From the IMG/VR virus record IMGVR_UViG_3300028654_000384, positions 124,001 through 188,000 of that record: a DNA stretch of 64,000 bases; one strand, given 5' to 3'. The translations under genes were made by a program, and so were the position numbers. The DNA is from a virus. The notes under the pieces were generated by a model. That model did not search any database. It had not been told where the DNA came from and worked only from the letters and a program-made list of their open reading frames with translations. This document shows, one piece after another, positions 1-64,000 of this stretch (within the stretch, counting starts at the first letter, position 1; the number at the start of each line of letters is the position of its first letter).

Positions 1-236
1 TCGCTGAACAGGAACGCATCAAGGTTGAGACGGCGACGGCACTGTTGCAGGTCGACAAGACCGCCGCCGAGGCACAAGCTGAAGCACGTAAGATCGATGT
101 GGTCGGTGCTGCGCTGCACCGCAATCCCGAGTACTACGTCCGCGACGTCTATTACTACGCCGCGGAGCACGGAGGCAGCGTGATGCTACCGACGAATCCC
201 AACGTCATCCTGTCGATGACGCCCGGACACAAGTAG
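1..236 (+). CDS. C-terminal fragment of an SPFH/band-7-like protein (5' partial)
   Basis: The frame is open from base 3 to the stop at 234-236, so only the C-terminus is visible. It starts with a charged Ala/Glu-rich helix (ERIKVETATALLQ, AEAQAEARKID) and ends with a GAALHRNPEYYVRDVYYY helix and a LPTNPNVILSM strand. That order resembles the tail of prohibitin/stomatin (SPFH) proteins, which form membrane-associated oligomers. The N-terminal domain lies outside the window, so the family call is tentative. Confidence 0.45.
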   Translation, partial: AEQERIKVETATALLQVDKTAAEAQAEARKIDVVGAALHRNPEYYVRDVYYYAAEHGGSVMLPTNPNVILSMTPGHK

Positions 237-244
237 AGAACGCC

Positions 245-523
245 ATGGTCGTCGCCGATGTCATTGCGCTGTTCGTCGTCCTGGGCCTGTTCGGCCTGGG
301 CGGCAAGACGATCTTCTCGGCGTGGAATTCGTTGCGCGAGCGCCATAAGGAGAAGGTCGTTGACCACGACCGCATGCGGAATGAACTACGTGCTGCTCTC
401 AATTCGCGTGACTACAAGCAGCTCGAGGACTTTCTCATCGTCTGGGACGCCGACATCAATAGCGTCACCCGAGACGTCATCAGACAACGCATCAACGAAC
501 TGATCAGCGAGCACGGGCTATGA
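245..523 (+). CDS. small membrane-anchored protein, unknown function
   Basis: 92 aa. One N-terminal hydrophobic segment (IALFVVLGLFGLG, about residues 6-19) is followed by a charged helical domain. It starts 8 nt after the SPFH-like gene and its stop overlaps the next ATG (ATGA), so the two are probably cotranscribed. No family recognised. Confidence 0.6.
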   Translation: MVVADVIALFVVLGLFGLGGKTIFSAWNSLRERHKEKVVDHDRMRNELRAALNSRDYKQLEDFLIVWDADINSVTRDVIRQRINELISEHGL

Positions 524-699
524 GCACCAAGCTCCCCGACGTGGCGTCCGTCTTCCTGCAGCTCGACGCCGCGCTGTGCCTACTGTCGCGCGCCAAGGGT
601 GAGAAGCCGCCGGCACAGTACTTCGACCAACGCTCAAAGCACGTCTGTCGACTGACGCTCGACGGTCACACTTATCAGTTAGTCATTACCGAAGTCTAG
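520..699 (+). CDS. small hypothetical protein
   Basis: 59 aa, starting MSTKLPDVASVFLQ. Its ATG overlaps the preceding stop, consistent with translational coupling. The C-terminal half (CRLTLDGHTYQLVITEV) looks like a beta hairpin. Function not recognised. Confidence 0.5.
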   Translation: MSTKLPDVASVFLQLDAALCLLSRAKGEKPPAQYFDQRSKHVCRLTLDGHTYQLVITEV

Positions 700-707
700 G
701 AGAGAAC

Positions 708-932
708 ATGATTGATTCGCTAGGAACACGATGGGTAAAGTGCGTGCGTGCAAGCAACACGCAGGGGCAGCTCCACGTCGGGAACATCTACCATGTGCGC
801 GGTGAGATCGGTGCCTACACCTACTTCGATGGAATGCAGGACGGATTTCTCACGCGGCGGTTCGTCGACTGCGATCCACCACCGGCACGAGGTTCGACCT
901 TAAAGTCGAGGAGGGCTCGTGCCCGACGCTAG
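708..932 (+). CDS. small SH3-like protein (VKC...VGxxYxV type)
   Basis: 74 aa after a good Shine-Dalgarno (GGAGAG). The pattern WVKCVRAS, LHVGNIYHV, then RRFVDC matches the VKCID...LTEGHVYSV...NRFEII pattern of the minus-strand gene at 27407-27721. The two are probable members of one small beta-barrel family. The C-terminus is Arg-rich. Function unknown. Confidence 0.55.
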   Translation: MIDSLGTRWVKCVRASNTQGQLHVGNIYHVRGEIGAYTYFDGMQDGFLTRRFVDCDPPPARGSTLKSRRARARR

Positions 933-1155
933 GGAAGTGCGCGCACCCGATTGCGAAGGTTGGTGGCTACGGGGCAAGGGTGGCTTCAATGTCAAGCTGT
1001 TCTTCGTCCAGGGCTTCGACGACGGCACGCCTCTCAGCATTTGGGATGAAGACATTGAAGATTTCATCCCGGTGACCAAGTACGTCAAACCCCTAGTACG
1101 TTGGTGGGGGCCCATCGTCCACACGTTGAGCGATGAAAAGTTGAGCTCTACATAG
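919..1155 (+). CDS. small hypothetical protein
   Basis: 78 aa, GTG start preceded by GAGGAGG and overlapping the end of the previous gene by 14 nt. Aromatic-rich (GWWLRGKGGFNVKLFF, VRWWGPIV). No recognised domain. Confidence 0.5.
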   Translation: MPDAREVRAPDCEGWWLRGKGGFNVKLFFVQGFDDGTPLSIWDEDIEDFIPVTKYVKPLVRWWGPIVHTLSDEKLSST

Positions 1156-1163
1156 GGGTGCAA

Positions 1164-1220
1164 ATGAAGTGTTTGATCTACATCGTCGGAACAATGAACA
1201 TTCTGATCTGGGGGTGGTGA
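1164..1220 (+). CDS. possible 18-aa hydrophobic microprotein
   Basis: ATG after AGGGGTGCAA, encoding MKCLIYIVGTMNILIWGW: one hydrophobic helix, stop TGA. It fills the gap between two better-supported genes. Too short to be confident. Confidence 0.25.
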   Translation: MKCLIYIVGTMNILIWGW

Positions 1221-1221
1221 A

Positions 1222-1362
1222 GTGCGAAGATCAGCGTTGGTTTTGCACCATCAATGGGGTCAACATTGGGTCGACGTCATCGCTGCGATGCTAGGATTGC
1301 CCGTAGAGCTGATGTTCATCGCAATGAGCGTCTACATCATGTTGCCAGTGGCGAGAGAATGA
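1222..1362 (+). CDS. small single-pass membrane protein
   Basis: 46 aa, GTG start just after the previous stop. The C-terminal half is hydrophobic (VDVIAAMLGLPVELMFIAMSVYIM). Unknown function. Support comes only from its fit between flanking genes and its membrane character. Confidence 0.4.
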   Translation: MRRSALVLHHQWGQHWVDVIAAMLGLPVELMFIAMSVYIMLPVARE

Positions 1363-1363
1363 T

Positions 1364-1531
1364 ATGAGGAGCAAACTTACGGCGCCACAGTGTACTGACC
1401 CCAACTGCAAGTACAACATACGTGGCATTCGCCACACGTGTGGACAGTGCAGCTTTTTGTCCGAAGTGAAGTGTGCTTGCTATGAGAAGAACGTGAAACG
1501 GGGTCTCAAGGCACATGTTGACAATGAGTGA
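1364..1531 (+). CDS. small Cys-rich, zinc-ribbon-like protein
   Basis: 55 aa. It has paired cysteines QCTDPNC, TCGQC and KCACY that could bind a metal. It starts one base after the previous stop. Its 3' end holds the -35 box of the next gene's promoter. Confidence 0.45.
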   Translation: MRSKLTAPQCTDPNCKYNIRGIRHTCGQCSFLSEVKCACYEKNVKRGLKAHVDNE

Positions 1532-1546
1532 CGTGAATGATAGGTT
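1518..1546 (+). promoter_or_regulatory. sigma70-type promoter, predicted leaderless start
   Basis: TTGACA (1518-1523), 17-bp spacer, TAGGTT (1541-1546). The ATG at 1552 begins 6 nt later, so transcription should start at or beside the start codon. No Shine-Dalgarno precedes it. Confidence 0.6.
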
Positions 1547-1551
1547 AAGAC

Positions 1552-2316
1552 ATGTGCACCCTCATCGTCCTCAGTGAAGCGATCGATGGTTACCCACTCG
1601 TCGTCGCCGCCAATCGCGATGAGCACTATGATCGGCCTTCGCTGCCGCCTGCAATCACCGGTGATGTCATCTGCCCGCGTGATCTCCACAAGGGTGGCAC
1701 GTGGCTGGGCGTGGCTCGTGGTGGCTGGTTCGCCGGGTTGACCAACCAAGTCGACGCCCACCAACCGCACCTGCTGGCGTCACGAGGCCACGTCGTTGAT
1801 GCTTGCCTCAAGGCCGGCAATCACCTGGCCGTGGCCCAATACCTGCAGGGGCTTGATCGTGGCGTCTACAACAACTTCAACCTGGTCTTTGGCAGGCCCG
1901 GCGCCATTTTTTTGTGCCGTGTCTGGGGGCTGCACGCGCTGGAGATGCTCGTGGTGCCTGCAGGAACCAGCGTCTTCACCAATGATTGTTGGGACGGGCA
2001 GTTTCAGGCCAAGGCCGAGCGCGCCCGCGAATTGACCACCCACCTCGCCGGCGCAGTACCGATCCACGACGTCAAGAACGCGTTGTTCGCAGTGCTGTCA
2101 GACCACCAACACGGTGACGATCCTCGTCAATCGATGTGCATCCATGCCGACGGTTGGGGCACTCGTAGCACCTCGATCATCACAGTGTCCAATGAGGGGG
2201 CCGTGGAGTACTACTATTCAGATGGTGCACCGTGTAGGAGTCCCGGTGTTGCATGTGTGGGCGTTCTATCGATTGATGACGAACTCATCACTGACGCAGA
2301 CCTGAAGAAACCCTGA
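1552..2316 (+). CDS. NRDE-family protein (TANGO2-like, predicted Ntn-hydrolase fold)
   Basis: 254 aa. It begins Met-Cys-Thr, with Cys2 placed to become an N-terminal nucleophile, and has the diagnostic AANRDE motif at residues 19-24. Further family patterns are GTWLGVARGGWFAGLTN (about 44-60) and FNLVFG. Length matches the family (about 250 aa). NRDE/TANGO2 proteins are linked to haem and lipid homeostasis in cells, but the reaction is unresolved. It has its own promoter and is followed by an overlapping small gene. A cargo role is inferred. Confidence 0.85.
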   Translation: MCTLIVLSEAIDGYPLVVAANRDEHYDRPSLPPAITGDVICPRDLHKGGTWLGVARGGWFAGLTNQVDAHQPHLLASRGHVVDACLKAGNHLAVAQYLQGLDRGVYNNFNLVFGRPGAIFLCRVWGLHALEMLVVPAGTSVFTNDCWDGQFQAKAERARELTTHLAGAVPIHDVKNALFAVLSDHQHGDDPRQSMCIHADGWGTRSTSIITVSNEGAVEYYYSDGAPCRSPGVACVGVLSIDDELITDADLKKP

Positions 2317-2513
2317 TGCAGGACAACTACTCAATCCACTCGCGGCCCATCACTCACAAGGTCGAGAAGGACGTCGTCATGACGTTGACCAGGGCACAAG
2401 CCGACATCCAACGCTTCAAAGAACGCTTGGGTTCCAACGTGCTCATCACTCTGACGATCACTGCACACCTACCCACGAGGCCCGTGCTCAATGAAGACAA
2501 CGCAACAGAGTGA
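2316..2513 (+). CDS. small hypothetical protein
   Basis: 65 aa. The ATG shares a base with the NRDE gene stop, indicating coupling. A middle helix (LTRAQADIQRFKERLG) is followed by the strand NVLITLTITAHL. Not recognised. Confidence 0.5.
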   Translation: MQDNYSIHSRPITHKVEKDVVMTLTRAQADIQRFKERLGSNVLITLTITAHLPTRPVLNEDNATE

Positions 2514-3174
2514 CGTCATCGAACAAGCCAGCGATCGCCGACACCTGAAGGGTTATGGCAAGAACTTCAAACCATTGGTCGCCGCCGGCTCGTGGGTGAT
2601 CAGCGGATTCCGTTACGGCAGGTCGAAGTGTGCCTGTTGTGGGCGACCCATTCACCACGTATTGCAGTTGACCAACGAGAGCCACGACGATTCGATCAAG
2701 GTGGGCAAGTTCGACGCGAGCGGACAGTCATTTTCGAAGACGATCGACATCGGCATTGTCTGCGGGCCCAAGGTCTTCACCGAATCATGCGTCGGCTTCT
2801 ACGATGACCCTACACGTGAGTGGGAGCGCCAGATCAAGACGTGGCGCGACTTCATCACCTACACCATTCTCTGCGTCAAGAACGCTGACACTTGGGCGCG
2901 GGTACCTGAAGAGATCAGAGGAGCCATTGACCTCTACCTTGAGAAGGGATACAAGGTTGACTTGCAGCACAGCGGTAAATGGTGTCTCATCAAGGATTGC
3001 AAGAAGCGCTATCTCAAGATCAAGCGCTCGCCCGGGGTGATGCCGCAGGTGCAAGTGCTTCTCATGTATGCGCGCTCGTTGATCAGCGTTGCAAAGCGTC
3101 AGGGACTGATCCCACTCAACTGGAGACTCGGTGACGACATGAACCTGATCAAGGACATCGAGGTGTGCACGTGA
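2491..3174 (+). CDS. hypothetical protein with a CxxC zinc site
   Basis: 227 aa, overlapping the previous gene by 23 nt. A KCACCGRPIHH motif near residue 47 and later cysteines (GIVCG, SCVGF) suggest one metal site. The rest is mixed alpha/beta with a basic middle (KDCKKRYLKIKRSPG). No family identified. Position before an AAA ATPase suggests co-expression only. Confidence 0.6.
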   Translation: MKTTQQSDVIEQASDRRHLKGYGKNFKPLVAAGSWVISGFRYGRSKCACCGRPIHHVLQLTNESHDDSIKVGKFDASGQSFSKTIDIGIVCGPKVFTESCVGFYDDPTREWERQIKTWRDFITYTILCVKNADTWARVPEEIRGAIDLYLEKGYKVDLQHSGKWCLIKDCKKRYLKIKRSPGVMPQVQVLLMYARSLISVAKRQGLIPLNWRLGDDMNLIKDIEVCT

Positions 3175-3260
3175 GTGCCTCGCGCTCGTGGACTGACCTA
3201 TTGTTTACCGACAAGGCACCATCACCACCATCACCACCATCAACTAGGAAGACAGCTCAC

Positions 3261-4532
3261 ATGGCAGACGACAGTGATTCTAAGTTGATGCACGAATCGA
3301 CGTCCCTCTATGATGAAGTCAGGCGTGCCCTGGGCGTCAACCACGTCAAACGAGCCTTTGCGTTGGGCACCGAACTGTTCGGTGCGGCGACTCCATTCCT
3401 CGACAAGCCCACGTGGTGGAATGCGGCCAAGTCTGTCTTTGCCATGGGCAAAGTGATGGTCGAAGACGTCGAAGTGTACAGCGACGACTACTTCGGGGGT
3501 GACGAGTGGACCGAACCCTACAATCCTGACTTCAACCAGACGTTGCTCCACGTGCTGCAAAAGTTCCCGTATGAGCGCATCAAGACGGCCGAGGACAACA
3601 CCTTTGTCAGGTTGGTCACCCTGCCCAATGGAATCAGGGTGGGATGGACATACACGGGCAAGATGCAGATGGTCGACCACATCTACGTCAAGACCGATCA
3701 AGTTGACATGGCGCGCGACTTCATCAAGAAGTTGTTGTGGGCTCAATTTGAGGGCAAGTCGCTCGTCATGCGGAAGAATAACCGGGTGATGATGACCGGT
3801 GATGAAGCGCGTGTCATCTTTGAGGTCGACAATGCCTTCGAATCGAAGTTGTCACAGCGCGCGACCGACTACGCCGAGTACCTCAAGAAGCCACTGACGG
3901 CAGGGGTGCCGCGGTCGGTGATGTTCTATGGCCCACCAGGCACCGGCAAGTCGACGCTGGCGCGGACGATCGTGGAGCTGATGAACCTCAGGTCATTCCG
4001 CATCAGGATCGCTGACCTTGGCGGGCTCGATAACTCCACGTTGTTCGAGGCCATCAACATCTTCGAACCCGACGCCGTCATCCTTGACGACTTTGATCGG
4101 GCTAACGGCCAAGCGCAGTTGCTCGAGACGCTGGAGTTTTTTCAACAGCGCGTCAAGCTGGTCATTGTCACCGTCAACAATAGGATGGAACTTGATGAGG
4201 CACTGCTGCGACCGGGACGCATTGATGAACTGGTCCTCATTGACAAGATGGACAATGAGGTCGTCAAGCACGTGTTGGGCGACTACGTCGACGGTTTCGA
4301 CGTGGTGAAGGATTGGCCCATCGCATTCATTGCAGAATATGTTGTCCGTCGCACCTACCTCTCGGCAGAAGAGGCGGCAACGTCTGTCAAGGAATTGACA
4401 GAACGCGTCAATCGTCTCGCATGTTATCGTGATGAGAATGACGTGCAGCGGATGGTAAAGTTGATGACCGCGAAGAACAAGAAGGCCAAGCGCAAGACGT
4501 TGAATGAGAATGGAGGTAGTGGCCCTTTTTGA
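3261..4532 (+). CDS. AAA+ ATPase, BCS1-like
   Basis: 423 aa from the ATG at 3261; a 32-aa GTG-initiated extension from 3165 is possible. Walker A GPPGTGKS lies near residue 223, Walker B AVILDDFD near 271, and an ALLRPGRIDE motif near 316 supplies the arginine finger. The N-terminal 200 aa carry no recognised domain. This order, with one AAA module at the C-terminal half, matches BCS1-type ATPases, which act as ring translocases or unfoldases. The start was chosen for the AGGA upstream and because the extension is low-complexity (SPPSPPST). Substrate unknown. Confidence 0.85.
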   Translation: MADDSDSKLMHESTSLYDEVRRALGVNHVKRAFALGTELFGAATPFLDKPTWWNAAKSVFAMGKVMVEDVEVYSDDYFGGDEWTEPYNPDFNQTLLHVLQKFPYERIKTAEDNTFVRLVTLPNGIRVGWTYTGKMQMVDHIYVKTDQVDMARDFIKKLLWAQFEGKSLVMRKNNRVMMTGDEARVIFEVDNAFESKLSQRATDYAEYLKKPLTAGVPRSVMFYGPPGTGKSTLARTIVELMNLRSFRIRIADLGGLDNSTLFEAINIFEPDAVILDDFDRANGQAQLLETLEFFQQRVKLVIVTVNNRMELDEALLRPGRIDELVLIDKMDNEVVKHVLGDYVDGFDVVKDWPIAFIAEYVVRRTYLSAEEAATSVKELTERVNRLACYRDENDVQRMVKLMTAKNKKAKRKTLNENGGSGPF

Positions 4533-4576
4533 CGCGCGGCGGGAGGCCGGTACCTGAGTCACACGAACCGCTGGTA

Positions 4577-4798
4577 ATGTCTTTTGATGACGCCGCAGAC
4601 AACGCACTCAAAGGAGACCTTTCCGAGGCTGATAAAGATGCCATACGCCAGACACGTCAAAGGCTAAAAGAAGCCGGTTACCATCTCGACCTTAGTGAGC
4701 GCGGCTACGGCAAGGTGCCTGCACGTCCACACACCAAGCGACTACGTAAAGTCCGTATGAAGGTCAAGCGTCTATTGTCACGGACGACTGATAAGTAG
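4577..4798 (+). CDS. small basic protein
   Basis: 73 aa from ATG 4577 (a TTG at 4529 would add 16 aa). N-terminal acidic helix (FDDAADNALKGDLSEAD), then a strongly basic tail (HTKRLRKVRMKVKRLLSR), which suggests nucleic-acid contact. No domain recognised. Confidence 0.5.
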   Translation: MSFDDAADNALKGDLSEADKDAIRQTRQRLKEAGYHLDLSERGYGKVPARPHTKRLRKVRMKVKRLLSRTTDK

Positions 4799-4804
4799 TA
4801 CTAT
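4775..4804 (+). promoter_or_regulatory. promoter, predicted leaderless start
   Basis: TTGTCA (4775-4780), 18-bp spacer, TACTAT (4799-4804), then 6 nt to the ATG at 4811. Confidence 0.45.
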
Positions 4805-4810
4805 GCAGTC

Positions 4811-4906
4811 ATGGCTCACTTTCGACACCCCACCCCTGTAAATCACCATTGTGCCTACGCTCACCACGTGTCAGTGCGGTGTCATTGGGATTCAGGCACC
4901 CATTAG
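4811..4906 (+). CDS. possible 31-aa His-rich microprotein
   Basis: Encodes a His-rich peptide (AHFRHPTPVNHHCAYAHHV...). The only support is the promoter ending exactly 6 nt before its ATG, as at other leaderless genes here. It otherwise fills a gap. Confidence 0.35.
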   Translation: MAHFRHPTPVNHHCAYAHHVSVRCHWDSGTH

Positions 4907-4935
4907 TCAGAGGTTGCAGGCTACTTATGATCTTG

Positions 4936-5184
4936 ATGGCTACACGCAATCCCGGATTCCCTGACCGTACCGAAAAATACACGGAGTTTCAACTCTATGT
5001 GGGTCGCGGTAACGTTGTAGTTGACTTTACTGAGTGCAAGTTGAGGCGATACGCCGCGGCGGCAATCGACCCACAGCAGAAATTGACGCTGTGTGCCATG
5101 ATCGACGACTACCTCGCTGGTCACATTGCCATCGCGTGGAAGCGCGGCGTGCCGATCTGGCTGAAGGTGACCAAGAACGCCTGA
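4936..5184 (+). CDS. small hypothetical protein
   Basis: 82 aa from ATG 4936. The start fits a TATGAT box at 4926-4931 with TTAGTC 17 bp upstream, giving a near-leaderless start. The protein is mixed alpha/beta (FQLYVGRGNVVVDFTECKLRRYAAAA). Unknown function; directly upstream of groEL. Confidence 0.55.
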   Translation: MATRNPGFPDRTEKYTEFQLYVGRGNVVVDFTECKLRRYAAAAIDPQQKLTLCAMIDDYLAGHIAIAWKRGVPIWLKVTKNA

Positions 5185-5214
5185 TTGAACAATCGGCCTA
5201 ATCAGGTGTATGAT
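5185..5214 (+). promoter_or_regulatory. groEL promoter, predicted leaderless
   Basis: TTGAAC (5185-5190), 18-bp spacer, TATGAT (5209-5214), 7 nt to ATG 5222. The alternative ATG at 5210 lies inside the -10 box, so 5222 is preferred. No CIRCE-like operator is visible. Confidence 0.6.
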
Positions 5215-5221
5215 TGAGGCC

Positions 5222-6871
5222 ATGAACGACAATACCACGCACGTCATCTTTGCCGCGGACGCTCGTAAGCAACTGTGGGCCGGCATGAAGATTGCTGCCG
5301 ATGCCGTCACCACGACGTTGGGCCCTAAAGGTCGCACCGTCATCATCCAGCGCGCTAACCAATCCCCTCTGGTGACGAAGGACGGGATCACCGTCGCCAA
5401 GTCGATCAAGTTGAAAGATCCCGTCAAGCGGATGGGCGCCGAACTGATCCTCGAAGCTGCCAATCAGACCAATGAGGTCGCCGGTGACGGCACCACGACG
5501 GCCACGTGCCTGACGGCCGCGCTCGTCGCCGAAGGTTTGAAGCTGGTCGAAGGCGGCTTTAGCCCACTCGAGCTGTGCAAGGGCATTGAGGCAGCGACCG
5601 GGTTGGTGCTCGCCGCCCTCAAACAACAGGCGGTGCAGGTGTCAACCAGTGCTGCGGTCGCCCAAGTCGGTACCATCAGTGCCAACGGTGATGCACAGAT
5701 CGGCAAGTTGATCGCCGATGCCATGGAACACGTGGGCCGCGACGGCATCATCACCGTCGAGGACGCCAAGGGCATGGCCACGTCAATGTCAATCGCTGAT
5801 GGCATGCAGTTTGAACGCGGCTACATTAGCCCCTACTTCGTCACCGATGCAGAACGGATGCGGGCGACGTACGATGATGCCTTTGTCCTCGTCACTGACA
5901 AGAAGATCAGCAGCCTCAAGGAACTGATCCCACTGCTCGAGCGAGTGGTGCGGTTACAGAAGGGCCTGCTGATCATCGCTGAAGATGTCGACGGTGATGC
6001 ACTGACGGGCCTCGTCCTCAACCGCGTCAAGTCAGGCCTGCCCGTTGTCGCCATCAAGGCACCCGGTTACGGCCTGCACCGACAAGAGCTACTGCACGAC
6101 ATCTGCGTCATGACGGGTGCAACCCTCGTCTCCAGTGCCAACGGCCTGACACTCGACAAGGTCACTGACGCCAACTTGGGACGTGTCAAGCGCTTCAACA
6201 CCGACGCGAAGTCGACGACGCTCGTCGGGACGGGTGCTCAAAAGACGCACATTGACACCCACGTGGTTGAACTGCGCAAGCAGCTCGAGGACATCACTCT
6301 GGGGCAGGATGAGGTGACCAAGCTGAAGGTTCGCATTGCCAAGTTGGCCTCGGGCGTCGCCGTCATCCGCGTCGGCGGCGCGACCGAAGTCGAGATGACA
6401 GAGCGGCGCTTCCGCGTCGAGGATGCATTGAACGCGACGAAAGCGGCCGTCGAAGAGGGCATTGTGCCCGGTGGCGGCATGGCCTTCTACCACGCCGTCC
6501 ATGCAGTGAAGAGTACGACGGTCGATGAAGCCACCGGCGCCCACGATGAGCAGGCAGGCATGGGTGTCGTCTATCGGGCGTGCCTCGCGCCGCTCAAGCG
6601 CATCATTGAGAATGCAGGTGCCAGCTCTCCCGTGGTGCTGGCGGAATTGGCGCGCAGGGATGCCGCGGCACCGCTCATCAATGACAACATGGGTTACAAC
6701 GCGGCGACGGGTGAATACGTCGACCTCGTCACTGCCGGCGTCGTCGATCCTGTCAAGGTGGCACGGACTGCACTGAAGAACGCAGCATCAGTTGCTGTCA
6801 CCTTCCTCAGCCTCGACGCCGTGGTGTATGATGAACAGGTCACCAAGGAGCAACACGCTGATGAACAGTGA
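5222..6871 (+). CDS. groEL: GroEL-type chaperonin
   Basis: 549 aa, full length for a group I chaperonin. Visible family signatures: ATP-site TLGPKGR near residue 31, GDGTTTAT near 86, VIRVGGATEVEM near 380, and RVEDALNATKAAVEEG near 395, which contains the catalytic Asp of the ATPase site. It should form the folding ring for nascent or virion proteins. No groES-like gene is in the window, so it may use the host co-chaperonin or work without one. The C-terminus lacks the GGM tail and ends in a charged KEQHADEQ. Chaperonins are known in some jumbo phages (for example phage EL), but this one reads as close to canonical bacterial GroEL. Confidence 0.96.
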   Translation: MNDNTTHVIFAADARKQLWAGMKIAADAVTTTLGPKGRTVIIQRANQSPLVTKDGITVAKSIKLKDPVKRMGAELILEAANQTNEVAGDGTTTATCLTAALVAEGLKLVEGGFSPLELCKGIEAATGLVLAALKQQAVQVSTSAAVAQVGTISANGDAQIGKLIADAMEHVGRDGIITVEDAKGMATSMSIADGMQFERGYISPYFVTDAERMRATYDDAFVLVTDKKISSLKELIPLLERVVRLQKGLLIIAEDVDGDALTGLVLNRVKSGLPVVAIKAPGYGLHRQELLHDICVMTGATLVSSANGLTLDKVTDANLGRVKRFNTDAKSTTLVGTGAQKTHIDTHVVELRKQLEDITLGQDEVTKLKVRIAKLASGVAVIRVGGATEVEMTERRFRVEDALNATKAAVEEGIVPGGGMAFYHAVHAVKSTTVDEATGAHDEQAGMGVVYRACLAPLKRIIENAGASSPVVLAELARRDAAAPLINDNMGYNAATGEYVDLVTAGVVDPVKVARTALKNAASVAVTFLSLDAVVYDEQVTKEQHADEQ

Positions 6872-7211
6872 TACTCGCACTCAACAATTGTTAGCAATTG
6901 ACATCGCCGACGCGGCGCTGCACGCCTACGAAAAGAGGCGAGTGGCGTGGGGCACTGCATTGGGTGGCGTCATTAGCGTGGCGATGATGACGGTACTCGG
7001 GGTGCTGGTGGGTGCCAGTGGTTACTTCATTGCCGGCCTCATCGTCACTACACAGGTATTCCGCACTCTGTGGTTGGGGTACAAGGCGTTTCGCGCGGGC
7101 CAGGAGTGTGATCGGTTGCAATGTGAAGCGGCCTTCGCGAAGGTCGGCATACCGTTCAATCACGTGGATGCTGATGTCGATGATCTCTTAGGCGAACAAC
7201 CTCCCCAATAA
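6861..7211 (+). CDS. small two-pass membrane protein
   Basis: 116 aa from the ATG at 6861, which overlaps the end of groEL by 11 nt. Two hydrophobic segments (GGVISVAMMTVLGVLVGASGY and FIAGLIVTTQVF) lie between a helical N-terminus and an acidic C-terminal tail (HVDADVDDLLGE). Coupling to groEL is evident; function is not. Confidence 0.6.
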   Translation: MNSDTRTQQLLAIDIADAALHAYEKRRVAWGTALGGVISVAMMTVLGVLVGASGYFIAGLIVTTQVFRTLWLGYKAFRAGQECDRLQCEAAFAKVGIPFNHVDADVDDLLGEQPPQ

Positions 7212-7220
7212 GTATGACAT

Positions 7221-7445
7221 GTGCAGCCCGGTGAATTGGTCGTCAAGCGCGTCAGGTGGAGCGTGGACGCCGAGTGCATGGGGTTTGTCGTCGCCCACGC
7301 CGCCGGTGATGTCGATGAGTGTTTGGTGATGTGGACGATGGGTGACCAACGCATCATGTTCAAGTGGCACCTGACCGACGCGTTGATGGCGGTCGACACG
7401 TCTAACGTTGCCGAAGTGAGGGGCAGATGCGACCTCGGTTCTTGA
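7221..7445 (+). CDS. PGxL-GW family protein (divergent)
   Basis: 74 aa, GTG start. QPGELV lies at residues 2-7, the central strand is MGFVVAH and the third strand ECLVMWTM. The GW strand is replaced by MFKWHL. First member of the family met in the window. Confidence 0.65.
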   Translation: MQPGELVVKRVRWSVDAECMGFVVAHAAGDVDECLVMWTMGDQRIMFKWHLTDALMAVDTSNVAEVRGRCDLGS

Positions 7446-7651
7446 CGGGTGACCTGATCTTGCATACCGGGTGGGATCGTCTGTCGTGGTGTCGGACGAT
7501 TGCCATGGTCGTCTCCGTGATGCCGGCTAATGACGTGCCTGACGCACAGATCAGAGGCATTGAAGCACAACCATGGATCTACTACGTGCTCGACGTCAAT
7601 ACCAACATCATCAACGGTCCACTAACGTCATCGGAGATGGACAGTGCTTAG
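7427..7651 (+). CDS. PGxL-GW family protein (divergent)
   Basis: 74 aa, overlapping the previous member by 19 nt. LTGDLI replaces PGxL and AMVVSVM is the core strand. The C-terminal GW is absent (IYYVLDVNTN). Confidence 0.6.
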   Translation: MRPRFLTGDLILHTGWDRLSWCRTIAMVVSVMPANDVPDAQIRGIEAQPWIYYVLDVNTNIINGPLTSSEMDSA

Positions 7652-8003
7652 GTCGTGGCGACCCGGTGATTTAGCGATCGTCTGTGGCAATAGCCTCATC
7701 AGTCGACTCAACAGCAATGTGGCACAGTGGACATTCGGTCACAAGCTTGTCATCATCGTCGGCGGAGTCAACAGGTGGGTTAGTTCTTCTGACGATGAAG
7801 ATGTCGTGCAATGTTACATCGTCATGGTGTCTCACACAGACTACGGTGCACACGCTCCAGGTGGCAATCTCAATCCCATCACATGGCCCCACGTCGTGCC
7901 GCTAGTCAGTGGCTTGTACTCGGTACCGAGCGACAGGCTGCTCGATCTGACGGAGTTCAGTGAACCAGGCCGCCTGTTTGGCACCCAGAGGCTGCGAGAT
8001 TAA
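7644..8003 (+). CDS. PGxL-GW family protein, IGGV-like subgroup
   Basis: 119 aa, GTG start, 8-nt overlap with the previous gene. WRPGDLAIV is followed by LVIIVGGVNRWVSS, close to the IGGVxLLV core of the genes at 30164, 47217 and 57660. Longer than typical, with an extra loop around AHAPGGNLNPITW. Confidence 0.65.
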   Translation: MLRSWRPGDLAIVCGNSLISRLNSNVAQWTFGHKLVIIVGGVNRWVSSSDDEDVVQCYIVMVSHTDYGAHAPGGNLNPITWPHVVPLVSGLYSVPSDRLLDLTEFSEPGRLFGTQRLRD

Positions 8004-8009
8004 TTGTCG

Positions 8010-8273
8010 TCACCTAGGTGTAAGCAACTGCCAGTTATACTTGAGGTTTTCAAGTGACGACGAGAAGATGAAGATCTTGTCGAGCGCTAAGACGTCGAAC
8101 CTCACGCTCTCCCGTACACGACCGATAAACATGACGGCCATCACCAGCCCGGTGAATCCTGGGTAAATAACATCACCGTGGTCGCCCCTGTACCAGTGCG
8201 ATTCCCACGCCCGCATCGGATGTAGGGCGGCAATTAGGTCACCCGGTTGCAGCGTCAAAGGCCGCGGCGTCAC
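8010..8273 (-). CDS. PGxL-GW family protein
   Basis: 87 aa. LQPGDLIAAL near residue 9 and TGLVMAVMF in the middle. The last strand is FIFSSSLENL without GW. Convergent with the plus-strand gene ending at 8003; its start overlaps the stop of the upstream lipoprotein gene. Confidence 0.65.
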   Translation of the reverse strand: MTPRPLTLQPGDLIAALHPMRAWESHWYRGDHGDVIYPGFTGLVMAVMFIGRVRESVRFDVLALDKIFIFSSSLENLKYNWQLLTPR

Positions 8274-8800
8274 TTGAGTCTGAAAGATCGCAACACATCA
8301 CCGCACACCACACCGGCGCCCGATCGTTCCGAATCGGCCTTGCAGGCGATGACATAACCCAGGTGCGTTGACGCTTGGCCAATGCCCACGATGCCGAAAC
8401 CCAACTTGGCGTCGGTGACAATGATCGTCATCGATGCCGGCGAGCCCCCGACGTCAATCATGTTACGTTTGATGAAGGAGGGTGTGCCTTGCACCAGTCG
8501 CGGCGCCTGCATCGCCACGTTCCCAGCGAACTGTTCAGGCGTCTCCTCTTCATCCATGCCCCGCGCGGTGACGATGACACCCGTGGGTGAACGGGTGCTC
8601 GGCCCGGGAGCGTGCGCACGGGTGGCCTCAGCATTGTCTTGATCGATGATCCAACCATCGGGGAACGTCATTGACCAATTTGCGTGATTGATGACGACGC
8701 GTGCAGGCGTAGCAGCGGCGCTTGCCGGGCTAGAGTGTTGGTGCGTACAGCAGGCAGTCGTGACGACCAGTAATGCTAGAGCACTCAATCGCTTCATCAT
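8270..8800 (-). CDS. lipoprotein, unknown function
   Basis: 176 aa. Signal peptide MMKRLSALALLVVTTAC has a lipobox-like TTAC. The mature part has a domain beginning NHANWSMTFPDGWII, resembling PsbP/Mog1-like beta-sandwich lipoproteins (weak). Flanked by overlapping ATGA junctions on both sides. Predicted to be anchored in the host envelope. Confidence 0.7.
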   Translation of the reverse strand: MMKRLSALALLVVTTACCTHQHSSPASAAATPARVVINHANWSMTFPDGWIIDQDNAEATRAHAPGPSTRSPTGVIVTARGMDEEETPEQFAGNVAMQAPRLVQGTPSFIKRNMIDVGGSPASMTIIVTDAKLGFGIVGIGQASTHLGYVIACKADSERSGAGVVCGDVLRSFRLK

Positions 8801-9057
8801 GGCTCAACACTACATGGGGGGCGGACAATTGTCCAAAGGTTGTCGTATCCCTCCCAATCGAGCTCAAGTATCGTCATCTCACACCAACCATGACCTGACA
8901 TCAACCCATTGACTAATTGCCCGATCGATGAACGCTCGTAGTAGGCGAGAGTGGCCTGTTCTTCGCTGGAGATGATGAACGCATGGTTGCCACTGACGTG
9001 GAAGACGATCATGTCCCCCGGGCGCACGGGCAACACCTTGCGGGCGAGGCCGTCCAT
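8797..9057 (-). CDS. PGxL-GW family protein (very divergent)
   Basis: 86 aa from ATG 9057. VRPGDMIVFHV and HAFIISS keep the first two family strands, but the C-terminal half (LDWEGYDNLWTIVRP) is different. Upstream in-frame starts up to 9120 are possible. Confidence 0.5.
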   Translation of the reverse strand: MDGLARKVLPVRPGDMIVFHVSGNHAFIISSEEQATLAYYERSSIGQLVNGLMSGHGWCEMTILELDWEGYDNLWTIVRPPCSVEP

Positions 9058-9070
9058 CGCTCGGCGCAGT

Positions 9071-9313
9071 TCAGGGCGCACGGTGGAAGACTCGCCAGCG
9101 TTTTCCGCGCTCATCATCAAACAACACTAGCACCTTGACATATTCACCGATGATGACTGTCACCACGTTGTAGCGACCCTCAACACGTTTTTCAACATTG
9201 ACAATGAAGGCCAATATGGGCTTGCCGGTCGTCGCGCGGAAATCAATGAGCAAGTGGCCCGGTAACAATGGAAGATCAGCGGCCATCTTTCGTAAGTAAT
9301 CGTTCGAGTTCAC
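9071..9313 (-). CDS. PGxL-GW family protein
   Basis: 80 aa. LPGHLLIDF and LAFIVNV are present. The last strand is VKVLVLFDDERGKRW, with KRW in place of GWV. Starts by ATGA overlap with the upstream membrane-protein gene. Confidence 0.6.
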   Translation of the reverse strand: MNSNDYLRKMAADLPLLPGHLLIDFRATTGKPILAFIVNVEKRVEGRYNVVTVIIGEYVKVLVLFDDERGKRWRVFHRAP

Positions 9314-9624
9314 AGCGCAATGTCACGTTGATCGGGGGCCGTGGCCGTGGGTGCCGGGGGCGTGATTGTGGTCGCGGTCGGGGCGGCGTACGGTGCACAC
9401 TTGCACACGACGTTGTTGTCGATGATGTGGAGCGAAGTGTGGGGCGGACACGTGGCCACGTCGTGCTGTTCAGGTTCAACATTGACAATGACGTCAACGC
9501 ACGCATTGCGCTCGTCCAGCCTTTCAACGCCGCGTCCCAACACGAACGTCAACCCAATTATAACCGTGGCGATGAAGGAAACGATCAGGCCATCAGTGAC
9601 AGGTTTGAAAGACTTTGCCCACAT
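9310..9624 (-). CDS. membrane-anchored protein with Thr/Pro-rich tail
   Basis: 104 aa from ATG 9624, chosen for its strong GAGGAG 7 nt upstream. A single hydrophobic segment (GLIVSFIATVIIGLTFVLG) is followed by an external-type domain with CPPHTSLHIIDNNVVCKC and an Ala/Thr/Pro-rich C-terminus. Function unknown. Confidence 0.6.
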   Translation of the reverse strand: MWAKSFKPVTDGLIVSFIATVIIGLTFVLGRGVERLDERNACVDVIVNVEPEQHDVATCPPHTSLHIIDNNVVCKCAPYAAPTATTITPPAPTATAPDQRDIAL

Positions 9625-9637
9625 GTTCAAGCTCCTC

Positions 9638-9865
9638 TTACAGCACGCACCATGAACGATTGCGATCATTGTCATCGAGGAGTAATTCGTGCACTCGTTC
9701 CTCGAACAATGCTAACACTGACCAAGTCATCTCATTGATGAAACCTCGACGTTGTTGATGTTGACACGAGATGATCAAACCCACGGTATACATCGGTGTC
9801 AACCATGGATCACGGTTTAGATCAATGCGCCTAGTCACGGTCTTAAGTAGTGAACCGGGCTGCAT
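9638..9865 (-). CDS. PGxL-GW family protein (divergent)
   Basis: 75 aa from ATG 9865, which puts QPGSLL at residue 2 as in other members. A TACACT box lies 8 nt before the ATG. The core strand is VGLIISC. The C-terminal part is acidic and lacks GW. Confidence 0.55.
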   Translation of the reverse strand: MQPGSLLKTVTRRIDLNRDPWLTPMYTVGLIISCQHQQRRGFINEMTWSVLALFEERVHELLLDDNDRNRSWCVL

Positions 9866-9901
9866 CTGATCAGAGTGTAATCCACGTAGGAAGGATGTAC
9901 T

Positions 9902-10270
9902 GTGATTGAGATGGAATTGATGTCTCAAGAGCGTACTTCAATCGTGCTTGAGGGCCATGTGACCCTGTCACGACCCAACTACACGACGCCGTTGTCGGCG
10001 ATTGAATTGGCTCACATCAAGGCGGGCGAACCGCTGGCGATTGCCGCGGGGCGTAATCCCACCACCAACGGCATCACCTTCTTGCTGGCCTCAGGTGAAC
10101 TCAGGGAGTTGGCTAATGCCAGCAGCCTAGGAATTCCTGATGGCGCTGTCAGGCCCACCGATCACGGTCAAACGCTCGCTGTAGACTGGTACGCCGGCGA
10201 CTTTGAGATTGACGTGGGCTATGCAATTGATCATAGTGCCATCATTGGCTTAGATTCTCAAGAGAGGTAA
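9902..10270 (+). CDS. hypothetical protein
   Basis: 122 aa, GTG start after AGGAAGG. Beta-rich sequence (VLEGHVTLSRPN, LAIAAGRNPTTNGITFLLASGEL). Possibly virion-associated, but nothing identifies it. Divergent from the 9638-9865 gene. Confidence 0.5.
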   Translation: MIEMELMSQERTSIVLEGHVTLSRPNYTTPLSAIELAHIKAGEPLAIAAGRNPTTNGITFLLASGELRELANASSLGIPDGAVRPTDHGQTLAVDWYAGDFEIDVGYAIDHSAIIGLDSQER

Positions 10271-10279
10271 CAGAAGTAC

Positions 10280-10639
10280 ATGTTCAACGCATTCCTCGTC
10301 GCGTTAGCGCTGTTGGCACCGACGTATCAACCCACGCAGCAGGCATTCAAAGCGGGTGACATTCAGCCTGATCACACTCGCACCTACGTGATGCCGGCGA
10401 CCAAGCGTGGCTATTACTACTCGGTCAATGTCAGGGGCCTTTCCAAGGGCGGTGATGTCGACTGCTACTTGTTGACCAAGAACACCGAAGGCAAAGGTTT
10501 TGTCATCAAGTACACTGATGAGAGCACGGCCAACAAGTGCAGCTTTGGTTTCTACGCGTCGGGCAATGACACGTACAAGTTGTGGTTGGTCAACAACGGT
10601 ACCAGCGATGATGCCTTTGATGTCACCGTCACTCAGTGA
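10280..10639 (+). CDS. secreted beta-sandwich protein (PPC-like)
   Basis: 119 aa. Short signal peptide (FNAFLVALALLAPTYQ), then a compact domain: TYVMPATKRGYYYSVNV, GDVDCYLLTK, YKLWLVNNGTSDDAFDVTV. This resembles bacterial pre-peptidase C-terminal (PPC) domains found in exported proteins. Probably periplasmic or extracellular. Confidence 0.6.
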   Translation: MFNAFLVALALLAPTYQPTQQAFKAGDIQPDHTRTYVMPATKRGYYYSVNVRGLSKGGDVDCYLLTKNTEGKGFVIKYTDESTANKCSFGFYASGNDTYKLWLVNNGTSDDAFDVTVTQ

Positions 10640-10657
10640 GCGCGCCTATCTATAGCA

Positions 10658-10924
10658 ATGAGGCTCACCCTACGTCGTCTACGACGATTGATACGAGAAT
10701 TCGGTGTTGACGACACACTACGGAATGATGCTGGCTTCTTCATGGCAGGCGGCCTGAGTTCAGCGCACCGTGACCGTGAGAATACGTTGATGGATCCACC
10801 GCCCGGGTTGGGCAGTGACGCAGAAGAGACAGATGACGCAGAGAAGGATGGAGACATTGAAGACAAATCACAGTTCGCAGTCAGGGTTGACGACAAACGA
10901 GGCGGGCCGGGACGATCGGCTTGA
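10658..10924 (+). CDS. small acidic protein with LRRLRRLIRE N-terminal leader
   Basis: 88 aa. The first 20 residues are basic and amphipathic (MRLTLRRLRRLIREF); the rest is acidic and apparently disordered (SDAEETDDAEKDGDIED). The same leader opens the proteins at 11692, 16707, 58681 and probably 14938. A TATCTA box lies 5 nt before the ATG. Overlaps infA in another frame. Confidence 0.6.
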   Translation: MRLTLRRLRRLIREFGVDDTLRNDAGFFMAGGLSSAHRDRENTLMDPPPGLGSDAEETDDAEKDGDIEDKSQFAVRVDDKRGGPGRSA

Positions 10925-11120
10925 AATGCAGGGTAAGGTCGAAGAGTGCATGCCGGGCACGCTGTTCCGGGTGCGCTGCGACAACGGGCACCTCGTCCTG
11001 TGTACCTTGAGCGGCAAGTTGAGGCAGAACCGCATCAGAATACTGGCCGGTGACGCGGTGACGTGCGAGTGCAGTCCGTATGATGTCTCGAGGGGTCGCA
11101 TCACCTGGAGACGTACGTAA
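10887..11120 (+). CDS. infA: translation initiation factor IF-1
   Basis: About 77 aa; the S1/OB-fold core is unmistakable: EMQGKVEECMPGTLFRV, then DNGHLVLC, SGKLRQNRIRILAGD and SPYDVSRGRI, matching bacterial IF-1 end to end. IF-1 binds the 30S A site during initiation. The start is uncertain: a TTG at 10887 gives near-normal length, while ATGs at 10848 and 10815 give longer N-termini in an alternative frame of the upstream gene. Phage-encoded IF-1 is unusual and notable next to the leaderless promoters in this window. Confidence 0.9.
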   Translation: MTTNEAGRDDRLEMQGKVEECMPGTLFRVRCDNGHLVLCTLSGKLRQNRIRILAGDAVTCECSPYDVSRGRITWRRT

Positions 11121-11125
11121 TCACC

Positions 11126-11317
11126 GTGAAGTGGTTGCTCTATGTCTTGATTTTCACTGGCGCAGGTGTGTTGGGTTCCACCTGCACTTGGTTAGCATCG
11201 CGTGGTCGTACGTTCGATGCGGGTGTATTGACGTGGATGACGGTATGCACCACGTGGTTCATCCTCACTGACCTGCAGCTCGAACGTGCTGACACAACCA
11301 ATCACCGTGTGACGTAG
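11126..11317 (+). CDS. small two-pass membrane protein
   Basis: 63 aa, GTG start 5 nt after infA. Two hydrophobic segments (WLLYVLIFTGAGVLGSTCTW and GVLTWMTVCTTWFILT). Unknown role. Confidence 0.5.
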   Translation: MKWLLYVLIFTGAGVLGSTCTWLASRGRTFDAGVLTWMTVCTTWFILTDLQLERADTTNHRVT

Positions 11318-11333
11318 TAAGGCTAGGACGTTG

Positions 11334-11362
11334 TTGTACTACTGGTTGATCGAACGTAGTAT
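11334..11362 (+). promoter_or_regulatory. promoter, predicted leaderless start
   Basis: TTGTAC (11334-11339), 17-bp spacer, TAGTAT (11357-11362), 6 nt to ATG 11369. Confidence 0.55.
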
Positions 11363-11368
11363 GGCAGT

Positions 11369-11638
11369 ATGAAATACGTCATCACTGCCCTGGTCGCCAT
11401 GACGCTCGTTGCCTGCGCTTCAGGTCCCGTCTTCAATGAGGGTGCCGATCATGAAGAAGGCGCCGACATCCCGTGCCAGACACCCGGACAACCCCGTGCA
11501 CAATTGGGTTGGCATGCATGTCGCCGTGGGCCCGTTGCCTGTTGCCCCGACGGTTATTCGTGCTCGGCCGACGATTTCGTGCCGCGTGCTGACGGCGCCT
11601 GTCGTTGGTGGGCCCCCACGGCGACGTCCCAATATTAA
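11369..11638 (+). CDS. small Cys-rich lipoprotein
   Basis: 89 aa. Signal peptide with lipobox LVAC (residues 13-16), then a short mature domain with about six cysteines (PCQTPGQ, HACRRGPVACCPDGYSC, GACRWW) suggesting disulfides. Predicted envelope lipoprotein. The leaderless promoter fixes its start. Confidence 0.65.
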   Translation: MKYVITALVAMTLVACASGPVFNEGADHEEGADIPCQTPGQPRAQLGWHACRRGPVACCPDGYSCSADDFVPRADGACRWWAPTATSQY

Positions 11639-11691
11639 GGGAGAACGCGGTTGAGCCGCGACCTAATTAGAGTGTTGGGTAGGACGAGCAC

Positions 11692-12075
11692 ATGAAGACA
11701 ACACTACGTCGCTTGAAGCAGGTCATCCGAGAAGCCGCGGGTGAAGAGCACCTCAAGTCTTACGAGAACGTCACAGTGGGTGACTGGTACAAGGAACGTC
11801 CTGAACCTCGCTTTCGTGGTGCACAGCCCGAAGCAGCCGACGTCGCACAGTTGGTCGACCTGTATTGGCGTGACTTTGGTGGCACTCACGGCAAGTTGTT
11901 GATGGCGACGCGACGTTTTCCCAGCGGGCACAGCACCAACAGCAGGTACGACGTGTGGATGGAGAAGTTTGAGGGCCCGGCGACGCCCGAAGAGGTCACC
12001 CAAGCGAAGGCACACGGTGATGCCAAACAGCGTCACATGGCTCGCACGATCGACACCTCACGCGAGGGCACCTGA
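11692..12075 (+). CDS. protein with LRRLKQVIRE N-terminal leader
   Basis: 127 aa. MKTTLRRLKQVIREAAG is the shared leader; the remainder (YWRDFGGTHGKLLMATRRFPSGHSTNSRYDVWMEKFEG) has no recognised domain. Stop and next start overlap by one base. Possibly virion-associated if the leader is a packaging tag. Confidence 0.6.
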   Translation: MKTTLRRLKQVIREAAGEEHLKSYENVTVGDWYKERPEPRFRGAQPEAADVAQLVDLYWRDFGGTHGKLLMATRRFPSGHSTNSRYDVWMEKFEGPATPEEVTQAKAHGDAKQRHMARTIDTSREGT

Positions 12076-12344
12076 TGGGCGGGTTGATGCCTTACATCAG
12101 GCTCATCAACAGGAACAACCTGCGCGGTGACTATGGGTCAGAACTGACGGATCACTTCGACGCAAGGCTCACGCACCTCAATTGCATTCGGGGTGACATG
12201 CGGCGCTTTGAACGAGACTGTCGTTCCGAAGAGATGTTGCACCAGTACGCTCAACGAACGGGCCTCACCACTGACCAAGTGAAAGCCGTCCTCGATGCGT
12301 TGCTCGAGGCACCGTACGGTGATCCTGATTACACCCGAGCGTGA
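12075..12344 (+). CDS. small helical protein
   Basis: 89 aa, coupled to the preceding gene. Predominantly helical C-terminus (SEEMLHQYAQRTGLTTDQVKAVLDALLEA). Ends one base before the convergent minus-strand gene. Confidence 0.55.
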   Translation: MGGLMPYIRLINRNNLRGDYGSELTDHFDARLTHLNCIRGDMRRFERDCRSEEMLHQYAQRTGLTTDQVKAVLDALLEAPYGDPDYTRA

Positions 12345-12971
12345 TCAGCGCTTCACCCAGCAACCCCACAGCGCCCGCCTCATCACGTCCTCAGCGAAGG
12401 GCTCACAGCCATTGGCGGTCAGTGCGTCCTTGACGTTGCACCACTGTGATTCATACGACGGCCAGTCACCCACCAACGCCTGATCCTTGAGGTCATCGGG
12501 GTGCTTGACGTAATCATGGCACATGATGAGGTCACCCGCCTTCAGGTAGGCGCAGAACTCATTGACCTCGCGTTCCTTGGCACCCCCGTCGCAGAAGACG
12601 AGCGCCTGTATGGGTTGCGTCAAGAGCAACCGTAGGTACGTGCGCTGCACAGTGAACACGTCACCCAAGATGCGATTGACGTTGGTGCCCAAGTCGAAGA
12701 CAGTGGGCACGGTGTCCTTGATGTCGAAGGTGTAGATGGGTGAGTGAGTGCTGATGTCATGGTCACGCAAGATCCGGGTGAAGCCTCCGTACAGAGTACC
12801 GATCTCAACGATCAGGCGGGGCGTGCCCATGGGCAACATCGCATTGAGCTGATCCAACGCTTCAAAGATTCGCCGTGATTGGGAGACACGCGTGCCCCTG
12901 TAGCGAAATAGGAAGCCACAGCCCGGGTTCTCATCGGGTGTCACGTACTGCATTAGATCGGCGCTCTTCAT
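12345..12971 (-). CDS. class I SAM-methyltransferase-like / cephalosporin-hydroxylase-like protein
   Basis: 208 aa. Motif I-like LIVEIGTLYGGFTRILRD near residues 53-70, an acidic strand end PIYTFDIKD near 79, and VFCDGGAKEREV near 126 give a Rossmann methyltransferase fold of the type grouped with rhamnosyl O-methyltransferases and cephalosporin hydroxylases. In that group the targets are often glycans, which would fit the glycan-related genes at 49.9-52.6 and 61.7-64 kb. Substrate not determinable. Confidence 0.65.
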   Translation of the reverse strand: MKSADLMQYVTPDENPGCGFLFRYRGTRVSQSRRIFEALDQLNAMLPMGTPRLIVEIGTLYGGFTRILRDHDISTHSPIYTFDIKDTVPTVFDLGTNVNRILGDVFTVQRTYLRLLLTQPIQALVFCDGGAKEREVNEFCAYLKAGDLIMCHDYVKHPDDLKDQALVGDWPSYESQWCNVKDALTANGCEPFAEDVMRRALWGCWVKR

Positions 12972-13011
12972 GTGGTCATCCTACACGGTGTTCGCGCGCT
13001 TGTCATCCACA

Positions 13012-13797
13012 TCAATACGTGTAGACGTCATCGCCGATCGGGAACAGTTTACGTTCAAAGCGTGACTCGCCACTGTGAACGGCACGCGCCTTGACGCTGA
13101 CCAACCTCTCATCGGGCAGCACATAGGCCCACAGCTCGCCGCCAAAGCAACAACCACCGTCGAGGCCCACCGCTTTCGGGGTGATCAATGGCCTATTGAG
13201 GACGCTGTGACCGAAGAAGATGCGCTCAGGCCCGTCCCAAAAGTGGTGCCAAAAGCGCCAACCTTCGTTGGGAGGAATGCGACTCGGCCACATCGACTTG
13301 TCGTTGATCCTCATCTGACCATCGGCACCAAAGTCGTAGGGACAGATGCACTGTATGTGGGTCAAGTGACGCACGGACTGGCGTTCGATGGGCACCCCTG
13401 GGAAGACGCCGGCATGGACGGCGACGGCGTTGAACTCTGGTAGACGCAGGTACAGTGGCAACCGCCTGAAGTAGTCGTAGTGCTCGGGACGGAGCTGTGA
13501 CCGGGTGACGACGTGAGACGGGGGTAGCTGACTCGGCAGCTTACCAGTGCGTGCCAGTACGTCTTCATGATCGAGGTGCCGGTGTTCATGGTTGCCCAGG
13601 ATGCAGGCGGGTTTGCCTTGTCGCGCTTCGATCCGCATCGCCAGGTCAACGCACTTGCCGCTCTCGGGACCTCGGTCGACGGTATCACCGAGGAAGATGA
13701 CCCAGTCTTCAGGACGCGCCTTGCACTTGTCGAGCAGTTCTTGTTGTTCTGCATAACAACCTTGAACATCACCCACTAGAATTGTGCGCATTGCCAT
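13012..13797 (-). CDS. calcineurin-like metallophosphoesterase (ApaH/PrpA-like Ser/Thr phosphatase)
   Basis: 261 aa. All metal-binding blocks are present in order: GDVQGC (residues 9-14), GDTVDRGP (about 37-44), GNHEHRH (about 68-74), HAGVFPG (about 125) and FFGHSVLNRP (about 195). GDxxDRGP with GNHE is typical of bacteriophage-lambda-type protein phosphatases and diadenosine tetraphosphatases. Its 5' end overlaps the homing endonuclease 3' end by 22 nt. Confidence 0.88.
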   Translation of the reverse strand: MAMRTILVGDVQGCYAEQQELLDKCKARPEDWVIFLGDTVDRGPESGKCVDLAMRIEARQGKPACILGNHEHRHLDHEDVLARTGKLPSQLPPSHVVTRSQLRPEHYDYFRRLPLYLRLPEFNAVAVHAGVFPGVPIERQSVRHLTHIQCICPYDFGADGQMRINDKSMWPSRIPPNEGWRFWHHFWDGPERIFFGHSVLNRPLITPKAVGLDGGCCFGGELWAYVLPDERLVSVKARAVHSGESRFERKLFPIGDDVYTY

Positions 13798-14639
13798 TTG
13801 AACCCATATGCTGTTTCTTTTTCACCAGTCAAACACGCCTTAATTGTATCTTTATGGGCACCAATACCCAGCTCTTTTAGAGCTAACACAGCGTGTTTAA
13901 TTGATGAAAAGGTGGCGACGATATTGCCATTTAATGATAATTGATCAACTGCAATCCATGATGATTTCGTTTTCACTTTTGGAACATGAACGTCATCACC
14001 CGCCACTCTCCAATAAAAACCATGACTCAACATTACATGACCTATTTTAACAGGAATCACTCGTTGGGTGGCTTTTGTTAATCCTTGTTCACTTAACCAT
14101 ATTTGTACTGCGCTTCGAGAATCGTGTAATTCTAAAAACTGTCCATCAGTTGACCAACGTTCAATGCGTACTTTTTGTTGATTAGCACCTTGAGATCTAT
14201 TTTGAATTTCTTCATCAGTGTACGGTGCTTTACGCCAACCAACGTGACTTCTATATTTATGTGCTTGACGAATTTTCTCATTTGTTTCAGGCGTTGGTTT
14301 CTTATGCGTTTGTGGCTTTCTCGTATAGAAGTCTTGTCCACCTACAGTAAGATTGTAACCATATCCACCCATTCTGATGTTAGTATTTAATTTTGCGATC
14401 CAATAACGTTCACGATCATTGAGTTGTTCATCAGAACATTCTTCAATGACTTCATATTTGAAATTTTCAAATCCATGTTTGATTAACGCACCCAAAATTG
14501 GTCTGCCCAATTTATTGTACTTTTTATGATGCGTTGCACCGTATTTGTAATTGCGCCAATGTATTTCTGGATCGACTTTTGATTGACCAACATACAGCTT
14601 ATCATTGAGAATATTAAGAATCTTATAAATGTGACTCAT
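13776..14639 (-). CDS. GIY-YIG homing endonuclease with NUMOD-like repeats
   Basis: 287 aa. N-terminal nuclease: IYKILN...KLYVGQS for the GIY-YIG strands, later an Arg/Glu-containing helix (NDRERYWIAKLNT). A NUMOD3-like region (RQAHKYRSHVGWRKAPYTDEE) and two NUMOD1-like helix-turn-helix repeats follow (about 175-215 and 235-280). The gene is strikingly AT-rich against its neighbours, with A/T-ending codons, a strong sign of recent entry. It is free-standing and ends inside the start of the metallophosphatase gene; no intron is evident. AAAGGT precedes the ATG. Confidence 0.9.
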   Translation of the reverse strand: MSHIYKILNILNDKLYVGQSKVDPEIHWRNYKYGATHHKKYNKLGRPILGALIKHGFENFKYEVIEECSDEQLNDRERYWIAKLNTNIRMGGYGYNLTVGGQDFYTRKPQTHKKPTPETNEKIRQAHKYRSHVGWRKAPYTDEEIQNRSQGANQQKVRIERWSTDGQFLELHDSRSAVQIWLSEQGLTKATQRVIPVKIGHVMLSHGFYWRVAGDDVHVPKVKTKSSWIAVDQLSLNGNIVATFSSIKHAVLALKELGIGAHKDTIKACLTGEKETAYGFKWQCAQF

Positions 14640-14656
14640 TCTACCTTTAATATACT

Positions 14657-14938
14657 CTAGTTGACGTCATACTTCGATGCAGGCCAAGCCACGTCCTTGG
14701 CGACATCGATGCCCCGTGACGAATTGTCGGCGTAGGTAGGATCGAAGATCAGCACCTTGAGTGACTTAGGTAGTTCGGGACGTGCACTCACCGCGTACGT
14801 CGCTGCGATGGCCACGGGAGGTAGTTGCGGTGGCGCTTCGGGCGATGCATCCGCGAAATTACCGATGAATTGGGCCAACTTCGGAAAGTCAGCGAGGTAC
14901 AACCAGACCTGAAGCTTGTCGATGATTCGTCTTAGCAT
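14657..14938 (-). CDS. protein with LRRIIDKL-type N-terminus
   Basis: 93 aa from ATG 14938. A TACAAT box lies 7 nt upstream, and the alternative ATG at 14947 overlaps that box. MLRRIIDKLQVWLY resembles the leader of 10658/11692. A Pro/Ala-rich linker and LKVLIFDPTYADNSSRG follow. Function unknown. Confidence 0.5.
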   Translation of the reverse strand: MLRRIIDKLQVWLYLADFPKLAQFIGNFADASPEAPPQLPPVAIAATYAVSARPELPKSLKVLIFDPTYADNSSRGIDVAKDVAWPASKYDVN

Positions 14939-14945
14939 GGAATCC

Positions 14946-14975
14946 ATTGTACTCTGGCACTGCCCACAGTATTAT
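14946..14975. promoter_or_regulatory. overlapping divergent promoters, both predicted leaderless
   Basis: Plus strand: TTGTAC (14947-14952), 17 bp, TATTAT (14970-14975), 6 nt to ATG 14982. Minus strand: TACAAT at 14951-14946, 7 nt to ATG 14938. The plus -35 and the minus -10 share bases, so the two should exclude each other. Confidence 0.5.
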
Positions 14976-14981
14976 CTGACC

Positions 14982-15074
14982 ATGAGTGATGCAGTCGTCT
15001 ATGTTGGCCTACCCGTGTTGCTGGGGTTGGCGATCCTCATCGACAGGATCCGCGACGGCAAGAGGAAACGATGA
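14982..15074 (+). CDS. 30-aa membrane microprotein
   Basis: One hydrophobic helix (VVYVGLPVLLGLAILI) and a basic tail (DRIRDGKRKR). The excellent promoter with 6-nt spacing and the ATGA overlap with the next gene support it. Confidence 0.55.
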   Translation: MSDAVVYVGLPVLLGLAILIDRIRDGKRKR

Positions 15075-15325
15075 AACGACCCAAGACGATTGAGGAACGC
15101 ACGGCACTGGCGTATACGTGGTGGGACTTGTCGAACGCGCTGTGGCTCGCCTTCGCGTGGACGGTATTGGTCGGCTTGTTGCTAGTCTGCGTGGCGTTCG
15201 GCGTGGGTCTGACATTGGGCGAACGTACCGGGCGCTACAACCAACGGTGCCTCGCCGCCGGGGGTGAAGTGCTAGCCACTGGCGCCTGTGGTCACATCAC
15301 CTATGTCAAGGTTGGCACGCCGTGA
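15071..15325 (+). CDS. small membrane protein
   Basis: 84 aa. Hydrophobic segment ALWLAFAWTVLVGLLLVCVAFGVGLTL. The C-terminal part (RCLAAGGEVLATGACGHITYV) has two cysteines. Starts by ATGA overlap. Confidence 0.6.
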   Translation: MKRPKTIEERTALAYTWWDLSNALWLAFAWTVLVGLLLVCVAFGVGLTLGERTGRYNQRCLAAGGEVLATGACGHITYVKVGTP

Positions 15326-15552
15326 AGATGTCGGAGCTGCGCCGCCTCAAGGCCGAAGTCGATGAGGTCATCGTGCTTCGCGACAACCTGCAGGCAGTGC
15401 AGGCCCGTTGCACCGAACTGCTCAATGCCTACCGCACCATGCGCTACGTACTCGAGGAGTGCGACAGGTGGTTCAGTTGCGGTACCGTCGGTCGGAGCGG
15501 TGCTATCCTGCATGACAAAGTCAAGCAAGCACTATCGGAGCCCAATCGATGA
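15322..15552 (+). CDS. small coiled-coil protein
   Basis: 76 aa, GTG start overlapping the previous stop. A long helix (SELRRLKAEVDEVIVLRDNLQAVQ) begins the protein. Unknown. Confidence 0.5.
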   Translation: MKMSELRRLKAEVDEVIVLRDNLQAVQARCTELLNAYRTMRYVLEECDRWFSCGTVGRSGAILHDKVKQALSEPNR

Positions 15553-15671
15553 TCGTCGTCATCGCCGCGATGCTGTCAGGCATTCCCCTCATCACCTTTT
15601 GCATCCTCATCGTGGTCGACATGATCGATCAGTGGCGCGCAAAGAAACAACGTGCGCGCAAGGCTAAGTGA
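15549..15671 (+). CDS. 40-aa membrane microprotein
   Basis: ATGA overlap with the previous gene. One transmembrane helix (VVIAAMLSGIPLITFCILIVV) then a basic tail (QWRAKKQRARKAK). Confidence 0.5.
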   Translation: MIVVIAAMLSGIPLITFCILIVVDMIDQWRAKKQRARKAK

Positions 15672-15825
15672 GTGGGTCAAGGCGCTGGCGCTGCGCCTGA
15701 GGTGCAGCTTGGGCTGGCACGACTACGAACTGTTATTCGATCTCGACACCGACAGTGATGATGCTTTCGGTGAACTGTGGCACTGCAAACACTGTGAAAA
15801 GGAAGCACCAACGTGGCCATTATGA
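15652..15825 (+). CDS. small protein with C-terminal CKHC motif
   Basis: 57 aa, GTG start, overlapping the previous gene by 20 nt. The C-terminus LWHCKHCEKEAP plus an earlier RCSLGWHDY gives a small zinc-site pattern often seen in phage microproteins. The frame, rather than homology, supports the call. Confidence 0.4.
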   Translation: MRARLSEWVKALALRLRCSLGWHDYELLFDLDTDSDDAFGELWHCKHCEKEAPTWPL

Positions 15826-16058
15826 AGACGCTGTGGCACTGGTTTCACCCCGTCAATCGAGCGCCGGTCGCGCTGTTCGCGGGTGGTGAAGTATTCACCA
15901 ACTTCGTGGCGATCGGCGCCTACACCAAGCACCCGTGGTTGACAGGCACCTGCCTCGTCGGTGCAGTGCTGTGCCTAGGCGCCTGCGTAATGATGTGCAT
16001 CAAGGCAATGAAGGCACTGTACTCACAACCCTACGTCGAAGAACTGGAGACGCCGTGA
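15822..16058 (+). CDS. small two-pass membrane protein
   Basis: 78 aa from ATG 15822 (GTG 15813 also possible). Two hydrophobic segments (PVALFAGGEVFTNFVAIGAY and GTCLVGAVLCLGACVMMCI). ATGA overlap upstream and GTGA overlap downstream. Confidence 0.55.
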   Translation: MKTLWHWFHPVNRAPVALFAGGEVFTNFVAIGAYTKHPWLTGTCLVGAVLCLGACVMMCIKAMKALYSQPYVEELETP

Positions 16059-16159
16059 AAGTCATCGTTGTGCTGGCCATTCTGGTCGCCCTATTCTTTG
16101 CCTTCGTCTACCGTGAGGAGAAGCCCAAGCCCAAGACGATGCGCGATCGCTTAGATTAA
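16055..16159 (+). CDS. 34-aa membrane microprotein
   Basis: GTG start. VIVVLAILVALFFAFVY helix and a basic, Pro/Lys-rich tail (REEKPKPKTMRDRLD). Last of a run of six small, mostly membrane-spanning proteins joined by overlaps. Confidence 0.5.
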   Translation: MKVIVVLAILVALFFAFVYREEKPKPKTMRDRLD

Positions 16160-16160
16160 C

Positions 16161-16432
16161 GTGAGCGTCCACTATGCTCACGTCGATGCCCGCGACATCA
16201 GGCCAGGGGACCTGCTGTTCGACCTGCAGGCACAACACCTACCAAGCATCGGTAGTATGCTGACGACGCGCGTTGCACAGTGCCTGTTGCTGGTGATTGG
16301 CAACCTGGAGTTAGAGGCACCAGACGTTCGCAAGGGTGCTACTTCTTGGTCGTCAACAATAGCGGGCAGGTGACCGAGAGGTTCTGCTATTTTGGCTCGG
16401 GCAATGACGTGGTGAGAGTTGATGATCGATGA
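16161..16432 (+). pseudogene. PGxL-GW family protein, frameshifted
   Basis: From GTG 16161, RPGDLLFDL and CLLLVIGN are in frame 1, which then ends early (KGATSWSSTIAGR). A different frame after about 16,330 gives the expected continuation CYFLVVNNSGQVTERF and ends at 16432 with NDVVRVDDR. One indel near GCAAGGGTGC explains it: decay, a sequencing error at a short G-run, or frameshifting. Confidence 0.6.
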
Positions 16433-16490
16433 TCTCAATAATCGTCGATGATTTTCTGATTGCGTACACTACTTACTAGTGGAGTAAGCA

Positions 16491-16667
16491 ATGAAAACAT
16501 CGATTGTATTCGCAGCATTGGGCATCATCTTTCTAGCATCGGCGTGTGACGTAGGTCTTAGGACGCGGCCCGTTCACGTTGAGGGACAAGTTGAGGTCAG
16601 ACACGACCGTGACAACCATGACCACGGTGACCACGATCGCGGTGACCACCACGACGATCACCGCTAA
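16491..16667 (+). CDS. His/Asp-rich lipoprotein
   Basis: 58 aa. Signal peptide and lipobox LASAC, then a short stalk and a tail of alternating His and Asp (DRDNHDHGDHDRGDHHDDHR, residues 39-58), which should bind divalent metals. GGAG lies 8 nt before the ATG. Possibly a surface metal-binding lipoprotein. Confidence 0.65.
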   Translation: MKTSIVFAALGIIFLASACDVGLRTRPVHVEGQVEVRHDRDNHDHGDHDRGDHHDDHR

Positions 16668-16706
16668 GACATCAGAAAGTACACGCAACGTGCCTAATTA
16701 TTGACC

Positions 16707-17021
16707 ATGAGGGTCAGGTTAGGCACGTTGCGTCGTTACTTGCACGAGGCGTTGTTGGCCGAAGTCTGGCCCGGGCAACCTTATGGCCGCAACACGTTAA
16801 GTCCTGACATCAATAACCGTGAGCAAATTGGTGCGCTCACCGCAAAAGCTCTCGACACAGTTGACGACCCAGATGGTTTACCCGATCACCTGAAGGAGCC
16901 CCTCGTTTCCCGAGAGGACTGTGAAGGGCCAGTGCCGCCCACCGCCGAGCCCGTGACAATCCACAGTGATCCATTTGCGAGGGACTTCTCGCCGGCACCG
17001 ACAGCTGGCATCAATCGCTAA
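16707..17021 (+). CDS. protein with LGTLRRYLHE N-terminal leader
   Basis: 104 aa. MRVRLGTLRRYLHEALLAE is the leader shared with 10658, 11692 and 58681. The rest is proline-rich and probably disordered (DDPDGLPDHLKEPL, EPVTIHSDPFARDFSPAPTAG). A TAATTA box lies 6 nt before the ATG, again suggesting a leaderless start. Confidence 0.55.
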   Translation: MRVRLGTLRRYLHEALLAEVWPGQPYGRNTLSPDINNREQIGALTAKALDTVDDPDGLPDHLKEPLVSREDCEGPVPPTAEPVTIHSDPFARDFSPAPTAGINR

Positions 17022-17348
17022 TCACTTCGCCAACTTGTCGAACAACGGCAAGTCACCATTCTTGGTGATGCACTTGTCCTCATAGGGTGCCCACACCCGC
17101 CTGTACAACTCCGTCGCCACGTTGGTCAACACGCCCGACACTGTGGCCACGACGTGGTACCTGACCACACCGAACCTCACGTTGATGACCTGCATCACGA
17201 GCCTCGTGATGGTGTAATTGAGCACCCCCGCGAAGTCAGCGCTGTCGAACGGAGGACCGTCAGCGCCGGCGACCTCCACTACTACACCCGCTAGGTTGTC
17301 GATCAACGCGTCAAGTGGTGCTCGCTGTTCCTGCTTGATGTAGGGCAT
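17022..17348 (-). CDS. DUF6899-like conserved protein
   Basis: 108 aa from ATG 17348. The MPYIKQEQRAPLD start, GVLNYTITRLVMQ middle and LYRRVWAPYEDKCITKNGD end match a conserved phage/bacterial family (MPYIKQ... LNYxITxL... YRRxxxPYEDxKxxxNGD). Family function is unknown. Convergent with the gene ending at 17021. Confidence 0.75.
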   Translation of the reverse strand: MPYIKQEQRAPLDALIDNLAGVVVEVAGADGPPFDSADFAGVLNYTITRLVMQVINVRFGVVRYHVVATVSGVLTNVATELYRRVWAPYEDKCITKNGDLPLFDKLAK

Positions 17349-17378
17349 GACCAATCATCACCCACGTGCACACGGTGT

Positions 17379-17645
17379 TCACTCGGTGACGATCCGCCTG
17401 ATCCAACCCAACGAACCCGTGTGCCAGATCACCGTGGGCCCGGGTCCCAGCAACTGATACATGTACCAGCCACCCACCGTTGCCATCTTATAGTCACGCG
17501 CCAACAGCAACCACGGTACCGCCCGATCGATGCCGGCGTTCGGATCTATGGAGAAGATGGTCCACCCATCGCCGTTCGGATTGGCGATAAAGAAGAAGAA
17601 TGTCCCAACCTCGATGTTAGCGGGGGAAAATTCACGATCACGCAT
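17379..17645 (-). CDS. PGxL-GW family protein
   Basis: 88 aa. EVGTFFFF takes the PGxL place. VPWLLLARD is the core strand and LGWIRRIV the end. Overlaps the next member upstream by 8 nt. Confidence 0.7.
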   Translation of the reverse strand: MRDREFSPANIEVGTFFFFIANPNGDGWTIFSIDPNAGIDRAVPWLLLARDYKMATVGGWYMYQLLGPGPTVIWHTGSLGWIRRIVTE

Positions 17646-17865
17646 TGAATGCCATCATTGTTGACTTGCACTCATAGTCGGTGTAGTGACGTAGTTTACA
17701 CTCGTCAGTGAAGACCGTGACGGTAGCCTTTGCGAGGTTGCCCACAGATCTGTCAGTGAACGGCTCAACACCGATGACCAGCGCGGTGATCCACTCGATG
17801 TTGGAGGCAGAGCTCTGCAAGCTCTGCAACATGTCGCCCGGTTTCAGGTTCTTTGCCGACCTCAC
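17638..17865 (-). CDS. PGxL-GW family protein
   Basis: 75 aa. KPGDMLQSL near residue 8 and TALVIGVEP core. The last strand is KATVTVFTDECKLRHY, lacking GW. ATGA-coupled to 17862. Confidence 0.7.
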   Translation of the reverse strand: MRSAKNLKPGDMLQSLQSSASNIEWITALVIGVEPFTDRSVGNLAKATVTVFTDECKLRHYTDYECKSTMMAFNA

Positions 17866-18074
17866 TTGACAACCTCACACCATGTGCCGATATAGGCGTA
17901 ACTATATGCCTCAACCTTGCCATTGTCAACCACAATGGTCACCCTATCATCAAAACTATTGACGTCAGGGTCATCGGGCACCGCAATGACGAAGGCGAAG
18001 TGCCATGGCACCAAGTCGCCTTTACCACGGTAGTGTATCCGACGCAGGAGATTACCTGGCACGGGCAGCATCAT
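17862..18074 (-). CDS. PGxL-GW family protein
   Basis: 70 aa. VPGNLLRRI, FAFVIAVP and RVTIVVDNGKVEAYSY, with the GW position replaced by EAY. Overlaps its upstream neighbour by 4 nt. Confidence 0.7.
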   Translation of the reverse strand: MMLPVPGNLLRRIHYRGKGDLVPWHFAFVIAVPDDPDVNSFDDRVTIVVDNGKVEAYSYAYIGTWCEVVK

Positions 18075-18397
18075 GCATGCCTGTCATTGATGACACGTAA
18101 TTCACAGTCGCTCGACGACACCCAAATTGGTCGGCCCTTCCACAGGACGAGGTGTGCAGTGATAGCTCCGAGGTTGAACTTGATCTTCGGGGGCGCCAAC
18201 TGCTGGCTGGCGATGTAGAGGCAATAGGTACCCGCGGGGATGACTCCCACCATGATGGCATCTACCTCAGTTCTTGTCTTCGCGCGATCGAACAACTCTG
18301 GCACACGCTTGGCTTTGATCGAGAACGAATCACGGAGTTGCCAGAGCTGTACTAGGTTGCCCGTCTTGAGATCGGTCACTGTCCGACTCCGCACCAC
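18071..18397 (-). CDS. PGxL-GW family protein (long form)
   Basis: 108 aa, GTG start. KTGNLVQLW, then a 40-aa insertion before TYCLYIAS, and GRPIWVSSSDCELRVI at the end. Overlaps the upstream gene by 68 nt, longer than usual, so a start at GTG 18379 is also possible. Confidence 0.6.
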   Translation of the reverse strand: MVRSRTVTDLKTGNLVQLWQLRDSFSIKAKRVPELFDRAKTRTEVDAIMVGVIPAGTYCLYIASQQLAPPKIKFNLGAITAHLVLWKGRPIWVSSSDCELRVINDRHA

Positions 18398-18725
18398 ACT
18401 CGCGAGCGTATTGCCTGATGAAGTCGTCCAAGTGCAGGCGTATGGTGCAGAGATCTAATAGTGTCAGTCGGCGCAAACCACGGGTGCCTAGTACGACAAA
18501 TGAGTCGATGCTGTCGCCTACGGGACTGGTCACGTCGAACGCCGCACGGAAAGCGTAGCGATGGTTGGCATAGCTCGTTGATTCGAGAGCATCCTTCTTG
18601 ACGACCTGATAGATGACGTGGTTCTTTAATTGCGACAACTTGTCGTCGACCGTGTAGACGCAGAGATCTCCTAGTTGTAGTTCGCACGATTCAAGCGTCC
18701 CCTTTAGCGATCCCGGTGCTGCCAT
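18330..18725 (-). CDS. PGxL-GW family protein (long, divergent)
   Basis: 131 aa. LQLGDLCVYTV resembles the first strand and DSFVVLGTRGLRRLTLLDL the later ones. The C-terminus is Ser/Asp-rich. A TAAGAT box (18732-18737 on the minus strand) sits 6 nt before the ATG, but no good -35 is visible. Confidence 0.55.
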   Translation of the reverse strand: MAAPGSLKGTLESCELQLGDLCVYTVDDKLSQLKNHVIYQVVKKDALESTSYANHRYAFRAAFDVTSPVGDSIDSFVVLGTRGLRRLTLLDLCTIRLHLDDFIRQYARECGAESDSDRSQDGQPSTALATP

Positions 18726-18750
18726 CCTCAGATCTTACACCACGCTCAGG

Positions 18751-19098
18751 TCACCGCGTGTAAGGGTGTGTAAGGGTGTGTAAGGGTGTGTAAGGGTGTG
18801 TAAGGCCGAGGAAGTCTGCGGGCACTTGAAGCGCCGCGGCGAGCTTGCGTCTAAACACGTTCACATCATCATCGTCGAACAGCATGGGCATGCGTGACCA
18901 CAGCACCTTCACCTGCTCGACACCATCGTCGTCATTGACCACGGCACTGACCACGACACCCAAGGAAGTATGGCGAAAGCTAACGTCACAGACGAGGTCA
19001 CCGGGACGGGGTTGCCACGCCAGCCGCTCGAACTCGTTTACCTGTTGTCGACGATCGACGTGAACTATCAACGTCGTCCACGTGGTTGCCAGCTTCAC
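18751..19098 (-). CDS. PGxL-GW family protein with repeat-encoded C-terminus
   Basis: 115 aa. PRPGDLVCDV and LGVVVSAVV, then VKVLWSRMPML. The last 17 residues (LTHPYTPLHTLTHPYTR) are encoded by a 10-bp tandem repeat, so repeat number would change the protein end and frame. Confidence 0.65.
   Translation of the reverse strand: MKLATTWTTLIVHVDRRQQVNEFERLAWQPRPGDLVCDVSFRHTSLGVVVSAVVNDDDGVEQVKVLWSRMPMLFDDDDVNVFRRKLAAALQVPADFLGLTHPYTPLHTLTHPYTR
18757..18806 (+). repeat. 10-bp tandem repeat, five copies
   Basis: TGTGTAAGGG repeated about five times without error. Because 10 is not a multiple of three, each copy gain or loss shifts the reading frame of the minus-strand gene ending at 18751. A candidate slippage (phase-variation) site. 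Confidence 0.9.
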
Positions 19099-19107
19099 TG
19101 CATCACC

Positions 19108-19431
19108 CTATACCACGTCACACACAAGTTCAGCGCACTCCAACTCACCGTCATTGATCCAGAACAGCTTGCCCTGTCTCAGGCAGACGTGCCACCGCTT
19201 AGGGACGCGCCCGCATCCGTCGTCGCCCGCAATGGGCATGAACTGTGGCACGGGCACTTCATGTGGACCCACGTCATCGGTGCTGACGATGACAAAGGTG
19301 TCGCCCGTCGTCATCGACAAGGTGGTGTATTTGTATGAGAAGCCTCGCTCGACCAGGCGAAAGGGCCACCAACCGCGCGCGACGCCGCAGGTGAATGTCC
19401 ACATCCACAATTGACAGGGCTTTACGACCAC
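19108..19431 (-). CDS. PGxL-GW family protein (long form)
   Basis: 107 aa from GTG 19431, chosen because it overlaps the previous stop as elsewhere in the array. KPCQLWMWTF stands for PGxL with Cys replacing Gly. TFVIVST and GKLFWINDGELECAEL follow. Confidence 0.6.
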   Translation of the reverse strand: MVVKPCQLWMWTFTCGVARGWWPFRLVERGFSYKYTTLSMTTGDTFVIVSTDDVGPHEVPVPQFMPIAGDDGCGRVPKRWHVCLRQGKLFWINDGELECAELVCDVV

Positions 19432-19613
19432 AACACCCAGACATAATACGACGGGTATCGTGCGCGGGAAGGTGGGCGCCCAATGACGAGGCCCAAGCGC
19501 CTTGGGATCAACTCCGTGGATCGACACACCAGCGCGCCGGGTGCGATGTCACGAGCCCCTTGAAGCGCGGCGCACTTCGGCTCATGCGCCACAATCAACG
19601 CAAACTGGTTCAC
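19422..19613 (-). CDS. PGxL-GW family protein, C-terminally truncated
   Basis: 63 aa from GTG 19613 (overlaps the map stop as GTGA). APGALVCRS, LGLVIGRP and YYVWVLWS are clear, but the stop comes where other members continue to GW and about 15 more residues. Truncated or a minimal form. Confidence 0.55.
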   Translation of the reverse strand: MNQFALIVAHEPKCAALQGARDIAPGALVCRSTELIPRRLGLVIGRPPSRARYPSYYVWVLWS

Positions 19614-20368
19614 CTCTTCGAGCACGTCAGCACCTCACAGCCGTCGTCGGTGATCAACACCGTGTGCTCAAACTGTGCACTCCAACCCTTGTCGTAAGTC
19701 CGCACTGTCCAGCCGTCGGCCTCCACGTAGACGTCACGCGCTCCCAAGCACAGGATGGGTTCGATGGTGAAGACATCACCCACCTTCAGCACCGTCTGGT
19801 CGCCGCAGGCCCAGTGATTGACGTGTGGCTTGGTGTGGAACAGGGTGCCGATGCCGTGACCACCGAACTCACGCACCACGGTGCAGCCCCCTGCCCTTGC
19901 CAGTGGTTCAATCGCTTGGCCAATCGCACCCAACCTCACCCCGGGCCCGACAATGCCCACCGCCGTTTCCAACGCCAGCCGGGTCAGTTCCACCAATCGC
20001 CGTGCGTCGGGTGACGGGGTGCCCACGTAGAAGGTGGCGCTGCAATCGCCGAAGTGGCCGTCAAGGATCGTCGTCACGTCGATGTTGATGATGTCGCCGT
20101 CGCATAGGACGAGTGCACCTGGGATGCCGTGACAGACGACGTCATTGACGCTGGTGCAGACGCTGCGCGGGAAGCCGTGGTAGTTGAGCGGTGCCGGGAT
20201 GCCGCCCCGCGCGACGGTGTGATCGTGGACAAAGTCGTTGAGGGCGGCCGTCGTCGAGCCCGGGCGAACGATGGCACCCGCCGCCTGCAGCGTGTCCGCC
20301 GCCGAGGCACATGCCTTACGCATCTTGCTTAGGTCGAAGGACTGCACCTCTCTAACATATTCAATCAC
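19610..20368 (-). CDS. map: methionine aminopeptidase, type I
   Basis: 252 aa, full length. Metal and substrate residues are in place: NYHGFPRSVCTSVNDVVCHG (residues 62-81), NIDVTTILDGHFGDCSATF (two Asp ligands), FGGHGIGTLFHTKPHV (His), FTIEPIL (Glu) and SAQFEHTVLIT (Glu). It removes N-terminal Met from nascent proteins. It sits within the small-protein array but has its own promoter. With infA it gives the element two translation-initiation-linked functions. Confidence 0.95.
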   Translation of the reverse strand: MIEYVREVQSFDLSKMRKACASAADTLQAAGAIVRPGSTTAALNDFVHDHTVARGGIPAPLNYHGFPRSVCTSVNDVVCHGIPGALVLCDGDIINIDVTTILDGHFGDCSATFYVGTPSPDARRLVELTRLALETAVGIVGPGVRLGAIGQAIEPLARAGGCTVVREFGGHGIGTLFHTKPHVNHWACGDQTVLKVGDVFTIEPILCLGARDVYVEADGWTVRTYDKGWSAQFEHTVLITDDGCEVLTCSKR

Positions 20369-20373
20369 CGCGC

Positions 20374-20403
20374 ACTATACATCATCATCCTGTACCTGAG
20401 CAA
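20374..20403 (-). promoter_or_regulatory. promoter for map
   Basis: Minus strand: TTGCTC (20403-20398), 18 bp, TATAGT (20379-20374), 5 nt to GTG 20368. Predicted near-leaderless. It overlaps the 3' end of the upstream array gene. Confidence 0.45.
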
Positions 20404-20674
20404 ACCGCGGTGATGAGATGACATTGGTGTATTCGGTCCGAACCCAACCCCATTTCACCTGAGCACCATGGGTGCCGATGATCCAGACCAACACCCAGTC
20501 CAAGTGCCGGTTGATGCCGATTACAAGAGCGCTGGTGCCGCCCGGCGCTCCGCCAATGTGAGCGCGCACGGCGGGCTTGGTATAAAGCAACGCGTAGCCA
20601 TTGAACACGACGACATCACCAGGTAGCGCCCGTCGCCCGTGAAAATGTAGACGGAGGCGCTTGGTGAACGTCAC
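20375..20674 (-). CDS. PGxL-GW family protein
   Basis: 99 aa. LPGDVVVFNG, TSALVIGIN, WVLVWII and WGWVRTEYTNVI: all four family strands are clear. ATGA overlap upstream. Confidence 0.75.
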   Translation of the reverse strand: MTFTKRLRLHFHGRRALPGDVVVFNGYALLYTKPAVRAHIGGAPGGTSALVIGINRHLDWVLVWIIGTHGAQVKWGWVRTEYTNVISSPRFAQVQDDDV

Positions 20675-20904
20675 GTCGGCACCAATATGATGCCGCGTTC
20701 AACGATCCAACCCAGCGTATTGCCCCACAACGCGTAGACAAAACCGTCTCGGTGAGCGATGACGACGCCCATGACGCTTGGCTCAACGTGGCCCACACAG
20801 TCGTTAACGCCCACATCGACCGACGCCCACACGGCCACCTTGAGAGAGGTCCAACGTGCGTCGAGTTGCACGAAGTCGCCGGGTAACCATTCGTGATCTA
20901 TCAT
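20671..20904 (-). CDS. PGxL-GW family protein
   Basis: 77 aa. LPGDFVQLD, MGVVIAHRDGFVYALWG and LGWIVERGIILV, a compact near-consensus member. Confidence 0.78.
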   Translation of the reverse strand: MIDHEWLPGDFVQLDARWTSLKVAVWASVDVGVNDCVGHVEPSVMGVVIAHRDGFVYALWGNTLGWIVERGIILVPT

Positions 20905-21140
20905 ACGGGCGCCACGACGGTGTTGTCAACCCATGCCATGATGGCCAACTCCGACCAAAAGACACAGACGAGGAACTGGTCACATTGGCCGATGACGAGG
21001 CCCAACGCCCCCGCGGTGGGACGACCTACACGATCGTGATTGGTGACATCGTTGGAGGCCCACAGTGAAAAGATGTTGTTGCGTGGCAATGGCACCACCT
21101 TGACAAGGACACCGGGTAGTAACAGTGACCCGTTGTTCAC
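20901..21140 (-). CDS. PGxL-GW family protein
   Basis: 79 aa. LPGVLVKVV, LGLVIGQCDQFLVCVFWS and MAWVDNTVV. Coupled by 4-nt overlaps on both sides. Confidence 0.78.
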   Translation of the reverse strand: MNNGSLLLPGVLVKVVPLPRNNIFSLWASNDVTNHDRVGRPTAGALGLVIGQCDQFLVCVFWSELAIMAWVDNTVVAPV

Positions 21141-21403
21141 GGCAAGAACCTCAACTCATCATTGAACAGCCAACCCACCTGGTCATCAACGAGGCACAGC
21201 GAATAGCATGTGCCCTTATTTTTCGGTGACTCTATGGCAATGACCAGCGCTACCATGTGATTTTTAGCCGCGATGCCCCGACCGTTCCACCATGCTTGGC
21301 GTTCATCGAGGTTCTCATAGAGCGCAGCACCCGGTCGCACGCCATATAACTTCCCCGGCCTTGTGGTGAGGCGTGAGTAATGTGACCTAGTCATCTTCAC
21401 CAT
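21137..21403 (-). CDS. PGxL-GW family protein
   Basis: 88 aa. The N-terminus has RPGKLYGVRPGAALYENL, an apparent doubling of the PG strand. VALVIAIE and VGWLFNDELRFL complete it. Confidence 0.75.
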   Translation of the reverse strand: MVKMTRSHYSRLTTRPGKLYGVRPGAALYENLDERQAWWNGRGIAAKNHMVALVIAIESPKNKGTCYSLCLVDDQVGWLFNDELRFLP

Positions 21404-21407
21404 TGCA

Positions 21408-21653
21408 TCACACCTTACGCAGGTAGCCGTCCGACACGTAGCCCAACACCGACGGCATTGACCACAACACGTAGGTGTAGTCCCGCCGACGATTGATGAC
21501 GAGGCCTAGGCCACCCGGCATCACCACGCCTAGGCGACTGCGCACGACGAGGAGCTCGCCGGCGCTAACGGAGCTCCATACCGAAACGGGCTCATCACCG
21601 CGAACCAACACGATGTCACCGGGTGCGGGTGGCCTGTCGATGTAACTCATCAC
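21408..21653 (-). CDS. PGxL-GW family protein
   Basis: 81 aa. APGDIVLVRG, LGLVINRRRDYTYVLWS and LGYVSDGYLRKV (Tyr replaces Trp). Separated from its neighbours by short gaps rather than overlaps. Confidence 0.75.
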   Translation of the reverse strand: MMSYIDRPPAPGDIVLVRGDEPVSVWSSVSAGELLVVRSRLGVVMPGGLGLVINRRRDYTYVLWSMPSVLGYVSDGYLRKV

Positions 21654-21681
21654 GAAGTGCTTTCGGACTGAGTGTAGCTCA

Positions 21682-21951
21682 TTACTTGACCCTCACCAAG
21701 AACTTGACCAGCGTCCAGCCCTTTTTCATTGATGCACTGTCAAAGACAAACGCCCATGCAACGTCTTTTTCATGTCGCCCGTCGACATCGGTGATGGTTC
21801 GCTCTGCCAACAATAATCCGAACTTGAATGTCCCGGTCGCTGACACCATGCGAGGTACAAACACCGACGGCAATGGTTGATCCCACGTACCATGACCACC
21901 CACGTGTACGCTCCTCACCAGGTCACCCGTACGTAGTAACTTGCGGCCCAT
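21682..21951 (-). CDS. PGxL-GW family protein
   Basis: 89 aa from ATG 21951 (TGATG junction with the upstream stop). RTGDLVRSV, FGLLLAERT, and KKGWTLVKFLV as the GW strand. Confidence 0.7.
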   Translation of the reverse strand: MGRKLLRTGDLVRSVHVGGHGTWDQPLPSVFVPRMVSATGTFKFGLLLAERTITDVDGRHEKDVAWAFVFDSASMKKGWTLVKFLVRVK

Positions 21952-22289
21952 CAGTGCCTTCCGACGACGCGAAGGGCCGAGCCCCAGACCCATTTAATCC
22001 GCGGCTTACTGGTGTTCACTAGCACCAAGGTGGGATGCGAGGTGTAATCGGAATAAAGGCTCGGTACGGCGATCACCGCGAGGACGAGGGCATGCTTCTC
22101 GACGAACATTAAGGCACCTTCAATAAGCCCCGTCAAGAGGGCACGCGCTGGCACTTCCGTACCAAACACCGTGACTTGTCGACCCGGGATGGGATTCAGC
22201 CTCACATCGTCCCACAGCGCCACGGGGTGTTTACACGCGACGATGTCACCGGGCCTAATGTCGATCACGTGTTTGATGACATCGATCAC
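21951..22289 (-). CDS. PGxL-GW family protein (long form)
   Basis: 112 aa, GTG start. RPGDIVACK, LVLAVIAVP, TLVLVNTSKPRIKWVW and SALRVV. The insertion between the first and second strands is longer than usual. Confidence 0.7.
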   Translation of the reverse strand: MIDVIKHVIDIRPGDIVACKHPVALWDDVRLNPIPGRQVTVFGTEVPARALLTGLIEGALMFVEKHALVLAVIAVPSLYSDYTSHPTLVLVNTSKPRIKWVWGSALRVVGRH

Positions 22290-22561
22290 GGCGCGGCCTC
22301 GATGCTCTCGAGCAGCACCCAGCCCAGCTTGCCGTCGTCATACAACACGTAGACGACGGTGTCACCACCCTTCTTGTGCATGGTGATGACCAGCGCCTTG
22401 GCATTGAGGCGACCCTGCAACCCACCGGCGAACAGGTTGCTGTCGTCACCACCGTTGATGTGACTAAAGATGATGCGCGGCATGTAGGGCACGGGCACCA
22501 CCAGGTCGCCGGGCTTGATGCAGGCATCAGGCGACCATTGGTCAGCTTTGGCGTCGATCAT
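22286..22561 (-). CDS. PGxL-GW family protein
   Basis: 91 aa. KPGDLVVPV, KALVITMHKK, VVYVLYDDGKLGWVLLESIEA. ATGA overlap upstream, GTGA downstream. Confidence 0.78.
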   Translation of the reverse strand: MIDAKADQWSPDACIKPGDLVVPVPYMPRIIFSHINGGDDSNLFAGGLQGRLNAKALVITMHKKGGDTVVYVLYDDGKLGWVLLESIEAAP

Positions 22562-22944
22562 GGCACTTTCTTCAGGTCAGCTGCCCACATATAGCCAACC
22601 TCGCCACCGAGGAGTACGAGCACCAAGCCCAGATTGGCTCCATTCCATGGAGCACCTAACCCGCATCGGGAAATGACGAAGATCAACCTCCCGTCGATTG
22701 GTACGGACCTCACACAATCACCCAAGATGAATGCATCTTCGCCTAGGTCCTGGTTGGTGTCGGGATCACGTAGTCGGACACGTTCAATGCTCGGGCTAAA
22801 GGCTCCAGGTTGGCCGCGCGACCCCATCGTCACCCAATCACCGTGATCAAATTGAGTGCGGAGGGTGTACATCGGTTCTTCACGATTGTAAGGCCCATGA
22901 CGTGGGCCTTTGCTACGGTACATGACGACTTGGGACGGCATCAC
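22558..22944 (-). CDS. PGxL-GW family protein (long form)
   Basis: 128 aa, GTG start overlapping the upstream stop. DHGDWVTMG replaces PGxL. LGLVLVLLGGEVGYMWAADLKKV holds the later strands, with GYM for GWV. Confidence 0.68.
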   Translation of the reverse strand: MMPSQVVMYRSKGPRHGPYNREEPMYTLRTQFDHGDWVTMGSRGQPGAFSPSIERVRLRDPDTNQDLGEDAFILGDCVRSVPIDGRLIFVISRCGLGAPWNGANLGLVLVLLGGEVGYMWAADLKKVP

Positions 22945-23285
22945 CGCGATCCTAGGCGATCATCCCACCAACCGTCGTTGTACGAGCCACCGTCGGGCCC
23001 GCCGGGCCGCATCGAACCCGGCGTGATGCCATGGCCACAGTCGGTGAAGCGGTGCAGGCGTTCCCACTGGTTGCCGTTGTTGACGAAGACGCCGACGACG
23101 ACGCAGTCCTGCCCGTGGAGCGAGAACTCGGCCTCAACGCGCAGGGTGACGTTGGCACCCGTCGCGCGGGGCGGGTCGGGCGGAGCAGGCGCCGGCGTAC
23201 GTACGAGAAAGCTGGCGAGTACAATTCCAGCTAAGCCCAGGCCACTGATCCACAGCCCGTGCATGATGGTGTTGTATGCCTTCAC
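22941..23285 (-). CDS. membrane-anchored protein with Pro linker
   Basis: 114 aa from GTG 23285, preceded by AGAGAGG. One transmembrane helix (LWISGLGLAGIVLASFLV), a Pro-rich linker (TPAPAPPDPPRATG), then a beta domain (NVTLRVEAEFSLHGQDCVVVGVFV) and a Gly-rich end. Coupled to the small gene upstream by GTGA. Confidence 0.6.
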   Translation of the reverse strand: MKAYNTIMHGLWISGLGLAGIVLASFLVRTPAPAPPDPPRATGANVTLRVEAEFSLHGQDCVVVGVFVNNGNQWERLHRFTDCGHGITPGSMRPGGPDGGSYNDGWWDDRLGSR

Positions 23286-23383
23286 TTTGACACCTCTCTC
23301 CGCAACCCCCACCCGCGTACCACGCACGTGAAGATGAGGCTTCCGACCACGGCGGGCGCCAGTGTTGCCAACCACGGGATCAC
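23282..23383 (-). CDS. 33-aa membrane microprotein
   Basis: GTG start overlapping the upstream stop and TGA overlapping the next GTG, so it is a perfect stop-start link in the chain. Hydrophobic WLATLAPAVVGSLIFTCVV and a basic end. Confidence 0.5.
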   Translation of the reverse strand: MIPWLATLAPAVVGSLIFTCVVRGWGLRREVSK

Positions 23384-23631
23384 GCGGGCACCATGGGAGG
23401 CGGGGGCGACGTCGGACAGGTGTTCGGGTTCGACGCCTCGCACAGTACATCGCGCTCGGGCAGGGTGTACTCCGTCGTCACCTCATCCCAAGTGTCCTCG
23501 GGCACCAATTCTTGGCCCGTCGGAGTGGTGACGATCGACAGCATGTCACTGTCTATGTCAATGTCGACCGACGATGGTAGCTTACCACGCACGCTCCTGA
23601 AGGGTTCATCGAGCTGATTGATGTCAACCAT
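23380..23631 (-). CDS. small acidic protein
   Basis: 83 aa from ATG 23631 (12 more residues from 23667 are possible). Acidic beta-type sequence (VDIDIDSDMLSIVTTPTG) with a Pro-rich C-terminus. Unknown. Confidence 0.5.
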   Translation of the reverse strand: MVDINQLDEPFRSVRGKLPSSVDIDIDSDMLSIVTTPTGQELVPEDTWDEVTTEYTLPERDVLCEASNPNTCPTSPPPPMVPA

Positions 23632-23863
23632 CGGCGTCTCCTCGGGTGCGGGGTACCAAGTATTCATCGAGGCTGACGCCGTCCTTCAATGCCCACACGA
23701 TGCAGTTCGGGCAGGCCTCAATGACCTTGCTGGTGGCGTAGAAGGTGATGGCGCGGGCAGCGTCCTTGAAGACGAAGTCTTTCGTCTCGATGTCACGGCC
23801 ACAATAGGCACGACCGCTATAGCGTTGAATGCAGGCCTGCGGCGTCTTGTGAGGTGTGGTCAT
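23624..23863 (-). CDS. small Cys-containing protein
   Basis: 79 aa. CIQRYSGRAYCGRD, then EACPNCIVW suggests a four-Cys metal site. A strand-helix pattern (DFVFKDAARAITFYATSK) lies between. ATGA-coupled upstream. Confidence 0.55.
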   Translation of the reverse strand: MTTPHKTPQACIQRYSGRAYCGRDIETKDFVFKDAARAITFYATSKVIEACPNCIVWALKDGVSLDEYLVPRTRGDADG

Positions 23864-24150
23864 GTGACAGCCGCCGACCGATTGCGCAGCGCCTCGAGCT
23901 CCCCTAGGTCATATGACCCGGTGTTATCGACGTCGGTGTCGCGGACTGTCACCGCCGCATGCTCGGCAGTTGGGTGCGCCTGCATGAAGAGCCGTGCTGC
24001 CTCGCGGCGTCCATCGCGGACTTGGTTGGTCAGCAGCTTGCTCAGCGATTGTGCCAGCGGCTCGCCGTTGGTGTCCAGCGACATCGGATCGACGCCGGCT
24101 TGAAACAACCAGAGGTGGCTCATGGCCAGGTGACGGCGTTCAGCGCTCAT
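23860..24150 (-). CDS. paralogue A of the HLAMSHLW pair
   Basis: 96 aa from ATG 24150. ERRHLAMSHLWLFQAGVD and a helical KLLTNQVRDGRREAARL match the gene at 25341-25613 (VRTLALSHLWIYQTGLDD, LLDDARRDAVR). Duplicated gene of unknown function, helical in the first half. Confidence 0.55.
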   Translation of the reverse strand: MSAERRHLAMSHLWLFQAGVDPMSLDTNGEPLAQSLSKLLTNQVRDGRREAARLFMQAHPTAEHAAVTVRDTDVDNTGSYDLGELEALRNRSAAVT

Positions 24151-24403
24151 CGGAGACCTCCGGGTCTGCATTGGTGTCGTCATCGACGCCATCGTTGGTG
24201 TGGTGGCGCTGCTCCTTGCGGGGGTATTCGCCGTTCTCGTCGGGCAGTTGAAACTTGATGTAGGTCGGTGCGCTGTCGGCACCCTCTTCGGGGATGTTGG
24301 AGACGCAGATGACCTTGATCGGGCCCATGTTGAAGGAGAAACTCAACGTCTCGGTACCCCGACGCGTCGGCCTGATGACATTGTTGACAACGATCTGTTT
24401 CAT
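24140..24403 (-). CDS. small hypothetical protein
   Basis: 87 aa. N-terminal beta domain (KQIVVNNVIRPTRRGTETLSFSFN, GPIKVICVSN), then a disordered acidic tail. ATGA overlap with 24400. Confidence 0.55.
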   Translation of the reverse strand: MKQIVVNNVIRPTRRGTETLSFSFNMGPIKVICVSNIPEEGADSAPTYIKFQLPDENGEYPRKEQRHHTNDGVDDDTNADPEVSDER

Positions 24404-24936
24404 GTTGCACGTCCTTTCTTGGCGGCCTTTTCGGCCTCAATCACTGCCTTGGGTCGATTTTTGGTGCCCTTCGGGCGCCCTTTTCCTCGTTTGCCGGGTT
24501 GTGGCACAGTTGGCTGCACCTTCACTTCGGTGACGATGAAGGGACTGCCCTTCGCCGGCGCCAACTTGAAGCACGCCAGTCCGTCCTTGAACGAGGCCCA
24601 CCGTGCCCGCGGCGACCTGAAGTCGGAGTCCTCATCGTACAGCGACACCATGCCGGTGTCATCATCGATCGACCTGACGCGGCCGACGATCGTCTCCAAC
24701 CACGGCAGGCCCTTCAACAGGGAGGTGCGGGTGTCGACGACGATGCGATCACCGACGTCGAACAGGACGACTGACGAGCCGTCGCCTAACACGGCGATGC
24801 CGTCCTTCAGGTGCTCGATGGGAGGGCGCTTCGACTGCCAGCGCTGGTGGCGTTCGGCGCGGGATAGACCCACGTCGGCATCGGGTTTTGAATCGTCAGC
24901 ATCGCCGAGCGACCCTGACACAGGGGTCTCATTCAT
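24400..24936 (-). CDS. putative DNA-binding protein with AT-hook-like tail
   Basis: 178 aa. The middle is a beta-rich domain (GDGSSVVLFDVGDRIVVDT, GRVRSIDDDTGMVSLYD). The C-terminus KRGKGRPKGTKNRPK is an AT-hook-like basic GRP motif. First gene of a minus-strand operon running to about 22,941; AAGGAG precedes the ATG and a conserved-type promoter lies upstream with a leader of about 31 nt. Confidence 0.6.
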   Translation of the reverse strand: MNETPVSGSLGDADDSKPDADVGLSRAERHQRWQSKRPPIEHLKDGIAVLGDGSSVVLFDVGDRIVVDTRTSLLKGLPWLETIVGRVRSIDDDTGMVSLYDEDSDFRSPRARWASFKDGLACFKLAPAKGSPFIVTEVKVQPTVPQPGKRGKGRPKGTKNRPKAVIEAEKAAKKGRAT

Positions 24937-24973
24937 TGCAATCTCCTTCGCAGCAGTTCCAACCTATGATCTA

Positions 24974-25002
24974 ACTGTACCACGGACGTGACCGAACTTA
25001 CA
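24974..25002 (-). promoter_or_regulatory. TGTAAG-type promoter (leadered)
   Basis: Minus strand TGTAAG (25002-24997), 17 bp, TACAGT (24979-24974). Unlike its relatives, the ATG is about 38 nt downstream and has AAGGAG, so the same core serves leadered genes too. Confidence 0.75.
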
Positions 25003-25189
25003 CCCAGGAGTTGACGAGCGAACGTTCGAAGTGAGTCAGCATCCACGTAGCATCCAGCACCTTGACCAAGTTGGCAGGGTCTTTCACCCCGTATGCTTGC
25101 CTCTTGACGCCATTGGGGAGCGTGAACTCGACCCGGTTGGTCGTGGGATCAATGACGGTAAAAGTTGTCGTTGCTGCTCTCTTCACCAT
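24998..25189 (-). CDS. small hypothetical protein, leaderless
   Basis: 63 aa. Beta-rich N-terminus (TTTFTVIDPTTNRVEFTLPNG). Start fixed by TAGAGT-TAGATC-ATG. Its 3' end overlaps the -35 of the next promoter. Confidence 0.65.
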   Translation of the reverse strand: MVKRAATTTFTVIDPTTNRVEFTLPNGVKRQAYGVKDPANLVKVLDATWMLTHFERSLVNSWV

Positions 25190-25195
25190 GATCTA

Positions 25196-25224
25196 ACTCT
25201 ACCACGGTTCACCAGGGACTTACA
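25196..25224 (-). promoter_or_regulatory. TGTAAG-17-TAGAGT promoter, leaderless
   Basis: Minus strand TGTAAG (25224-25219), 17 bp, TAGAGT (25201-25196), 6 nt to ATG 25189. Palindromic operator 8 bp upstream. Confidence 0.8.
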
Positions 25225-25232
25225 CCGTCCAC

Positions 25233-25255
25233 GAATTATACTCGAGGTGTAATTC
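25233..25255. promoter_or_regulatory. palindromic operator GAATTAYAC-N5-GTRTAATTC, copy 1
   Basis: GAATTATAC-TCGAG-GTGTAATTC, both half-sites perfect. Centred about 20 bp upstream of the -35 hexamer of the 25189 promoter, a typical place for an activator. Confidence 0.75.
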
Positions 25256-25340
25256 CTCGGGCCGCCCATGTGGGCGAGGTATGATACCCCGTCCCAGCAC
25301 CCGTGACGACACGGTGGGCGGTCTGTGGGTGGTGGTTCCG

Positions 25341-25613
25341 TCACCAGGTGGGCCTGGCATACTGTCGGGTGGGCATGTCATCCCAGTCGTCCGGGGCACC
25401 CACGGGATGCGTGGTCGAACGTGACAGGACGTCACGGGAGACGCTTGGTGCGTTCCTGACGGCGTCTCTTCGCGCATCGTCGAGGAGGATCGCCAGTGAA
25501 CCCGCGATGGCGGTGACTTCGGCCTCTGACTTGCCGTCATCGAGGCCCGTCTGGTAGATCCACAGGTGGGACAGCGCAAGGGTGCGAACATCGTGACGAT
25601 TGTTCTTCATCAT
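25341..25613 (-). CDS. paralogue B of the HLAMSHLW pair
   Basis: 90 aa from ATG 25613, set by a promoter ending 6 nt upstream. VRTLALSHLWIYQTGLDDG and LAILLDDARRDAVRN match the gene at 23860. Tail is Pro/Asp-rich. Function unknown. Confidence 0.6.
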   Translation of the reverse strand: MMKNNRHDVRTLALSHLWIYQTGLDDGKSEAEVTAIAGSLAILLDDARRDAVRNAPSVSRDVLSRSTTHPVGAPDDWDDMPTRQYARPTW

Positions 25614-25619
25614 GAATGT

Positions 25620-25673
25620 ACAGTACCACACTTGACCACGGCGCTTGCACTCTGCGCGGGAGGGTGGTACAAT
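25620..25673. promoter_or_regulatory. divergent leaderless promoters sharing a -35 region
   Basis: Minus: TGCAAG (25649-25644), 18 bp, TACTGT (25625-25620), 6 nt to ATG 25613. Plus: TTGCAC (25645-25650), 17 bp, TACAAT (25668-25673), 6 nt to ATG 25680. The two -35 boxes are the same bases read on opposite strands. Confidence 0.65.
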
Positions 25674-25679
25674 TGAAGC

Positions 25680-25871
25680 ATGAGAACCACGTTGATCACA
25701 TTCGTGGCACTCGTCATCACGTGTGTCATCGTCTCGTATGCCTGTGTCTACTCGCCGCCCAATTCCCTGCCCAACGGACACTCGCGGTGCGAGTACAACG
25801 CTGATTGTAGGCCACCCCAACAGTGTGACAGGGGCCTGTGTACCCTCGAACCCCATGACGTGGGGCGCTGA
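25680..25871 (+). CDS. small Cys-rich secreted or lipoprotein
   Basis: 63 aa. Hydrophobic signal (TTLITFVALVITCVIVSYAC) with a possible lipobox SYAC, then CEYNADCRPPQQCDRGLC, a C-x4/5-DC-x5-C-x3-C pattern common in myxobacterial secreted proteins. Leaderless start. Confidence 0.6.
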   Translation: MRTTLITFVALVITCVIVSYACVYSPPNSLPNGHSRCEYNADCRPPQQCDRGLCTLEPHDVGR

Positions 25872-26262
25872 TCACGTGCGCTCACTGAAGTGCGGGGGCG
25901 TTGACGTCTACGTAGACAGCTATTACACCCGTGGCACAGGCAGCACCTTCATCGGTGGTAACTTCTCGCTCGACAGTGCGATTGACTATGCTCGCCGCTC
26001 GCTTGAACTCCTATGGGGACCCAATCGTCACAGCGTCGTGGTGCCGCCCAAGGTGACAGCAGGCGGGCGCATTCCACAGCGCACGTTGATGATGTGGCTG
26101 CACTCCGACGAGCGGCCCATGGAACACCCAGGCGACGATGGATCACACCTGTTCCTCATCTGGTTTGCTGACGATGATCCCATCGATGCACTGCAGGACG
26201 CGGTGCGGCACCTCGATGGCATGGGTGGCTGGTGGCCACACGCGAAGGGTTACGTGCTATGA
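25855..26262 (+). CDS. hypothetical protein
   Basis: 135 aa from ATG 25855, overlapping the previous gene by 17 nt. Begins MTWGADHVRSLKCGGVDVYV; a helix DSAIDYARRSLELLWG and a later TLMMWLHSDERPMEH are visible. No family recognised. Confidence 0.55.
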   Translation: MTWGADHVRSLKCGGVDVYVDSYYTRGTGSTFIGGNFSLDSAIDYARRSLELLWGPNRHSVVVPPKVTAGGRIPQRTLMMWLHSDERPMEHPGDDGSHLFLIWFADDDPIDALQDAVRHLDGMGGWWPHAKGYVL

Positions 26263-26453
26263 GCACCGGCGATAGGTTGAGACAACTGGCGATGGCGTGG
26301 CGCAAACAAGTGGCTAGCGATGCGTTGAGTCACGTGGGTAGCAATAGCGAGATCCGCCGGGCGAGGGGCGAACGCCTGCTGATGTGCGCAGGCGAACTTG
26401 AGGCGCTGGCGAGAGAAGTCGACAAGGCAGTCACGTCAACCGATTGCTCCTGA
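26259..26453 (+). CDS. small helical protein
   Basis: 64 aa, ATGA overlap. Almost entirely helical (DRLRQLAMAWRKQVASDAL, RLLMCAGELEALAREVDKAV). Its 3' end overlaps the convergent 26431 gene. Confidence 0.5.
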   Translation: MSTGDRLRQLAMAWRKQVASDALSHVGSNSEIRRARGERLLMCAGELEALAREVDKAVTSTDCS

Positions 26454-26694
26454 TGTAGCAGGTGCGGCCTACACACACGATCTGGCAATACGAGTGGTGT
26501 ACCCCCGACATGGTGATGACTGCCAACACTAGCGCTAGTTCACCATTGCACCACACGCTGCGCGCCACGACTCCCGCGCCGTATCCTACAGTATAGAACG
26601 GAAACGGGCGGGTGTAGCCCCAGCCCTTGGCCACGTACAGTTCCCCGGGTTTGCGGATCAAGTCAACGTCAGGGGTATTGAGTTCAGTGGGCAT
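26431..26694 (-). CDS. PGxL-GW family protein
   Basis: 87 aa from ATG 26694. KPGELYVAKG, LALVLAVI, CQIVCVGRTCYIRSNRL with CYI replacing GWV. Convergent overlap of 23 nt with 26259-26453. Confidence 0.7.
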   Translation of the reverse strand: MPTELNTPDVDLIRKPGELYVAKGWGYTRPFPFYTVGYGAGVVARSVWCNGELALVLAVITMSGVHHSYCQIVCVGRTCYIRSNRLT

Positions 26695-26956
26695 GCACGT
26701 CCTCAAAGAATTGGTGATAGCCCCAACCCAGCTTGCCTGTCGGTGTCAACACCAACACCTCGAGCGTGCCATTGGAGTTCACCGCGACGGCGACAGCTAA
26801 CACCACTTTGAGTGGCTCTATGCGATCGATGATTGGGTTGGCACTGAGTGCAGAGATGCCTATGCGCGCGCTGACGTTGACATAAGAGTCCTGATCAGGC
26901 AACCTGCTGCGTATGCGAACCAGCATGCCTGGGAGAATGCGGCCATGCGGCGCCAT
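26684..26956 (-). CDS. PGxL-GW family protein
   Basis: 90 aa from ATG 26956 (TGATG junction). LPGMLVRIR, KVVLAVAVAV, LEVLVLTPTGKLGWGYHQFF. Confidence 0.73.
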   Translation of the reverse strand: MAPHGRILPGMLVRIRSRLPDQDSYVNVSARIGISALSANPIIDRIEPLKVVLAVAVAVNSNGTLEVLVLTPTGKLGWGYHQFFEDVHAH

Positions 26957-27165
26957 CACCTCACCAACCACTTCAACACCCCGATGTACCATGCTTGGCG
27001 AAAGTCGCAGGTCCAGTACCAGTAGGGGCTGGTGCACCCGCCGCCCAAGTATTCTCGACCGTGACCCATAATTTTGCCGCGCCCGTCCTTGACCCATGAC
27101 TCATTGCTGGTGAGGGTGCGGTCACATGCCGGGCACGTCAATTCTGTGTTGATGAAGTACGTCAT
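26956..27165 (-). CDS. small zinc-site protein
   Basis: 69 aa from ATG 27165 (ATGA). LTCPACDRTLTSNESW and later GGGCTSPYWYWTC offer four cysteines for one zinc. Not a PGxL-GW member, though inside the array. Confidence 0.55.
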   Translation of the reverse strand: MTYFINTELTCPACDRTLTSNESWVKDGRGKIMGHGREYLGGGCTSPYWYWTCDFRQAWYIGVLKWLVR

Positions 27166-27410
27166 CTCTGCACCGTGCGCACGTTCTTGCTCCATACCCA
27201 ACCCAGCGTGTTCTTCGACGTCAAGATCAACACTTCTTCCGGCGGGATGCGAGGCTGACAAACGTTGATGACGAGCGCGATGTCACTTGCGTGCAGGAAG
27301 CCGACGCCAAGATTGTCCTCCGTTCGCATGCCCGGATACTGCGTCATGCAACACCGATAGTCGTAGTCATACCCAACCAGCAGGGTGACGAGTGAGCCGG
27401 GCGTGATCAC
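27162..27410 (-). CDS. PGxL-GW family protein
   Basis: 82 aa from GTG 27410. TPGSLVTLL at the very N-terminus, DIALVINV, VLILTSKNTLGWVWSKNVRTV. Confidence 0.75.
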   Translation of the reverse strand: MITPGSLVTLLVGYDYDYRCCMTQYPGMRTEDNLGVGFLHASDIALVINVCQPRIPPEEVLILTSKNTLGWVWSKNVRTVQR

Positions 27411-27721
27411 GGGCGGTGAAGGTTGCACTGATCACGGGGAATGTCGCAGTTGCAATTGCCGGGAGCGACGCGCCGCCTGAACAGCTTCCAGATGCGCTCC
27501 TCCTCGTGATCGACCTGTGGTTCACCCACCACGACGGCGAGCTCAACGTTCTCAATTGGTTCACCATCGATGATTTCAAAGCGATTGCGATTCCAATACC
27601 CAGGCACGTCGACGAGCGTGTAGACGCGCGTGGCACCATCATCTTCGAGGACGCTGTAGACGTGACCCTCGGTCAGCTTGTCGGAGGCCAACCCACTGAC
27701 ATCAATGCACTTGACCTTCAT
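27407..27721 (-). CDS. small SH3-like protein (VKC...EGxxYxV type)
   Basis: 104 aa. MKVKCIDVSG, LTEGHVYSVLEDDG, YTLVDVPG, NRFEII: related to 708-932 and to a domain common in phage microproteins. The C-terminus has CNCDIPRDQC. First gene of the 26431-27721 block and leaderless. Confidence 0.65.
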   Translation of the reverse strand: MKVKCIDVSGLASDKLTEGHVYSVLEDDGATRVYTLVDVPGYWNRNRFEIIDGEPIENVELAVVVGEPQVDHEEERIWKLFRRRVAPGNCNCDIPRDQCNLHRP

Positions 27722-27727
27722 GGTTCA

Positions 27728-27756
27728 ATCCTATGCCAATTGCAGGGCACTTTGCA
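27728..27756 (-). promoter_or_regulatory. TGCAAA-17-TAGGAT promoter, leaderless
   Basis: Minus strand TGCAAA (27756-27751), 17 bp, TAGGAT (27733-27728), 6 nt to ATG 27721. It begins beside the stop of the gene at 27759. Confidence 0.7.
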
Positions 27757-27758
27757 CC

Positions 27759-28001
27759 TCACACCGGACACAACTTGCGCGCATCGATCCACCCCAAGAT
27801 CCCACCCACCATGACCAGCGTTTCAGGACGCCATGCTACGTCTGGCTCAACGTAGATGATGAAGGCAACATCGATGTCTGGTAACATTTCGTAGAGAACA
27901 GGATTGTCGCCGTGAACCACGCCCCTTTTCGGAGTGACGCGTTTGATGCCCTCCGTTCGGCTAGTGACAAAGGTGCCGGGCACAAGGCGAGTAGTGCTCA
28001 T
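27759..28001 (-). CDS. PGxL-GW family protein
   Basis: 80 aa from ATG 28001. VPGTFVTSR, VAFIIYVEP, TLVMVGGILGWIDARKL. Confidence 0.75.
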   Translation of the reverse strand: MSTTRLVPGTFVTSRTEGIKRVTPKRGVVHGDNPVLYEMLPDIDVAFIIYVEPDVAWRPETLVMVGGILGWIDARKLCPV

Positions 28002-28243
28002 TTCGACACCACGTTGAGCCATGATTGACTCATCCAACCTACCCTGTTCAACGCTGACACGTAGACGATGACCTCGAGAGTATATGAGTCCGACGCACCT
28101 AGAATGAGCACCAACGAGCCGAGCGCGATCGCCGTGGGGATGTTACCGTAATCACTGTCACTGATCGTGCCACGTGGCCACAACTGACACCACACGCGCG
28201 TCACTGCTAGTTGGCCGATCAACGCGACGGATACAGTGTTCAC
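27998..28243 (-). CDS. PGxL-GW family protein
   Basis: 81 aa from GTG 28243. LIGQLAVTR lacks the Pro-Gly pair. SLVLILGAS and VIVYVSALNRVGWMSQSWLNVV are typical. Confidence 0.68.
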   Translation of the reverse strand: MNTVSVALIGQLAVTRVWCQLWPRGTISDSDYGNIPTAIALGSLVLILGASDSYTLEVIVYVSALNRVGWMSQSWLNVVSK

Positions 28244-28497
28244 CGGCGCTCCAAGTGCTCGACGCGTTGAATCACCGACGTGTAGATCCAACCCACCGCG
28301 CTAGTTAGTGACTCAATGACCTGTGCCCGTCGGTCGCCGCCGGTATCGAACGTAATCGCAATGACAAGACCAAAGTTGAAGTCACACAGGCGTCGTCTAT
28401 GTCCCATATCACCATAGACGCCCGGACGCCAAGAAGACGCGTGAAGTGATGTCGGGTACCAGATCAGGTCACCAGGATGGAAAATGCGGGTCACCAC
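28240..28497 (-). CDS. PGxL-GW family protein, leaderless GTG start
   Basis: 85 aa. HPGDLIWYP, FGLVIAITF, VGWIYTSVIQRV. The GTG at 28497 lies 6 nt after a TAGGAT box. Confidence 0.75.
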   Translation of the reverse strand: MVTRIFHPGDLIWYPTSLHASSWRPGVYGDMGHRRRLCDFNFGLVIAITFDTGGDRRAQVIESLTSAVGWIYTSVIQRVEHLERR

Positions 28498-28501
28498 AAT
28501 C

Positions 28502-28783
28502 TTATCCTACACCGACAACTATTTCGGTTACACCGTGCCAGTGGGTGCCACGTCCCATCACCTCTTCACTGATTTCGTGAATGTACAGACGACCGCGCAT
28601 TAATAGGATCAATTCGATTACGTCGTCGGACCGCAATCTTCGCCTGCTGATGATCATGGCAAGGGTGTCTGCGTTGAACACCGTGAACCTGCCCAGCGTG
28701 AAGTGATTGAGAGGTCGATTATCAACGAGTCGTGCATGCATCATCGTCAGGGAAGTGATGAGGTCACCCGGTTCAAACTTCAT
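28502..28783 (-). CDS. PGxL-GW family protein
   Basis: 93 aa from ATG 28783. EPGDLITSL, LAMIISRRRL, ELILLMRGRLYIHEIS; GW is lost. Confidence 0.7.
   Translation of the reverse strand: MKFEPGDLITSLTMMHARLVDNRPLNHFTLGRFTVFNADTLAMIISRRRLRSDDVIELILLMRGRLYIHEISEEVMGRGTHWHGVTEIVVGVG
28504..28532 (-). promoter_or_regulatory. TGTAAC-17-TAGGAT promoter, leaderless (GTG)
   Basis: Minus strand TGTAAC (28532-28527), 17 bp, TAGGAT (28509-28504), 6 nt to GTG 28497. Located inside the 3' end of the upstream member, splitting the array into transcription units. Confidence 0.65.
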
Positions 28784-29085
28784 GGGGTGATCACCTTGAT
28801 GAAGGTGCTGTTGATCCAACCCATGCCCTGCGCGGTGACGATGAAGACATAATGTCCCATCACCGTCGCCATAACTGTGCTAGCGACGATTCCGACGTAG
28901 AGCGAATCAATGTACGTGTAATGACTGTCGTACACGTGGCCGGATACATCCGTATGAACGATGATGCACACGTCGCCCGGATAGTATGCGTGTCCCATGA
29001 TGCGCGGGGGCAGTGCCGTCCACGAATAACCTGGGTGCCTGAAGGTCACCAGCGCGCCCGGTGTGGCCTGAGCGGGGGTGATCAT
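28780..29085 (-). CDS. PGxL-GW family protein
   Basis: 101 aa from ATG 29085. TPGALVTFR, VGIVASTV, YVFIVTAQGMGWINSTFIKVI. A longer, Tyr-rich middle loop (HVYDSHYTYIDSLY). Confidence 0.73.
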   Translation of the reverse strand: MITPAQATPGALVTFRHPGYSWTALPPRIMGHAYYPGDVCIIVHTDVSGHVYDSHYTYIDSLYVGIVASTVMATVMGHYVFIVTAQGMGWINSTFIKVITP

Positions 29086-29354
29086 GCGCGCACCAGGTCG
29101 GTGGGAAACACCCACCCCACGCGATGGCCGAGCAAGACACAGATCCATTGAGTGCCTGGTGAAAAGATGTGGGATACGTCCTTCACGTAATTGATGACGA
29201 GGCACCGTTTACCACGGCGATACCATCGGAGGCCACTACTATTTTCCCCGGGATGAGTGATCCTGACTGCAACATCCTCGCCGTGTCGCCGCGCGTGCGA
29301 CGACCCATGGAGGCAACACAGCGTCCCGGGCAGGAATTGCTCCTCATGGGTCAT
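29082..29354 (-). CDS. PGxL-GW family protein
   Basis: 90 aa. LPGTLCCLHG, RCLVINYV, WICVLLGHRVGWVFPTDLV. Very like 29408-29683 (MTHEEQFLPGTL against MTNEEKLLPGTL), a recent tandem copy. Confidence 0.78.
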   Translation of the reverse strand: MTHEEQFLPGTLCCLHGSSHARRHGEDVAVRITHPGENSSGLRWYRRGKRCLVINYVKDVSHIFSPGTQWICVLLGHRVGWVFPTDLVRA

Positions 29355-29366
29355 CGAGTTCTTTTC

Positions 29367-29395
29367 ATCCTATCACACCATGGCGTCGACTTGCA
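29367..29395 (-). promoter_or_regulatory. TGCAAG-17-TAGGAT promoter
   Basis: Minus strand TGCAAG (29395-29390), 17 bp, TAGGAT (29372-29367), 12 nt to ATG 29354, giving a very short leader. Confidence 0.65.
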
Positions 29396-29407
29396 CGGTA
29401 CACTCAA

Positions 29408-29683
29408 TCAGAGCGGTTCCAGGTCAGTAAGAAAGACCCAACCCAGCGAGGCATCGGCAAATAACAAGCAGACCCATCTCGTGGATGACAGGCCAAACCG
29501 CCAACTGTTGATGACCAGACACACCACGCCAGCAGCATACCAGACGACGACGCGTTCCATCGGCAGGCCTTGGTGGGTGCCCAGATCGGGGTGCACGATC
29601 CGAACGGCAATCTTGTCACCATAGTCTCTTCGGAGGCACGCTAGTGTGCCGGGCAGCAACTTCTCCTCGTTGGTCATTGTCAT
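29408..29683 (-). CDS. PGxL-GW family protein
   Basis: 91 aa from ATG 29683 (or 29677). LPGTLACLR, VCLVINSWR, WVCLLFADASLGWVFLTDLEPL. Last gene of the unit that starts with the RadA-like gene. Confidence 0.75.
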   Translation of the reverse strand: MTMTNEEKLLPGTLACLRRDYGDKIAVRIVHPDLGTHQGLPMERVVVWYAAGVVCLVINSWRFGLSSTRWVCLLFADASLGWVFLTDLEPL

Positions 29684-29895
29684 CTGTTTTCGAGGAAGTA
29701 CACTGAAACCCAAACCAAGCGCTCCGCGTGCAGGACGAGAACATAGTCCAGGAGGGCGTCCCATTGCTGAACAATGAGGCACGCGTCACCTGCCTCGTGT
29801 GCGTGTCCCAGCGCCAACGTCTTGCGATCTTTCCACCCAATCCACGCGTGCATGAAGACTGCCAGCATTCCGGGAATGACGTCATGCGGCGTCAT
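29680..29895 (-). CDS. PGxL-GW family protein (short)
   Basis: 71 aa. IPGMLAVFM, ACLIVQQW, YVLVLHAERLVWVSVYFLE (VWV for GWV). Confidence 0.73.
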   Translation of the reverse strand: MTPHDVIPGMLAVFMHAWIGWKDRKTLALGHAHEAGDACLIVQQWDALLDYVLVLHAERLVWVSVYFLENR

Positions 29896-30167
29896 GCCAA
29901 CACCAAGTCACTGTCGAAGATCCACCCAACAATGCCGTCTGACGTTAGCACACAGATCCACCAGATGTTGGCTGACCACACGTAGTCAATGATCAAACCA
30001 GCAGTGCCACACCGGGCATATATCACCAGTGATGGTACCTCATCTTTGGGGTGCCTAGTGCGGATGCTGACCGTTACCAACTTCCTCTTATTGTAGAGAA
30101 AGATCAACGTCCCACGTGCATGGATCGTAGGCTGCACAAAGGGTGCTGGGGTTGGTGTGGAGATCAT
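29892..30167 (-). CDS. PGxL-GW family protein
   Basis: 91 aa. ARGTLIFLY, AGLIIDYVW, WICVLTSDGIVGWIFDSDLV. Confidence 0.75.
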   Translation of the reverse strand: MISTPTPAPFVQPTIHARGTLIFLYNKRKLVTVSIRTRHPKDEVPSLVIYARCGTAGLIIDYVWSANIWWICVLTSDGIVGWIFDSDLVLA

Positions 30168-30430
30168 GGAACATCACTCGTCTTCGCTATGCGAACGGCG
30201 CGGAAGATCGCTCCGATCACGTGGCTGCCTTCGAGCGCGCGAGATAACCCATTACAGTTCAACCACGTCAGGATGCCTTCGGCGCGGGCGACCAACAGGT
30301 TAACGCCACCGATGAGCACGAAGCGATGCTCGACGGATGACCATATCTCTTCATGCGTGACAACCTCATTGCCGTTACGGGTGTACACCCACTTGATGAG
30401 GTCGCCGGGCTTCAATTCACTCGGCGTCAT
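30164..30430 (-). CDS. PGxL-GW family protein, IGGV subgroup
   Basis: 88 aa from ATG 30430. KPGDLIKWVY, EEIWSSVEHRFVLIGGVNLLVA, LTWLNCNGL. Shares WSS, IGGVxLLV and LTWL with 47217-47495 and 57660-58001, forming a distinct subgroup. Overlaps the end of the RadA-like gene. Confidence 0.75.
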   Translation of the reverse strand: MTPSELKPGDLIKWVYTRNGNEVVTHEEIWSSVEHRFVLIGGVNLLVARAEGILTWLNCNGLSRALEGSHVIGAIFRAVRIAKTSDVP

Positions 30431-31208
30431 CAGGTGCAACCCAATCCTGACCCTTGGTGAATGAACCGCGGTTCTCGATGCCCGTCTTGGTCAAGGCGAC
30501 GACGAACGTTTTCCCGCTACAACCCCACCTGTTCTTGCTGACCTCGAACAACAGGCCCCCAAACGTCGGGCTCTTCTTGTTCTCGTCGTACGACAGGTGG
30601 GCATGGACGTCGATGGCGTGGCGGATGGTGTTCTTGCCCGCGAATTCTCCACCCTTGGTACATTGTCCCACGAAGATGCAGAAGGCGAAGTTCTGCTGGC
30701 ACCAGGCGACCAACATCTCAGTGCAGCGCACCGGGGTGTTGCCCGTCGTCCCACCGTCCTTGTACTTCATGTCGTTCAACGTCTGCAGTGAATCTTGCAG
30801 TAGGACGATGACCTTGCCCGGGTTGGCCTTCTTGACGCCGTCGAGGAACTTCAACAGCTTAGGCAGGTTAGTCTCCTCGGCGACCATGAAGTCGTGCTTC
30901 AACTGCAACCGTTCAACGGCCAGCTTGGCCTGAAACAGGCTCTCTTCGCCCGTGTTGTAGACGACGATGTGACCCGCACCCGTCAGCGTCGACGCCAACT
31001 GGCGCACCAGCGTTGACTTGCCGGTGCCCGGGCCACCCGTCAGCATCAGCGTCGTCGTCGCGGTGAAGCCACCTTCGCCGCCCAACGCCTCGTCGATCCA
31101 ATCGAGGCCCGTCGAGTGCTTGACCCGCAGTTCGGGTGGCACCGCGATGGTGCTGATCTTCGTCCCAGCCTTGAAACCACGCCCAACGTGCAGATTCATC
31201 TCGGCCAT
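30417..31208 (-). CDS. RadA/Sms-like RecA-fold ATPase
   Basis: 263 aa. Walker A GGPGTGKS (residues 58-65), YNTGEES..Q (about 86-94) corresponding to the RadA sensor region, Walker B-like VIVLLQDSLQTL (about 133-144) and KNRWG, the equivalent of the RadA-specific KNRFG motif (about 226). The N-terminal zinc finger and C-terminal Lon-like domain of bacterial RadA are missing, so this is a core-only form. Expected role: branch migration or strand exchange in recombination. Expressed from a conserved promoter with a roughly 23-nt leader and GGAG, and followed by coupled PGxL-GW genes. Confidence 0.82.
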   Translation of the reverse strand: MAEMNLHVGRGFKAGTKISTIAVPPELRVKHSTGLDWIDEALGGEGGFTATTTLMLTGGPGTGKSTLVRQLASTLTGAGHIVVYNTGEESLFQAKLAVERLQLKHDFMVAEETNLPKLLKFLDGVKKANPGKVIVLLQDSLQTLNDMKYKDGGTTGNTPVRCTEMLVAWCQQNFAFCIFVGQCTKGGEFAGKNTIRHAIDVHAHLSYDENKKSPTFGGLLFEVSKNRWGCSGKTFVVALTKTGIENRGSFTKGQDWVAPDDAE

Positions 31209-31238
31209 TGTCTCGGCATCTCCGTCGGTTGAGATCTA

Positions 31239-31267
31239 ACTCTACCAGGTTCGTGGTGGAACTTGCA
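31239..31267 (-). promoter_or_regulatory. TGCAAG-17-TAGAGT promoter (leadered)
   Basis: Minus strand TGCAAG (31267-31262), 17 bp, TAGAGT (31244-31239). ATG 31208 is about 30 nt downstream with GGAG. Confidence 0.75.
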
Positions 31268-31270
31268 CTA

Positions 31271-31384
31271 TCACCGAGCCAGGATGAACATGCCCAGTGC
31301 GACCCACGAGGCGCCACAGACGACGAGGGCAGCGCTCCAGAACATCACCATCTCGGCCCGACTTGCCTTTGCTTCCTTCATCAT
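31271..31384 (-). CDS. 37-aa membrane microprotein, leaderless
   Basis: MMKEAKASRAEMVMFW then a hydrophobic helix to FILAR. TAGGAT-TAGATC-ATG fixes the start. The stop lies 3 nt before the -35 of the RadA-like gene's promoter. Confidence 0.6.
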   Translation of the reverse strand: MMKEAKASRAEMVMFWSAALVVCGASWVALGMFILAR

Positions 31385-31390
31385 GATCTA

Positions 31391-31419
31391 ATCCTACCAC
31401 GGTCGCCGGCGAACTTGCA
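31391..31419 (-). promoter_or_regulatory. TGCAAG-17-TAGGAT promoter, leaderless
   Basis: Minus strand TGCAAG (31419-31414), 17 bp, TAGGAT (31396-31391), 6 nt to ATG 31384. Operator copy 2 lies 8 bp upstream. Confidence 0.8.
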
Positions 31420-31427
31420 CTGTCCCC

Positions 31428-31450
31428 GAATTATACCCCGGGTGTAATCC
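31428..31450. promoter_or_regulatory. palindromic operator, copy 2
   Basis: GAATTATAC-CCCGG-GTGTAATCC; the right half has one mismatch (final C for TC). The next 150 bases up to 31,595 hold no ORF I can support; they separate divergent promoters. Confidence 0.7.
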
Positions 31451-31595
31451 TAGCCTGCCTGTCCCGGGACACCCCCGGACCCACCCAGGTGCGGCCCGAC
31501 GGCCCACAGGACGGCCCAGGTCACCTTGCCACGGGCGGGAGGCAGTTCCACCCCTTCGATTATTGTGGGTGCCCGGTGACAAGGCACGTGGACGG

Positions 31596-31624
31596 TGTAA
31601 GTCCCCGGTGAATCGTGGTAGAGT
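31596..31624 (+). promoter_or_regulatory. TGTAAG-17-TAGAGT promoter, leaderless
   Basis: TGTAAG (31596-31601), 17 bp, TAGAGT (31619-31624), TAGATC, ATG 31631. No palindrome immediately upstream. Confidence 0.8.
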
Positions 31625-31630
31625 TAGATC

Positions 31631-31930
31631 ATGGTAGCAAATAGGTCTCGCCTCAACGTGCCCATCCACAGTGCTCGCAAGTTCAGGTGGAGCAACGATT
31701 TCACCGGCAGTGCCGAGGTGTCTGACTTCAGCCGAACAATCAGCTCGCGGGTGTACACCGATGCCGCGGACGTGGGTTTCATCTGTGAATCACCGCGGAC
31801 GGGTAAACAGGTGCTGTTCACGTTGTGTGAAGAAGAACGGCACGATGGTGAGTTGGTGTCGGAGACCTACGTGTCGTGCGCTTTTGGGGGTTGGGTGCCC
31901 GACATGCGCATCATAATCTTCAACGACTGA
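31631..31930 (+). CDS. hypothetical protein, leaderless
   Basis: 99 aa. Basic N-terminus (MVANRSRLNVPIHSARKFRW) and a beta domain (AADVGFICESPRTGKQVLFTLCEE). Unknown. Confidence 0.65.
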   Translation: MVANRSRLNVPIHSARKFRWSNDFTGSAEVSDFSRTISSRVYTDAADVGFICESPRTGKQVLFTLCEEERHDGELVSETYVSCAFGGWVPDMRIIIFND

Positions 31931-31932
31931 AG

Positions 31933-31961
31933 TGCAAGTTCAACTCCGAACCTGGTAGGAT
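31933..31961 (+). promoter_or_regulatory. TGCAAG-17-TAGGAT promoter, leaderless
   Basis: TGCAAG (31933-31938), 17 bp, TAGGAT (31956-31961), 6 nt to ATG 31968. It begins 2 nt after the previous stop. Confidence 0.8.
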
Positions 31962-31967
31962 TAGATC

Positions 31968-32264
31968 ATGATCAAATACAAGCGTGCCCCTGCCGGGTAC
32001 ATTGCCCAGTTCTTCACAGACGAGAAGCTCCCATACCCGGGCGCGGTCAACCAGGATTACCGTGACAACCATTTCATGGACGTGACAGGAGACTGGTGTC
32101 CCACTCTCCCGGAGGCGATCGAGTCAGTCAAGAAACAACGTCCCAAGGAGATCAAGAAGCTCCAGAAAAAGCTCGAAGCGCTTGAGGCGAGAGCTCAGGA
32201 ACTGAGGGCTTACATCAAACAACTCCAGGAAACGTCAGCGACCTCCGTCGAAGAGAAAGTCTGA
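31968..32264 (+). CDS. small coiled-coil protein, leaderless
   Basis: 98 aa. The second half is a long heptad-rich helix (KEIKKLQKKLEALEARAQEL). The N-terminal half is Tyr/Asp-rich (YKRAPAGYIAQFFTDEKLPY). Likely oligomeric; unknown role. Confidence 0.65.
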   Translation: MIKYKRAPAGYIAQFFTDEKLPYPGAVNQDYRDNHFMDVTGDWCPTLPEAIESVKKQRPKEIKKLQKKLEALEARAQELRAYIKQLQETSATSVEEKV

Positions 32265-32274
32265 GGAAGATCTG

Positions 32275-32335
32275 TGCAAGTTCAACTTCGAACCTGGTGG
32301 TTGCAGTGCAAGTTGCCCTGCAACTGGCATAGGAT
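32275..32335 (+). promoter_or_regulatory. duplicated promoter: decayed copy plus active copy
   Basis: The first copy, TGCAAG at 32275-32280, has a spacer nearly identical to the 31933 promoter but a -10 of TGGTTG. The second, TGCAAG (32307-32312), 17 bp, TAGGAT (32330-32335), ends 6 nt before ATG 32342. Confidence 0.7.
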
Positions 32336-32341
32336 TAGATC

Positions 32342-32584
32342 ATGGCAAAGAGAACCCTCAAAGTCGGCGACGAATTCCACAAGGGCCTGTGCATTGTGCG
32401 GGTGATGACCCTCGAGAACCCGGGCAGGTTCCCGGTACGCTACGTGTGGGTCGTCGAGGCCAATGGCCGCCGCGAAGCGGACCATTGTGGCCGTGAAATG
32501 GCCGGCGTCAATTCGGTCAGCGGCACCTTCAAGTTCCTCGAAGGCGAGGGCTTCACCTATCACCCGGTGCAAGTCACCGCCTGA
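32342..32584 (+). CDS. small hypothetical protein, leaderless
   Basis: 80 aa. LKVGDEFHKGLCIVRVMTLEN, RYVWVVEANG and TFKFLEGEGFTYHPVQV suggest a small beta-barrel. Possibly distantly related to the SH3-like families here. Confidence 0.65.
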   Translation: MAKRTLKVGDEFHKGLCIVRVMTLENPGRFPVRYVWVVEANGRREADHCGREMAGVNSVSGTFKFLEGEGFTYHPVQVTA

Positions 32585-32596
32585 TCGTGGTAGAGT
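32568..32596 (+). promoter_or_regulatory. TGCAAG-17-TAGAGT promoter, leaderless
   Basis: TGCAAG (32568-32573) inside the 3' end of the preceding gene, 17 bp, TAGAGT (32591-32596), 6 nt to ATG 32603. Confidence 0.8.
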
Positions 32597-32602
32597 TAGA
32601 TC

Positions 32603-33034
32603 ATGGCAAAGAAAGTAGCAAAGAAGTCATCCAAGGCGACACCGTCTCACTACTGCGTCGGCGACACATTTGTACACTCCGACCACAACGCGGGAGTGCA
32701 CATCCGGGTAGTAGCTGTCACCTCTAACTCGGTGTCTTACACGTGGCACTATTCGCCCGGTGGTGTCGGCGAGCCACCGTGGAAACAGCCCGTGTCACAT
32801 TCACAGTTTCAAACGCTGCTCACTGACTTTGGCTTCACAAAGCAAAGCTGTAACAAGAGACGCGCGGCGCTCGTCGATCACATTGCACTGGCGGTGTGCA
32901 ATGCGTTCAACCGAGAGGTCAGCAACGCGCTCAGTGAATTGACTCCCGTGTCGCCCGGGCTCATTGAACACGATGGGGCGATGATCATCATGAAAGATGC
33001 AGTGCACGCCGCCATTCAGCGCTTGACTTCGTAG
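32603..33034 (+). CDS. hypothetical protein, leaderless
   Basis: 143 aa. Lys-rich start (AKKVAKKSSKATP), a CVGDTFVHSDHNAGVHIRVVAV beta domain like that of 32342, then a helical C-terminus. The shared VGDxF...IRVV pattern suggests paralogy with 32342-32584. Confidence 0.62.
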   Translation: MAKKVAKKSSKATPSHYCVGDTFVHSDHNAGVHIRVVAVTSNSVSYTWHYSPGGVGEPPWKQPVSHSQFQTLLTDFGFTKQSCNKRRAALVDHIALAVCNAFNREVSNALSELTPVSPGLIEHDGAMIIMKDAVHAAIQRLTS

Positions 33035-33040
33035 GAGCAG

Positions 33041-33069
33041 TGCAAGTCTTCCGTCACTCGTGGTATCCT
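33041..33069 (+). promoter_or_regulatory. TGCAAG-17-TATCCT promoter (leadered)
   Basis: TGCAAG (33041-33046), 17 bp, TATCCT (33064-33069). ATG 33102 follows a roughly 26-nt leader with AAGGA. Confidence 0.65.
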
Positions 33070-33101
33070 GATCTCTCCACCCATAATCAAGGAATGAAGC
33101 C

Positions 33102-33341
33102 ATGTCGATGCGATCCACCAACTCTCCCCGCCGTGTCTACTCCCGCAACAACGTCGTCCACGTGCTGTTCGCCGGCACCGTCTTCGGCCCCAACGGCGAC
33201 ACCAAGGTGCGCCTCGACACCCCCGTCCGCATCACCGGCAACGGCGACGGGACATGCACCATCGTGCAGCGCCGTGCTCACGCCAAGGGCATCACCGAAG
33301 TGTGGCCGCAGGTCAAGGTGCCCTGCACCCCGCGTGGTTAG
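33102..33341 (+). CDS. small basic beta protein
   Basis: 79 aa. RRVYSRNNVVHVLFAGTVFG, KVRLDTPVRITGNGDGTCTIV. AAGGA precedes the ATG. Higher G/C at third positions than its neighbours. Unknown. Confidence 0.6.
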   Translation: MSMRSTNSPRRVYSRNNVVHVLFAGTVFGPNGDTKVRLDTPVRITGNGDGTCTIVQRRAHAKGITEVWPQVKVPCTPRG

Positions 33342-33344
33342 GTC

Positions 33345-33617
33345 GTGATTCACACAGGTCCCCGGGTACACATTCCTCACGGTGACTCAAATGATCGAAC
33401 GGATGCGAACCTGCTGCCCGGTACCCTGGCCATCGCCGGTGCCCTCTGGCACGACGTAGACCTACAGCAACCCGTGGTGGGCACCAATTTTCTGTGTCTC
33501 ATCGTCGGCGAGGTGTGCAATGGCAACATCTGGCGACCCACGTTGGTCAGTGCGCTCGACGGAGGGGTGCTGTTTGGCTCAGCCTTCTATTTGGAGCCGA
33601 CGACCGTTAGGTCGTGA
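33345..33617 (+). CDS. PGxL-GW family protein (plus strand)
   Basis: 90 aa, GTG start. LPGTLAIAG, LCLIVGEV, LVSALDGGVLFGSAFYL. Its last 31 nt are antisense to the next, convergent, family member, a rare orientation switch. Confidence 0.7.
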   Translation: MIHTGPRVHIPHGDSNDRTDANLLPGTLAIAGALWHDVDLQQPVVGTNFLCLIVGEVCNGNIWRPTLVSALDGGVLFGSAFYLEPTTVRS

Positions 33618-33847
33618 CTTCGCTCAAGTGCCCAGGCCTCGCGCACGCCGAAACAGCTGACCCACAGCAATTGATCACCAAACAGGATGAACGGGTGGTC
33701 ACCGGTGATATCTTGGCACGAGATGACGAGGCACAGCGTGGGGCGCTGCACCTGGGTGACATAGTCAGCGGGTAGCATTGTCTCATTGCTCCACAACACC
33801 GCGCCCGGGACGACGGTGATCAATTGTCCGGGTCGCAGCACGCTCAT
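33587..33847 (-). CDS. PGxL-GW family protein
   Basis: 86 aa. RPGQLITVV, LCLVISCQ, FILFGDQLLWVSCFGV (LLW for LGW). Confidence 0.73.
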   Translation of the reverse strand: MSVLRPGQLITVVPGAVLWSNETMLPADYVTQVQRPTLCLVISCQDITGDHPFILFGDQLLWVSCFGVREAWALERSHDLTVVGSK

Positions 33848-34065
33848 GTCGGCACCCGATGCAGGTACACGTGGCTACACCACAGTAGCTGATCATCACC
33901 GGTGAGGACGAGTGCCAGTTGCCATTTTTTTGATGTCCTGATCACAGCGATGATGAGTGACACGCTATCGGGCTTGTTCAATACGTTAAAGCCACGCATC
34001 CTTCCGTCGTCGCAAGTTCTCCACCCGGCGTCGCAGAGGACCAGCTGTCCGGGCACCAGTTTCAT
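33844..34065 (-). CDS. PGxL-GW family protein
   Basis: 73 aa. VPGQLVLCD, VSLIIAVI, LALVLTGDDQLLWCSHVYLHRV. Confidence 0.75.
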   Translation of the reverse strand: MKLVPGQLVLCDAGWRTCDDGRMRGFNVLNKPDSVSLIIAVIRTSKKWQLALVLTGDDQLLWCSHVYLHRVPT

Positions 34066-34298
34066 ACCTGCCTCAGGTAGTGTTCACTAGTCCACAACAA
34101 TCGCCCATCACTAGTGACGACGAGTGTCGGCCGCCAGTTGTTAGAAATGACACCAGCAGAGGTGCCGATGACGAGGCACAGTTCTTCACGCCAGACGCGG
34201 CGAACATAATCGATCAGTGTTTGATTGAACCACAGACCCGCACCTGGGATCAGGAATGTCAGTTGACCCGGTTGATAGAGCCAATCGTCACCTGTCAC
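34062..34298 (-). CDS. PGxL-GW family protein
   Basis: 78 aa from GTG 34298. QPGQLTFLI, LCLVIGTS, LVVTSDGRLLWTSEHYLRQV. The LLW strand and PGQL link it with 33587 and 33844 as recent copies. Confidence 0.75.
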   Translation of the reverse strand: MTGDDWLYQPGQLTFLIPGAGLWFNQTLIDYVRRVWREELCLVIGTSAGVISNNWRPTLVVTSDGRLLWTSEHYLRQV

Positions 34299-34513
34299 AA
34301 CAGCCTCCAACGTCCGGGGTGGGCCCACGTCAGGCCCAATCGACCGTCGATCAACAACAACGTCGGGTGACCGTGATTTGATCGACGACCGACGACCAGC
34401 GCGACCCGGCCGGCTTCGATGACGGTGCCGTTCTGATCAGATGAACTGACCATGATGGGTGCCGTGATCTCAATCAGTGCTCCTGGGACGGGCGCGGTGG
34501 GTGACGGCATCAT
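34295..34513 (-). CDS. PGxL-GW family protein (short)
   Basis: 72 aa. VPGALIEIT, VALVVGRR, LLLIDGRLGLTWAHPGRW; the GW pair is split as LTW. Confidence 0.7.
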   Translation of the reverse strand: MMPSPTAPVPGALIEITAPIMVSSSDQNGTVIEAGRVALVVGRRSNHGHPTLLLIDGRLGLTWAHPGRWRLL

Positions 34514-34755
34514 ACTCCCACTATGGAGTTACGATTGATCTCACACAGTTTGCCGCGCGCAAGGCAAATCACGTAATCAGCATCAACCTTAGAATGGGTG
34601 ATGACGAAGAAACACTCGCCAGGCCAAGCAGTGCTGGGCATTTCGTTGACGAAAGCGATGATGTCTGTTGTCATCCACCACAATGTGCAGGCGGCGTGCG
34701 TCGGCATGGTCAAGGTGCCCGGAGAGAACTTCACGTCGGCGGGTGACAACACCAT
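34510..34755 (-). CDS. PGxL-GW family protein
   Basis: 81 aa. SPGTLTMPT, CFFVITHS, YVICLARGKLCEINRNSIVGV. The YVICLARGxLCE end is shared with 34799. TTGAAC (34786-34781), 18 bp, TATGAT (34762-34757) lies directly upstream, so the GTG at 34752 may be the true leaderless start. Confidence 0.72.
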   Translation of the reverse strand: MVLSPADVKFSPGTLTMPTHAACTLWWMTTDIIAFVNEMPSTAWPGECFFVITHSKVDADYVICLARGKLCEINRNSIVGV

Positions 34756-34798
34756 TAATCATACCCCTGGTGTCGGTCAGTGTTCAAGCGTTGAACAT

Positions 34799-34999
34799 TC
34801 ACAGCGACTTTAACCAGGCATATGCAACCTCGCACAGTCGCCCCCGTGCGATACAAATGACGTACTTGGGGGAATAGCCGGCACCAATGATGAGGCAAGG
34901 CTCGCCGTGAACGGCGTTGTTGGGGTCACAGTCGCCCAACCACCACAACAGACAAGGCAGTTGGGTGATAACGGCCAAGGTGCCAGGTTGCAGCTTCAC
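34799..34999 (-). CDS. PGxL-GW family protein (short)
   Basis: 66 aa from GTG 34999. QPGTLAVIT, PCLIIGAG, YVICIARGRLCEVAYAWLKSL. Sister of 34510. Confidence 0.73.
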   Translation of the reverse strand: MKLQPGTLAVITQLPCLLWWLGDCDPNNAVHGEPCLIIGAGYSPKYVICIARGRLCEVAYAWLKSL

Positions 35000-35223
35000 C
35001 TGACTTCCTCCCCTTCGACGGCGTGTCGGTGACACCAGCCCAGCCGTCCGGTCGCCAGCACCCGGACGCGGAATTCAATCGGGTTCACTTCAACGATGAA
35101 GACAAGGCTTCCGGGGCGCAAAGAACCAAGGTTCACGCCGTCCGCGCCGTCGGCGCACGTCCACAGCGCCCATGCGCCTCCTTCGAGGTCACCCACCTTC
35201 CTGAGTTGACCGGGGGCGATCAC
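34996..35223 (-). CDS. PGxL-GW family protein
   Basis: 75 aa from GTG 35223. APGQLRKVG, RPGSLVFIVEV, RVLATGRLGWCHRHAV. Confidence 0.73.
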   Translation of the reverse strand: MIAPGQLRKVGDLEGGAWALWTCADGADGVNLGSLRPGSLVFIVEVNPIEFRVRVLATGRLGWCHRHAVEGEEVR

Positions 35224-35429
35224 CAAAATGCCTCGACGGTCAGCCAACCCAGGCGCCCTAGGGCAAGAACACAGAAGTAGCCACGGTGCCCGGGGCCCGA
35301 GACGATCAAACAGACAGTGCCAGCAGGGAGCCTGGTGCTCCAGTTGGGGCCTGCGTTTCGCAGTTCATTCATGTCGAGCGCCCACACGGGCCTCTCGGGC
35401 CGGGTGATGGTGCCCGGTGATATCATCAT
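35220..35429 (-). CDS. PGxL-GW family protein
   Basis: 69 aa from ATG 35429. SPGTITRPE, VCLIVSGP, FCVLALGRLGWLTVEAF. Confidence 0.75.
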   Translation of the reverse strand: MMISPGTITRPERPVWALDMNELRNAGPNWSTRLPAGTVCLIVSGPGHRGYFCVLALGRLGWLTVEAFW

Positions 35430-35641
35430 GCCAGTGCGAGGTAGTGAAGGCAACCGATCTGGTCGCCGATGATGACGTCGACATACTCGCCGACGTCGCT
35501 GCGCTTGGCGATGATGAGGCACAGGCAACCCACGGCCACATCACCTATGACGTAAGTCGAGCCTCCGTTATCATTCCTGAACCGCCACAGGGCAAAGTGG
35601 GGGCTTTTGACGGCGTGCAGGTCACCCGGAACCAACATCAC
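35426..35641 (-). CDS. PGxL-GW family protein
   Basis: 71 aa from GTG 35641 or ATG 35638. VPGDLHAVK, LCLIIAKR, VDVIIGDQIGCLHYLAL (GCL for GWL). Confidence 0.72.
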   Translation of the reverse strand: MMLVPGDLHAVKSPHFALWRFRNDNGGSTYVIGDVAVGCLCLIIAKRSDVGEYVDVIIGDQIGCLHYLALA

Positions 35642-35850
35642 GTGGCGTCCCTCATACCGAACGTGTGGAGCCAACCACTGCGTTCCAGGCGCGAGACAAA
35701 GACGTGCACGTAGGCACCGTCGAATCCCAATACCAGGCAGACGTCGCCACGCTGCATGTCGCCAACCTTCAGGGCACCAAGCCCCCGAAAGTTTCCAGGG
35801 TTGCGATCCCACAGGCGGCCGGATCCATCGCAATCGACGACGCGGATCAC
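35638..35850 (-). CDS. PGxL-GW family protein lacking PGxL
   Basis: 70 aa from GTG 35850. It opens directly with VIRVVDCDGSGRLW. VCLVLGFDGAYVHVFVSRLERSGWL is typical of the 35.6-37.6 kb group (VFVSRLxRxxW). Confidence 0.7.
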   Translation of the reverse strand: MIRVVDCDGSGRLWDRNPGNFRGLGALKVGDMQRGDVCLVLGFDGAYVHVFVSRLERSGWLHTFGMRDAT

Positions 35851-36056
35851 GGCACCACCCTCCCAGCGCTGGTCCGGAGCCAACCCGCTCGCTGGTGCCG
35901 TGAGGCAAAGACACGGATGTACTCACGACGCGGAGGCCAGGCCTCCAACAACAGGCAGACGTCATCCATGTGGACAACTTCAATCGGCCCGTGCCCATGG
36001 GCGGCGCGGGGGAGCTCGGGCCACAGGAAGGCGGTCTGATTGACGAGGAAGATCAC
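35847..36056 (-). CDS. PGxL-GW family protein lacking PGxL
   Basis: 69 aa from GTG 36056. VIFLVNQTAFLWPELP, DVCLLLEAWP, IRVFASRHQRAGWLRTS. Confidence 0.7.
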   Translation of the reverse strand: MIFLVNQTAFLWPELPRAAHGHGPIEVVHMDDVCLLLEAWPPRREYIRVFASRHQRAGWLRTSAGRVVP

Positions 36057-36274
36057 GACAGCACCCACTTGTTGAGCCAACCAAAGCAACCTGCAGCGAG
36101 GACGAAGACGTAACCACAGTCGCGGTCGACCATGCCCACGATGAGCACCGCACCGTTGAGTGTAACGTAGCCCCGCTTATTGGTGCCGACTGTGGCCAGT
36201 ATGGGATCGGTGTCCCACAGCACAGCACCGATGTTGGCGAAGAACAGGGTGCCGGGCTCGAACCCAGACATCAC
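36053..36274 (-). CDS. PGxL-GW family protein
   Basis: 73 aa from GTG 36274 (or ATG 36271). EPGTLFFAN, AVLIVGMVD, YVFVLAAGCFGWLNKWVL. Confidence 0.74.
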   Translation of the reverse strand: MMSGFEPGTLFFANIGAVLWDTDPILATVGTNKRGYVTLNGAVLIVGMVDRDCGYVFVLAAGCFGWLNKWVLS

Positions 36275-36516
36275 AACACCTCCAAGTGGAAGGTGTTGAG
36301 CCAACCCAACTGACCCTCACCGGTGACGATGAAGGCAAATACCTGCCCGTCTAGTCTCCTCACGACCTGGGCCGCGGCGAGGGCGACGGTGTTACCAGCA
36401 GCGCGCAGGTTCGCGTAGTCAGCACTAGTGATTGAATCAGGCGACGGCACCCGTGGCCACAACAGGCCACCGAGGGGTGGGACGAGGTGACCGGGTTGAA
36501 GTTTGACGGAAGACAA
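36271..36516 (-). CDS. PGxL-GW family protein
   Basis: 81 aa from TTG 36516; ATG 36555 would add 13 aa. QPGHLVPPL, FAFIVTGEGQLGWLNTFHLEVL. Confidence 0.7.
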   Translation of the reverse strand: MSSVKLQPGHLVPPLGGLLWPRVPSPDSITSADYANLRAAGNTVALAAAQVVRRLDGQVFAFIVTGEGQLGWLNTFHLEVL

Positions 36517-36523
36517 GGTGCAC

Positions 36524-36730
36524 TCACCTGCGACTGCGATAAAAGGCACGCTGGGCATCGGGATGATAGGCGACCTTGGCCAGCACCTGAGTGCCCCGCG
36601 AGATGTGCCCGGGCAAAAAGGCATAGCGCTCGGCACTGGCACAGTCGAAGGACACGATGGTGCCCCTGTCGTCGGTGGTCAGCAGTTCATTGGTTTCGAA
36701 AGAAGGGGAGGAGGTGGCCATGATGGTCAA
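36524..36730 (-). CDS. small hypothetical protein within the array
   Basis: 68 aa. TDDRGTIVSFDCASAERYAFLPGHISRGTQVLAKV retains a FLPGHI that may be a displaced family motif, but the core and GW strands are missing. Confidence 0.45.
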   Translation of the reverse strand: MTIMATSSPSFETNELLTTDDRGTIVSFDCASAERYAFLPGHISRGTQVLAKVAYHPDAQRAFYRSRR

Positions 36731-36759
36731 TGGTAAGCCAGTATTGGCACAGTATGCAC

Positions 36760-37002
36760 TCAGGTGATGTCACACAGGTACCGCAACTTGACCCAACCGC
36801 ACCGGTGCAAGCGCGAGACAAAGACATAGGCATCATCGACGTCACGGCCGACCGACAGCACCAGGCAGACATCGTCCACCCGCAGGACCTCGGTGTCAAT
36901 GCCGTAGCCCGCGCCAGGCCGCGCACCGAGCCACAACAGGTTCACGCTGCAAACCCTCTTGAGGGTGCCCGGCGGTGAGGAGGAGGAGGAGGGTTGCATC
37001 AC
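36760..37002 (-). CDS. PGxL-GW family protein
   Basis: 80 aa from GTG 37002 (or ATG 36999). Ser-repeat start (QPSSSSSPPGTLK) from a GAG/CTC microsatellite, VCLVLSVG, AYVFVSRLHRCGWVKLRYL. Confidence 0.72.
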   Translation of the reverse strand: MMQPSSSSSPPGTLKRVCSVNLLWLGARPGAGYGIDTEVLRVDDVCLVLSVGRDVDDAYVFVSRLHRCGWVKLRYLCDIT

Positions 37003-37260
37003 CGTGATGACCATGACAGAATGTCGTGCCGAACCCAGCCGACCTTCATGAGGCGGGAGGCAAGGACGCAGACATAGGCGACGTTGCGCTGGTCGGGGGT
37101 GACCCCCGGTTGAATGTAGACAACAGCAGACAGGCGTCGCCGGCCCACAAGTCATCGGTGTGGAGATCCCACAGCCCGGGCCCTCGGGGTGCATGCGACG
37201 CCACAGGAGGCCGGGCTGCGCGGTGAAGAACAGGGTCTGGACCGGGGGCATCATCTGCAT
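36999..37260 (-). pseudogene. PGxL-GW family protein, two apparent frameshifts
   Basis: From ATG 37260, VQTLFFTAQPGLLWRRM is in one frame, DDLWAGDACLLLSTFNRG in a second and NVAYVCVLASRLMKVGWVRHDI in the third. Both shifts fall at G/C runs (GGGCCCGGG and GGGGGTCACCCCC), so either decay or homopolymer sequencing errors. Confidence 0.6.
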
Positions 37261-37617
37261 CTAGACCTCCCCCAAAGAATCGAGGCGAACCCAACAGATT
37301 CGCTGCAAACGTGAGACAAAGACACGGGCATAGGACGTGCTCGCGCCGGGAAAGGGACTCACTGCCAACAACAGGCAGGTGTCACCCACTTCGAGTGCAC
37401 TAAGTGCGTCATCGTTCGCCGTGACTGAGCAACCATCGGGCCAGGCAATGACGTGCGAACAGGCAAACAGCAAGGCGGGGGTCGGATCGGTGAAGACCAA
37501 CGTACCTGGCCTCGGGAACCGAGGCGCCTTCGGTGGGAGTTTGGCTCCCACTGGCATGTCGGTCGTCGTGCGATGAACTCGTTCGTCGTCGGGAATCGAC
37601 ACTGGGGTGATGATCAT
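37261..37617 (-). CDS. PGxL-GW family protein with N-terminal extension
   Basis: 118 aa from ATG 37617 (or 98 aa from ATG 37557). PRPGTLVFTD is preceded by a long charged/Pro-rich segment. TCLLLAVSP and ARVFVSRLQRICWVRLDSL follow. Confidence 0.68.
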   Translation of the reverse strand: MIITPVSIPDDERVHRTTTDMPVGAKLPPKAPRFPRPGTLVFTDPTPALLFACSHVIAWPDGCSVTANDDALSALEVGDTCLLLAVSPFPGASTSYARVFVSRLQRICWVRLDSLGEV

Positions 37618-37742
37618 GGGGCTAGCAACACATCTCGCAGGTCGCTGCGGCCGAGCCAACCCAGGTGGGGGTTGGACCCGCGCGTTAAGATTGGGCGGGC
37701 GTGTGGTCGCACCACACGCAGGCGCGTGCATGTGATGATTGA
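37614..37742 (-). pseudogene. PGxL-GW family C-terminal remnant
   Basis: Only the end is readable: RVVRPHARPILTRG, then PHLGWLGRSDLRDVL and a stop overlapping the next ATG. An in-frame stop at 37743-37745 removes any N-terminus. Oldest (5') edge of the array. Confidence 0.5.
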
Positions 37743-38157
37743 TCATTTGAGGGTGCGAGAGGGGCACTGATGTGTGGTAGGCACGTATGGTGATAGGCTA
37801 CGGTGTCCACGGTTTGACGGGCGCTGGAGGCTGCGTGAAGGGGTGAAAGGGGCACCATGAAGCGTGGAGGTGAACCGCGTGACGGCTGAGCATTGCGAGA
37901 GCATTCGTAACGAATATATTCGCTGTCGATCTGCGAGGTCGCAGCGAGAGAGCTCGTCGCCAAGTGAAGTGACTTCACCCATCCCCTCTGCGTCACACGG
38001 TGCGTCCGCCAAATCTGCCGCCCACGTGCTCAGTCTGGCTGCTGCAAATAGCCGACCCAACTGCACCTCCGCTCATGCGGGTGGGATTGTCTCGCACGTT
38101 GCTCGCGCATCGCGTCCTTCGTTGCAAGGCGCTGCTGGTCCAGGCATTGGGTGCACC
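37743..38157. other. 415-bp region without a supported gene
   Basis: The only long plus frame runs across it and into the minus-strand genes downstream; codon pattern does not support it. It contains short inverted repeats such as ATTCGTAACGAAT (about 37,903-37,915) and may hold promoters or an RNA, but I cannot name one. Confidence 0.4.
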
Positions 38158-38433
38158 TTACACGATGTAGAAGTTGCCGTCGATGCCCAGGTAGCTGCCC
38201 ACTGCCATGACGCGGCCCAGCGTGTTGTGGCGACGGGCGGCCAGCGACTGCTTGCTGTGGAAGCTGATGGTGGTGGCTCGCTGTGCCCAGTAGTAGCTCT
38301 GGCCATCGACTGCCACCATGGTGGGCTTCCGCTGCAGGGCGGCCTGCAGTGCCTTGGTCACCGCGTCGTTGGCGACCCAGTGGAGCTTCGCGGTGACGAC
38401 GGTGATGGGGATGTGGTCTTGTGCGTTCTTCAT
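38158..38433 (-). CDS. small hypothetical protein
   Basis: 91 aa from ATG 38433. N-terminal strand-helix DHIPITVVTAKLHWVANDAVTKALQ, then VDGQSYYWAQRATTISFHSKQSLAARR. GGAG lies 11 nt upstream. Unknown. Confidence 0.55.
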   Translation of the reverse strand: MKNAQDHIPITVVTAKLHWVANDAVTKALQAALQRKPTMVAVDGQSYYWAQRATTISFHSKQSLAARRHNTLGRVMAVGSYLGIDGNFYIV

Positions 38434-38711
38434 GGTGGTCTCTGCTCCGGGCGTTGTGGTGATCTGAAGATGTTCAATTGCTCTCGCGAGCACGTGTCGT
38501 GTCGTCGTGCGCCCGACAACAACTCGTGGGTTTGGGCGCACTTCACTCGAGCGCTCGCTCGCGAGCAGGGGTGTCGTCGAGCGTGTGTGCTCGCATCGCA
38601 GGTCGCTACAACGACGCGTGTCGTCCGCCTGCGTGCACCCGAAAGATCGCGTATCGGGTCGCACGTGGCGCCCGGGCGTGCAGGGGTTTATGCGACCTTA
38701 CGGGGTGACCC
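38434..38711. other. 278-bp region, no gene; palindrome-rich
   Basis: Contains CTCTCGCGAGCACG and CTCGCTCGCGAGCAG, two related CTCGCGAGC palindromes about 80 bp apart, plus clustered CGCG/GTCG words. Could be a leader or RNA for the minus-strand gene at 38158. No tRNA cloverleaf is evident. Confidence 0.35.
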
Positions 38712-38894
38712 CTACGGCACCTCGATGACGTGTGACTGGGCGATGAGGTTGCCGTCGCTGTCGAGGGTGACGGTGTGGACCCACTGGCCGTCGCAGTACC
38801 AGCAGCACTCGAGCTCGATGAGGGGCTCGGTGGGAATGTTGTTGATGAGCCGGGTGTGCCAGAGGTGGTCACCGGGGCAGAAAGTGGGGTCCAT
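38712..38894 (-). CDS. small Cys/Trp-rich protein, leaderless
   Basis: 60 aa. FCPGDHLWHTRL opens like a PGxL protein; LIELECCWYCDGQWVHTVTLDSDGNLIAQ follows. TAGGAT-TAGATC-ATG fixes the start. Confidence 0.6.
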   Translation of the reverse strand: MDPTFCPGDHLWHTRLINNIPTEPLIELECCWYCDGQWVHTVTLDSDGNLIAQSHVIEVP

Positions 38895-38900
38895 GATCTA

Positions 38901-38929
38901 ATCCTACCAGGAACGGGTGGTCTCTTGCA
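38901..38929 (-). promoter_or_regulatory. TGCAAG-17-TAGGAT promoter, leaderless
   Basis: Minus strand TGCAAG (38929-38924), 17 bp, TAGGAT (38906-38901), 6 nt to ATG 38894. Operator 8 bp upstream. Confidence 0.8.
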
Positions 38930-38937
38930 CTGTCCAT

Positions 38938-38960
38938 GAATTATACCCGGAGTGTAATTC
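38938..38960. promoter_or_regulatory. palindromic operator, copy 3, between divergent promoters
   Basis: GAATTATAC-CCGGA-GTGTAATTC. It lies 8 bp from the minus -35 and 19 bp from the plus -35. The two distances differ by one helical turn, so one bound dimer could serve both promoters. Confidence 0.8.
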
Positions 38961-38979
38961 TGGCAGACAACGTGAGTAG

Positions 38980-39008
38980 TGCAAGTCTCAAGTAAACCGT
39001 GGTACAGT
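38980..39008 (+). promoter_or_regulatory. TGCAAG-17-TACAGT promoter, leaderless
   Basis: TGCAAG (38980-38985), 17 bp, TACAGT (39003-39008), TAGATC, ATG 39015. Confidence 0.8.
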
Positions 39009-39014
39009 TAGATC

Positions 39015-39260
39015 ATGGACCCCAACAGCAGCTTCGAGATGGAGTGGATCATCTGCATCAACTTGCAGCCGGCGCCCTCGGTGATCACCAAGCTACCCAA
39101 TGTCTACTTGACCAACGTGAACGTCGACACCCGGGTCACCACCAACATCTACCAGGCGCAGGGTTACCACTACAAGTCAGACGCTCGGGTCGCTGCCGAG
39201 CTGACCGGTGTGGTCTACGACATTCGCCGACGACGTGACTTCCGCGCCTCAACGGTGTAA
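39015..39260 (+). CDS. small hypothetical protein, leaderless
   Basis: 81 aa. EMEWIICINLQPAPS, then a beta-rich NVYLTNVNVDTRVTTNIY and a basic end (DIRRRRDFRAS). Its stop codon lies within the -35 of the next promoter. Confidence 0.62.
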   Translation: MDPNSSFEMEWIICINLQPAPSVITKLPNVYLTNVNVDTRVTTNIYQAQGYHYKSDARVAAELTGVVYDIRRRRDFRASTV

Positions 39261-39284
39261 ACTCCTCACCGTACGTGGTAGAAT
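39256..39284 (+). promoter_or_regulatory. TGTAAA-17-TAGAAT promoter (long leader)
   Basis: TGTAAA (39256-39261), 17 bp, TAGAAT (39279-39284). The start codon is about 90 nt on, so this gene has an unusually long leader, with a 19-nt hairpin at 39317-39335. Confidence 0.65.
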
Positions 39285-39316
39285 GGTACTTGATGGTGGA
39301 TGAAGCAGTCCACACA

Positions 39317-39335
39317 GTGAGGGCGCTCCCCTCAC
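39317..39335 (+). repeat. 19-nt hairpin repeat, leader copy
   Basis: GTGAGGG-CGCTC-CCCTCAC in the leader of the H1-like gene. Same 19-nt architecture as the cluster at 41.3-43.6 kb. Could control translation of the gene at 39377. Confidence 0.65.
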
Positions 39336-39376
39336 CAGAACTCCCTCCAACAGGAACACAGGAAAAGGAACATCCC

Positions 39377-40009
39377 ATGTCAGACACGCAGAACGACCCG
39401 ACCAGCACGTCCGAGATCGACAAGGCCATCAACGCTGCCAAGGCACGCAAGGCCGCGCGCGGTGAGAAGGTCATCTCTGCCGACGGCACCCCCAAGGCCG
39501 CGAAGGCGCCCCGGGCACCCCGCGCTCCCAAGGCCACCGACGAGGCCAAGCTCGCCCTCAAGGCAGCGAAGGCAGCCACCGCCGCCGCCAAACGTGCAGC
39601 GCGCCAGGCAAAGAAAGCGGCCGCAGCGCCCAAGGCGACGGCCCACATGAAGAAGGTCGAGAAGGCCGCCGAGCGCCTAGGCACCCTGTCCGACGCCGCT
39701 TCCCTCATCTTCAACGAGGCGACGGCGAGCCTGTCGGCCCTCGAGCTGGGCATCCTCGCCGGCCACCTGCAGCACTTCAACCGCGTCAAGGCGACGTCCC
39801 GCGCCGCGGCGACCCGCCCGTCGGTGGGCCAGACTGTCACCATCGTGTCGGGCGACCCCCGCTACGTGGGCCGCACGGGCACCGTCACCAAGTCGCAGCG
39901 CATCCGCATGTACGTGCAGCTCGACGGCGTCAAGAAACCCGTCTACCTGTTCACCAGCGACGCAGTCCTCGCGAATGACGAAGCGACCGAACAGTCCGCA
40001 TCGGCGTGA
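39377..40009 (+). CDS. histone-H1-like basic protein with KOW-like C-terminus
   Basis: 210 aa from ATG 39377 (AAAAGGA upstream). Residues 16-95 are an Ala/Lys/Pro-rich H1-like tract (KAAKAPRAPRAPKA, AAKRAARQAKKAAAAPK). A helical segment follows, then a KOW/SH3-like barrel (QTVTIVSGDPRYVGRTGTVT, MYVQLDGVKKPVYL). The tract should bind DNA or RNA nonspecifically; the barrel resembles ribosomal or NusG KOW domains. Could condense genomic DNA. Confidence 0.68.
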   Translation: MSDTQNDPTSTSEIDKAINAAKARKAARGEKVISADGTPKAAKAPRAPRAPKATDEAKLALKAAKAATAAAKRAARQAKKAAAAPKATAHMKKVEKAAERLGTLSDAASLIFNEATASLSALELGILAGHLQHFNRVKATSRAAATRPSVGQTVTIVSGDPRYVGRTGTVTKSQRIRMYVQLDGVKKPVYLFTSDAVLANDEATEQSASA

Positions 40010-40239
40010 AGGTGATGTTGCAGTGGGTGGTGCCGGCACTCGTCGGCACCACTTTGCTGTCACCCGCTCAGGCCCACCCGTCTCCCACCCACAATTCGAC
40101 GACACAGTGTGAGGCCATCAGTGACCCCGACCACCGGCACTTTTGCCGAGCGGTGGTGGGCCACGACCCCCTCGAGTGCGAGCTGATCCACAACCACGAC
40201 CTGCGGCAGCTGTGCCGCGCCGAAGCCACACCGAAGTGA
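40006..40239 (+). CDS. small secreted Cys/His-rich protein
   Basis: 77 aa, GTG start in a GTGA overlap. Signal peptide WVVPALVGTTLLSPAQA, then a mature domain with four cysteines (QCEAISDPDHRHFC, LECELIHNHDLRQLC) forming two repeated C-x12/13-C hairpins. Confidence 0.6.
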   Translation: MKVMLQWVVPALVGTTLLSPAQAHPSPTHNSTTQCEAISDPDHRHFCRAVVGHDPLECELIHNHDLRQLCRAEATPK

Positions 40240-40255
40240 AGAGGAGCAACGCCGG

Positions 40256-40555
40256 ATGACCAGGAAAGAATTCTGCCACCAACTGCTGCTGTCGAACCTG
40301 CTGAGCAAGGGCCAGGACTACAACAGAGCCGACAAGCCCACCGAGCCCGAGGTCGACGCCGTCAAGCGCCGCTGCACCTTCATCGGCAGGCTGGCGGACG
40401 CGGTGCCCATCGGCTTCTTCGATGACGAGCACCCGGGTGCGGTGTCCCTCGGCCTCGACGAGAGCGCCGGCCCATTTTGCCCACCGCAGTCCGACGCCAC
40501 CGACCCACAGGTCACCCTCACCCAGCGCGTCACCGGCAGCATCGATCCCAAATAG
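40256..40555 (+). CDS. hypothetical protein
   Basis: 99 aa. Helical start (TRKEFCHQLLLSNLLSKGQDY), then a mixed region (FIGRLADAVPIGFFDDEHPGAVSLGL). GAGGAG lies about 14 nt upstream. Unknown. Confidence 0.55.
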   Translation: MTRKEFCHQLLLSNLLSKGQDYNRADKPTEPEVDAVKRRCTFIGRLADAVPIGFFDDEHPGAVSLGLDESAGPFCPPQSDATDPQVTLTQRVTGSIDPK

Positions 40556-40610
40556 GCCTCCCAAAGTTGAACATTCTTCGGATCACAGATCCAGAAAGTC
40601 ACGGTGCGCG

Positions 40611-40817
40611 GTGAATAAAAAGGCGAGACAGCTCAACAGCTTCAAGATCAAGGCCTCGCAGCAGGGGCTGACGAGGGCGCGAGCAGAAAGACTGATCAGC
40701 CAGCAGTGGGACACGCTGACCGACGAGCAGCACGCTCAACTGGCCGCCCACAAGAACAACCACGTCAAGGTGAAGCTGGCAGTGAAGTTGGCGCAGCAGA
40801 AGGCACAGCAGGGATAG
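40611..40817 (+). CDS. small basic helical protein
   Basis: 68 aa, GTG start. Rich in Lys/Gln/Ala (NKKARQLNSFKIKASQQG, VKVKLAVKLAQQKAQQG) with one helix ARAERLISQQWDTLTDEQHAQL. Possible nucleic-acid binder. Confidence 0.5.
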   Translation: MNKKARQLNSFKIKASQQGLTRARAERLISQQWDTLTDEQHAQLAAHKNNHVKVKLAVKLAQQKAQQG

Positions 40818-40844
40818 ATAACGCGCCGAGACCATAAATACAGC

Positions 40845-41120
40845 ATGCACTGGCAACCACCCTTCCCGGCGCGCCAACTGGAGCTGCAGTGCCCGAGCTG
40901 CGGAGTGCAGGGCCACGTCTGGGCGCGGGTGTCGGCCAGCTACTGCGACGGCGACACCGTCGACGCCTACTGCGGGCACTGCCATCAACCCCTCGAGGTG
41001 ACGGCACGGGTCAGGGTCGCCTTCGTCGATGCCGCGTGCTGTGAGACGGGCTCGGTGGAGCCGGCGGCCGACGAGCGGGGGATGGACATGCTGCAGCACG
41101 ACCCGCGGCACCACGGGTGA
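40845..41120 (+). CDS. zinc-ribbon protein
   Basis: 91 aa. CPSC (residues 17-20) and CGHC (about 44-47) form a classic two-knuckle zinc ribbon. The C-terminus is acidic. A TAAATA box is close to the ATG. Confidence 0.6.
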   Translation: MHWQPPFPARQLELQCPSCGVQGHVWARVSASYCDGDTVDAYCGHCHQPLEVTARVRVAFVDAACCETGSVEPAADERGMDMLQHDPRHHG

Positions 41121-41413
41121 GCGACCCCCTGAGCGGGCGGCCGGTTGAGGGCCCACCGCAGAGCCACGGCGGGGCCCCGTCGAGACCCCATGGCCCCACC
41201 CCATGGCCCTGGAGGGGCAGGCAACCTTTGTGGGGCCTTTCTGGGGGAGGCTCGAGCTTGACCTCATCGCACAAATCACGTGCAATTCCCGCGCCTAATC
41301 AGCCCATCTGTGTGCATCTGTGTGGCTTTGTGATGTATGATGTAGCGCGAGAGCAGGTGGGAGTGAAGCTCCCACTTCACCACATTCACCGCGCCCACAC
41401 GAAAATCCCGTGA
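41117..41413 (+). CDS. doubtful Pro/Gly-rich ORF
   Basis: 98 aa from a GTGA overlap. Low complexity (SGRPVEGPPQSHGGAPSRPHG) and containing both a terminator-like hairpin and a 19-nt repeat hairpin, so it may be a spurious frame over a regulatory gap. Confidence 0.2.
   Translation: MSDPLSGRPVEGPPQSHGGAPSRPHGPTPWPWRGRQPLWGLSGGGSSLTSSHKSRAIPAPNQPICVHLCGFVMYDVAREQVGVKLPLHHIHRAHTKIP
41192..41241 (+). terminator. possible terminator after the 40845 gene
   Basis: GGCCCCAC (41192-41199) pairs with GTGGGGCC (41230-41237), followed by TTTCT. The 30-nt loop is long and the T-tract weak. Confidence 0.35.
41357..41375 (+). repeat. 19-nt hairpin repeat (intergenic)
   Basis: GTGGGAG-TGAAG-CTCCCAC in the gap before the 41439 gene. 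Confidence 0.75.
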
Positions 41414-41438
41414 AGCAAAGTGAGGCATACTTACCACC

Positions 41439-41777
41439 ATGGACATGACAGCATTTTGGGCCACCGTCCCGCCGCAAGACAAGTTGGCCGTGGGCCAGCT
41501 GAAGAATTCACCTTCGCTGGCCGCGGCCAGGCAGGACTTTCTCGGTGACGCGCCGACGGAGTTCGCTTCCACTGTCATCCCCAACATCGGGCCCAGCGGC
41601 GCGACGACCGACGACGACGAAGAAGACCTCGCCGAACGCGATCCCGATCAGGAGATCACCGACGCCGACGGGCCCTCGGTCAGCGGCGACAAGGCCCTGA
41701 TGGCCTACCAACCGTCGATCGATGCCCTGTACCTGTGGTACCCCGACGACAAAACTTGGCGCATGTGGAACTATTGA
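41439..41777 (+). CDS. acidic hypothetical protein
   Basis: 112 aa. Helical start (FWATVPPQDKLAVGQLKNSPSLA, with an acidic linker TTDDDEEDLAERDPDQE) and a Tyr/Trp-rich end (DALYLWYPDDKTWRMWNY). A TACTTA box lies 5 nt before the ATG. Unknown. Confidence 0.55.
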   Translation: MDMTAFWATVPPQDKLAVGQLKNSPSLAAARQDFLGDAPTEFASTVIPNIGPSGATTDDDEEDLAERDPDQEITDADGPSVSGDKALMAYQPSIDALYLWYPDDKTWRMWNY

Positions 41778-42229
41778 TGCCGTGCCTTGATGCCGGCATG
41801 GCCATTGAAGTGAGTGTCGGGCCCAGGAACTGGGTGACCCTTTTGGGTCATGTCGGTTCCCGACACTGGCCCTCACCGCGCACCCTGATCCTGTTGCTCA
41901 CCCTTCTCCAGGTCTCTGCTTGCGGCGGCACCCTGGTTGGGCCCGTCTTCGAGTATCAGGTGGGGGCACAGCCCCCACCGCCTGCACACCCCACTTCCGG
42001 CTTTGCTGCTTCAACGTGGTCGCCGACGAACAGTAACCAGGCCATCGTCTATGCTCAAGCGGCGACCCCTGCCGCGGTACCGCCCATCCACAAGCGCCAC
42101 ACCACCGTCGCCTCGGTGCAGTGGCCGTGGATCGCCGTCGCCGCCACCGTCCTCGTCGGCGGCACCCTGGCGGGCCTGGCGGCGTCAGGTTGTTTCGATG
42201 GCAACTGTGGCAAGACACTGGGCTGGTGA
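41777..42229 (+). CDS. lipoprotein or membrane protein with C-terminal helix
   Basis: 150 aa. A hydrophobic segment with lipobox-like VSAC (LILLLTLLQVSAC) is preceded by about 35 residues, so a later start is possible. Pro-rich middle and a C-terminal transmembrane helix (WPWIAVAATVLVGGTLAGLAAS). A 19-nt hairpin repeat lies in frame at 41960-41978. ATG overlaps the previous TGA. Confidence 0.5.
   Translation: MPCLDAGMAIEVSVGPRNWVTLLGHVGSRHWPSPRTLILLLTLLQVSACGGTLVGPVFEYQVGAQPPPPAHPTSGFAASTWSPTNSNQAIVYAQAATPAAVPPIHKRHTTVASVQWPWIAVAATVLVGGTLAGLAASGCFDGNCGKTLGW
41960..41978 (+). repeat. 19-nt hairpin repeat (in coding sequence)
   Basis: GTGGGGGC-ACA-GCCCCCAC inside the 41777 gene. Confidence 0.8.
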
Positions 42230-42330
42230 CGTGCCCAGCACGTCACGCACCCGGTGCACCCAAGTCCCTTCGGGACGTTGGGCTGGTGATTGTCATGAAG
42301 GGACGAAATTGCTTCAGTCCTCACGGACTT
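42226..42330 (+). other. three consecutive hairpins after the 41777 gene
   Basis: GTGACGTGC-CCA-GCACGTCAC (42226-42246, spanning the stop codon); CCCAA-GTCCC-TTC-GGGAC-G-TTGGG (42259-42282); AGTCC-TCAC-GGACT (42316-42329). No T-tract follows any of them. The middle one has a covarying copy at 44260-44283. Confidence 0.65.
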
Positions 42331-42338
42331 CAGGACGT

Positions 42339-42361
42339 GAATTACACCCCGAGTATAATTC
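42339..42361. promoter_or_regulatory. palindromic operator, copy 4
   Basis: GAATTACAC-CCCGA-GTATAATTC, both halves perfect, 9 bp upstream of the -35 of the 42406 promoter. Confidence 0.78.
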
Positions 42362-42370
42362 GACGGGGAG

Positions 42371-42399
42371 TGCAAGCGCACTGACTTCTGGCTTACAGT
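42371..42399 (+). promoter_or_regulatory. TGCAAG-17-TACAGT promoter, leaderless
   Basis: TGCAAG (42371-42376), 17 bp, TACAGT (42394-42399), TAGATC, ATG 42406. Confidence 0.8.
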
Positions 42400-42405
42400 T
42401 AGATC

Positions 42406-43149
42406 ATGAGGACGATAGGAATCATGACGATGGCCTGCCTGGTGGGAGCAACGCTCCCACTGGTTGCCTGTGGCGGCGCGCCCCCGGCAGCGCCCCCCGA
42501 GCTGACGAGTGCCTGCGCCGGCCATACCTGCAGTGGGGGTTCCACCCCCACCAGCCCCACCGACCCTTCACTTGCCCCCACCGTGTCGCCCCCAAGCGCT
42601 TCGTCGGTGCCGGCGAAGGAATCCCCTTCGCCTGAGGCGGGGATTTTACCTGATGCCGCCACGGTGCCAGTGGGGGCAACGCCCCCACCAGCCCCACCAT
42701 CGACCCCGCTTCCCGACGCTGCCAGTGAGGGTTCAACCCTCACCGCCGTCGATATCGATGCAGGTACCATGGTCAGTGTCCCCGAAGTCGATGCCGGGCC
42801 CGATGCGCCGGTTATGGCCGTGCTTCAAACCGACGCCGCGCCACTGCCCGATCCCTGTGCTGGTGCGAGTGGGGGTTCCACCCCCACCATGGTTCCTCGT
42901 GCCTATCCGGGCGGCGGTGGCATCGGTTGTGCGCGGCTCGCGGGTACCGGCACCTCGGTGCCTTGCCAGTGCTTCGTTACTGCTGGTGAGGGCGGCACCC
43001 TCACTGCCACCGCGCTGGCCCTTACCGTCTGCGGGCCGACGGGCTGCAACTGCATCGCCAACGACGGCGAGGGCCCGGCTGACCGCCCGTACTGCATCGG
43101 GCCCAAGTGCACCGCTGACCAGATCGCCAACCAGACGTGCTGGTATTGA
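42406..43149 (+). CDS. large Pro/Ala-rich lipoprotein with Cys-rich C-terminus
   Basis: 247 aa. Signal peptide with lipobox LVAC (about residues 19-22), a long Pro/Ser/Thr/Ala-rich stalk (residues 25-150), then a compact Cys-rich end (GCARLAGTGTSVPCQCF, CGPTGCNCIANDGEG, CIGPKCTADQ). The stalk-plus-Cys-knot plan suggests a surface-exposed protein. Six 19-nt hairpin repeats lie inside the gene and encode recurrent GGSTPT / EGSTLT / VGATLP peptides. Leaderless start. Confidence 0.7.
   Translation: MRTIGIMTMACLVGATLPLVACGGAPPAAPPELTSACAGHTCSGGSTPTSPTDPSLAPTVSPPSASSVPAKESPSPEAGILPDAATVPVGATPPPAPPSTPLPDAASEGSTLTAVDIDAGTMVSVPEVDAGPDAPVMAVLQTDAAPLPDPCAGASGGSTPTMVPRAYPGGGGIGCARLAGTGTSVPCQCFVTAGEGGTLTATALALTVCGPTGCNCIANDGEGPADRPYCIGPKCTADQIANQTCWY
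42442..42460 (+). repeat. 19-nt hairpin repeat
   Basis: GTGGGAGC-AAC-GCTCCCAC, in the signal-peptide region of the 42406 gene. Confidence 0.8.
42533..42551 (+). repeat. 19-nt hairpin repeat
   Basis: GTGGGGGT-TCC-ACCCCCAC. Confidence 0.8.
42670..42688 (+). repeat. 19-nt hairpin repeat
   Basis: GTGGGGGC-AAC-GCCCCCAC. Confidence 0.8.
42725..42743 (+). repeat. 19-nt hairpin repeat
   Basis: GTGAGGGTT-C-AACCCTCAC, the copy with the longest stem for its length (9 bp, one-base loop as drawn). Confidence 0.8.
42869..42887 (+). repeat. 19-nt hairpin repeat
   Basis: GTGGGGGT-TCC-ACCCCCAC, identical to the copy at 42533. Confidence 0.8.
42986..43004 (+). repeat. 19-nt hairpin repeat
   Basis: GTGAGGG-CGGCA-CCCTCAC. 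Confidence 0.8.
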
Positions 43150-43157
43150 TGCCGAAG

Positions 43158-43189
43158 GTGGGAGCGAATCGCTAGCGATTCGCTCCCAC
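43158..43189 (+). terminator. perfect 32-nt palindrome after the 42406 gene
   Basis: GTGGGAGCGAATCGCT followed at once by its exact reverse complement, 8 nt after the stop codon. The outer arms (GTGGGAGC/GCTCCCAC) equal those of the 19-nt repeats. No T-run follows, so it may be an RNA-stability element rather than an intrinsic terminator. Confidence 0.6.
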
Positions 43190-43198
43190 TGCAACAAG

Positions 43199-43227
43199 TG
43201 CAAACACTGCACCAACCGTGTTAGGAT
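43199..43227 (+). promoter_or_regulatory. TGCAAA-17-TAGGAT promoter, leaderless
   Basis: TGCAAA (43199-43204), 17 bp, TAGGAT (43222-43227), 6 nt to ATG 43234. The 32-nt palindrome ends 9 bp upstream of the -35, the place the operator occupies elsewhere. Confidence 0.75.
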
Positions 43228-43233
43228 CTGATC

Positions 43234-43428
43234 ATGGACAGCTACTCGTACCGCATCATTCCCATTGCCGAACGCCATGGCGTTCTCGCCGAACAAAAGG
43301 CTCTGCGCCCCGGCGAACGCCTGTGGGTGATCACCACTGCGATGTATGGGGCCTTGTACGCCGAACGCGCTACCCCTTTTCGCAGCAGGTTTCGCGGCAA
43401 GTCGAAGACGCGAGGTGAACACCGATGA
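43234..43428 (+). CDS. small basic protein, leaderless
   Basis: 64 aa. RYRIIPIAERHGVLAEQKALR-like start (SYRIIPIAERHGVLAE), RPGERLWVITTAMYG, basic tail SRFRGKSKTRGEHR. The RPGERLWVI segment is reminiscent of the PGxL strand. Confidence 0.55.
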   Translation: MDSYSYRIIPIAERHGVLAEQKALRPGERLWVITTAMYGALYAERATPFRSRFRGKSKTRGEHR

Positions 43429-43589
43429 TGCGCGGTCCATCCATTTCCGTCAACGTTATGTGCATTCTGGCCTGGGCCTCTCTGTCGGTGTACTTGACAT
43501 GCCTGGCCATCTCCGCGGTGGAGCACCTCGGTGATGCTGGTGAGGGCGGGACCCTCACTTCCGACGTCGTCATGCGGGAGCACCAGTGA
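43425..43589 (+). CDS. 54-aa membrane protein
   Basis: ATGA overlap with the previous gene. Hydrophobic VNVMCILAWASLSVYLTCLAI; the C-terminal part is encoded by a 19-nt hairpin repeat (GEGGTLT). Confidence 0.55.
   Translation: MMRGPSISVNVMCILAWASLSVYLTCLAISAVEHLGDAGEGGTLTSDVVMREHQ
43540..43558 (+). repeat. 19-nt hairpin repeat
   Basis: GTGAGGG-CGGGA-CCCTCAC inside the 43425 gene; differs from the 42986 copy in one loop base. Confidence 0.8.
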
Positions 43590-43693
43590 GGTGGGTGATC
43601 TTTGCCATCATCATGGTGCCCATCGCTTGGGTGGTCATCATGTGCACGCTGTCACACGTAGCGTATAAACGGTCACGAGGAGACGATAGATGA
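43586..43693 (+). CDS. 35-aa membrane microprotein
   Basis: GTGA start overlap and ATGA end overlap. One helix (VIFAIIMVPIAWVVIMCTL) and a basic tail. Confidence 0.5.
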   Translation: MRWVIFAIIMVPIAWVVIMCTLSHVAYKRSRGDDR

Positions 43694-43908
43694 ACAATGC
43701 TAGCACATTTCTCATCATTCTCTGCGCCGGCGCGCTCGTCCTGTTTTTCATGTGCAGGCCTGAGCTCCTCGACAATCATCCATCGTCGTTGGGCACCAAC
43801 ACGCTGGTCCAACATCACACTCCACCGTCTGATGCCGCCCGTCTCGACGCTGTCGAGAAACGGCTCCACGACATCTGTTCGATGAACGTCCTAGCGGGGT
43901 GCCCGTGA
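43690..43908 (+). CDS. small membrane protein, tandem paralogue 1
   Basis: 72 aa. TFLIILCAGALVLFFMCRPELL helix and a C-terminal RLDAVEKRLHDICS coiled segment ending AGCP. Related to the next two genes. Confidence 0.55.
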   Translation: MNNASTFLIILCAGALVLFFMCRPELLDNHPSSLGTNTLVQHHTPPSDAARLDAVEKRLHDICSMNVLAGCP

Positions 43909-44135
43909 AGAACCACATTGTGCTCATCTACATCATCGGCGTCTGTGCTAGCACCGTGTTTTTCATGTGCACGCGCGACGCCATCATTAGGCTGGCCGCC
44001 CGGGCGGGAGCCGAGCTCGCGCCTTCACCTCCTGCCCTACATGAACATATCCCGCATGAATGGTCAGCGACTGTCGACGACCGCCTCGACCGCCTGGAGA
44101 AGCAACTTCATACCTGTGATGCGGGGTGCCCGTGA
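43905..44135 (+). CDS. small membrane protein, tandem paralogue 2
   Basis: 76 aa, GTGA overlap. VLIYIIGVCASTVFFMCTRD helix and DRLDRLEKQLHTCDAGCP end, matching paralogue 1 at both ends. Confidence 0.55.
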   Translation: MKNHIVLIYIIGVCASTVFFMCTRDAIIRLAARAGAELAPSPPALHEHIPHEWSATVDDRLDRLEKQLHTCDAGCP

Positions 44136-44245
44136 AGAACATCAGCTTTTTACTCGTCCTAATCGCCGTTTGCAGCATCGCCCTGGTTCTCATGTGCACC
44201 GCTTTTGCGGCGCCTGAGCTCCGCGCAGCGTTGAGGTGCCAGTGA
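44132..44245 (+). CDS. small membrane protein, truncated paralogue 3
   Basis: 37 aa, GTGA overlap. KNISFLLVLIAVCSIALVLMC matches the N-terminal helix of the two preceding genes; the coiled C-terminus is absent. Confidence 0.5.
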   Translation: MKNISFLLVLIAVCSIALVLMCTAFAAPELRAALRCQ

Positions 44246-44517
44246 CAAAACGTCATGCACCCAAGTCGCGCAGCGACGTTGGGCCAGTGAAAAAGTCAAC
44301 TCGTAAGGTCGTGGAGAACATCAAGGCACAGGGTTCCGTCTTTGCTCCCCGCGACGACGTCTATTCGTTGATGCCACAGTGGCCCATCGACCCTCGCCTC
44401 GACAAGTGGTCGCCCATCGCCCCGCCCGTTGACTGTGACCTGTGTCACCGCACTGCGACGTGGCGGCACACCCGCGGCGCCCTTCGCTGCGACAGGTGCC
44501 CTCGTCCGAAGAAGTGA
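44242..44517 (+). CDS. zinc-finger-like basic protein
   Basis: 91 aa, GTGA overlap. Basic start (TKRHAPKSRSDVGPVKKSTRK) and a C-terminal CDLCHRTATWRHTRGALRCDRC four-Cys zinc motif. A 24-nt covarying hairpin lies within its 5' end. Confidence 0.6.
   Translation: MTKRHAPKSRSDVGPVKKSTRKVVENIKAQGSVFAPRDDVYSLMPQWPIDPRLDKWSPIAPPVDCDLCHRTATWRHTRGALRCDRCPRPKK
44260..44283 (+). repeat. 24-nt hairpin, second copy
   Basis: CCCAA-GTCGC-GCA-GCGAC-G-TTGGG. Same length and bulged G as the 42259-42282 copy, but the inner stem changed on both sides (GTCCC/GGGAC to GTCGC/GCGAC), which indicates conserved base pairing. Confidence 0.75.
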
Positions 44518-44527
44518 GGAATTCCCC

Positions 44528-44761
44528 ATGAGCAATCGTCGTTTCATTGTCACCCTTGAACTGTCGACCGATGCGCTCGCCGACGCTGACGAGGTGTTGG
44601 ATGCAGTGGGCCGCGCGCTGACTGCATCGTTGCAGCTACCTCACACGGCCGGGGTGTGGACGCTGGGCATCGTCGGCATGCCCGACGTGCCGGCGACCCG
44701 CGACGATGTCGCCCACGCTCAGCGCGACGTTTCCATTGAACGTGATCCGAGGTTGAACTGA
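44528..44761 (+). CDS. small hypothetical protein
   Basis: 77 aa from ATG 44528. ferredoxin-like strand-helix-strand (RRFIVTLELSTDALADADEVLDAVGRAL). Ends one base into the next ATG. Confidence 0.55.
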   Translation: MSNRRFIVTLELSTDALADADEVLDAVGRALTASLQLPHTAGVWTLGIVGMPDVPATRDDVAHAQRDVSIERDPRLN

Positions 44762-44994
44762 TGGCATCTTATGTCGTCGTCCCACTGAAGCTGACCAAGC
44801 CTACGTCGGGTCACACCTTCGATCGCCTCGACGTTGCCGCCTCGCTGGCGGCCATGCTGCAGCCCGGCGACCGCGTCGTCAGCGTCTACCCCGTCCGTGG
44901 CCTCGTCCGCAATCAGTGGGACCCCGCGGCCACCTACTTCGAACTTGAGGCCCTCGTCGAACGAAAGGAACCCGCATCCCATGAAGAAACGTAG
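44761..44994 (+). CDS. small hypothetical protein
   Basis: 77 aa. ASYVVVPLKL, LAAMLQPGDRVVSVYPVRG and FELEALVERK. The LQPGDRVVSV strand recalls the PGxL motif but the rest does not match. Confidence 0.55.
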   Translation: MASYVVVPLKLTKPTSGHTFDRLDVAASLAAMLQPGDRVVSVYPVRGLVRNQWDPAATYFELEALVERKEPASHEET

Positions 44995-45274
44995 CAAGAA
45001 GGAACGCCGCGACCTGTCACCCATCCACCCGCCCATGCCCGTCGAACAGGCCGAGACCTATGCCCGGGCCCTGCAGGCACAGAAGGACCTCCGCGCGCAG
45101 CTGGTCAAGGCCACCCCGAAAGGGGCCGACGCGCCCTGCATCGGCCTGGCCGACACGTGCACCGGCACGTATCAGCTGTTGGTCTGGTGCAATGCGGGTC
45201 GACCCGCGGCGTTGCCCGCCACCTTCGAGGGTTTTGCAGTCGACTTTAGGGGTCACCTGCCCCGCGCACTGTGA
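44981..45274 (+). CDS. small hypothetical protein
   Basis: 97 aa from ATG 44981 (AAAGGA upstream), overlapping the previous gene by 14 nt. Basic start (KKRSKKERRD), helix EQAETYARALQAQKDLRAQL, two pairs of cysteines. Confidence 0.55.
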   Translation: MKKRSKKERRDLSPIHPPMPVEQAETYARALQAQKDLRAQLVKATPKGADAPCIGLADTCTGTYQLLVWCNAGRPAALPATFEGFAVDFRGHLPRAL

Positions 45275-45304
45275 TTCGCTGCCGGCACCACACTCGAGGT
45301 AGAA

Positions 45305-45442
45305 ATGAAAAGAAGCGTAAAACAGTTGGCGTCGGACGCGTACCAAGACCTGCGTAGTCTACCCCTTGATTGTTGTGCACTGATCCTGTATGGGTTCTGG
45401 CGCTTGTATGCTAAGCTTGACAATGAGCAGTCAGCAGCTTGA
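45305..45442 (+). CDS. 45-aa small protein
   Basis: ATG after GAGG. MKRSVKQLASDAYQDL, then CCALILYGFWRLYAKL, partly hydrophobic. Overlaps the start of the next gene by 20 nt. Confidence 0.45.
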   Translation: MKRSVKQLASDAYQDLRSLPLDCCALILYGFWRLYAKLDNEQSAA

Positions 45443-45671
45443 ATACCTGCCCGGTCGCCTCGCCCGCGTGGCCTTTGAGTACTATCACTTGTGGACGATC
45501 GACATGAACACCGACCTCGCCACCCGCTCTCGCGTCGGCGATGGTGCTGTCGTGCGCTGCGGCATGGTGGGCCTCATCGTATCGCCGATCGGCGGTGCGG
45601 GCTACGTCGTGGCACTGTTCGGTGATAAGTGGGGGTGGATCCACCACCGCGCGTTGGCAGCGGTGCAGTGA
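45423..45671 (+). CDS. PGxL-GW family protein, tandem copy 1
   Basis: 82 aa. YLPGRLARVA, VGLIVSPIGGAGYVVALFGDKWGWIHHRAL. Very close to the next gene, a recent duplication. Confidence 0.78.
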   Translation: MSSQQLEYLPGRLARVAFEYYHLWTIDMNTDLATRSRVGDGAVVRCGMVGLIVSPIGGAGYVVALFGDKWGWIHHRALAAVQ

Positions 45672-45901
45672 TGAATTACTTGCCCGGTCGCCTCGTCGTT
45701 GCTAGCTACAACCACTATGGCCTGTGGCTGACGGCGAAGGCGGTCGGTCTCGTGGCGGTGGTGCAACGCGGTGAAGTGGGCCTCATCGTGTCGGCGACGC
45801 GTGGGGCGGGGGGTTATGAACTGGTGCTGTTCGGCGACAAGGTGGGTTGGATACACCATGATGCATACGTGGTTTACACCGCCACCACCACACCCGTGTG
45901 A
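45671..45901 (+). CDS. PGxL-GW family protein, tandem copy 2
   Basis: 76 aa. YLPGRLVVAS, VGLIVSATRGAGGYELVLFGDKVGWIHHDAY. Begins at the TGATG junction with copy 1. Confidence 0.78.
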   Translation: MNYLPGRLVVASYNHYGLWLTAKAVGLVAVVQRGEVGLIVSATRGAGGYELVLFGDKVGWIHHDAYVVYTATTTPV

Positions 45902-45942
45902 CGTGGTGGGGATTTCCTGGTGTGCGCGGAAGGCATGAGCCA

Positions 45943-45971
45943 TTGAACACCGAGGTTGGGCAAAGTAGGAT
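45943..45971 (+). promoter_or_regulatory. TTGAAC-17-TAGGAT promoter (leadered)
   Basis: TTGAAC (45943-45948), 17 bp, TAGGAT (45966-45971), then a leader of about 48 nt with AAAGG before ATG 46027. Confidence 0.55.
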
Positions 45972-46026
45972 TGGTGGCGAGGGGGTGGGCCTTTGGTGTC
46001 CACGAATACCCAAAGAAAGGTCCATC

Positions 46027-46128
46027 ATGAAACAGTTCATCAACAACAACGCCATCATCATCGCCATCATAGGCGCCGGCGCCCTCGCCTTCGCCGTCAG
46101 CCTCTGGGCACTGCACCTGTGCAACTAA
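46027..46128 (+). CDS. 33-aa membrane microprotein
   Basis: KQFINNNAIIIAIIGAGALAF helix, AAAGAAAGG upstream. First of five tiny genes in a row. Confidence 0.5.
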   Translation: MKQFINNNAIIIAIIGAGALAFAVSLWALHLCN

Positions 46129-46129
46129 C

Positions 46130-46231
46130 ATGAACAACATCAACATCGGCTTTGGCATTCTGCTCGGCTCGTTGCTCGGCGTGTTGCTTGGCATCGCGAT
46201 CATGGCGGTCATTTCATCTTCGTGCTGGTGA
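46130..46231 (+). CDS. 33-aa membrane microprotein (paralogue)
   Basis: MNNINIGFGILLGSLLGVLL, one Gly-rich helix. Closely parallels the next ORF (MNIVFGLMLGAMCG), suggesting duplication. Confidence 0.45.
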   Translation: MNNINIGFGILLGSLLGVLLGIAIMAVISSSCW

Positions 46232-46235
46232 CTAA

Positions 46236-46328
46236 ATGAACATCGTCTTTGGCCTCATGCTCGGCGCGATGTGCGGCGTCGGGATCGTCGTCATCATCTT
46301 CGTCATTGTTGCGCTGGTGACTAAATGA
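46236..46328 (+). CDS. 30-aa membrane microprotein (paralogue)
   Basis: MNIVFGLMLGAMCGVGIVV helix ending VALVTK. Preceded by the same GTGCTGGTGACTAAATGAAC junction as found at its own end, showing a local duplication. Confidence 0.45.
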   Translation: MNIVFGLMLGAMCGVGIVVIIFVIVALVTK

Positions 46329-46346
46329 ACGCTGTCCGTTCAACCC

Positions 46347-46499
46347 ATGAAACAACCTAAACCACGCAAGTGCAAGGCCGGGCCCAACTGCGCCACGGCA
46401 CCCGACCAAGAACTGGCGTGGGATTGGTTCAATCCCCGCGCACAGTACTGCAAGATGTGTCAGAATACGTCTCGTCGAAAGTTTCGCCCCTCACTGTGA
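46347..46499 (+). CDS. 50-aa zinc-finger-like protein
   Basis: KCKAGPNC (residues 9-16) and YCKMCQN (about 34-40) give a C-x5/6-C ... C-x2-C zinc pattern, with a basic end (TSRRKFRPS). Confidence 0.5.
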   Translation: MKQPKPRKCKAGPNCATAPDQELAWDWFNPRAQYCKMCQNTSRRKFRPSL

Positions 46500-46506
46500 G
46501 AACACC

Positions 46507-46659
46507 ATGAAAAACAGCTTCCTCGCGTGGGCCTTCATCATCGTGCTTGTTTGCCTTGCGTTCTATGTCTTGCACTTTGCGATGTCTTGCACTGCGACAA
46601 ATACCTGCAACGGACACAGTCGTCTGGCGTCACCGCCCGCCGAAAGAAAACACCCATGA
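46507..46659 (+). CDS. 50-aa membrane-anchored protein
   Basis: AWAFIIVLVCLAFYVLHFAM helix, then CTATNTCNGHSR. Ends in an ATGA overlap. Confidence 0.5.
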   Translation: MKNSFLAWAFIIVLVCLAFYVLHFAMSCTATNTCNGHSRLASPPAERKHP

Positions 46660-46895
46660 ACAATCACCTTCGAACTTTCACTGTCACCGCGTTCATCATC
46701 CTCGCCGGCTGCGCCTCAAGCGCGGGGGCGCCCCTCATCCCCGTCAAGCCCGTCGCCACCCACTATGTCACCGTCCCCAACCAAGAACAGGCGTGCAGCG
46801 GGCCCCTGTCGTGCGGCAGTCGCGGGGGTTTCTGCACCATGCGGTGCACCGGTGACGTCGCCCCCTTCGACTGCACCGTGCTGGAGTGCCATTGA
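46656..46895 (+). CDS. small Cys-rich lipoprotein
   Basis: 79 aa. Lipobox LAGC (about residues 16-19); mature part CSGPLSCGSRGGFCTMRC, a probable disulfide knot. Coupled by ATGA. Confidence 0.62.
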   Translation: MNNHLRTFTVTAFIILAGCASSAGAPLIPVKPVATHYVTVPNQEQACSGPLSCGSRGGFCTMRCTGDVAPFDCTVLECH

Positions 46896-46896
46896 C

Positions 46897-47106
46897 ATGG
46901 AAAAGTTCAAGGACGACTTCAAGTTCGATGGCGATGATGCGGCATGGCTCGAGTTCATGAAGGCGGCGATGCCCATCGCCGCAAAGTTCTGGGGTTCTGA
47001 TGTTGGCGGTTCATACCGCGATGAATTCATCAAGGACGCCGCCGTGCTCGCTGACGCTGCACTGGCCGAGTGGAACCGCCGACGAGGCACCCGCACACCC
47101 CTGTAA
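46897..47106 (+). CDS. small acidic helical protein
   Basis: 69 aa. KFKDDFKFDGDDAAWLEFMKAAMPIAAKF then a second helix KDAAVLADAALAEWNRR. Unknown. Confidence 0.55.
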   Translation: MEKFKDDFKFDGDDAAWLEFMKAAMPIAAKFWGSDVGGSYRDEFIKDAAVLADAALAEWNRRRGTRTPL

Positions 47107-47114
47107 AAACCCCT

Positions 47115-47196
47115 GATCCCAAGCCGTGAGGTGGGCTGTAAGTGACCCCTCCCTACATGGCAAAGGCACGTGCAACCCACCTCACGGCTTGGGATC
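47115..47196. repeat. 21-bp perfect inverted repeat with 40-nt loop
   Basis: The left arm 47115-47135 starts GATCCCAAGCCGTGAGG and the right arm 47176-47196 is its exact reverse complement. It follows the stop of the 46897 gene by 9 nt and precedes the 47217 gene. No T-tract. Could be a terminator or RNA structure, a recombination site or a miniature mobile element. Confidence 0.85.
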
Positions 47197-47216
47197 CTTT
47201 CTACAGTGTTGCTAAC

Positions 47217-47495
47217 ATGAAGCCCGGAGACATGATCGAATGGCGCTACGAGTCGAGCGATAAGCCCATCGCCCGTGATGAATATGTCTGGTCATCGGTG
47301 ATGAACCGTTGGTTGCCCATCGGCGGTGTACACCTGTTGATCAGTCGTGACAATGACGAGCTGACGTGGCTCTACACAAGTGCCGGTGCCACGCGCATCG
47401 GCAAGGCACTGGTTAGTGACAGCAACCTGGGTCGCTTAGATAAACGAGTGTTCGATGGGTGCTACCCCGTCGTAGTGCAAGGTCACCTCACTTAG
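47217..47495 (+). CDS. PGxL-GW family protein, IGGV subgroup
   Basis: 92 aa from ATG 47217. KPGDMIEWRY, DEYVWSSVMNRWLPIGGVHLLIS, LTWLYTSAG, aligning closely with 30164 and 57660. A TACAGT box lies 9 nt upstream. Confidence 0.75.
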   Translation: MKPGDMIEWRYESSDKPIARDEYVWSSVMNRWLPIGGVHLLISRDNDELTWLYTSAGATRIGKALVSDSNLGRLDKRVFDGCYPVVVQGHLT

Positions 47496-47504
47496 GTCTA
47501 TAAT
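47476..47504 (+). promoter_or_regulatory. promoter of the polysaccharide operon
   Basis: TGCAAG (47476-47481) inside the previous gene, 17 bp, consensus TATAAT (47499-47504). Predicted start near 47,511; no other obvious promoter before 52,618. Confidence 0.75.
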
Positions 47505-47531
47505 GGTCTTTCAACGCTAGAAAGCAGTGCA

Positions 47532-47702
47532 ATGCAGGTCTATAAGCACACGGAAATTCAGGCGGTGTTGGCCATGTTCTCCGCCTTCAACATCGAAGTT
47601 GAAGTGGTCGAGGGCGGTGCCAACCAACCCATGACGATCCACACCAAGTTGTTTCAACGCAAAGACGGAGAGTACGCTGATGAACCCGAAGAGACTGTTT
47701 AG
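47532..47702 (+). CDS. small hypothetical protein, first gene of the operon
   Basis: 56 aa. QVYKHTEIQAVLAMFSAFNIEVEVVEGG and an acidic end. It overlaps the next gene by 23 nt. Unknown. Confidence 0.5.
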   Translation: MQVYKHTEIQAVLAMFSAFNIEVEVVEGGANQPMTIHTKLFQRKDGEYADEPEETV

Positions 47703-48798
47703 CTCGCTCGCCGCACTGCTGGTGGGGCTGGGCGTCGTTGGCACCGCCAGTGCGCAGGAAACGGGTCACGACAAGGATATTCACGATCGTGATTATTGCG
47801 ACAAGGTGCAGGCCCGCGCCCATGCTGATGCGTGGTTGTTGTTCTCGCCGTCGCTGCAGGTGCAGGGCATCAAGTACCCGGCGGGGGCACCGGGCGTCGT
47901 CGCGGTTGGTGGATCAGAAACTCCCGGTGGTTATCAGGTTCGTAGCTCACTATTGTGGAGCCCGCTCGATGCCTACAAGGGCACCGTCGAACAAGCCGTC
48001 GCAAATAAGGATTGCCTGCAACACTCGGCCATGGTCGATGCCCAAAATCTTTTGGAGATGATGAATGACGTCGGCCGAGCACCTGCATTGCAGGCCGAGG
48101 TGACGTACCTCAAGTTCCATGCCGACGATATGAACGACATTCTCACCAATGTGCATAAACGCCTTGTGATTGGTCACAGCACGATCATCGAACTCGCTGC
48201 TGTACAGGCAGGCATCGATCTGCTTGAACGCAAGCTCGCCGCAGCGCAGGGTCAACTGTCACTCATCGAAACGAAGGATTATGTCGTTACACCACGCTCG
48301 TCGACAGAGATCGTCGAGCGATTACAACGCTACTCAATGGAATATGAGAAAGAGACGGCACGACTCAGATCGATCGATCCATGGGCTATCAGCGTGTCAG
48401 GCGGCGTTGTCCCGCCCATGGGCGACGGTGGTTCGGCGGCGTGGTTTGGCATGGTGACGGTGCAGTATAATTTCGGGGGTTTCGTCCGCGGGGCTGATGA
48501 GAGCAAGTATCTCTCAGCCCGCCAGCACGAACTGCAATATGCTCGTTACGAACTTGCTGATCAGGTTCGGCGTTTACAAGATGGCATTCAGGTGGGCATC
48601 GAATCTGCGGATGCCGAAATCGTCACGCTTGACAAGCGTATCAGTGAACTTAATGACCTATGTGAGCAGTTAAAGCTTCATATTGAAGCACCCAATGCTA
48701 TGAGCACATTAGGCGTCGTTGAGCTTCAGCACATGGATGCGGTGAGTGATAGGTTGTACTTGATCGAACTACGTCGGCAATTGTCGGCGTGGAAGTGA
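47680..48798 (+). CDS. TolC/OEP-like outer-membrane channel protein
   Basis: 372 aa. Signal peptide SSLAALLVGLGVVGTASAQ. The mature part alternates short beta stretches (AVGGSETPGGYQVRSSLLW; WFGMVTVQYNFGGF near residue 265) with long helices (EVTYLKFHADDMNDIL, IDLLERKLAAAQGQLSL, ELQYARYELADQVRRLQD), the beta/helix plan of outer-membrane efflux proteins. Shorter than TolC and divergent. Next to a HlyD-like adaptor and a polysaccharide synthase, so it is the likely outer-membrane exit. Confidence 0.65.
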   Translation: MNPKRLFSSLAALLVGLGVVGTASAQETGHDKDIHDRDYCDKVQARAHADAWLLFSPSLQVQGIKYPAGAPGVVAVGGSETPGGYQVRSSLLWSPLDAYKGTVEQAVANKDCLQHSAMVDAQNLLEMMNDVGRAPALQAEVTYLKFHADDMNDILTNVHKRLVIGHSTIIELAAVQAGIDLLERKLAAAQGQLSLIETKDYVVTPRSSTEIVERLQRYSMEYEKETARLRSIDPWAISVSGGVVPPMGDGGSAAWFGMVTVQYNFGGFVRGADESKYLSARQHELQYARYELADQVRRLQDGIQVGIESADAEIVTLDKRISELNDLCEQLKLHIEAPNAMSTLGVVELQHMDAVSDRLYLIELRRQLSAWK

Positions 48799-48820
48799 TG
48801 AAAGTAACGAGAGAGGGAAT

Positions 48821-49909
48821 ATGACAATGGAACAGACCATGGAAACTGCACGCGCCTCTGCACAAATTAACGTGGGGCGGTTTTGGAAGACGCGTGTCTT
48901 CTCGTTTGTGGCATTAGCATCAATGGTGGGTGGCTGCGGCGCCATGGTGCGAGAGGGCTATTTTGTCACTACCGATTCCTTCGTTGCCCCGGCGATTTTG
49001 TCGCCTAATAACGATCTCGTCCTCGACGCACGTTTGAAGCTGGAACAAATCATGTTACAGAAGGGTATTGCCGAACAGGCATTGACGGAAGCCGAGGGCG
49101 ACATCAATGCAGGTGAACAAGCAACGATCAAGTTGATCGAATTGCGTGACACCATTAGTCATGCACTGACGTGGACCAGCAACTTGACAGGTGCGCAAGT
49201 GACGATGGGTAACGCCGATGTTAAGGTCATTGCGACACAGAAGGATGAGTTACAAAACATGATTGCTCGTCAAGAGCAGCTAGTTGAAGACGCTAAATTG
49301 AATATGAATGGCGGGTTGATCGCGCGTCCTGATTATGACCGCGAGGTGCAGGCGCTTGACTCGCTGAAACTAGCACAGTTCGAAAATGACAGGACGCGTA
49401 TGGCTAGCGACCTACAGTTGAAACAGGCTAGTATGGGTCAGCAGGCGCTACTTGCGGGTAAGGGCACCAAGATGCCGATGCCCGATCAGGTCATGGTATT
49501 GAACTCATTGATTACGGTCGAGGTGCAGTTGTTGCAGACGGAAGAATTGCAGAGAACGAAGATTGCTGAGAAGGAAAAAGATCAGGAAGAATTGAAGAAG
49601 ATTGAGTCGCTAGAGAGCGATCTGCGATCGCGGCCTATTTTCAAGGCAATTGATAGTAACGTAGATTTGAGCTTTGCACCATATTCTGCTTTGAAGAATA
49701 TTGTTGTGGGTGCGAAAGTGATGAATTGTGTTTGGGGAGTTTTCAATTGTAAGGAAGTTGGAAAAGTGAAAGAAATTATCTCTGGTGAGGCAGTTCTTCC
49801 CGCAATTTTTGGAACGGGGCAAACAAGAGGACAATTTATTGCAGTTGAGCTAAATGATGCAGATCATGATGCTTCAATGAAAAGTACGATTCTAAGAATC
49901 CGAAACTAA
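48821..49909 (+). CDS. HlyD-like periplasmic adaptor protein
   Basis: 362 aa. N-terminal anchor (VFSFVALASMVGGCGAM, also lipobox-like), then EGYFVTTDSFVAPAILSPNNDLVL as the first half of a barrel/lipoyl domain, and long coiled helices (KLEQIMLQKGIAEQALTEAEG to KIAEKEKDQEELKKIESLE). It returns to SGEAVLPAIFGTGQTRGQFIAVEL as the closing barrel. This is the membrane-fusion-protein order. Base composition changes to AT-rich within the gene near 49,600. Confidence 0.68.
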   Translation: MTMEQTMETARASAQINVGRFWKTRVFSFVALASMVGGCGAMVREGYFVTTDSFVAPAILSPNNDLVLDARLKLEQIMLQKGIAEQALTEAEGDINAGEQATIKLIELRDTISHALTWTSNLTGAQVTMGNADVKVIATQKDELQNMIARQEQLVEDAKLNMNGGLIARPDYDREVQALDSLKLAQFENDRTRMASDLQLKQASMGQQALLAGKGTKMPMPDQVMVLNSLITVEVQLLQTEELQRTKIAEKEKDQEELKKIESLESDLRSRPIFKAIDSNVDLSFAPYSALKNIVVGAKVMNCVWGVFNCKEVGKVKEIISGEAVLPAIFGTGQTRGQFIAVELNDADHDASMKSTILRIRN

Positions 49910-49919
49910 AGGACATCAG

Positions 49920-51662
49920 ATGGATACTATTCTTTGGCGTTTGCATGATTCCATGCATCTTGCATGGGTTGTTATTTTTGCACTCGTAGTCAGTCTTTGT
50001 TTGCTCAACGTCCACTACATTCCTGTAGTATTTCGTACAGCATTCAGAAGGTTGGTATCTGGCAATTCTTCACATACGCCCAAGAATATGGGCAATTGCC
50101 CTACTGGACTTGTAATCATTCCATCGCTGCTTAGAAACGAAGAAGATTATACCGCCATCATTGCCACAGTAGAAAGTTGTGCTTCTAATCAATACCCCAA
50201 TGATTTGTATATCATAGTTAGTATTGATGGGAAGAACGAGAATCAAAAATTATTTGCACAACTAGCTAACTGGCTCGATTCAAGATCGTACTCTAACACT
50301 GTAAAACTGCACCTCACATATGATGAGGTTCGTCGTAGCAAAATGATGGCTATCGATCGTGGGGCACAGTATATGAAAGCCCTTGTTGCTAGTGGCGCGG
50401 TGTCATCCTTTCCCACCATCTATTTTAGCATCGACGCTGACTCTATTCTTAGTGAGCAAGCTCTCAATAGAATGGCATCTCAGCTAAATACTCCACACCC
50501 AATTACCGGTAACAAAAGGCGAACTATTGCCGGAACTCCGATGGTTCACTCGCACGTGTTATGGCAAGGTTGGCGCTCATTCTTTACGATTGAAAATCAG
50601 ATCTATCTCAATGTTGCTCGTATGTTTATGATGTCAGGTGTTGCTCGTAGCAATTTGGGTGTTATTCCTTACATTGGAGTGCCAGGAGCTATTTACGCTA
50701 CTTGGAGTGAGATTCTATTGGATGCTCCTAAGTTTATGGGTTACATAAGATCCATTACATTTATTGACTGGCTACGTTGGTGGGTGGGAATTCCTCTTCC
50801 TACGTTTGCAGAATCTAGCGCTGAGCCAATTCCTCAATTGTTGACAGGAAACACAGATGATACAAGTATGGCGGTTGTAATTTCAATCTCTACTTGGCAA
50901 GACAATAGGTTTGTTCTTGAGTTGCCAAGATCTCCACTTCATGCGTTTGGCAGATTGCTTCGCTCTTGGTTTATTGAACGAACGCATAATCACGATCCAG
51001 AATCGAAAGCTTATACTTATGTTCCTCCTTCTATTAAGGGATTGTGGCTTCAACGAAAACGATGGAACAGCTCGAGAATTGAATTAAATTTGAGATTCTC
51101 AAAAGCATTTTTGTTTTGCTGGGACACTGGATTTCCGTTTATGTTTCAGCTATCTATTGTTGGAATAATTTTCTTTCGAGTGTTGCTGACATACGTTATA
51201 ATTCCATTCGTCATATTTGGTGAAGCCTCCAACGTCTTCTATTGTTTGATGGTGGGTATGACGTTGAGTTTTATTTGTAATCTCATTCTTACATTGACCG
51301 CACTTGCAATGGATACTGAACGACGTAGATATTGGGCGGTGTTGCTTGCGTTACCAACGGCTGGTTTGTTTTCTCTCGTGTTCGGTGCAACCGTAGGTAT
51401 TTGGGGATTTATGAAAGACGTATTGTGGAAAGGAAACAATGTTAAATTCACACCAGCTTCTACGTTGATAACTGGTGGAAGTCAGCGAATTGCAATTGCA
51501 TTTCGTGTTCAGCGATTCCTATCAATGTGTATTCGTTCATTACGATATGGTGATGTTCCGTTCGGTCTTTGGTGGGGATCTTGGTATGAAAGAGTGCCCT
51601 ATGTTCGTAACGGTTATGCAGATTGGTCTAACAAAAAGAACAGTCAATACGTGCTAAAATGA
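49920..51662 (+). CDS. processive family-2 glycosyltransferase (cellulose/chitin synthase-like)
   Basis: 580 aa, AT-rich. N-terminal transmembrane segment (WVVIFALVVSLCLLNVHY), GT-A domain with IIVSIDGKNE, the metal-binding SIDADS (about residue 170), GNTDDTSMA as the acceptor-site TED equivalent (about 318), LWLQRKRWNSSR as the Q-x-x-R-W motif (about 377), then several C-terminal membrane helices (LSIVGIIFFRVLLTYVIIPFV and three more). These define a membrane synthase that polymerises and extrudes a beta-linked polysaccharide. The sugar cannot be told. Overlaps the next gene (ATGA). Confidence 0.88.
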   Translation: MDTILWRLHDSMHLAWVVIFALVVSLCLLNVHYIPVVFRTAFRRLVSGNSSHTPKNMGNCPTGLVIIPSLLRNEEDYTAIIATVESCASNQYPNDLYIIVSIDGKNENQKLFAQLANWLDSRSYSNTVKLHLTYDEVRRSKMMAIDRGAQYMKALVASGAVSSFPTIYFSIDADSILSEQALNRMASQLNTPHPITGNKRRTIAGTPMVHSHVLWQGWRSFFTIENQIYLNVARMFMMSGVARSNLGVIPYIGVPGAIYATWSEILLDAPKFMGYIRSITFIDWLRWWVGIPLPTFAESSAEPIPQLLTGNTDDTSMAVVISISTWQDNRFVLELPRSPLHAFGRLLRSWFIERTHNHDPESKAYTYVPPSIKGLWLQRKRWNSSRIELNLRFSKAFLFCWDTGFPFMFQLSIVGIIFFRVLLTYVIIPFVIFGEASNVFYCLMVGMTLSFICNLILTLTALAMDTERRRYWAVLLALPTAGLFSLVFGATVGIWGFMKDVLWKGNNVKFTPASTLITGGSQRIAIAFRVQRFLSMCIRSLRYGDVPFGLWWGSWYERVPYVRNGYADWSNKKNSQYVLK

Positions 51663-52618
51663 AAATTTTATCGCTTATAGCTCTAGTACTGTCTTCGTGT
51701 GTAAGTAGCAATCTCTATTTTAGAGAAGTTCACGCTAAAAAGCCAACATTTTCATTAGAGGAGAAAAAAATGACAGTCATAAACAACGATTCTGTGCGTG
51801 GACTATTTGTGTGGGATGATGTTGCTAACTCAGAAGAGGAAATTACCAGTTTAGTAACTTTTTGTAAAGTAAAGGAAATCAACGTAGTATATGCATCATT
51901 GTATAGTCACTTACTTGTAAAAAAAGATTTTGTCGCAGTTCAAAATCTACTCAATAGTTTGCATTCCAACGGAATAAAAGTTCATGCATTGTTTGGTAAT
52001 TCAGATTACGGTTCCAAAAAACAATGGGTTGTTGAAAACGTTGGCGAAGCAGTAGTTCAATATAATTCAGTATCATCTGATAAAATCGATGGTGTGTTGC
52101 TAGACGCTGAGTATTGGTCTGGTAGTGCTGGACATCATACGCAAGCCGATGCGATAGGCATGATGGATCTAATAAGGGCACTAAAAATAAAAACTGGCAC
52201 GCCAGTTGGATTTAGCCCTCCGTACTGGTTTGCAGATCCTAAAAATAATCAAGCGCTGGACGTTGTTTATGATGGACACACAATGAAAGAAGGTCAGCAC
52301 ATGATTTATGTTGCGGACTACGTTGTAGTGCAGGACTATTTTAGTGATCCACAAAAACAGATTGAACATTTCAATCCGTGGTTTGATTTTGCAGTTTCTA
52401 CCGGTAGAAATGTTGGTTTGGTGTTGGCATCAGAAGTTAGTGAGCCATCGAAACTAGCTCATGCCTATTCCTATAATAGACTACAGGTGGGTGATGAGGC
52501 GCACATGCAGTCTAGCCTGGCCAGCGTTTCGCAATTCTATACAATGAAGCACGGTGCAGACAGGGTATGGTGGGGTTGTGCTATTGAGCAGTATCGTTCG
52601 TATCGTCAGATGAAGTAA
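51659..52618 (+). CDS. glycosidase-like TIM-barrel lipoprotein
   Basis: 319 aa, AT-rich. Lipobox LVLSSC (residues 9-14). RGLFVWDDVANSEEEI, NVVYASLYSHLL, KVHALFGN, DKIDGVLLDAEYW, TPVGFSPPYW and ADYVVVQDYF follow the successive strands of a TIM barrel, with Asp/Glu in DAEYW placed like a catalytic pair. Predicted to cut or trim the polymer made by the upstream synthase, as hydrolases do in several exopolysaccharide systems. Confidence 0.65.
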   Translation: MKILSLIALVLSSCVSSNLYFREVHAKKPTFSLEEKKMTVINNDSVRGLFVWDDVANSEEEITSLVTFCKVKEINVVYASLYSHLLVKKDFVAVQNLLNSLHSNGIKVHALFGNSDYGSKKQWVVENVGEAVVQYNSVSSDKIDGVLLDAEYWSGSAGHHTQADAIGMMDLIRALKIKTGTPVGFSPPYWFADPKNNQALDVVYDGHTMKEGQHMIYVADYVVVQDYFSDPQKQIEHFNPWFDFAVSTGRNVGLVLASEVSEPSKLAHAYSYNRLQVGDEAHMQSSLASVSQFYTMKHGADRVWWGCAIEQYRSYRQMK

Positions 52619-52650
52619 ATGCGCATTCGATATCATTGCATAGATTTACG

Positions 52651-52851
52651 ATGACCACTCCCAATCACTACTGGTACATCCTCGACAACGCGGGAGCTGA
52701 CTGCTGCATGCCCTTCTGCGACGAGGAGAAATTCCGCGCCGAGTTCTGGCATGACTACCTGTCGCGCGCCAACCCGACCCGCGGTCCCTACTCACTGGCC
52801 TTCCTACCTTACCAGAAACCGGCCGAGTATATTCCGCCGCCCAATCCGTAA
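52651..52851 (+). CDS. small hypothetical protein
   Basis: 66 aa from ATG 52651. NHYWYILDNAGADCCMPFCDEEKF then a helix; Pro-rich C-terminus. Normal GC-rich codons resume here, marking the right edge of the AT-rich segment. Confidence 0.5.
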   Translation: MTTPNHYWYILDNAGADCCMPFCDEEKFRAEFWHDYLSRANPTRGPYSLAFLPYQKPAEYIPPPNP

Positions 52852-52930
52852 TCGGTCAGTGAACACCACAACCTACATGGTGTAGGTTGTTACAGCATAC
52901 AACTAAACCATTCCAAGGAGAGAACAACAC

Positions 52931-53971
52931 ATGTCGAAACGTATCATCACGGTGCTCGCCGCAATCGCGCTGGCATCAGTCACCTCCGCCGCATCGGCCG
53001 AGGACTTCTCGCTCCACGTCGAAGGCGGCCCGGCGCTTCAGCTCCGCGCCCCCAACGGCGACATCGTCGACCACAATCGCTTCAAGTTCGGCGCTAGTGG
53101 TGAGGTCGACGGCCTCATCGCCTTGATCCCCAACCTCGCAGTCGGTCCGACGGTGTCGGCGGTGTTTCTGCCGCAGTCCACCCCCAATACCGAAGGCGCT
53201 GTCATGTGGCAGTTCGACGGCACCGTCCGCCTGCAGGGCGCGCGCTCGGCCGGCTGGTCGCCCTACATTCAAGGTTCGCTCGGCGCTGCGAAACAGGCGG
53301 CGATCTGGAACCCGGGTTTCATGACGCAGGTCGGCGTCGACTTCGCCCTCAATCAGGAGCACTCGTCGTGGCTCGGCCTTTACGTGGGCTGGGACAAAGT
53401 GCTCGACACCTACAACGCCGCTGACAAGCAGACGGCGCTGCTCTCTCGCCAAGACACCAGCGTCGGCACCGCAGGCGTCAGCATGTCGTTCGACTTCCCG
53501 TCGAAGCACGCAAAGCGCACCCTCGGCGTCATCACGGTGCAGGAACCGGCACCCGCCTGCCCGCCCGCTCCCGCTGCCCCTGTCGCAGCGCCCGCTCCCG
53601 CGGCCGACGACGGCACGGCACTGTTGGCACCGTCGGTACAGTTCGACAAGGACAGCTTCGTTGTCAGCGCAGACGCTCAGGCGATGCTGACCGACTTCGC
53701 CTCGCAGTACAATGCTGCTCCCGGTGCGAAGAACTACATGCTGATGGTCGAGGGTTATGCCTCGTCGGAGTGCAGTGCGTGCGAAGTTACGCACAACCTC
53801 GTACTGTCGAATAGCCGCGCCAACGCGGTCGCAGACGTCCTCGTCAACAGTGGCAAGGTCGATCGCACCATGATCCACCCGGTCGCCTTCGGCGGCGTGG
53901 GCGCCCCGAACGATGCGAGCAACCGACGCGTCGACACGATTGTCATTCGCCTCGTGAAGATCCAGAAGTAA
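52931..53971 (+). CDS. OmpA-family outer-membrane protein
   Basis: 346 aa. Signal peptide (ITVLAAIALASVTSAASAE), an N-terminal beta-barrel of about 180 residues with alternating strands ending in SVGTAGVSMSFDF, a Pro/Ala linker (APACPPAPAAPVAAPAPAAD), and a C-terminal OmpA domain (VQFDKDSFVVSADAQ, VEGYASSECSACEVTHNLVLSNSRANAV, VAFGGVGAPNDASNRRVDTIV) that binds peptidoglycan. AAGGAGAG precedes the ATG, after a 21-nt inverted repeat (about 52,869-52,890). Predicted to sit in the host outer membrane; could block or alter phage receptors. Confidence 0.88.
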   Translation: MSKRIITVLAAIALASVTSAASAEDFSLHVEGGPALQLRAPNGDIVDHNRFKFGASGEVDGLIALIPNLAVGPTVSAVFLPQSTPNTEGAVMWQFDGTVRLQGARSAGWSPYIQGSLGAAKQAAIWNPGFMTQVGVDFALNQEHSSWLGLYVGWDKVLDTYNAADKQTALLSRQDTSVGTAGVSMSFDFPSKHAKRTLGVITVQEPAPACPPAPAAPVAAPAPAADDGTALLAPSVQFDKDSFVVSADAQAMLTDFASQYNAAPGAKNYMLMVEGYASSECSACEVTHNLVLSNSRANAVADVLVNSGKVDRTMIHPVAFGGVGAPNDASNRRVDTIVIRLVKIQK

Positions 53972-54035
53972 CAGACGTAGACGTCTCGGTGTGCTCGGTC
54001 ATCTCACGGTGGCCGGGCCTTCGCCGTTAAGAAGT

Positions 54036-54287
54036 ATGAACTTCATCAAGCCACCCTCATCACAATGCGCATGGATCAACAAGCTCAAGCAGCCGTCGCC
54101 TCGCCTGTCGCTGTGGGTCAACCTGCTCATCGGGCTCTACACGGGCTGGTGTCTGGCACACTCGCCGCCCCACGTTAATGCGTTGACAATCATCAGGCTG
54201 TTGACACTTTCCTACAACGCGTGGGTCGTGTCGTACTTCGTACAGCACGTCATCGTCAAGACTTTCAAGTCACCCCGCGCCCATTGA
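54036..54287 (+). CDS. small two-pass membrane protein
   Basis: 83 aa from ATG 54036. LSLWVNLLIGLYTGWCLA and ALTIIRLLTLSYNAWVVSYFV hydrophobic segments. Unknown. Confidence 0.55.
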   Translation: MNFIKPPSSQCAWINKLKQPSPRLSLWVNLLIGLYTGWCLAHSPPHVNALTIIRLLTLSYNAWVVSYFVQHVIVKTFKSPRAH

Positions 54288-54292
54288 GCGGG

Positions 54293-54321
54293 TGTAAATT
54301 GGACGCAGCTCGACTTAGGAT
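54293..54321 (+). promoter_or_regulatory. TGTAAA-17-TAGGAT promoter (leadered)
   Basis: TGTAAA (54293-54298), 17 bp, TAGGAT (54316-54321). Predicted start near 54,328, leader of about 21 nt with AAGGAG, a clear non-leaderless example. Confidence 0.75.
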
Positions 54322-54348
54322 CTAACTCTCTACCCAAGGAGTTCGTTC

Positions 54349-55143
54349 ATGAAGAGTACGTTGATAGGTCTGTGCGTTGCCCTGTGCTGCGTGGGTGTTG
54401 CGACCAACGCCATGGCACAGGACAAGGGTACCAACAGCGCCGACGTCGCGGATCAGGCGTCGACCGTCGTGCACAACGACGTGCAGGTTGCGAACGATCT
54501 GGTGAACCAAGTCGGCACGCAAGAGCCCGTGGTTGCACCGCCAGCAGTTGCACCCGTGGTGCCTGCCCCCGCGACCGTGGCACCCGTCGGCGATCACACC
54601 CACGATCAGTGGTACCATCGGGGCAACTACGAGTACTACTCTCCCACCGAGTACCACCCCGACATCCGCGCCTCACTGCACCCGCACCAGCTCCACGCGG
54701 GCCTGTACCTCGACGCGGGTTTCCCGAGCGGTGCCAGCGCCGGCGTGCTGGTGTCGCCCTGGCTCCCGTGGTTGAAGCTGGGCGTGGGCGGCAACTACAA
54801 CTACGTGGGTGAGGGCCTGTCGGGCCACGTCACCCTCGATCCCTTCCACTTCCCGGTGTCGCTGACGCTGACGGGTGAGGCGGGCGGCTTCTTTCCGTCG
54901 ACGATCCCGGGCATCAAGAACAGCCCGACCGTCGCCTATACCTACGAGAGTGCGTTGCTGGGCCTCGAGCTTGGCTCACAGCGTCACCTGCGTTTCTTCC
55001 TGCGGGGCGGCATCAGCCACGTCGATGCCAGCGTCAGCAACTTCGGCACCGCCTTCACGCTGCCCAACGGCGTCAGCATCGGCGAACCCAACATGAGCCT
55101 CGTCGCTCCCGCGGGTAAATTCGGCATTGATTGGTTGTTCTAA
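54349..55143 (+). CDS. outer-membrane beta-barrel protein
   Basis: 264 aa. Signal peptide (IGLCVALCCVGVATNAMAQ), a Val/Ala/Pro-rich linker, a HTHDQWYHRGNYEYYSPTEYH segment, and then repeated amphipathic strands with Gly/aromatic turns (LHAGLYLDAGFPSG, LKLGVGGNYNYVG, FPVSLTLTGEAGGF, LRFFLRGGISHVDAS) ending GKFGIDWLF. The final Phe is typical of barrel-assembly substrates. Confidence 0.75.
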   Translation: MKSTLIGLCVALCCVGVATNAMAQDKGTNSADVADQASTVVHNDVQVANDLVNQVGTQEPVVAPPAVAPVVPAPATVAPVGDHTHDQWYHRGNYEYYSPTEYHPDIRASLHPHQLHAGLYLDAGFPSGASAGVLVSPWLPWLKLGVGGNYNYVGEGLSGHVTLDPFHFPVSLTLTGEAGGFFPSTIPGIKNSPTVAYTYESALLGLELGSQRHLRFFLRGGISHVDASVSNFGTAFTLPNGVSIGEPNMSLVAPAGKFGIDWLF

Positions 55144-55154
55144 AGGAGCATGCG

Positions 55155-55676
55155 ATGAAAACTCTAGGTCTGTTCGCGCTGGTCGCTACGCTGGGTGGCT
55201 GTGTCACCGGCACGCTGTCCGACACCGTCCACGTCACCGAAGACATGCAGTTCGCGGTGCCCGTCATCGGCGGCTTTAGCCCACCCATCTGTGGGTCGGC
55301 CAACGCGCCCGTCTTCACCACGACGCAGGGCACCTCATTCGACATGAGCGACGTGGTGTCGCAGTTGCAGAAGCAGGGCACCCTCGCCGTCGACTTCACT
55401 GACAACGGCATCAGCGGCGACCTGTCGGCATTCAAGCACGCCCGCATCTTCATCAACAACGATGGGTTGCCCCCGGCACTGTTGTCGGAGACCGACTTCG
55501 TGCCCGTCAACGGCCACGTCAACCTGCCCATCCTGCTCGATCACGCGGTGCTCGTTGCCGACGTGGCCCGGGGCAAGGTCAACGTCACCGTCGACTTGAG
55601 CACCTGCATTCCGACCAGCGCCGTCGACGTGCACTACACGATGAACGCTGACTTGGCACTGACCGTCAGCAAGTAG
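55155..55676 (+). CDS. lipoprotein
   Basis: 173 aa from ATG 55155 (AAAGGAGC upstream). Lipobox LGGC (about residues 13-16). A beta-rich mature part (VHVTEDMQFAVPVIGGF, HVNLPILLDHAVLVADVARGKVNVTVDL). Eleven nucleotides after the barrel gene, likely one operon. Confidence 0.7.
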   Translation: MKTLGLFALVATLGGCVTGTLSDTVHVTEDMQFAVPVIGGFSPPICGSANAPVFTTTQGTSFDMSDVVSQLQKQGTLAVDFTDNGISGDLSAFKHARIFINNDGLPPALLSETDFVPVNGHVNLPILLDHAVLVADVARGKVNVTVDLSTCIPTSAVDVHYTMNADLALTVSK

Positions 55677-55683
55677 GGGTACC

Positions 55684-55773
55684 ATGTTCATCTTTCTGGC
55701 GATTGTACTAGTAGTCATCGTAGCGTGTTTCCTTCTTGATCGACAACCCGGCGAGAACGTGAGACCACCATAA
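55684..55773 (+). CDS. 29-aa membrane microprotein
   Basis: One hydrophobic helix (FIFLAIVLVVIVACFLL) and a short polar tail. Weakly supported. Confidence 0.4.
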   Translation: MFIFLAIVLVVIVACFLLDRQPGENVRPP

Positions 55774-55792
55774 ACGCCGGCGCGGTGTGCAG

Positions 55793-55821
55793 TGCAAGTC
55801 TCCACCGATCCGTGGTACTGT
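55793..55821 (+). promoter_or_regulatory. TGCAAG-17-TACTGT promoter (14-nt leader)
   Basis: TGCAAG (55793-55798), 17 bp, TACTGT (55816-55821), then TAGATCA and about 13 more nt to ATG 55842. Confidence 0.72.
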
Positions 55822-55841
55822 TAGATCAACAGAGAATACCA

Positions 55842-56303
55842 ATGAACACCAAGATTGCCCTCACCCTTGCATCCCTCGCCCTCATCCACTGCGGGGGTTC
55901 GGCCTTCACCAGTGCAGCATCACAGTCGTCAGGCACCTACAAGGCCGGCAGGTTCACGTACACCTGGGCCATCACGTCGCAGACGCCGCAACAGACCTGC
56001 GTCACCGTCACCAACCCAGCACAATCGCCATCGGAGCAACAGCAAACGACGTGTGTGGCCCACTGGTACGGCTTCGTGCCGGTGAAGGGTGGCACCGTCC
56101 CCGAGGCGGTCGATGAGAGCGGCGACTGTGCGGGACAGGCCTACGCCGATGGCGACCTCGGCGCGAATTGCCCACCAGGCACCCAGTACGTCTATGACTG
56201 CAACGATGGCACTCAACCCGAAGGGGTCGGGGCGTGGACGAAGTTGTGGCCCAGTGCAGTCTCCCACGATCCCAAAGCCGGCGTCTTCTGCATCGCGCCG
56301 TGA
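55842..56303 (+). CDS. Cys-containing lipoprotein
   Basis: 153 aa from ATG 55842. Lipobox-like LIHC (about residues 14-17), then a beta domain (GRFTYTWAITSQTPQQTCVTV, TTCVAHWYGF) and a Cys-rich end (GDCAGQAYADGDLGANCPPG, YDCNDG). Confidence 0.65.
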   Translation: MNTKIALTLASLALIHCGGSAFTSAASQSSGTYKAGRFTYTWAITSQTPQQTCVTVTNPAQSPSEQQQTTCVAHWYGFVPVKGGTVPEAVDESGDCAGQAYADGDLGANCPPGTQYVYDCNDGTQPEGVGAWTKLWPSAVSHDPKAGVFCIAP

Positions 56304-56305
56304 AG

Positions 56306-56334
56306 TGTAAGTTAACACCCAACAGTGATAGGAT
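56306..56334 (+). promoter_or_regulatory. TGTAAG-17-TAGGAT promoter, leaderless
   Basis: TGTAAG (56306-56311) just after the previous stop, 17 bp, TAGGAT (56329-56334), 6 nt to ATG 56341. Confidence 0.78.
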
Positions 56335-56340
56335 CTGATC

Positions 56341-56961
56341 ATGGCATACGACGAAGCATTCTTCACCGCCTACCGCGCCTACCTGCAGGAGACCCTCGTC
56401 AGGAAGAACCACAGGCGAGCCTTCGATCACCTCATCGGCCTGATGACCGACGGGCCCATCGATTACGCTCCTCGCGTCGTCGACCTGGGTTGTGGTACCG
56501 GTGAGTTCTACGAGCGGGGTTATCACCGCGACTACGTCGGCATCGATCTCAATCCACGCATTGCCTGGCAGGGCGCCAAGGTGATCAAGGCCTCCAGCGT
56601 CGACGTCGATGCATGGAGCAAGCAGCTACCCTTCGAGCCCAACACCTTCGTCAGCGTGTTCTCGATCGAGCCAATGCGGGGCGCGTACTATCGCTACGAG
56701 CTGTACGATCGCCTGTTCAGGGAGTTGCCGTCGCTGCAGTTCGGCATGTCGGCAGGTTTCTACTATGACAATGAGCGTATGGGCGACCGCAAGGTCAGCG
56801 AGGCGGGTGGCATCGTCAGCTGGCAGACCAACCAACTGTTGGGCAAGGACGGTGATCGCAGCCTGTACAATGAAGAGTGGCTGACGATGCGGACGCCGTC
56901 GCAGATGTTCGGGCCCGACGTCGTCGAGGTCTGGAAGTTCTTCAGTCGAGTGCAGCCGTGA
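56341..56961 (+). CDS. SAM-dependent methyltransferase-like protein
   Basis: 206 aa. Motif I VVDLGCGTGEFYERG (about residues 46-60) and the acidic strand end DYVGIDLNP (about 65-73) are textbook class I methyltransferase. SVDVDAWSKQLPFEPNTFVSVFSIEPM corresponds to motifs II-III. Target unknown. First gene of a unit continuing to 58,001. Confidence 0.8.
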   Translation: MAYDEAFFTAYRAYLQETLVRKNHRRAFDHLIGLMTDGPIDYAPRVVDLGCGTGEFYERGYHRDYVGIDLNPRIAWQGAKVIKASSVDVDAWSKQLPFEPNTFVSVFSIEPMRGAYYRYELYDRLFRELPSLQFGMSAGFYYDNERMGDRKVSEAGGIVSWQTNQLLGKDGDRSLYNEEWLTMRTPSQMFGPDVVEVWKFFSRVQP

Positions 56962-57392
56962 AGCAGTGGTACTTTCCGCTGGCCCGCGTCGAGCAGGATG
57001 ACAACTACGGTTGTGCCATTGCGTCGGTGGCGACGGTCTGCGGCGTCACCTATGGTCGAGCGCGAGCCGAGTTCTTTCCCAAGCGGCGCGACTTCGACGA
57101 CAACCGAACGCTGTGCGTGCGCGGTCACCACATGCTGCGCGTCATTCACAAGTTGGGCTTCAAGGCGCACTTCCACCATGGGACCTACGGGCACTTCAGG
57201 TGCCCGGTGCTGGTGCCCTTCGCGTGGTTCCCGCCCGATCCCAATTGGATCCACTGCGTCGTCTGGGATCCCTTCGGAGAAGAGTACATTGATCCCGGGC
57301 CCGATCACAACGACCCGGCGCCCAACAACAGGTACACCAAGCTGTGGCGCAAGAGCAACTTTCGCGTCATCGTCGTCACCGGCAAGAGGTAG
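56958..57392 (+). CDS. C39-like papain-fold peptidase domain protein
   Basis: 144 aa from GTG 56958 (GTGA overlap). DNYGCAIASVATVCG holds the catalytic Cys and helix (about residues 15-29), and HCVVWDPFGEEYIDP the His and Asp (about 98-112), as in bacteriocin-processing C39 peptidases. No transporter is attached. Could process Gly-Gly leaders or be an inactive relative. Confidence 0.6.
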   Translation: MKQWYFPLARVEQDDNYGCAIASVATVCGVTYGRARAEFFPKRRDFDDNRTLCVRGHHMLRVIHKLGFKAHFHHGTYGHFRCPVLVPFAWFPPDPNWIHCVVWDPFGEEYIDPGPDHNDPAPNNRYTKLWRKSNFRVIVVTGKR

Positions 57393-57397
57393 GTCAC

Positions 57398-57679
57398 ATG
57401 GTCACCAAGAGCATCGCCAAGCGCCTCGACGCAATGCAGAAGCACAAGCAACCCAAGGTGCCCGTCTTCCCGCCGTCGGCACAGACGACCTATGACAAGG
57501 CGCTGTGCATCAGCACCGAAGGTGGGCCCATGGCGTGGGTTGCCTACGGCATCATGAGCCGCATGAGCGTGCTGTATGCAGCTAACACGGATGCCTTCGA
57601 CAATGAGAAGATGATGGCTGCCATGTTGACCATGGTGAACACGCTGTCGGCGTACGTCGATGCCACAACCTCAACATGA
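57398..57679 (+). CDS. small hypothetical protein
   Basis: 93 aa from ATG 57398 (AGAGGTAGG upstream). Basic N-terminus (KSIAKRLDAMQKHKQPK), helical C-terminus (EKMMAAMLTMVNTLSAYV). Overlaps the next gene by 20 nt. Confidence 0.5.
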   Translation: MVTKSIAKRLDAMQKHKQPKVPVFPPSAQTTYDKALCISTEGGPMAWVAYGIMSRMSVLYAANTDAFDNEKMMAAMLTMVNTLSAYVDATTST

Positions 57680-58001
57680 GCTGAAGGGCGGCGGGACACT
57701 ACGTCCTGGCGACTTGATCGAGTGGGTCTATACCGTCGGCAGGGACCTCGTCTATGCTGACGACATGATGTGGTCACCAGAGATGCAGTCGTCGGTGGCG
57801 ATCGGCGGCGTCCACCTGTTGGTCAGTCTCCGCGTCGGCCTTGGACTTGCATGGTGGGAGATGACGTGGTTGCCACTGGGCGACGGCCCGGATCGTATGG
57901 GATTGTGTAGCATCGCCATTGTTCATACGTCTCCTGCACGACCCAGGCGAATGACCGAAGGTGCTCGGGGCCATGGCCAGCCGCGCCGGCGCTACCTATG
58001 A
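57660..58001 (+). CDS. PGxL-GW family protein, IGGV subgroup
   Basis: 113 aa. RPGDLIEWVYTVG, DDMMWSPEMQSSVAIGGVHLLVS, MTWLPLG, and a long C-terminal extension not shared with its relatives. Confidence 0.7.
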   Translation: MPQPQHELKGGGTLRPGDLIEWVYTVGRDLVYADDMMWSPEMQSSVAIGGVHLLVSLRVGLGLAWWEMTWLPLGDGPDRMGLCSIAIVHTSPARPRRMTEGARGHGQPRRRYL

Positions 58002-58050
58002 TAGGGGAAACTACCTTCGTTCGAGTGCATCATCCTAGGGCGGCTCGTGG

Positions 58051-58073
58051 AATTGTACCCGAGGTGTAATCCC
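58051..58073. promoter_or_regulatory. palindromic operator, copy 5
   Basis: GAATTGTAC-CCGAG-GTGTAATCC, one change in each half, 8 bp upstream of the next -35. Confidence 0.7.
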
Positions 58074-58081
58074 GAGACAAG

Positions 58082-58110
58082 TGCAAGTTCACCCCTGACC
58101 ATGGTAGGAT
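58082..58110 (+). promoter_or_regulatory. TGCAAG-17-TAGGAT promoter, leaderless
   Basis: TGCAAG (58082-58087), 17 bp, TAGGAT (58105-58110), TAGATC, ATG 58117. Confidence 0.8.
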
Positions 58111-58116
58111 TAGATC

Positions 58117-58413
58117 ATGGCAAAGCAGACGGCAAAAGCAACGATCGTCAACGGCATCCACGTCCTCCACACCGACGGCGGACGCAAGACCTACGGCATC
58201 ACCGTCCGGGCGACGGGCACCGAAGCCGACGTCGAGAAAAAAGGCTTCAAGCGCGAGTGGGACCTCAATGCCCGCTACATTCTCGACACCACGTTCGAGC
58301 GTCTTGAGGGACTGTTGGGCCTGTCTCGCCTTGAACACGTTGCCCTCATCGTCGCCGCTCAATCGAAGATGAACGAAGAGGCGGCCGCCGAGGCACAGCG
58401 CTTCACCAAGTAA
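58117..58413 (+). CDS. small hypothetical protein, leaderless
   Basis: 98 aa. Begins MAKQTAKATIVNG, then HTDGGRKTYGITVRATGTEADVEKKG and a helical C-terminus. The MAKxxAK start resembles 32603. Unknown. Confidence 0.62.
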   Translation: MAKQTAKATIVNGIHVLHTDGGRKTYGITVRATGTEADVEKKGFKREWDLNARYILDTTFERLEGLLGLSRLEHVALIVAAQSKMNEEAAAEAQRFTK

Positions 58414-58441
58414 ATCAGGTGCAGGTGATCACGGAGATCGA

Positions 58442-58651
58442 ATGAAACTCATCAAGTGTACACAGACAAACGACGGCCTCATCCACTTCGAGCCCGATGA
58501 TGCCGAAGATCAAGCGTTGCTCGACGAGTGGGAAACGTTGAAAAAGTGCATGTTGACCGGCGATAGGTTACGCGGCAACATGCATGAAGTGCATGTTTAC
58601 GATCAGATGAATGCGCTGCGCGAGAAGATCATGAAGAGGTTGACGCCGTAA
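58442..58651 (+). CDS. small helical protein
   Basis: 69 aa. KLIKCTQTNDGLIHFEPDDAEDQALLDEW and a C-terminal helix (VYDQMNALREKIMKRL). Unknown. Confidence 0.5.
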   Translation: MKLIKCTQTNDGLIHFEPDDAEDQALLDEWETLKKCMLTGDRLRGNMHEVHVYDQMNALREKIMKRLTP

Positions 58652-58680
58652 TTTCATGAAATTCTTGCTACTTATTGGGC

Positions 58681-59619
58681 ATGTTGCGTAGACTCGGCGA
58701 ATTACGTGAATTCATCGCCCTCGAACTGATGTTCGAGGCGTTGAACGTCGGGGCCATGGCAACCCGCGGTGCGAACGGAAAGGGCATCGTCACCGACTCA
58801 AGTCGCTCTGAGGACGGTCATGCATCGCACTTTGTCGCGGTGTCAACGAGCGTCAAAGCAGCGTACAAGATTGCACACGATGCAGAACTACCCAAGGTGC
58901 TCGGAGCCGTTGTTGGCATCGAGAAGTCGCCAGTCAAGGGCAAGCAGGTGTGGCAGTTGAAGACGCTCTATGCTGACAATCCTAGCACGATGATGGTGCT
59001 GTTGGCCACGGCGTTGTCACGCTGGGGCGTCATCGTCCCCGACACAAGCGTCAGTCCTGCCGTGTCCGCCGTCATCAAGCGCTACTACGAGATGTACAAG
59101 GGCGACCCAACACGCGTCAAACAGTGTTTTGACCGCGACATGAGCTTTGAGGAAACGCGTGACTACAAGGAGGCGCCATGGCGCTGGGCCGCATACTTGG
59201 GGCCTGTCCCGGGATTCAACCTTGATGCAGTCATCAAGGCGGGTGATGATGCAGTGGCATCTGCCACCGACCCTACCAACCCACCCGTCAAGGATGAGAA
59301 GCGTACCAGGGCTTGGATCCGCATCGTCGGCGAACAGGGCTTTGGAGCGGCCTTTGCCGATCCTGACAAGACGGGTCGCAAGGCCGTCGAGGCCTCTGAC
59401 TTCAGCGCCATGCTACGCAATGCACGTCATGGATTTGACGATAGTGACAAGTTGCTGTTATCGCTGATGCGTGCGTTGGGAGCGGGCGAGAAGACGCGCG
59501 CTCGTAAGATTGCGCTTGACTGGTACGCCGACAACAAGACACACGTCAACGACCTGTTCAAAGATGATGTAACATGGACCGAACACGGTGTGAACTTGCT
59601 GACCGATCCCGACGCGTGA
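58681..59619 (+). CDS. GNAT-like protein with LGELREFI N-terminal leader
   Basis: 312 aa from ATG 58681; a TACTTA box lies 6 nt before it. MLRRLGELREFIALEL resembles the basic leader of 10658, 11692 and 16707. KQVWQLKTLYADNPSTMMVLLATALSRWGVIVPDTSVSPAVSAVIKRYYE follows the pattern of GNAT-fold proteins common in large phages, where a helix after the substrate strand precedes PD...VSP.A..V...Y. C-terminal half unknown. Possibly a virion-linked protein. Confidence 0.55.
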   Translation: MLRRLGELREFIALELMFEALNVGAMATRGANGKGIVTDSSRSEDGHASHFVAVSTSVKAAYKIAHDAELPKVLGAVVGIEKSPVKGKQVWQLKTLYADNPSTMMVLLATALSRWGVIVPDTSVSPAVSAVIKRYYEMYKGDPTRVKQCFDRDMSFEETRDYKEAPWRWAAYLGPVPGFNLDAVIKAGDDAVASATDPTNPPVKDEKRTRAWIRIVGEQGFGAAFADPDKTGRKAVEASDFSAMLRNARHGFDDSDKLLLSLMRALGAGEKTRARKIALDWYADNKTHVNDLFKDDVTWTEHGVNLLTDPDA

Positions 59620-59620
59620 G

Positions 59621-59649
59621 TGCAAGAACACCCACCACCGGTTTAGGAT
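59621..59649 (+). promoter_or_regulatory. TGCAAG-17-TAGGAT promoter, leaderless
   Basis: TGCAAG (59621-59626), 17 bp, TAGGAT (59644-59649), GGAACC, ATG 59656. The six bases before ATG differ from the usual TAGATC, though the spacing holds. Confidence 0.75.
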
Positions 59650-59655
59650 GGAACC

Positions 59656-60606
59656 ATGGATCCCATCGAAGTCCTCGAACTGTGTGCACGTGCTAGCGAC
59701 GAAGGCGCGCCCTCCGACGTCCTCGTCCCGCACGTCTTCACCTCGGGTGACTATGAGGCGATGTGGCGGCGTGACCCCGACAAGGTGCGTCAGATCCTCG
59801 ATCGACTGATGTGCGGTGTTCACGCCGATGACGGCCTCGACCTGTTGATGAAGTCGGGTGCGCTGAACGCCTTGTTGCCAGAGTTGGTGGCGATCAAGGA
59901 CTTGGGCGATGACCCCGCCTCCACGCTGCACAAGGACGTGTGGACGCACACACAGAACGTGGTGATGGGCGTGCCTGCCGTGGTGGAACTGAGGTATTCT
60001 GCGCTCTTCCACGATGTCGGCAAGGCGCTGACCCGCAAGTTCGACGGTCGCAAGGTCACCTTTCACAACCACGACGTCGTCGGCGCACGCCTCGTCCTCA
60101 ACGTCGAGCTACGCCTCGGCCTGTTTGGTGACGACGGTGCACTGTTCTCGACTGTCCGCAGCTTGGTGTTGAACCACCTGCGGCCCGCGGGTTACAAGAA
60201 AACGTGGACCGACTCGGGGGTCAGGCGCCTGCTCGTCGACGTCGGCGGGCTCGAGGGCTTTGAGCGCCTGATGCAGTTGTCACGCGCCGACCTGACGACC
60301 AAGAACCCGACGAAACGCGCCAACTGTGTTCGCCGCGGCGATGAGCTCGAAGCACGGGTGCGGGCAGTGCTCGCGGCTGATGCGGCGCCGAAGCTACCCA
60401 AGGGCACGATGGGCCTCATCATCGAACGTCGGGTGCTGCCCGTGGGCCCCGCGTTGAACCTCGTCCGCGACGGGCTCGAGCAGATGCTGCGGGTGGGCAC
60501 CTTGCCCACGGGCCACGATGCACAGTGGTACGCGACCGAGGGCCTCAGGCTGTTGTTGGCACAGGGCCCGGTGGTGGGCATCCACGATAAATTGGTGAGC
60601 ACCTAG
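59656..60606 (+). CDS. HD-domain protein related to tRNA nucleotidyltransferase C-terminus
   Basis: 316 aa. DPDKVRQILDRLM, LDLLMKSGALNALLPELVAIKDLG, then HKDVWTHTQNVV and ALFHDVGKAL give the HD metal site (about residues 95-123) in the arrangement of bacterial CCA-adding/poly(A) polymerase HD halves. A second His cluster, FHNHDVVGA, follows. The N-terminal nucleotidyltransferase domain is missing, so it should hydrolyse a phosphoester (2',3'-cyclic nucleotide or a tRNA end) rather than add nucleotides. Confidence 0.75.
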   Translation: MDPIEVLELCARASDEGAPSDVLVPHVFTSGDYEAMWRRDPDKVRQILDRLMCGVHADDGLDLLMKSGALNALLPELVAIKDLGDDPASTLHKDVWTHTQNVVMGVPAVVELRYSALFHDVGKALTRKFDGRKVTFHNHDVVGARLVLNVELRLGLFGDDGALFSTVRSLVLNHLRPAGYKKTWTDSGVRRLLVDVGGLEGFERLMQLSRADLTTKNPTKRANCVRRGDELEARVRAVLAADAAPKLPKGTMGLIIERRVLPVGPALNLVRDGLEQMLRVGTLPTGHDAQWYATEGLRLLLAQGPVVGIHDKLVST

Positions 60607-60617
60607 CGCAGAGACGG

Positions 60618-60646
60618 TGCAAGCCGCCGGTGACATGGCCTAAGAT
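60618..60646 (+). promoter_or_regulatory. TGCAAG-17-TAAGAT promoter, leaderless
   Basis: TGCAAG (60618-60623), 17 bp, TAAGAT (60641-60646), 7 nt to ATG 60654. Confidence 0.72.
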
Positions 60647-60653
60647 GGAGCCC

Positions 60654-60875
60654 ATGGAAACCTTGAGCACCGAATTGGTGGGATTGCCCCGGAAATTGGC
60701 GTCGGTCCGGATGCGTTTGGTCGATGCTCGTGTTGGCCTCGACCTGTTCATCGCCGAGGCACAAAAAGCGCTGGCCACGCGCGAGCTGACGGTTGATCAA
60801 CACGTGTCGCTGTCGGCGATCTTGGCATCGGTGGAACTCGAGGCCATGCGCTTTGACGTCATCGGCGCACCGTAA
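60654..60875 (+). CDS. small helical protein, leaderless
   Basis: 73 aa. LPRKLASVRMRLVDARVGLDLFIAEAQKAL and a second helix; probably a coiled-coil hairpin. Unknown. Confidence 0.58.
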   Translation: METLSTELVGLPRKLASVRMRLVDARVGLDLFIAEAQKALATRELTVDQHVSLSAILASVELEAMRFDVIGAP

Positions 60876-60926
60876 CTATAGTCGCTTTGTGTGGATGATT
60901 GGCGACGCGGCTAACTAGTTAAGATC

Positions 60927-61391
60927 ATGTTTTCTATGTCCGATCTCATTGGTGCCGGCTTCCTTGGCATCAGTGCTGGCGCAGGCTTTGCTGGCGCTGT
61001 TTTCAGGAAGATGTACGGTGGGCCGGCGCCGAGTGTGGACGGAGTGAGCTTCCCGCCTCGATCAAAACCCGCCACGCGGCTCTTTGCATCGGGCACAGTG
61101 CTGGTCACTGGTTCAGGCGAACTCATCATTGACGAGGTGTTGCCGGCGATCAAGACGATCCTCGAAAACCCCGACATCTACATCGTCATTGAGTTTGACC
61201 CGAACGCACCTGCACCGCCTCCCTGCGCTGGTGGTTTGCCCGATGAGTGCGATTGGACGCTGTGTTTTAAGCACGTCCATGACGACACTCACATCGATCC
61301 GAAACAACGCCACGAAGAACTCAAGTTGAAGATTGAGTGGCGAGTGGCGGCTGCGCGTTTCCTCACCTGGCGGATCTACTTCCCGGTCTAA
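60927..61391 (+). CDS. membrane-anchored protein, tandem paralogue 1
   Basis: 154 aa. Gly-rich hydrophobic N-terminus (LIGAGFLGISAGAGFAGAVF), then TVLVTGSGELIIDEVLPAIKTI, IYIVIEFD, CDWTLCFKH and LKLKIEWRVAAARFLTWRIYF. The domain after residue 50 matches the next gene. Confidence 0.58.
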   Translation: MFSMSDLIGAGFLGISAGAGFAGAVFRKMYGGPAPSVDGVSFPPRSKPATRLFASGTVLVTGSGELIIDEVLPAIKTILENPDIYIVIEFDPNAPAPPPCAGGLPDECDWTLCFKHVHDDTHIDPKQRHEELKLKIEWRVAAARFLTWRIYFPV

Positions 61392-61395
61392 GGCA

Positions 61396-61707
61396 ATGGA
61401 CGATCGGCACTACCCCCACCCAAAGCAACGCGTGCTGGGCCACGGTAATTTGCTGGTCACCGGCCATGGCCATGTCATCATTGAAGAACGACTGCGACGT
61501 AGCCGTGCATTGCTGGTGAGATCGATTGAAGCCGTCTATGTTGCGTTTAGTGCCGACGATCCCCCGTGCCCGCCCTGCAGCTCATCAGCGCCTGATGAGC
61601 TGTCGTGGGAGACGATCGAGCGTCACCGTGGCGAGCTGTACCTGAAGATCAATTGGCGCGTGTCATGTGCACGCACGATCAATTGGAAGGTGTTTGAGAT
61701 AGAGTGA
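61396..61707 (+). CDS. hypothetical protein, tandem paralogue 2
   Basis: 103 aa from ATG 61396. NLLVTGHGHVIIEERLRRSRALL, VYVAFSADDPPCPPC, LYLKINWRVSCARTINWKVFEIE align with paralogue 1, but the membrane anchor is absent. Confidence 0.58.
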   Translation: MDDRHYPHPKQRVLGHGNLLVTGHGHVIIEERLRRSRALLVRSIEAVYVAFSADDPPCPPCSSSAPDELSWETIERHRGELYLKINWRVSCARTINWKVFEIE

Positions 61708-61711
61708 GGTC

Positions 61712-62671
61712 ATGAGCCTCACCTTCCTTGTCTACGGCTGGTTCAACAAGCAAAACGTCGGCGATGAGCTGATGAAGCAGGCACTCCGCGTCATCTTTGA
61801 GCCCAAGAGCGTCGACCTGCGCTTCGTCGATCACATCAGTACCCAACAATTGGTGGGCGTCGATGCCGTCGTGTTCGGTGGTGGCAGCATCCTCTACGAT
61901 GATCCCGTCATCGATGCCGGAGTGTTGGCGGCGTTGTTGGCACGTGAAGTGCCCACCTTCTACGTCGGCGTGGGCGGCGAGACGGCGGTGGGCCGGGTAC
62001 ACCAACAATTACTCGACGTCGCCGAGCTCACCTTCTTTCGGGAGCTCGATGTACCTGACCTGGTCTATGCGTTGGAGCCCGACCTCAGCACGTTGGCCCA
62101 CCCGCCCAAGGGCGTGCTCTTCGTGCCCAACGTTGAGGTGGTGCCCACCCATGCCGAGCCACACTGGGCCCACGTGGCGTGGGAGCACTTCAAGAACGAG
62201 GTGGCACAGTGCCTCGATCAGTTCATCGATCGCGGCGTGCCCGTCTCCTTCCTGCTGATGTGCAACGGCGAACAGAAGCAGGACGCATGGCCTGCGGCCG
62301 AGCTGATGGGCAGGATGCTGCGACGAGCGCCTCGCCTGTGGACGTATGCAGCGACTGACCTGTCGATCACTCGCTTGATGCGACACTTTGAGTGTGTTGT
62401 CACGCAGCGTTATCACGGCATCATCCTGTCAGAACTGGCGGGGGTGCCCTACGTCAGCATCGCCCACCACGACAAATTGAAGCTCGCGCAACCACACCGA
62501 GGCCAGCACTTGGCATACCACGCCATGAATAAAGACATGCTGACGGATGCACTGGAATTGGCTCGCACCACGCCCATCGCGCCGCACCGTGTCCCGCGCA
62601 AGGTGTACGATGACATGGTCGATCAGATCATCAGCGTCGTCACCGGCGGAAGAAAGAGTGGGCACACATGA
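61712..62671 (+). CDS. polysaccharide pyruvyl transferase-like protein
   Basis: 319 aa. WFNKQNVGDELM (residues 11-22), VDAVVFGGGSILYDD (about 50-64), TFYVGVGGE (about 87-95) and a C-terminal TQRYHGIILSELAGVPYVSI (about 229-248) are the conserved blocks of the CsaB/WcaK pyruvyltransferase family, which adds ketal pyruvate to surface glycans. Ends in an ATGA overlap with the glycosyltransferase. Confidence 0.85.
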   Translation: MSLTFLVYGWFNKQNVGDELMKQALRVIFEPKSVDLRFVDHISTQQLVGVDAVVFGGGSILYDDPVIDAGVLAALLAREVPTFYVGVGGETAVGRVHQQLLDVAELTFFRELDVPDLVYALEPDLSTLAHPPKGVLFVPNVEVVPTHAEPHWAHVAWEHFKNEVAQCLDQFIDRGVPVSFLLMCNGEQKQDAWPAAELMGRMLRRAPRLWTYAATDLSITRLMRHFECVVTQRYHGIILSELAGVPYVSIAHHDKLKLAQPHRGQHLAYHAMNKDMLTDALELARTTPIAPHRVPRKVYDDMVDQIISVVTGGRKSGHT

Positions 62672-63966
62672 ACAGGTTCGTTGCATCACGAAGAGGCAGC
62701 ATCTATGCAGTCTCCAGTGCCCCCATCGTGGCTCCCGATGCTGTCGACACCGAAGTCGTTGAAGTACCAGACGTCCACGCTGACGTCGACACCGCCATGT
62801 TGATCACACACTTTCGGGTGCGCGGCGGCAAGGTACAACCGCGACGGGGCTCACCCGGCACCGCCAGTGCGTTGAAGTTGGCGCTGGTCGGCAACTGGAA
62901 GATGCGGTGCGGCATTGCCACGTACAGCGAGAACCTGTGGCCCGAAATCGCCAAACACGTCGGCGACTTCAAGCTGTTCATCGAGAAGAATGAGCAACCC
63001 ACTGGGCCCACCAACGTCATCGGCGACGTCGCTGTCCCACCTGAGAAGGTGCTGGCGTGCTGGCGGAGGGGCGAGCCGCTGGCCGAGCTGGTGAAGGCGA
63101 TCAAGGACTATGAACCTGACGTGGTGCTAATTCAACACGAATTTGGCCTGTGGCCCAACGCAGGACACTGGCTGTCGCTGATGAGCCAGTTGAGCAACTA
63201 CCGCGTCATTGTGACGATGCACAGTGTGTTTCGACACCGTGACAAGACGATCGTCGAGGCGGCGATCCCCGAGATCGTGGTGCACCTCGAGGGCGCCAAG
63301 CGAGTGTTGAAAGAGGAGAAGGGGGTGCCCGGTGAGGTCTATGTCATCCCACACGGGTGTGCTCCAGTCACTGACGTTGAGCGCCTGTGGAATTTCTATA
63401 AGTCAGATCGAACGCTAATGCAATTCGGATTTGGCTTTAGATACAAGGGGTTTGAGCTGGCGATCAAGGCGACCGACGTGCTGCGGCGCAGGTACCCCGA
63501 CGTCTTCTTCACCGCGTTGTTCAGCGAGTCGCCTTACAACTTGATCGATCACCAGGTCTATTACGACGAATTGATGCACCTCGTCGATGACCTCGATCTC
63601 CATAACAACGTGGCAATCATCCGGGGTTACCAAAGCGACACTTCGCTTGACTCCTACATGCGGACGAATCAGGCGATCCTGTTTCCCTACATCAGTCACC
63701 CGGAACACGAAGTCTTCGGTGCCTCGGGCGCCGCGCGGCTGGCGATGTCGAAGATGGCACCCATCGTCACTACGAGTGTCAATCACTTCAGCGACTTGCC
63801 GACGTTGAAAGCAGACACCCCTGAACAGATCGCCGATGCTCTTGACGCGATGTTCTCCAATCCGATCGCTCGCAAAGTGCAGGTCGATCGGCAACTAGCT
63901 TACTTGAACGACAACACTTGGGCTCGGGTTGGCGTCCGCTATGTAGAACTGTTCACGAAGGTGTAG
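62668..63966 (+). CDS. GT-B glycosyltransferase (GT4-like)
   Basis: 432 aa. After a roughly 65-aa extension the N-terminal Rossmann domain begins KLALVGNWKMRCGIATYSENL, with DVVLIQHEFGLWPN and IVTMHSVFRH. The C-terminal domain has VYVIPHGCAP, LMQFGFGFRYKGFELAIKA, VAIIRGYQSD and HPEHEVFGASGAARLAMSKMAPIVTT, the nucleotide-sugar site with E-x7-E spacing typical of GT4. Coupled to the pyruvyltransferase; together they should modify a surface glycan. Confidence 0.85.
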   Translation: MNRFVASRRGSIYAVSSAPIVAPDAVDTEVVEVPDVHADVDTAMLITHFRVRGGKVQPRRGSPGTASALKLALVGNWKMRCGIATYSENLWPEIAKHVGDFKLFIEKNEQPTGPTNVIGDVAVPPEKVLACWRRGEPLAELVKAIKDYEPDVVLIQHEFGLWPNAGHWLSLMSQLSNYRVIVTMHSVFRHRDKTIVEAAIPEIVVHLEGAKRVLKEEKGVPGEVYVIPHGCAPVTDVERLWNFYKSDRTLMQFGFGFRYKGFELAIKATDVLRRRYPDVFFTALFSESPYNLIDHQVYYDELMHLVDDLDLHNNVAIIRGYQSDTSLDSYMRTNQAILFPYISHPEHEVFGASGAARLAMSKMAPIVTTSVNHFSDLPTLKADTPEQIADALDAMFSNPIARKVQVDRQLAYLNDNTWARVGVRYVELFTKV

Positions 63967-63974
63967 TGTTATTC

Positions 63975-64000
63975 ATGGTCAAGCACGTAAATGAAAGGGC
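63975..64000 (+). CDS. start of a possible gene (3' partial)
   Basis: An ATG with an open frame (MVKHVNER...) to the window end, 8 nt after the glycosyltransferase stop. Too little sequence to judge. Confidence 0.25.

Follow-up and report, generated by a model that had tools for sequence, protein, structure and literature searches.

A predicted Myxococcota-type operon for polysaccharide synthesis and export on a jumbo myophage

Layout of the locus and its carrier phage

We analysed a window of 64,000 nucleotides (G000:C1:124001-188000 of a 215,857-base virus record), within which four intact open reading frames lie end to end on the + strand at 47680-52618. The first, P1 (47680-48798, 372 aa), encodes a predicted TolC-type outer membrane channel (OMF) with a signal peptide at its N-terminus; it is followed by P2 (48821-49909, 362 aa), a predicted HlyD/EmrA-type periplasmic adaptor, by P3 (49920-51662, 580 aa), a putative processive GT2 polysaccharide synthase, and by P4 (51659-52618, 319 aa), a putative lipoprotein with a glycoside-hydrolase-like domain. 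Spacings between the genes are 22, 10 and -4 bases, with the start of P4 falling within the stop codon of P3 (ATGA), and purine-rich sequences resembling ribosome sites precede P2 (GAGAGAGGG) and P3 (AAAGGA). This is not chance packing of reading frames, because homologues of the first three genes recur in the same order in Myxococcota (14 of 16 copies, see below). Neither is the operon an obvious assembly joint, because in every stretch fetched (38821-63968), both operon junctions included, another IMG/VR contig (3300031344_000200) has exactly the same sequence as the window.

The sequence-only reading had placed all four genes under one promoter and begun the operon at 47476, and neither claim was supported: a consensus scan returned 5 promoter-like sites against 8.5 expected from shuffling, none of them upstream of P1, and the start had rested on that promoter, the TATAAT at 47499 having no acceptable -35 box. 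No structured terminator was found directly 3' of P4 (folding z-score 0.28). Directly downstream of the operon lies a gene for an OmpA-family protein (52931-53971) of phage-like GC, a relative of which, 64% identical, is carried by a 406-kb viral contig (L078). Further on, at 61712-63966, a polysaccharide pyruvyl transferase-like gene and a GT4 glycosyltransferase gene of phage-like GC overlap by 4 bases, and could serve surface glycan modification.

The carrier encodes two tail sheath proteins, a tape measure candidate, a head-tail adaptor, a DnaB-type helicase, a ribonucleotide reductase and a DnaE-type DNA polymerase, a set of tail sheath, tape measure and replication genes from which it can be named a large (jumbo) myophage, a more definite statement than the “phage-like element” first suggested. 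An identical DNA polymerase occurs in three IMG/VR samples (3300028556, 3300031344 and 3300028800), which may not be independent of the window's own sample. The phage also encodes a GroEL-type chaperonin (window 5210-6871; Cpn60, E 1.9e-69) and a TANGO2/NRDE-family protein (window 1552-2316; E 2.9e-29). An N-terminal stretch of the form M(K)xTxxxLKxxIREA is common to at least seven phage proteins (e.g. G000 window 11692-12075, L003:14192, L005:5890, L006:3412); it resembles a capsid-targeting tag of T4-like phages, and the proteins that bear it may therefore be packaged. Many proteins of 80-130 aa with a common xPGDLV/I motif, encoded at about 8000-47500 and at 57660-58001 of the window, apparently form a large paralogous family. 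Elsewhere on the phage, two nucleotide-sugar epimerase/dehydratase genes (L006:5956-6969 and L007:1779-2735) are a possible source of precursors.

Predicted functions of the four proteins

None of the four proteins matches a Pfam family, P1 matches no PHROG family above noise, and sequence searches of the PDB with P1, P2 and P3 returned nothing meaningful. A Pfam match of P1 to Relaxase_C (E 0.005) was rejected as coiled-coil noise, and the low-E matches of P1 in the PDB sequence search are likewise coiled coils. The identities of P1 and P2 were instead sought in AlphaFold2 (AF2) models, which were built from alignments of only four sequences. The P1 model (pLDDT 80.7) has the TolC layout of helix, two strands, helices, two strands and helix, and a Foldseek search of the PDB returned TolC, OprN, CusC, VceC and SilC (E 7e-11 to 1e-9, probability 1.00) with modest TM-scores (TMq, 0.36-0.54). 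All 13 residues that are invariant among 15 cellular homologues are kept in phage P1.

The P2 model (pLDDT 75.7, pTM 0.43) has one membrane helix at the N-terminus, a long helical hairpin and, at the C-terminus, a beta domain. Its nearest PDB structure by Foldseek is EmrA (4tko; E 2.7e-6, probability 1.00, TM-score 0.33), with MacA and HlyD lower in the list and unrelated coiled coils at weaker E-values. P2 has 16 cellular homologues, and yielded no usable match in family-profile or PDB sequence searches, its adaptor identity coming from the predicted fold. This assignment is less firm than that of P1 as a channel, because coiled coils also match and the pTM is 0.43. The stretch at the tip of the hairpin, GLIARPDYDREVQALDSLKLA, may resemble adaptor tips. 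The similarity to TolC and to HlyD that the sequence-only reading had proposed for the channel and adaptor frames is thus present in the predicted folds (for P1 with a Foldseek E of about 1e-10), though in neither case visible by sequence. Judged from their models, P1 and P2 would be the parts of a tripartite-type TolC/adaptor conduit and would presumably dock with an inner-membrane component. No energised inner-membrane pump was recognised among the four genes, with no transporter-family match in Pfam or NCBIfam; as no ABC, RND or MFS pump gene is present, P3 is left as the sole inner-membrane engine.

P3 carries all of the motifs expected of a processive GT2 synthase, namely D103, D172xD174, the TED-equivalent D313D314T and Q378xxR381W382, and hydropathy places one membrane helix at its N-terminus and about four at its C-terminus. 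By these motifs and helices P3 is a probable processive polysaccharide synthase, as the earlier reading had it. The GT2 motifs are all conserved between phage P3 and 16 cellular copies, and of the 67 residues invariant across these relatives 59 are kept in the phage. P3 weakly matches PgaC/IcaA (NCBIfam, E 2.2e-8), with a score of 33.5 bits that is far below the equivalog cut-off of 422.3; the match to NodC (9e-5) is also far below its cut-off. HHalign aligned P3 to Escherichia coli PgaC with E 6e-10, the alignment to BcsA being marginal. Searched against Pfam at E up to 1, P3 gave no match to a PilZ domain, which, as a matter of regulation, we count against the explanation preferred below.

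P4 has a lipobox, LSSC, at residues 11-14. It shares only 15-19% identity with its relatives, and the pairwise signal lies in the N-terminal half; in an alignment of P4 with these relatives (A4) a DxE motif, D149/E151, is invariant. The A4 profile matches PDB entry 10yv, “Putative GH97 from Cellulomonas fimi”, with E 2.5e-11 and with the DxE motif aligned, a match not obtained with the P4 sequence alone; the annotation of 10yv is itself only putative. Together with the lipobox, this profile match agrees with the suggestion of a glycosidase-like lipoprotein.

A related module in Myxococcota and the origin of the phage copy

A DNA pattern for the peptide GLWxQRxRWN, scanned over 84,980 species genomes, gave 19 loci. 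Four are true P3 relatives, all in Myxococcales or Polyangiaceae metagenome-assembled genomes (MAGs), and three of these have P1 and P2 relatives in order; the other 15 were rejected by tblastn as unrelated to P3. The scan cannot be read as a full census, since the exact peptide is present in only 4 of the 16 cellular copies. In whole-genome searches the synthase turned up in 10 of the 108 genomes from the family to which G002 (a Polyangiaceae MAG) belongs, in 3 of 379 genomes sampled across the phylum and in 1 of 195 from a further phylum-level group. With GT2 profiles, the 247 genomes of the G006 phylum yielded nothing, and the 399 from the phylum to which G901 (L017, an alphaproteobacterium) belongs gave no more than motif-level matches; as scoring was confined to a few top first-look candidates in each genome, rare members could be missing from these counts.

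Looking for the gene order elsewhere, as the sequence-only reading had proposed, recovered it in these Myxococcota modules. Fourteen of the 16 cellular synthase copies are preceded by channel and adaptor on the same strand and in that order (examples, from Polyangiaceae and others, are JAAFHV010000049.1, JANXVA010000803.1 and VFKJ01000599.1); in the other two, one has the order adaptor-channel-synthase and one has no adjacent channel. The cellular module (OMF-MFP-GT2) thus consists of the same three families in the same order as on the phage, with identities to the phage proteins of 38-44% for P3, 31-35% for P2 and 23-31% for P1; it differs in its GC content (64-76%), in residing on host chromosomes, and in having a P4 relative beside only some copies. 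No P4 relative was found in the first seven genomes examined. Sensitive phmmer searches later detected relatives adjoining four cellular modules, on the opposite strand in two; over the stretches fetched, most of the cellular modules have no P4. Because more distant relatives occur in seven other genomes of the order, the P4 family is wider than the module. Among open-access papers we found none that describes this module in a myxobacterium or a phage.

Genes for polysaccharides lie beside the cellular modules, namely three for GH16 glucanases, one for a heparinase II/III-like lyase and one for a UDP-glucose/GDP-mannose dehydrogenase; the GH16 and heparinase-like genes suggest a beta-glucan or uronic-acid polymer in cells, which does not fix the product of the phage copy. 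At some myxobacterial loci (L047, G003:C715; L057, G416:C9) two modules are found near each other, their synthases belonging to two different clades, with heparinase-like or GH16 genes adjoining. The neighbourhood also bears on whether a long polymer is made at all. The module could instead make a short glycan or modify a surface sugar, as in an O-antigen-like coat, exporting oligosaccharides; the pyruvyl transferase-like and GT4 genes 9 kb downstream and the weak but present match to NodC, a chitooligosaccharide synthase, would fit such a role. We think this unlikely, since the QxxRW, DxD and TED-equivalent motifs and C-terminal membrane helices of P3 form a processive layout and the cellular neighbours point to polymers.

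In a tree of the synthases, phage P3 falls within one of three clades (Polyangiaceae-type, support 98/97) on a long branch; the P1 and P2 trees are poorly resolved, and neither fixes the position of the phage. GC along P1-P4 is 55, 48, 41 and 40%, a steady fall across 47680-52618 that is unlike a single-donor block. GC3 is 0.61, 0.52, 0.36 and 0.34, against 0.75 +/- 0.06 for 87 other phage genes, and the CAI of P3 and P4 is 0.37 and 0.36, against 0.69 +/- 0.06 for the 87; P3 and P4 are compositionally foreign to the phage. The fall in GC means that P1-P2 and P3-P4 could have different histories, the first pair being an efflux or protein-export conduit that works with a host inner-membrane pump and the second unrelated low-GC cargo, and EmrA, the best fold match of P2, is a drug-efflux adaptor. 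The adjacency of P1-P2-P3 homologues in 14 of 16 cellular copies and the P4 relatives beside four modules indicate, however, that all four genes belong together, and we hold separate histories to be very improbable. Since the cellular loci have 64-76% GC and the phage genes 55-40%, none of the high-GC myxobacteria sampled is the immediate donor of the operon, which more likely came from an AT-rich carrier or from another phage. Plasmid origin is not supported, no match to P3 or a relative having been found in plasmids.

Among viruses the module is rare. P1, P2, P3 and P4 had no match in 50,697 phage records, and when 2.9 million viral contigs were scanned with parts of the module, this virus alone was recovered; the viral copies found amount to a single virus present in two identical records. 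In BFVD, none of the predicted viral structures matched the P1 fold at E < 0.001. No synthase match was found in 15 records (up to 406 kb) that share the phage DNA polymerase or OmpA-like gene, some of which are fragments, those with an identical polymerase probably being pieces of the same virus. No clean empty site could be shown by way of the downstream OmpA-like gene, because the gene content around it is different in the sole related contig. Restriction to one virus lineage, related large-phage contigs that lack the module and a composition not adapted to the phage are what would be expected of passenger DNA, recently acquired and without function in infection. Against this stand the four frames, intact over about 5 kb, and the retention, despite the long branch, of 59 of 67 invariant synthase and 13 of 13 invariant channel residues, and we regard a functionless passenger as quite unlikely.

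A proposed mechanism and its relation to known systems

Our preferred reading, to which we assign a probability of roughly 0.7, is that P1-P4 form a Myxococcota-type synthase-dependent exopolysaccharide machine, captured by a jumbo myophage from a lineage with that module. The most likely mechanism, which we infer from the parts and their neighbourhood, is one in which P3, in the inner membrane, would join sugars from a nucleotide sugar and pass the chain, as it grows, out of the cytoplasm. With its anchor in the same membrane, P2 would span the periplasm by means of the helical hairpin and dock on P1, and P1, as a trimeric TolC-like outer membrane channel, would allow the chain to leave without a TPR barrel of BcsC/PgaA type or a portal of Wza type, while P4 would trim or clear the polymer in the manner of BcsZ in cellulose systems. 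A polymer made during infection would coat the infected cell and so may lessen further phage adsorption, predation or early cell loss; by analogy with the hyaluronan and chitin synthases of chloroviruses, such a coat is plausibly the most natural benefit. More tentatively, Myxococcota may possess a further class of exporter, with channel, adaptor and GT2 synthase side by side, of which the jumbo phage's captured copy might build a host capsule during infection.

The sequence-only reading had held this pairing to be unlike the designs known for exopolysaccharides. By the features tested it is indeed not of BcsC/PgaA, Alg or Wza type, but the claim was too strong, because for cyanobacteria a conduit of TolC, a HlyD-like protein and a cellulose synthase (XcsAB-TolC) had already been put forward (Maeda et al. 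2018, reviewed in PMC12430437). That model is without experimental validation and its parts do not lie in one operon, and whether operon-organised clusters work in this way is described as open (PMC12430437). The two systems share a GT2 synthase, a HlyD-like adaptor, a TolC-like channel and a hydrolase (XcsC), and differ in that XcsA carries PilZ, TolC is encoded elsewhere and the system is not on a virus. The phage module, with no PilZ match in P3 and with its channel encoded alongside the synthase, is not a member of that system; since channel, adaptor and synthase lie side by side in Myxococcota and in the phage, the XcsAB-TolC type of idea becomes testable in a single construct.

The cellulose (BcsABCZ) and PNAG (PgaABCD) systems likewise combine a processive GT2 synthase, a periplasmic part, a hydrolase and an outer membrane exit, but their exit is the TPR-plus-barrel protein BcsC or PgaA, and BcsB or PgaB/D takes the place of an adaptor; no match to BcsB or to a TPR-barrel partner was found among the four phage genes in Pfam or NCBIfam, nor a Pfam match to a Wza-type Poly_export/OPX protein. 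In alginate synthesis the GT2 synthase Alg8 works with Alg44, a partner bearing HlyD_3, so that synthase and HlyD-type partner are alike, whereas Alg44 also has PilZ and exit is via AlgE/AlgK (PMC4594306). Chlorovirus hyaluronan and chitin synthases put polysaccharide on the infected cell early, their own role being still unclear (PMC4691112); they too are virus-encoded polysaccharide synthases, but they act in an algal host with no outer membrane to cross and have no export channel or adaptor. If our reading is correct, the jumbo phage would be a bacterial virus with a full route for a polymer from the cytoplasm to the outside, for which these chlorovirus synthases are the nearest parallel.
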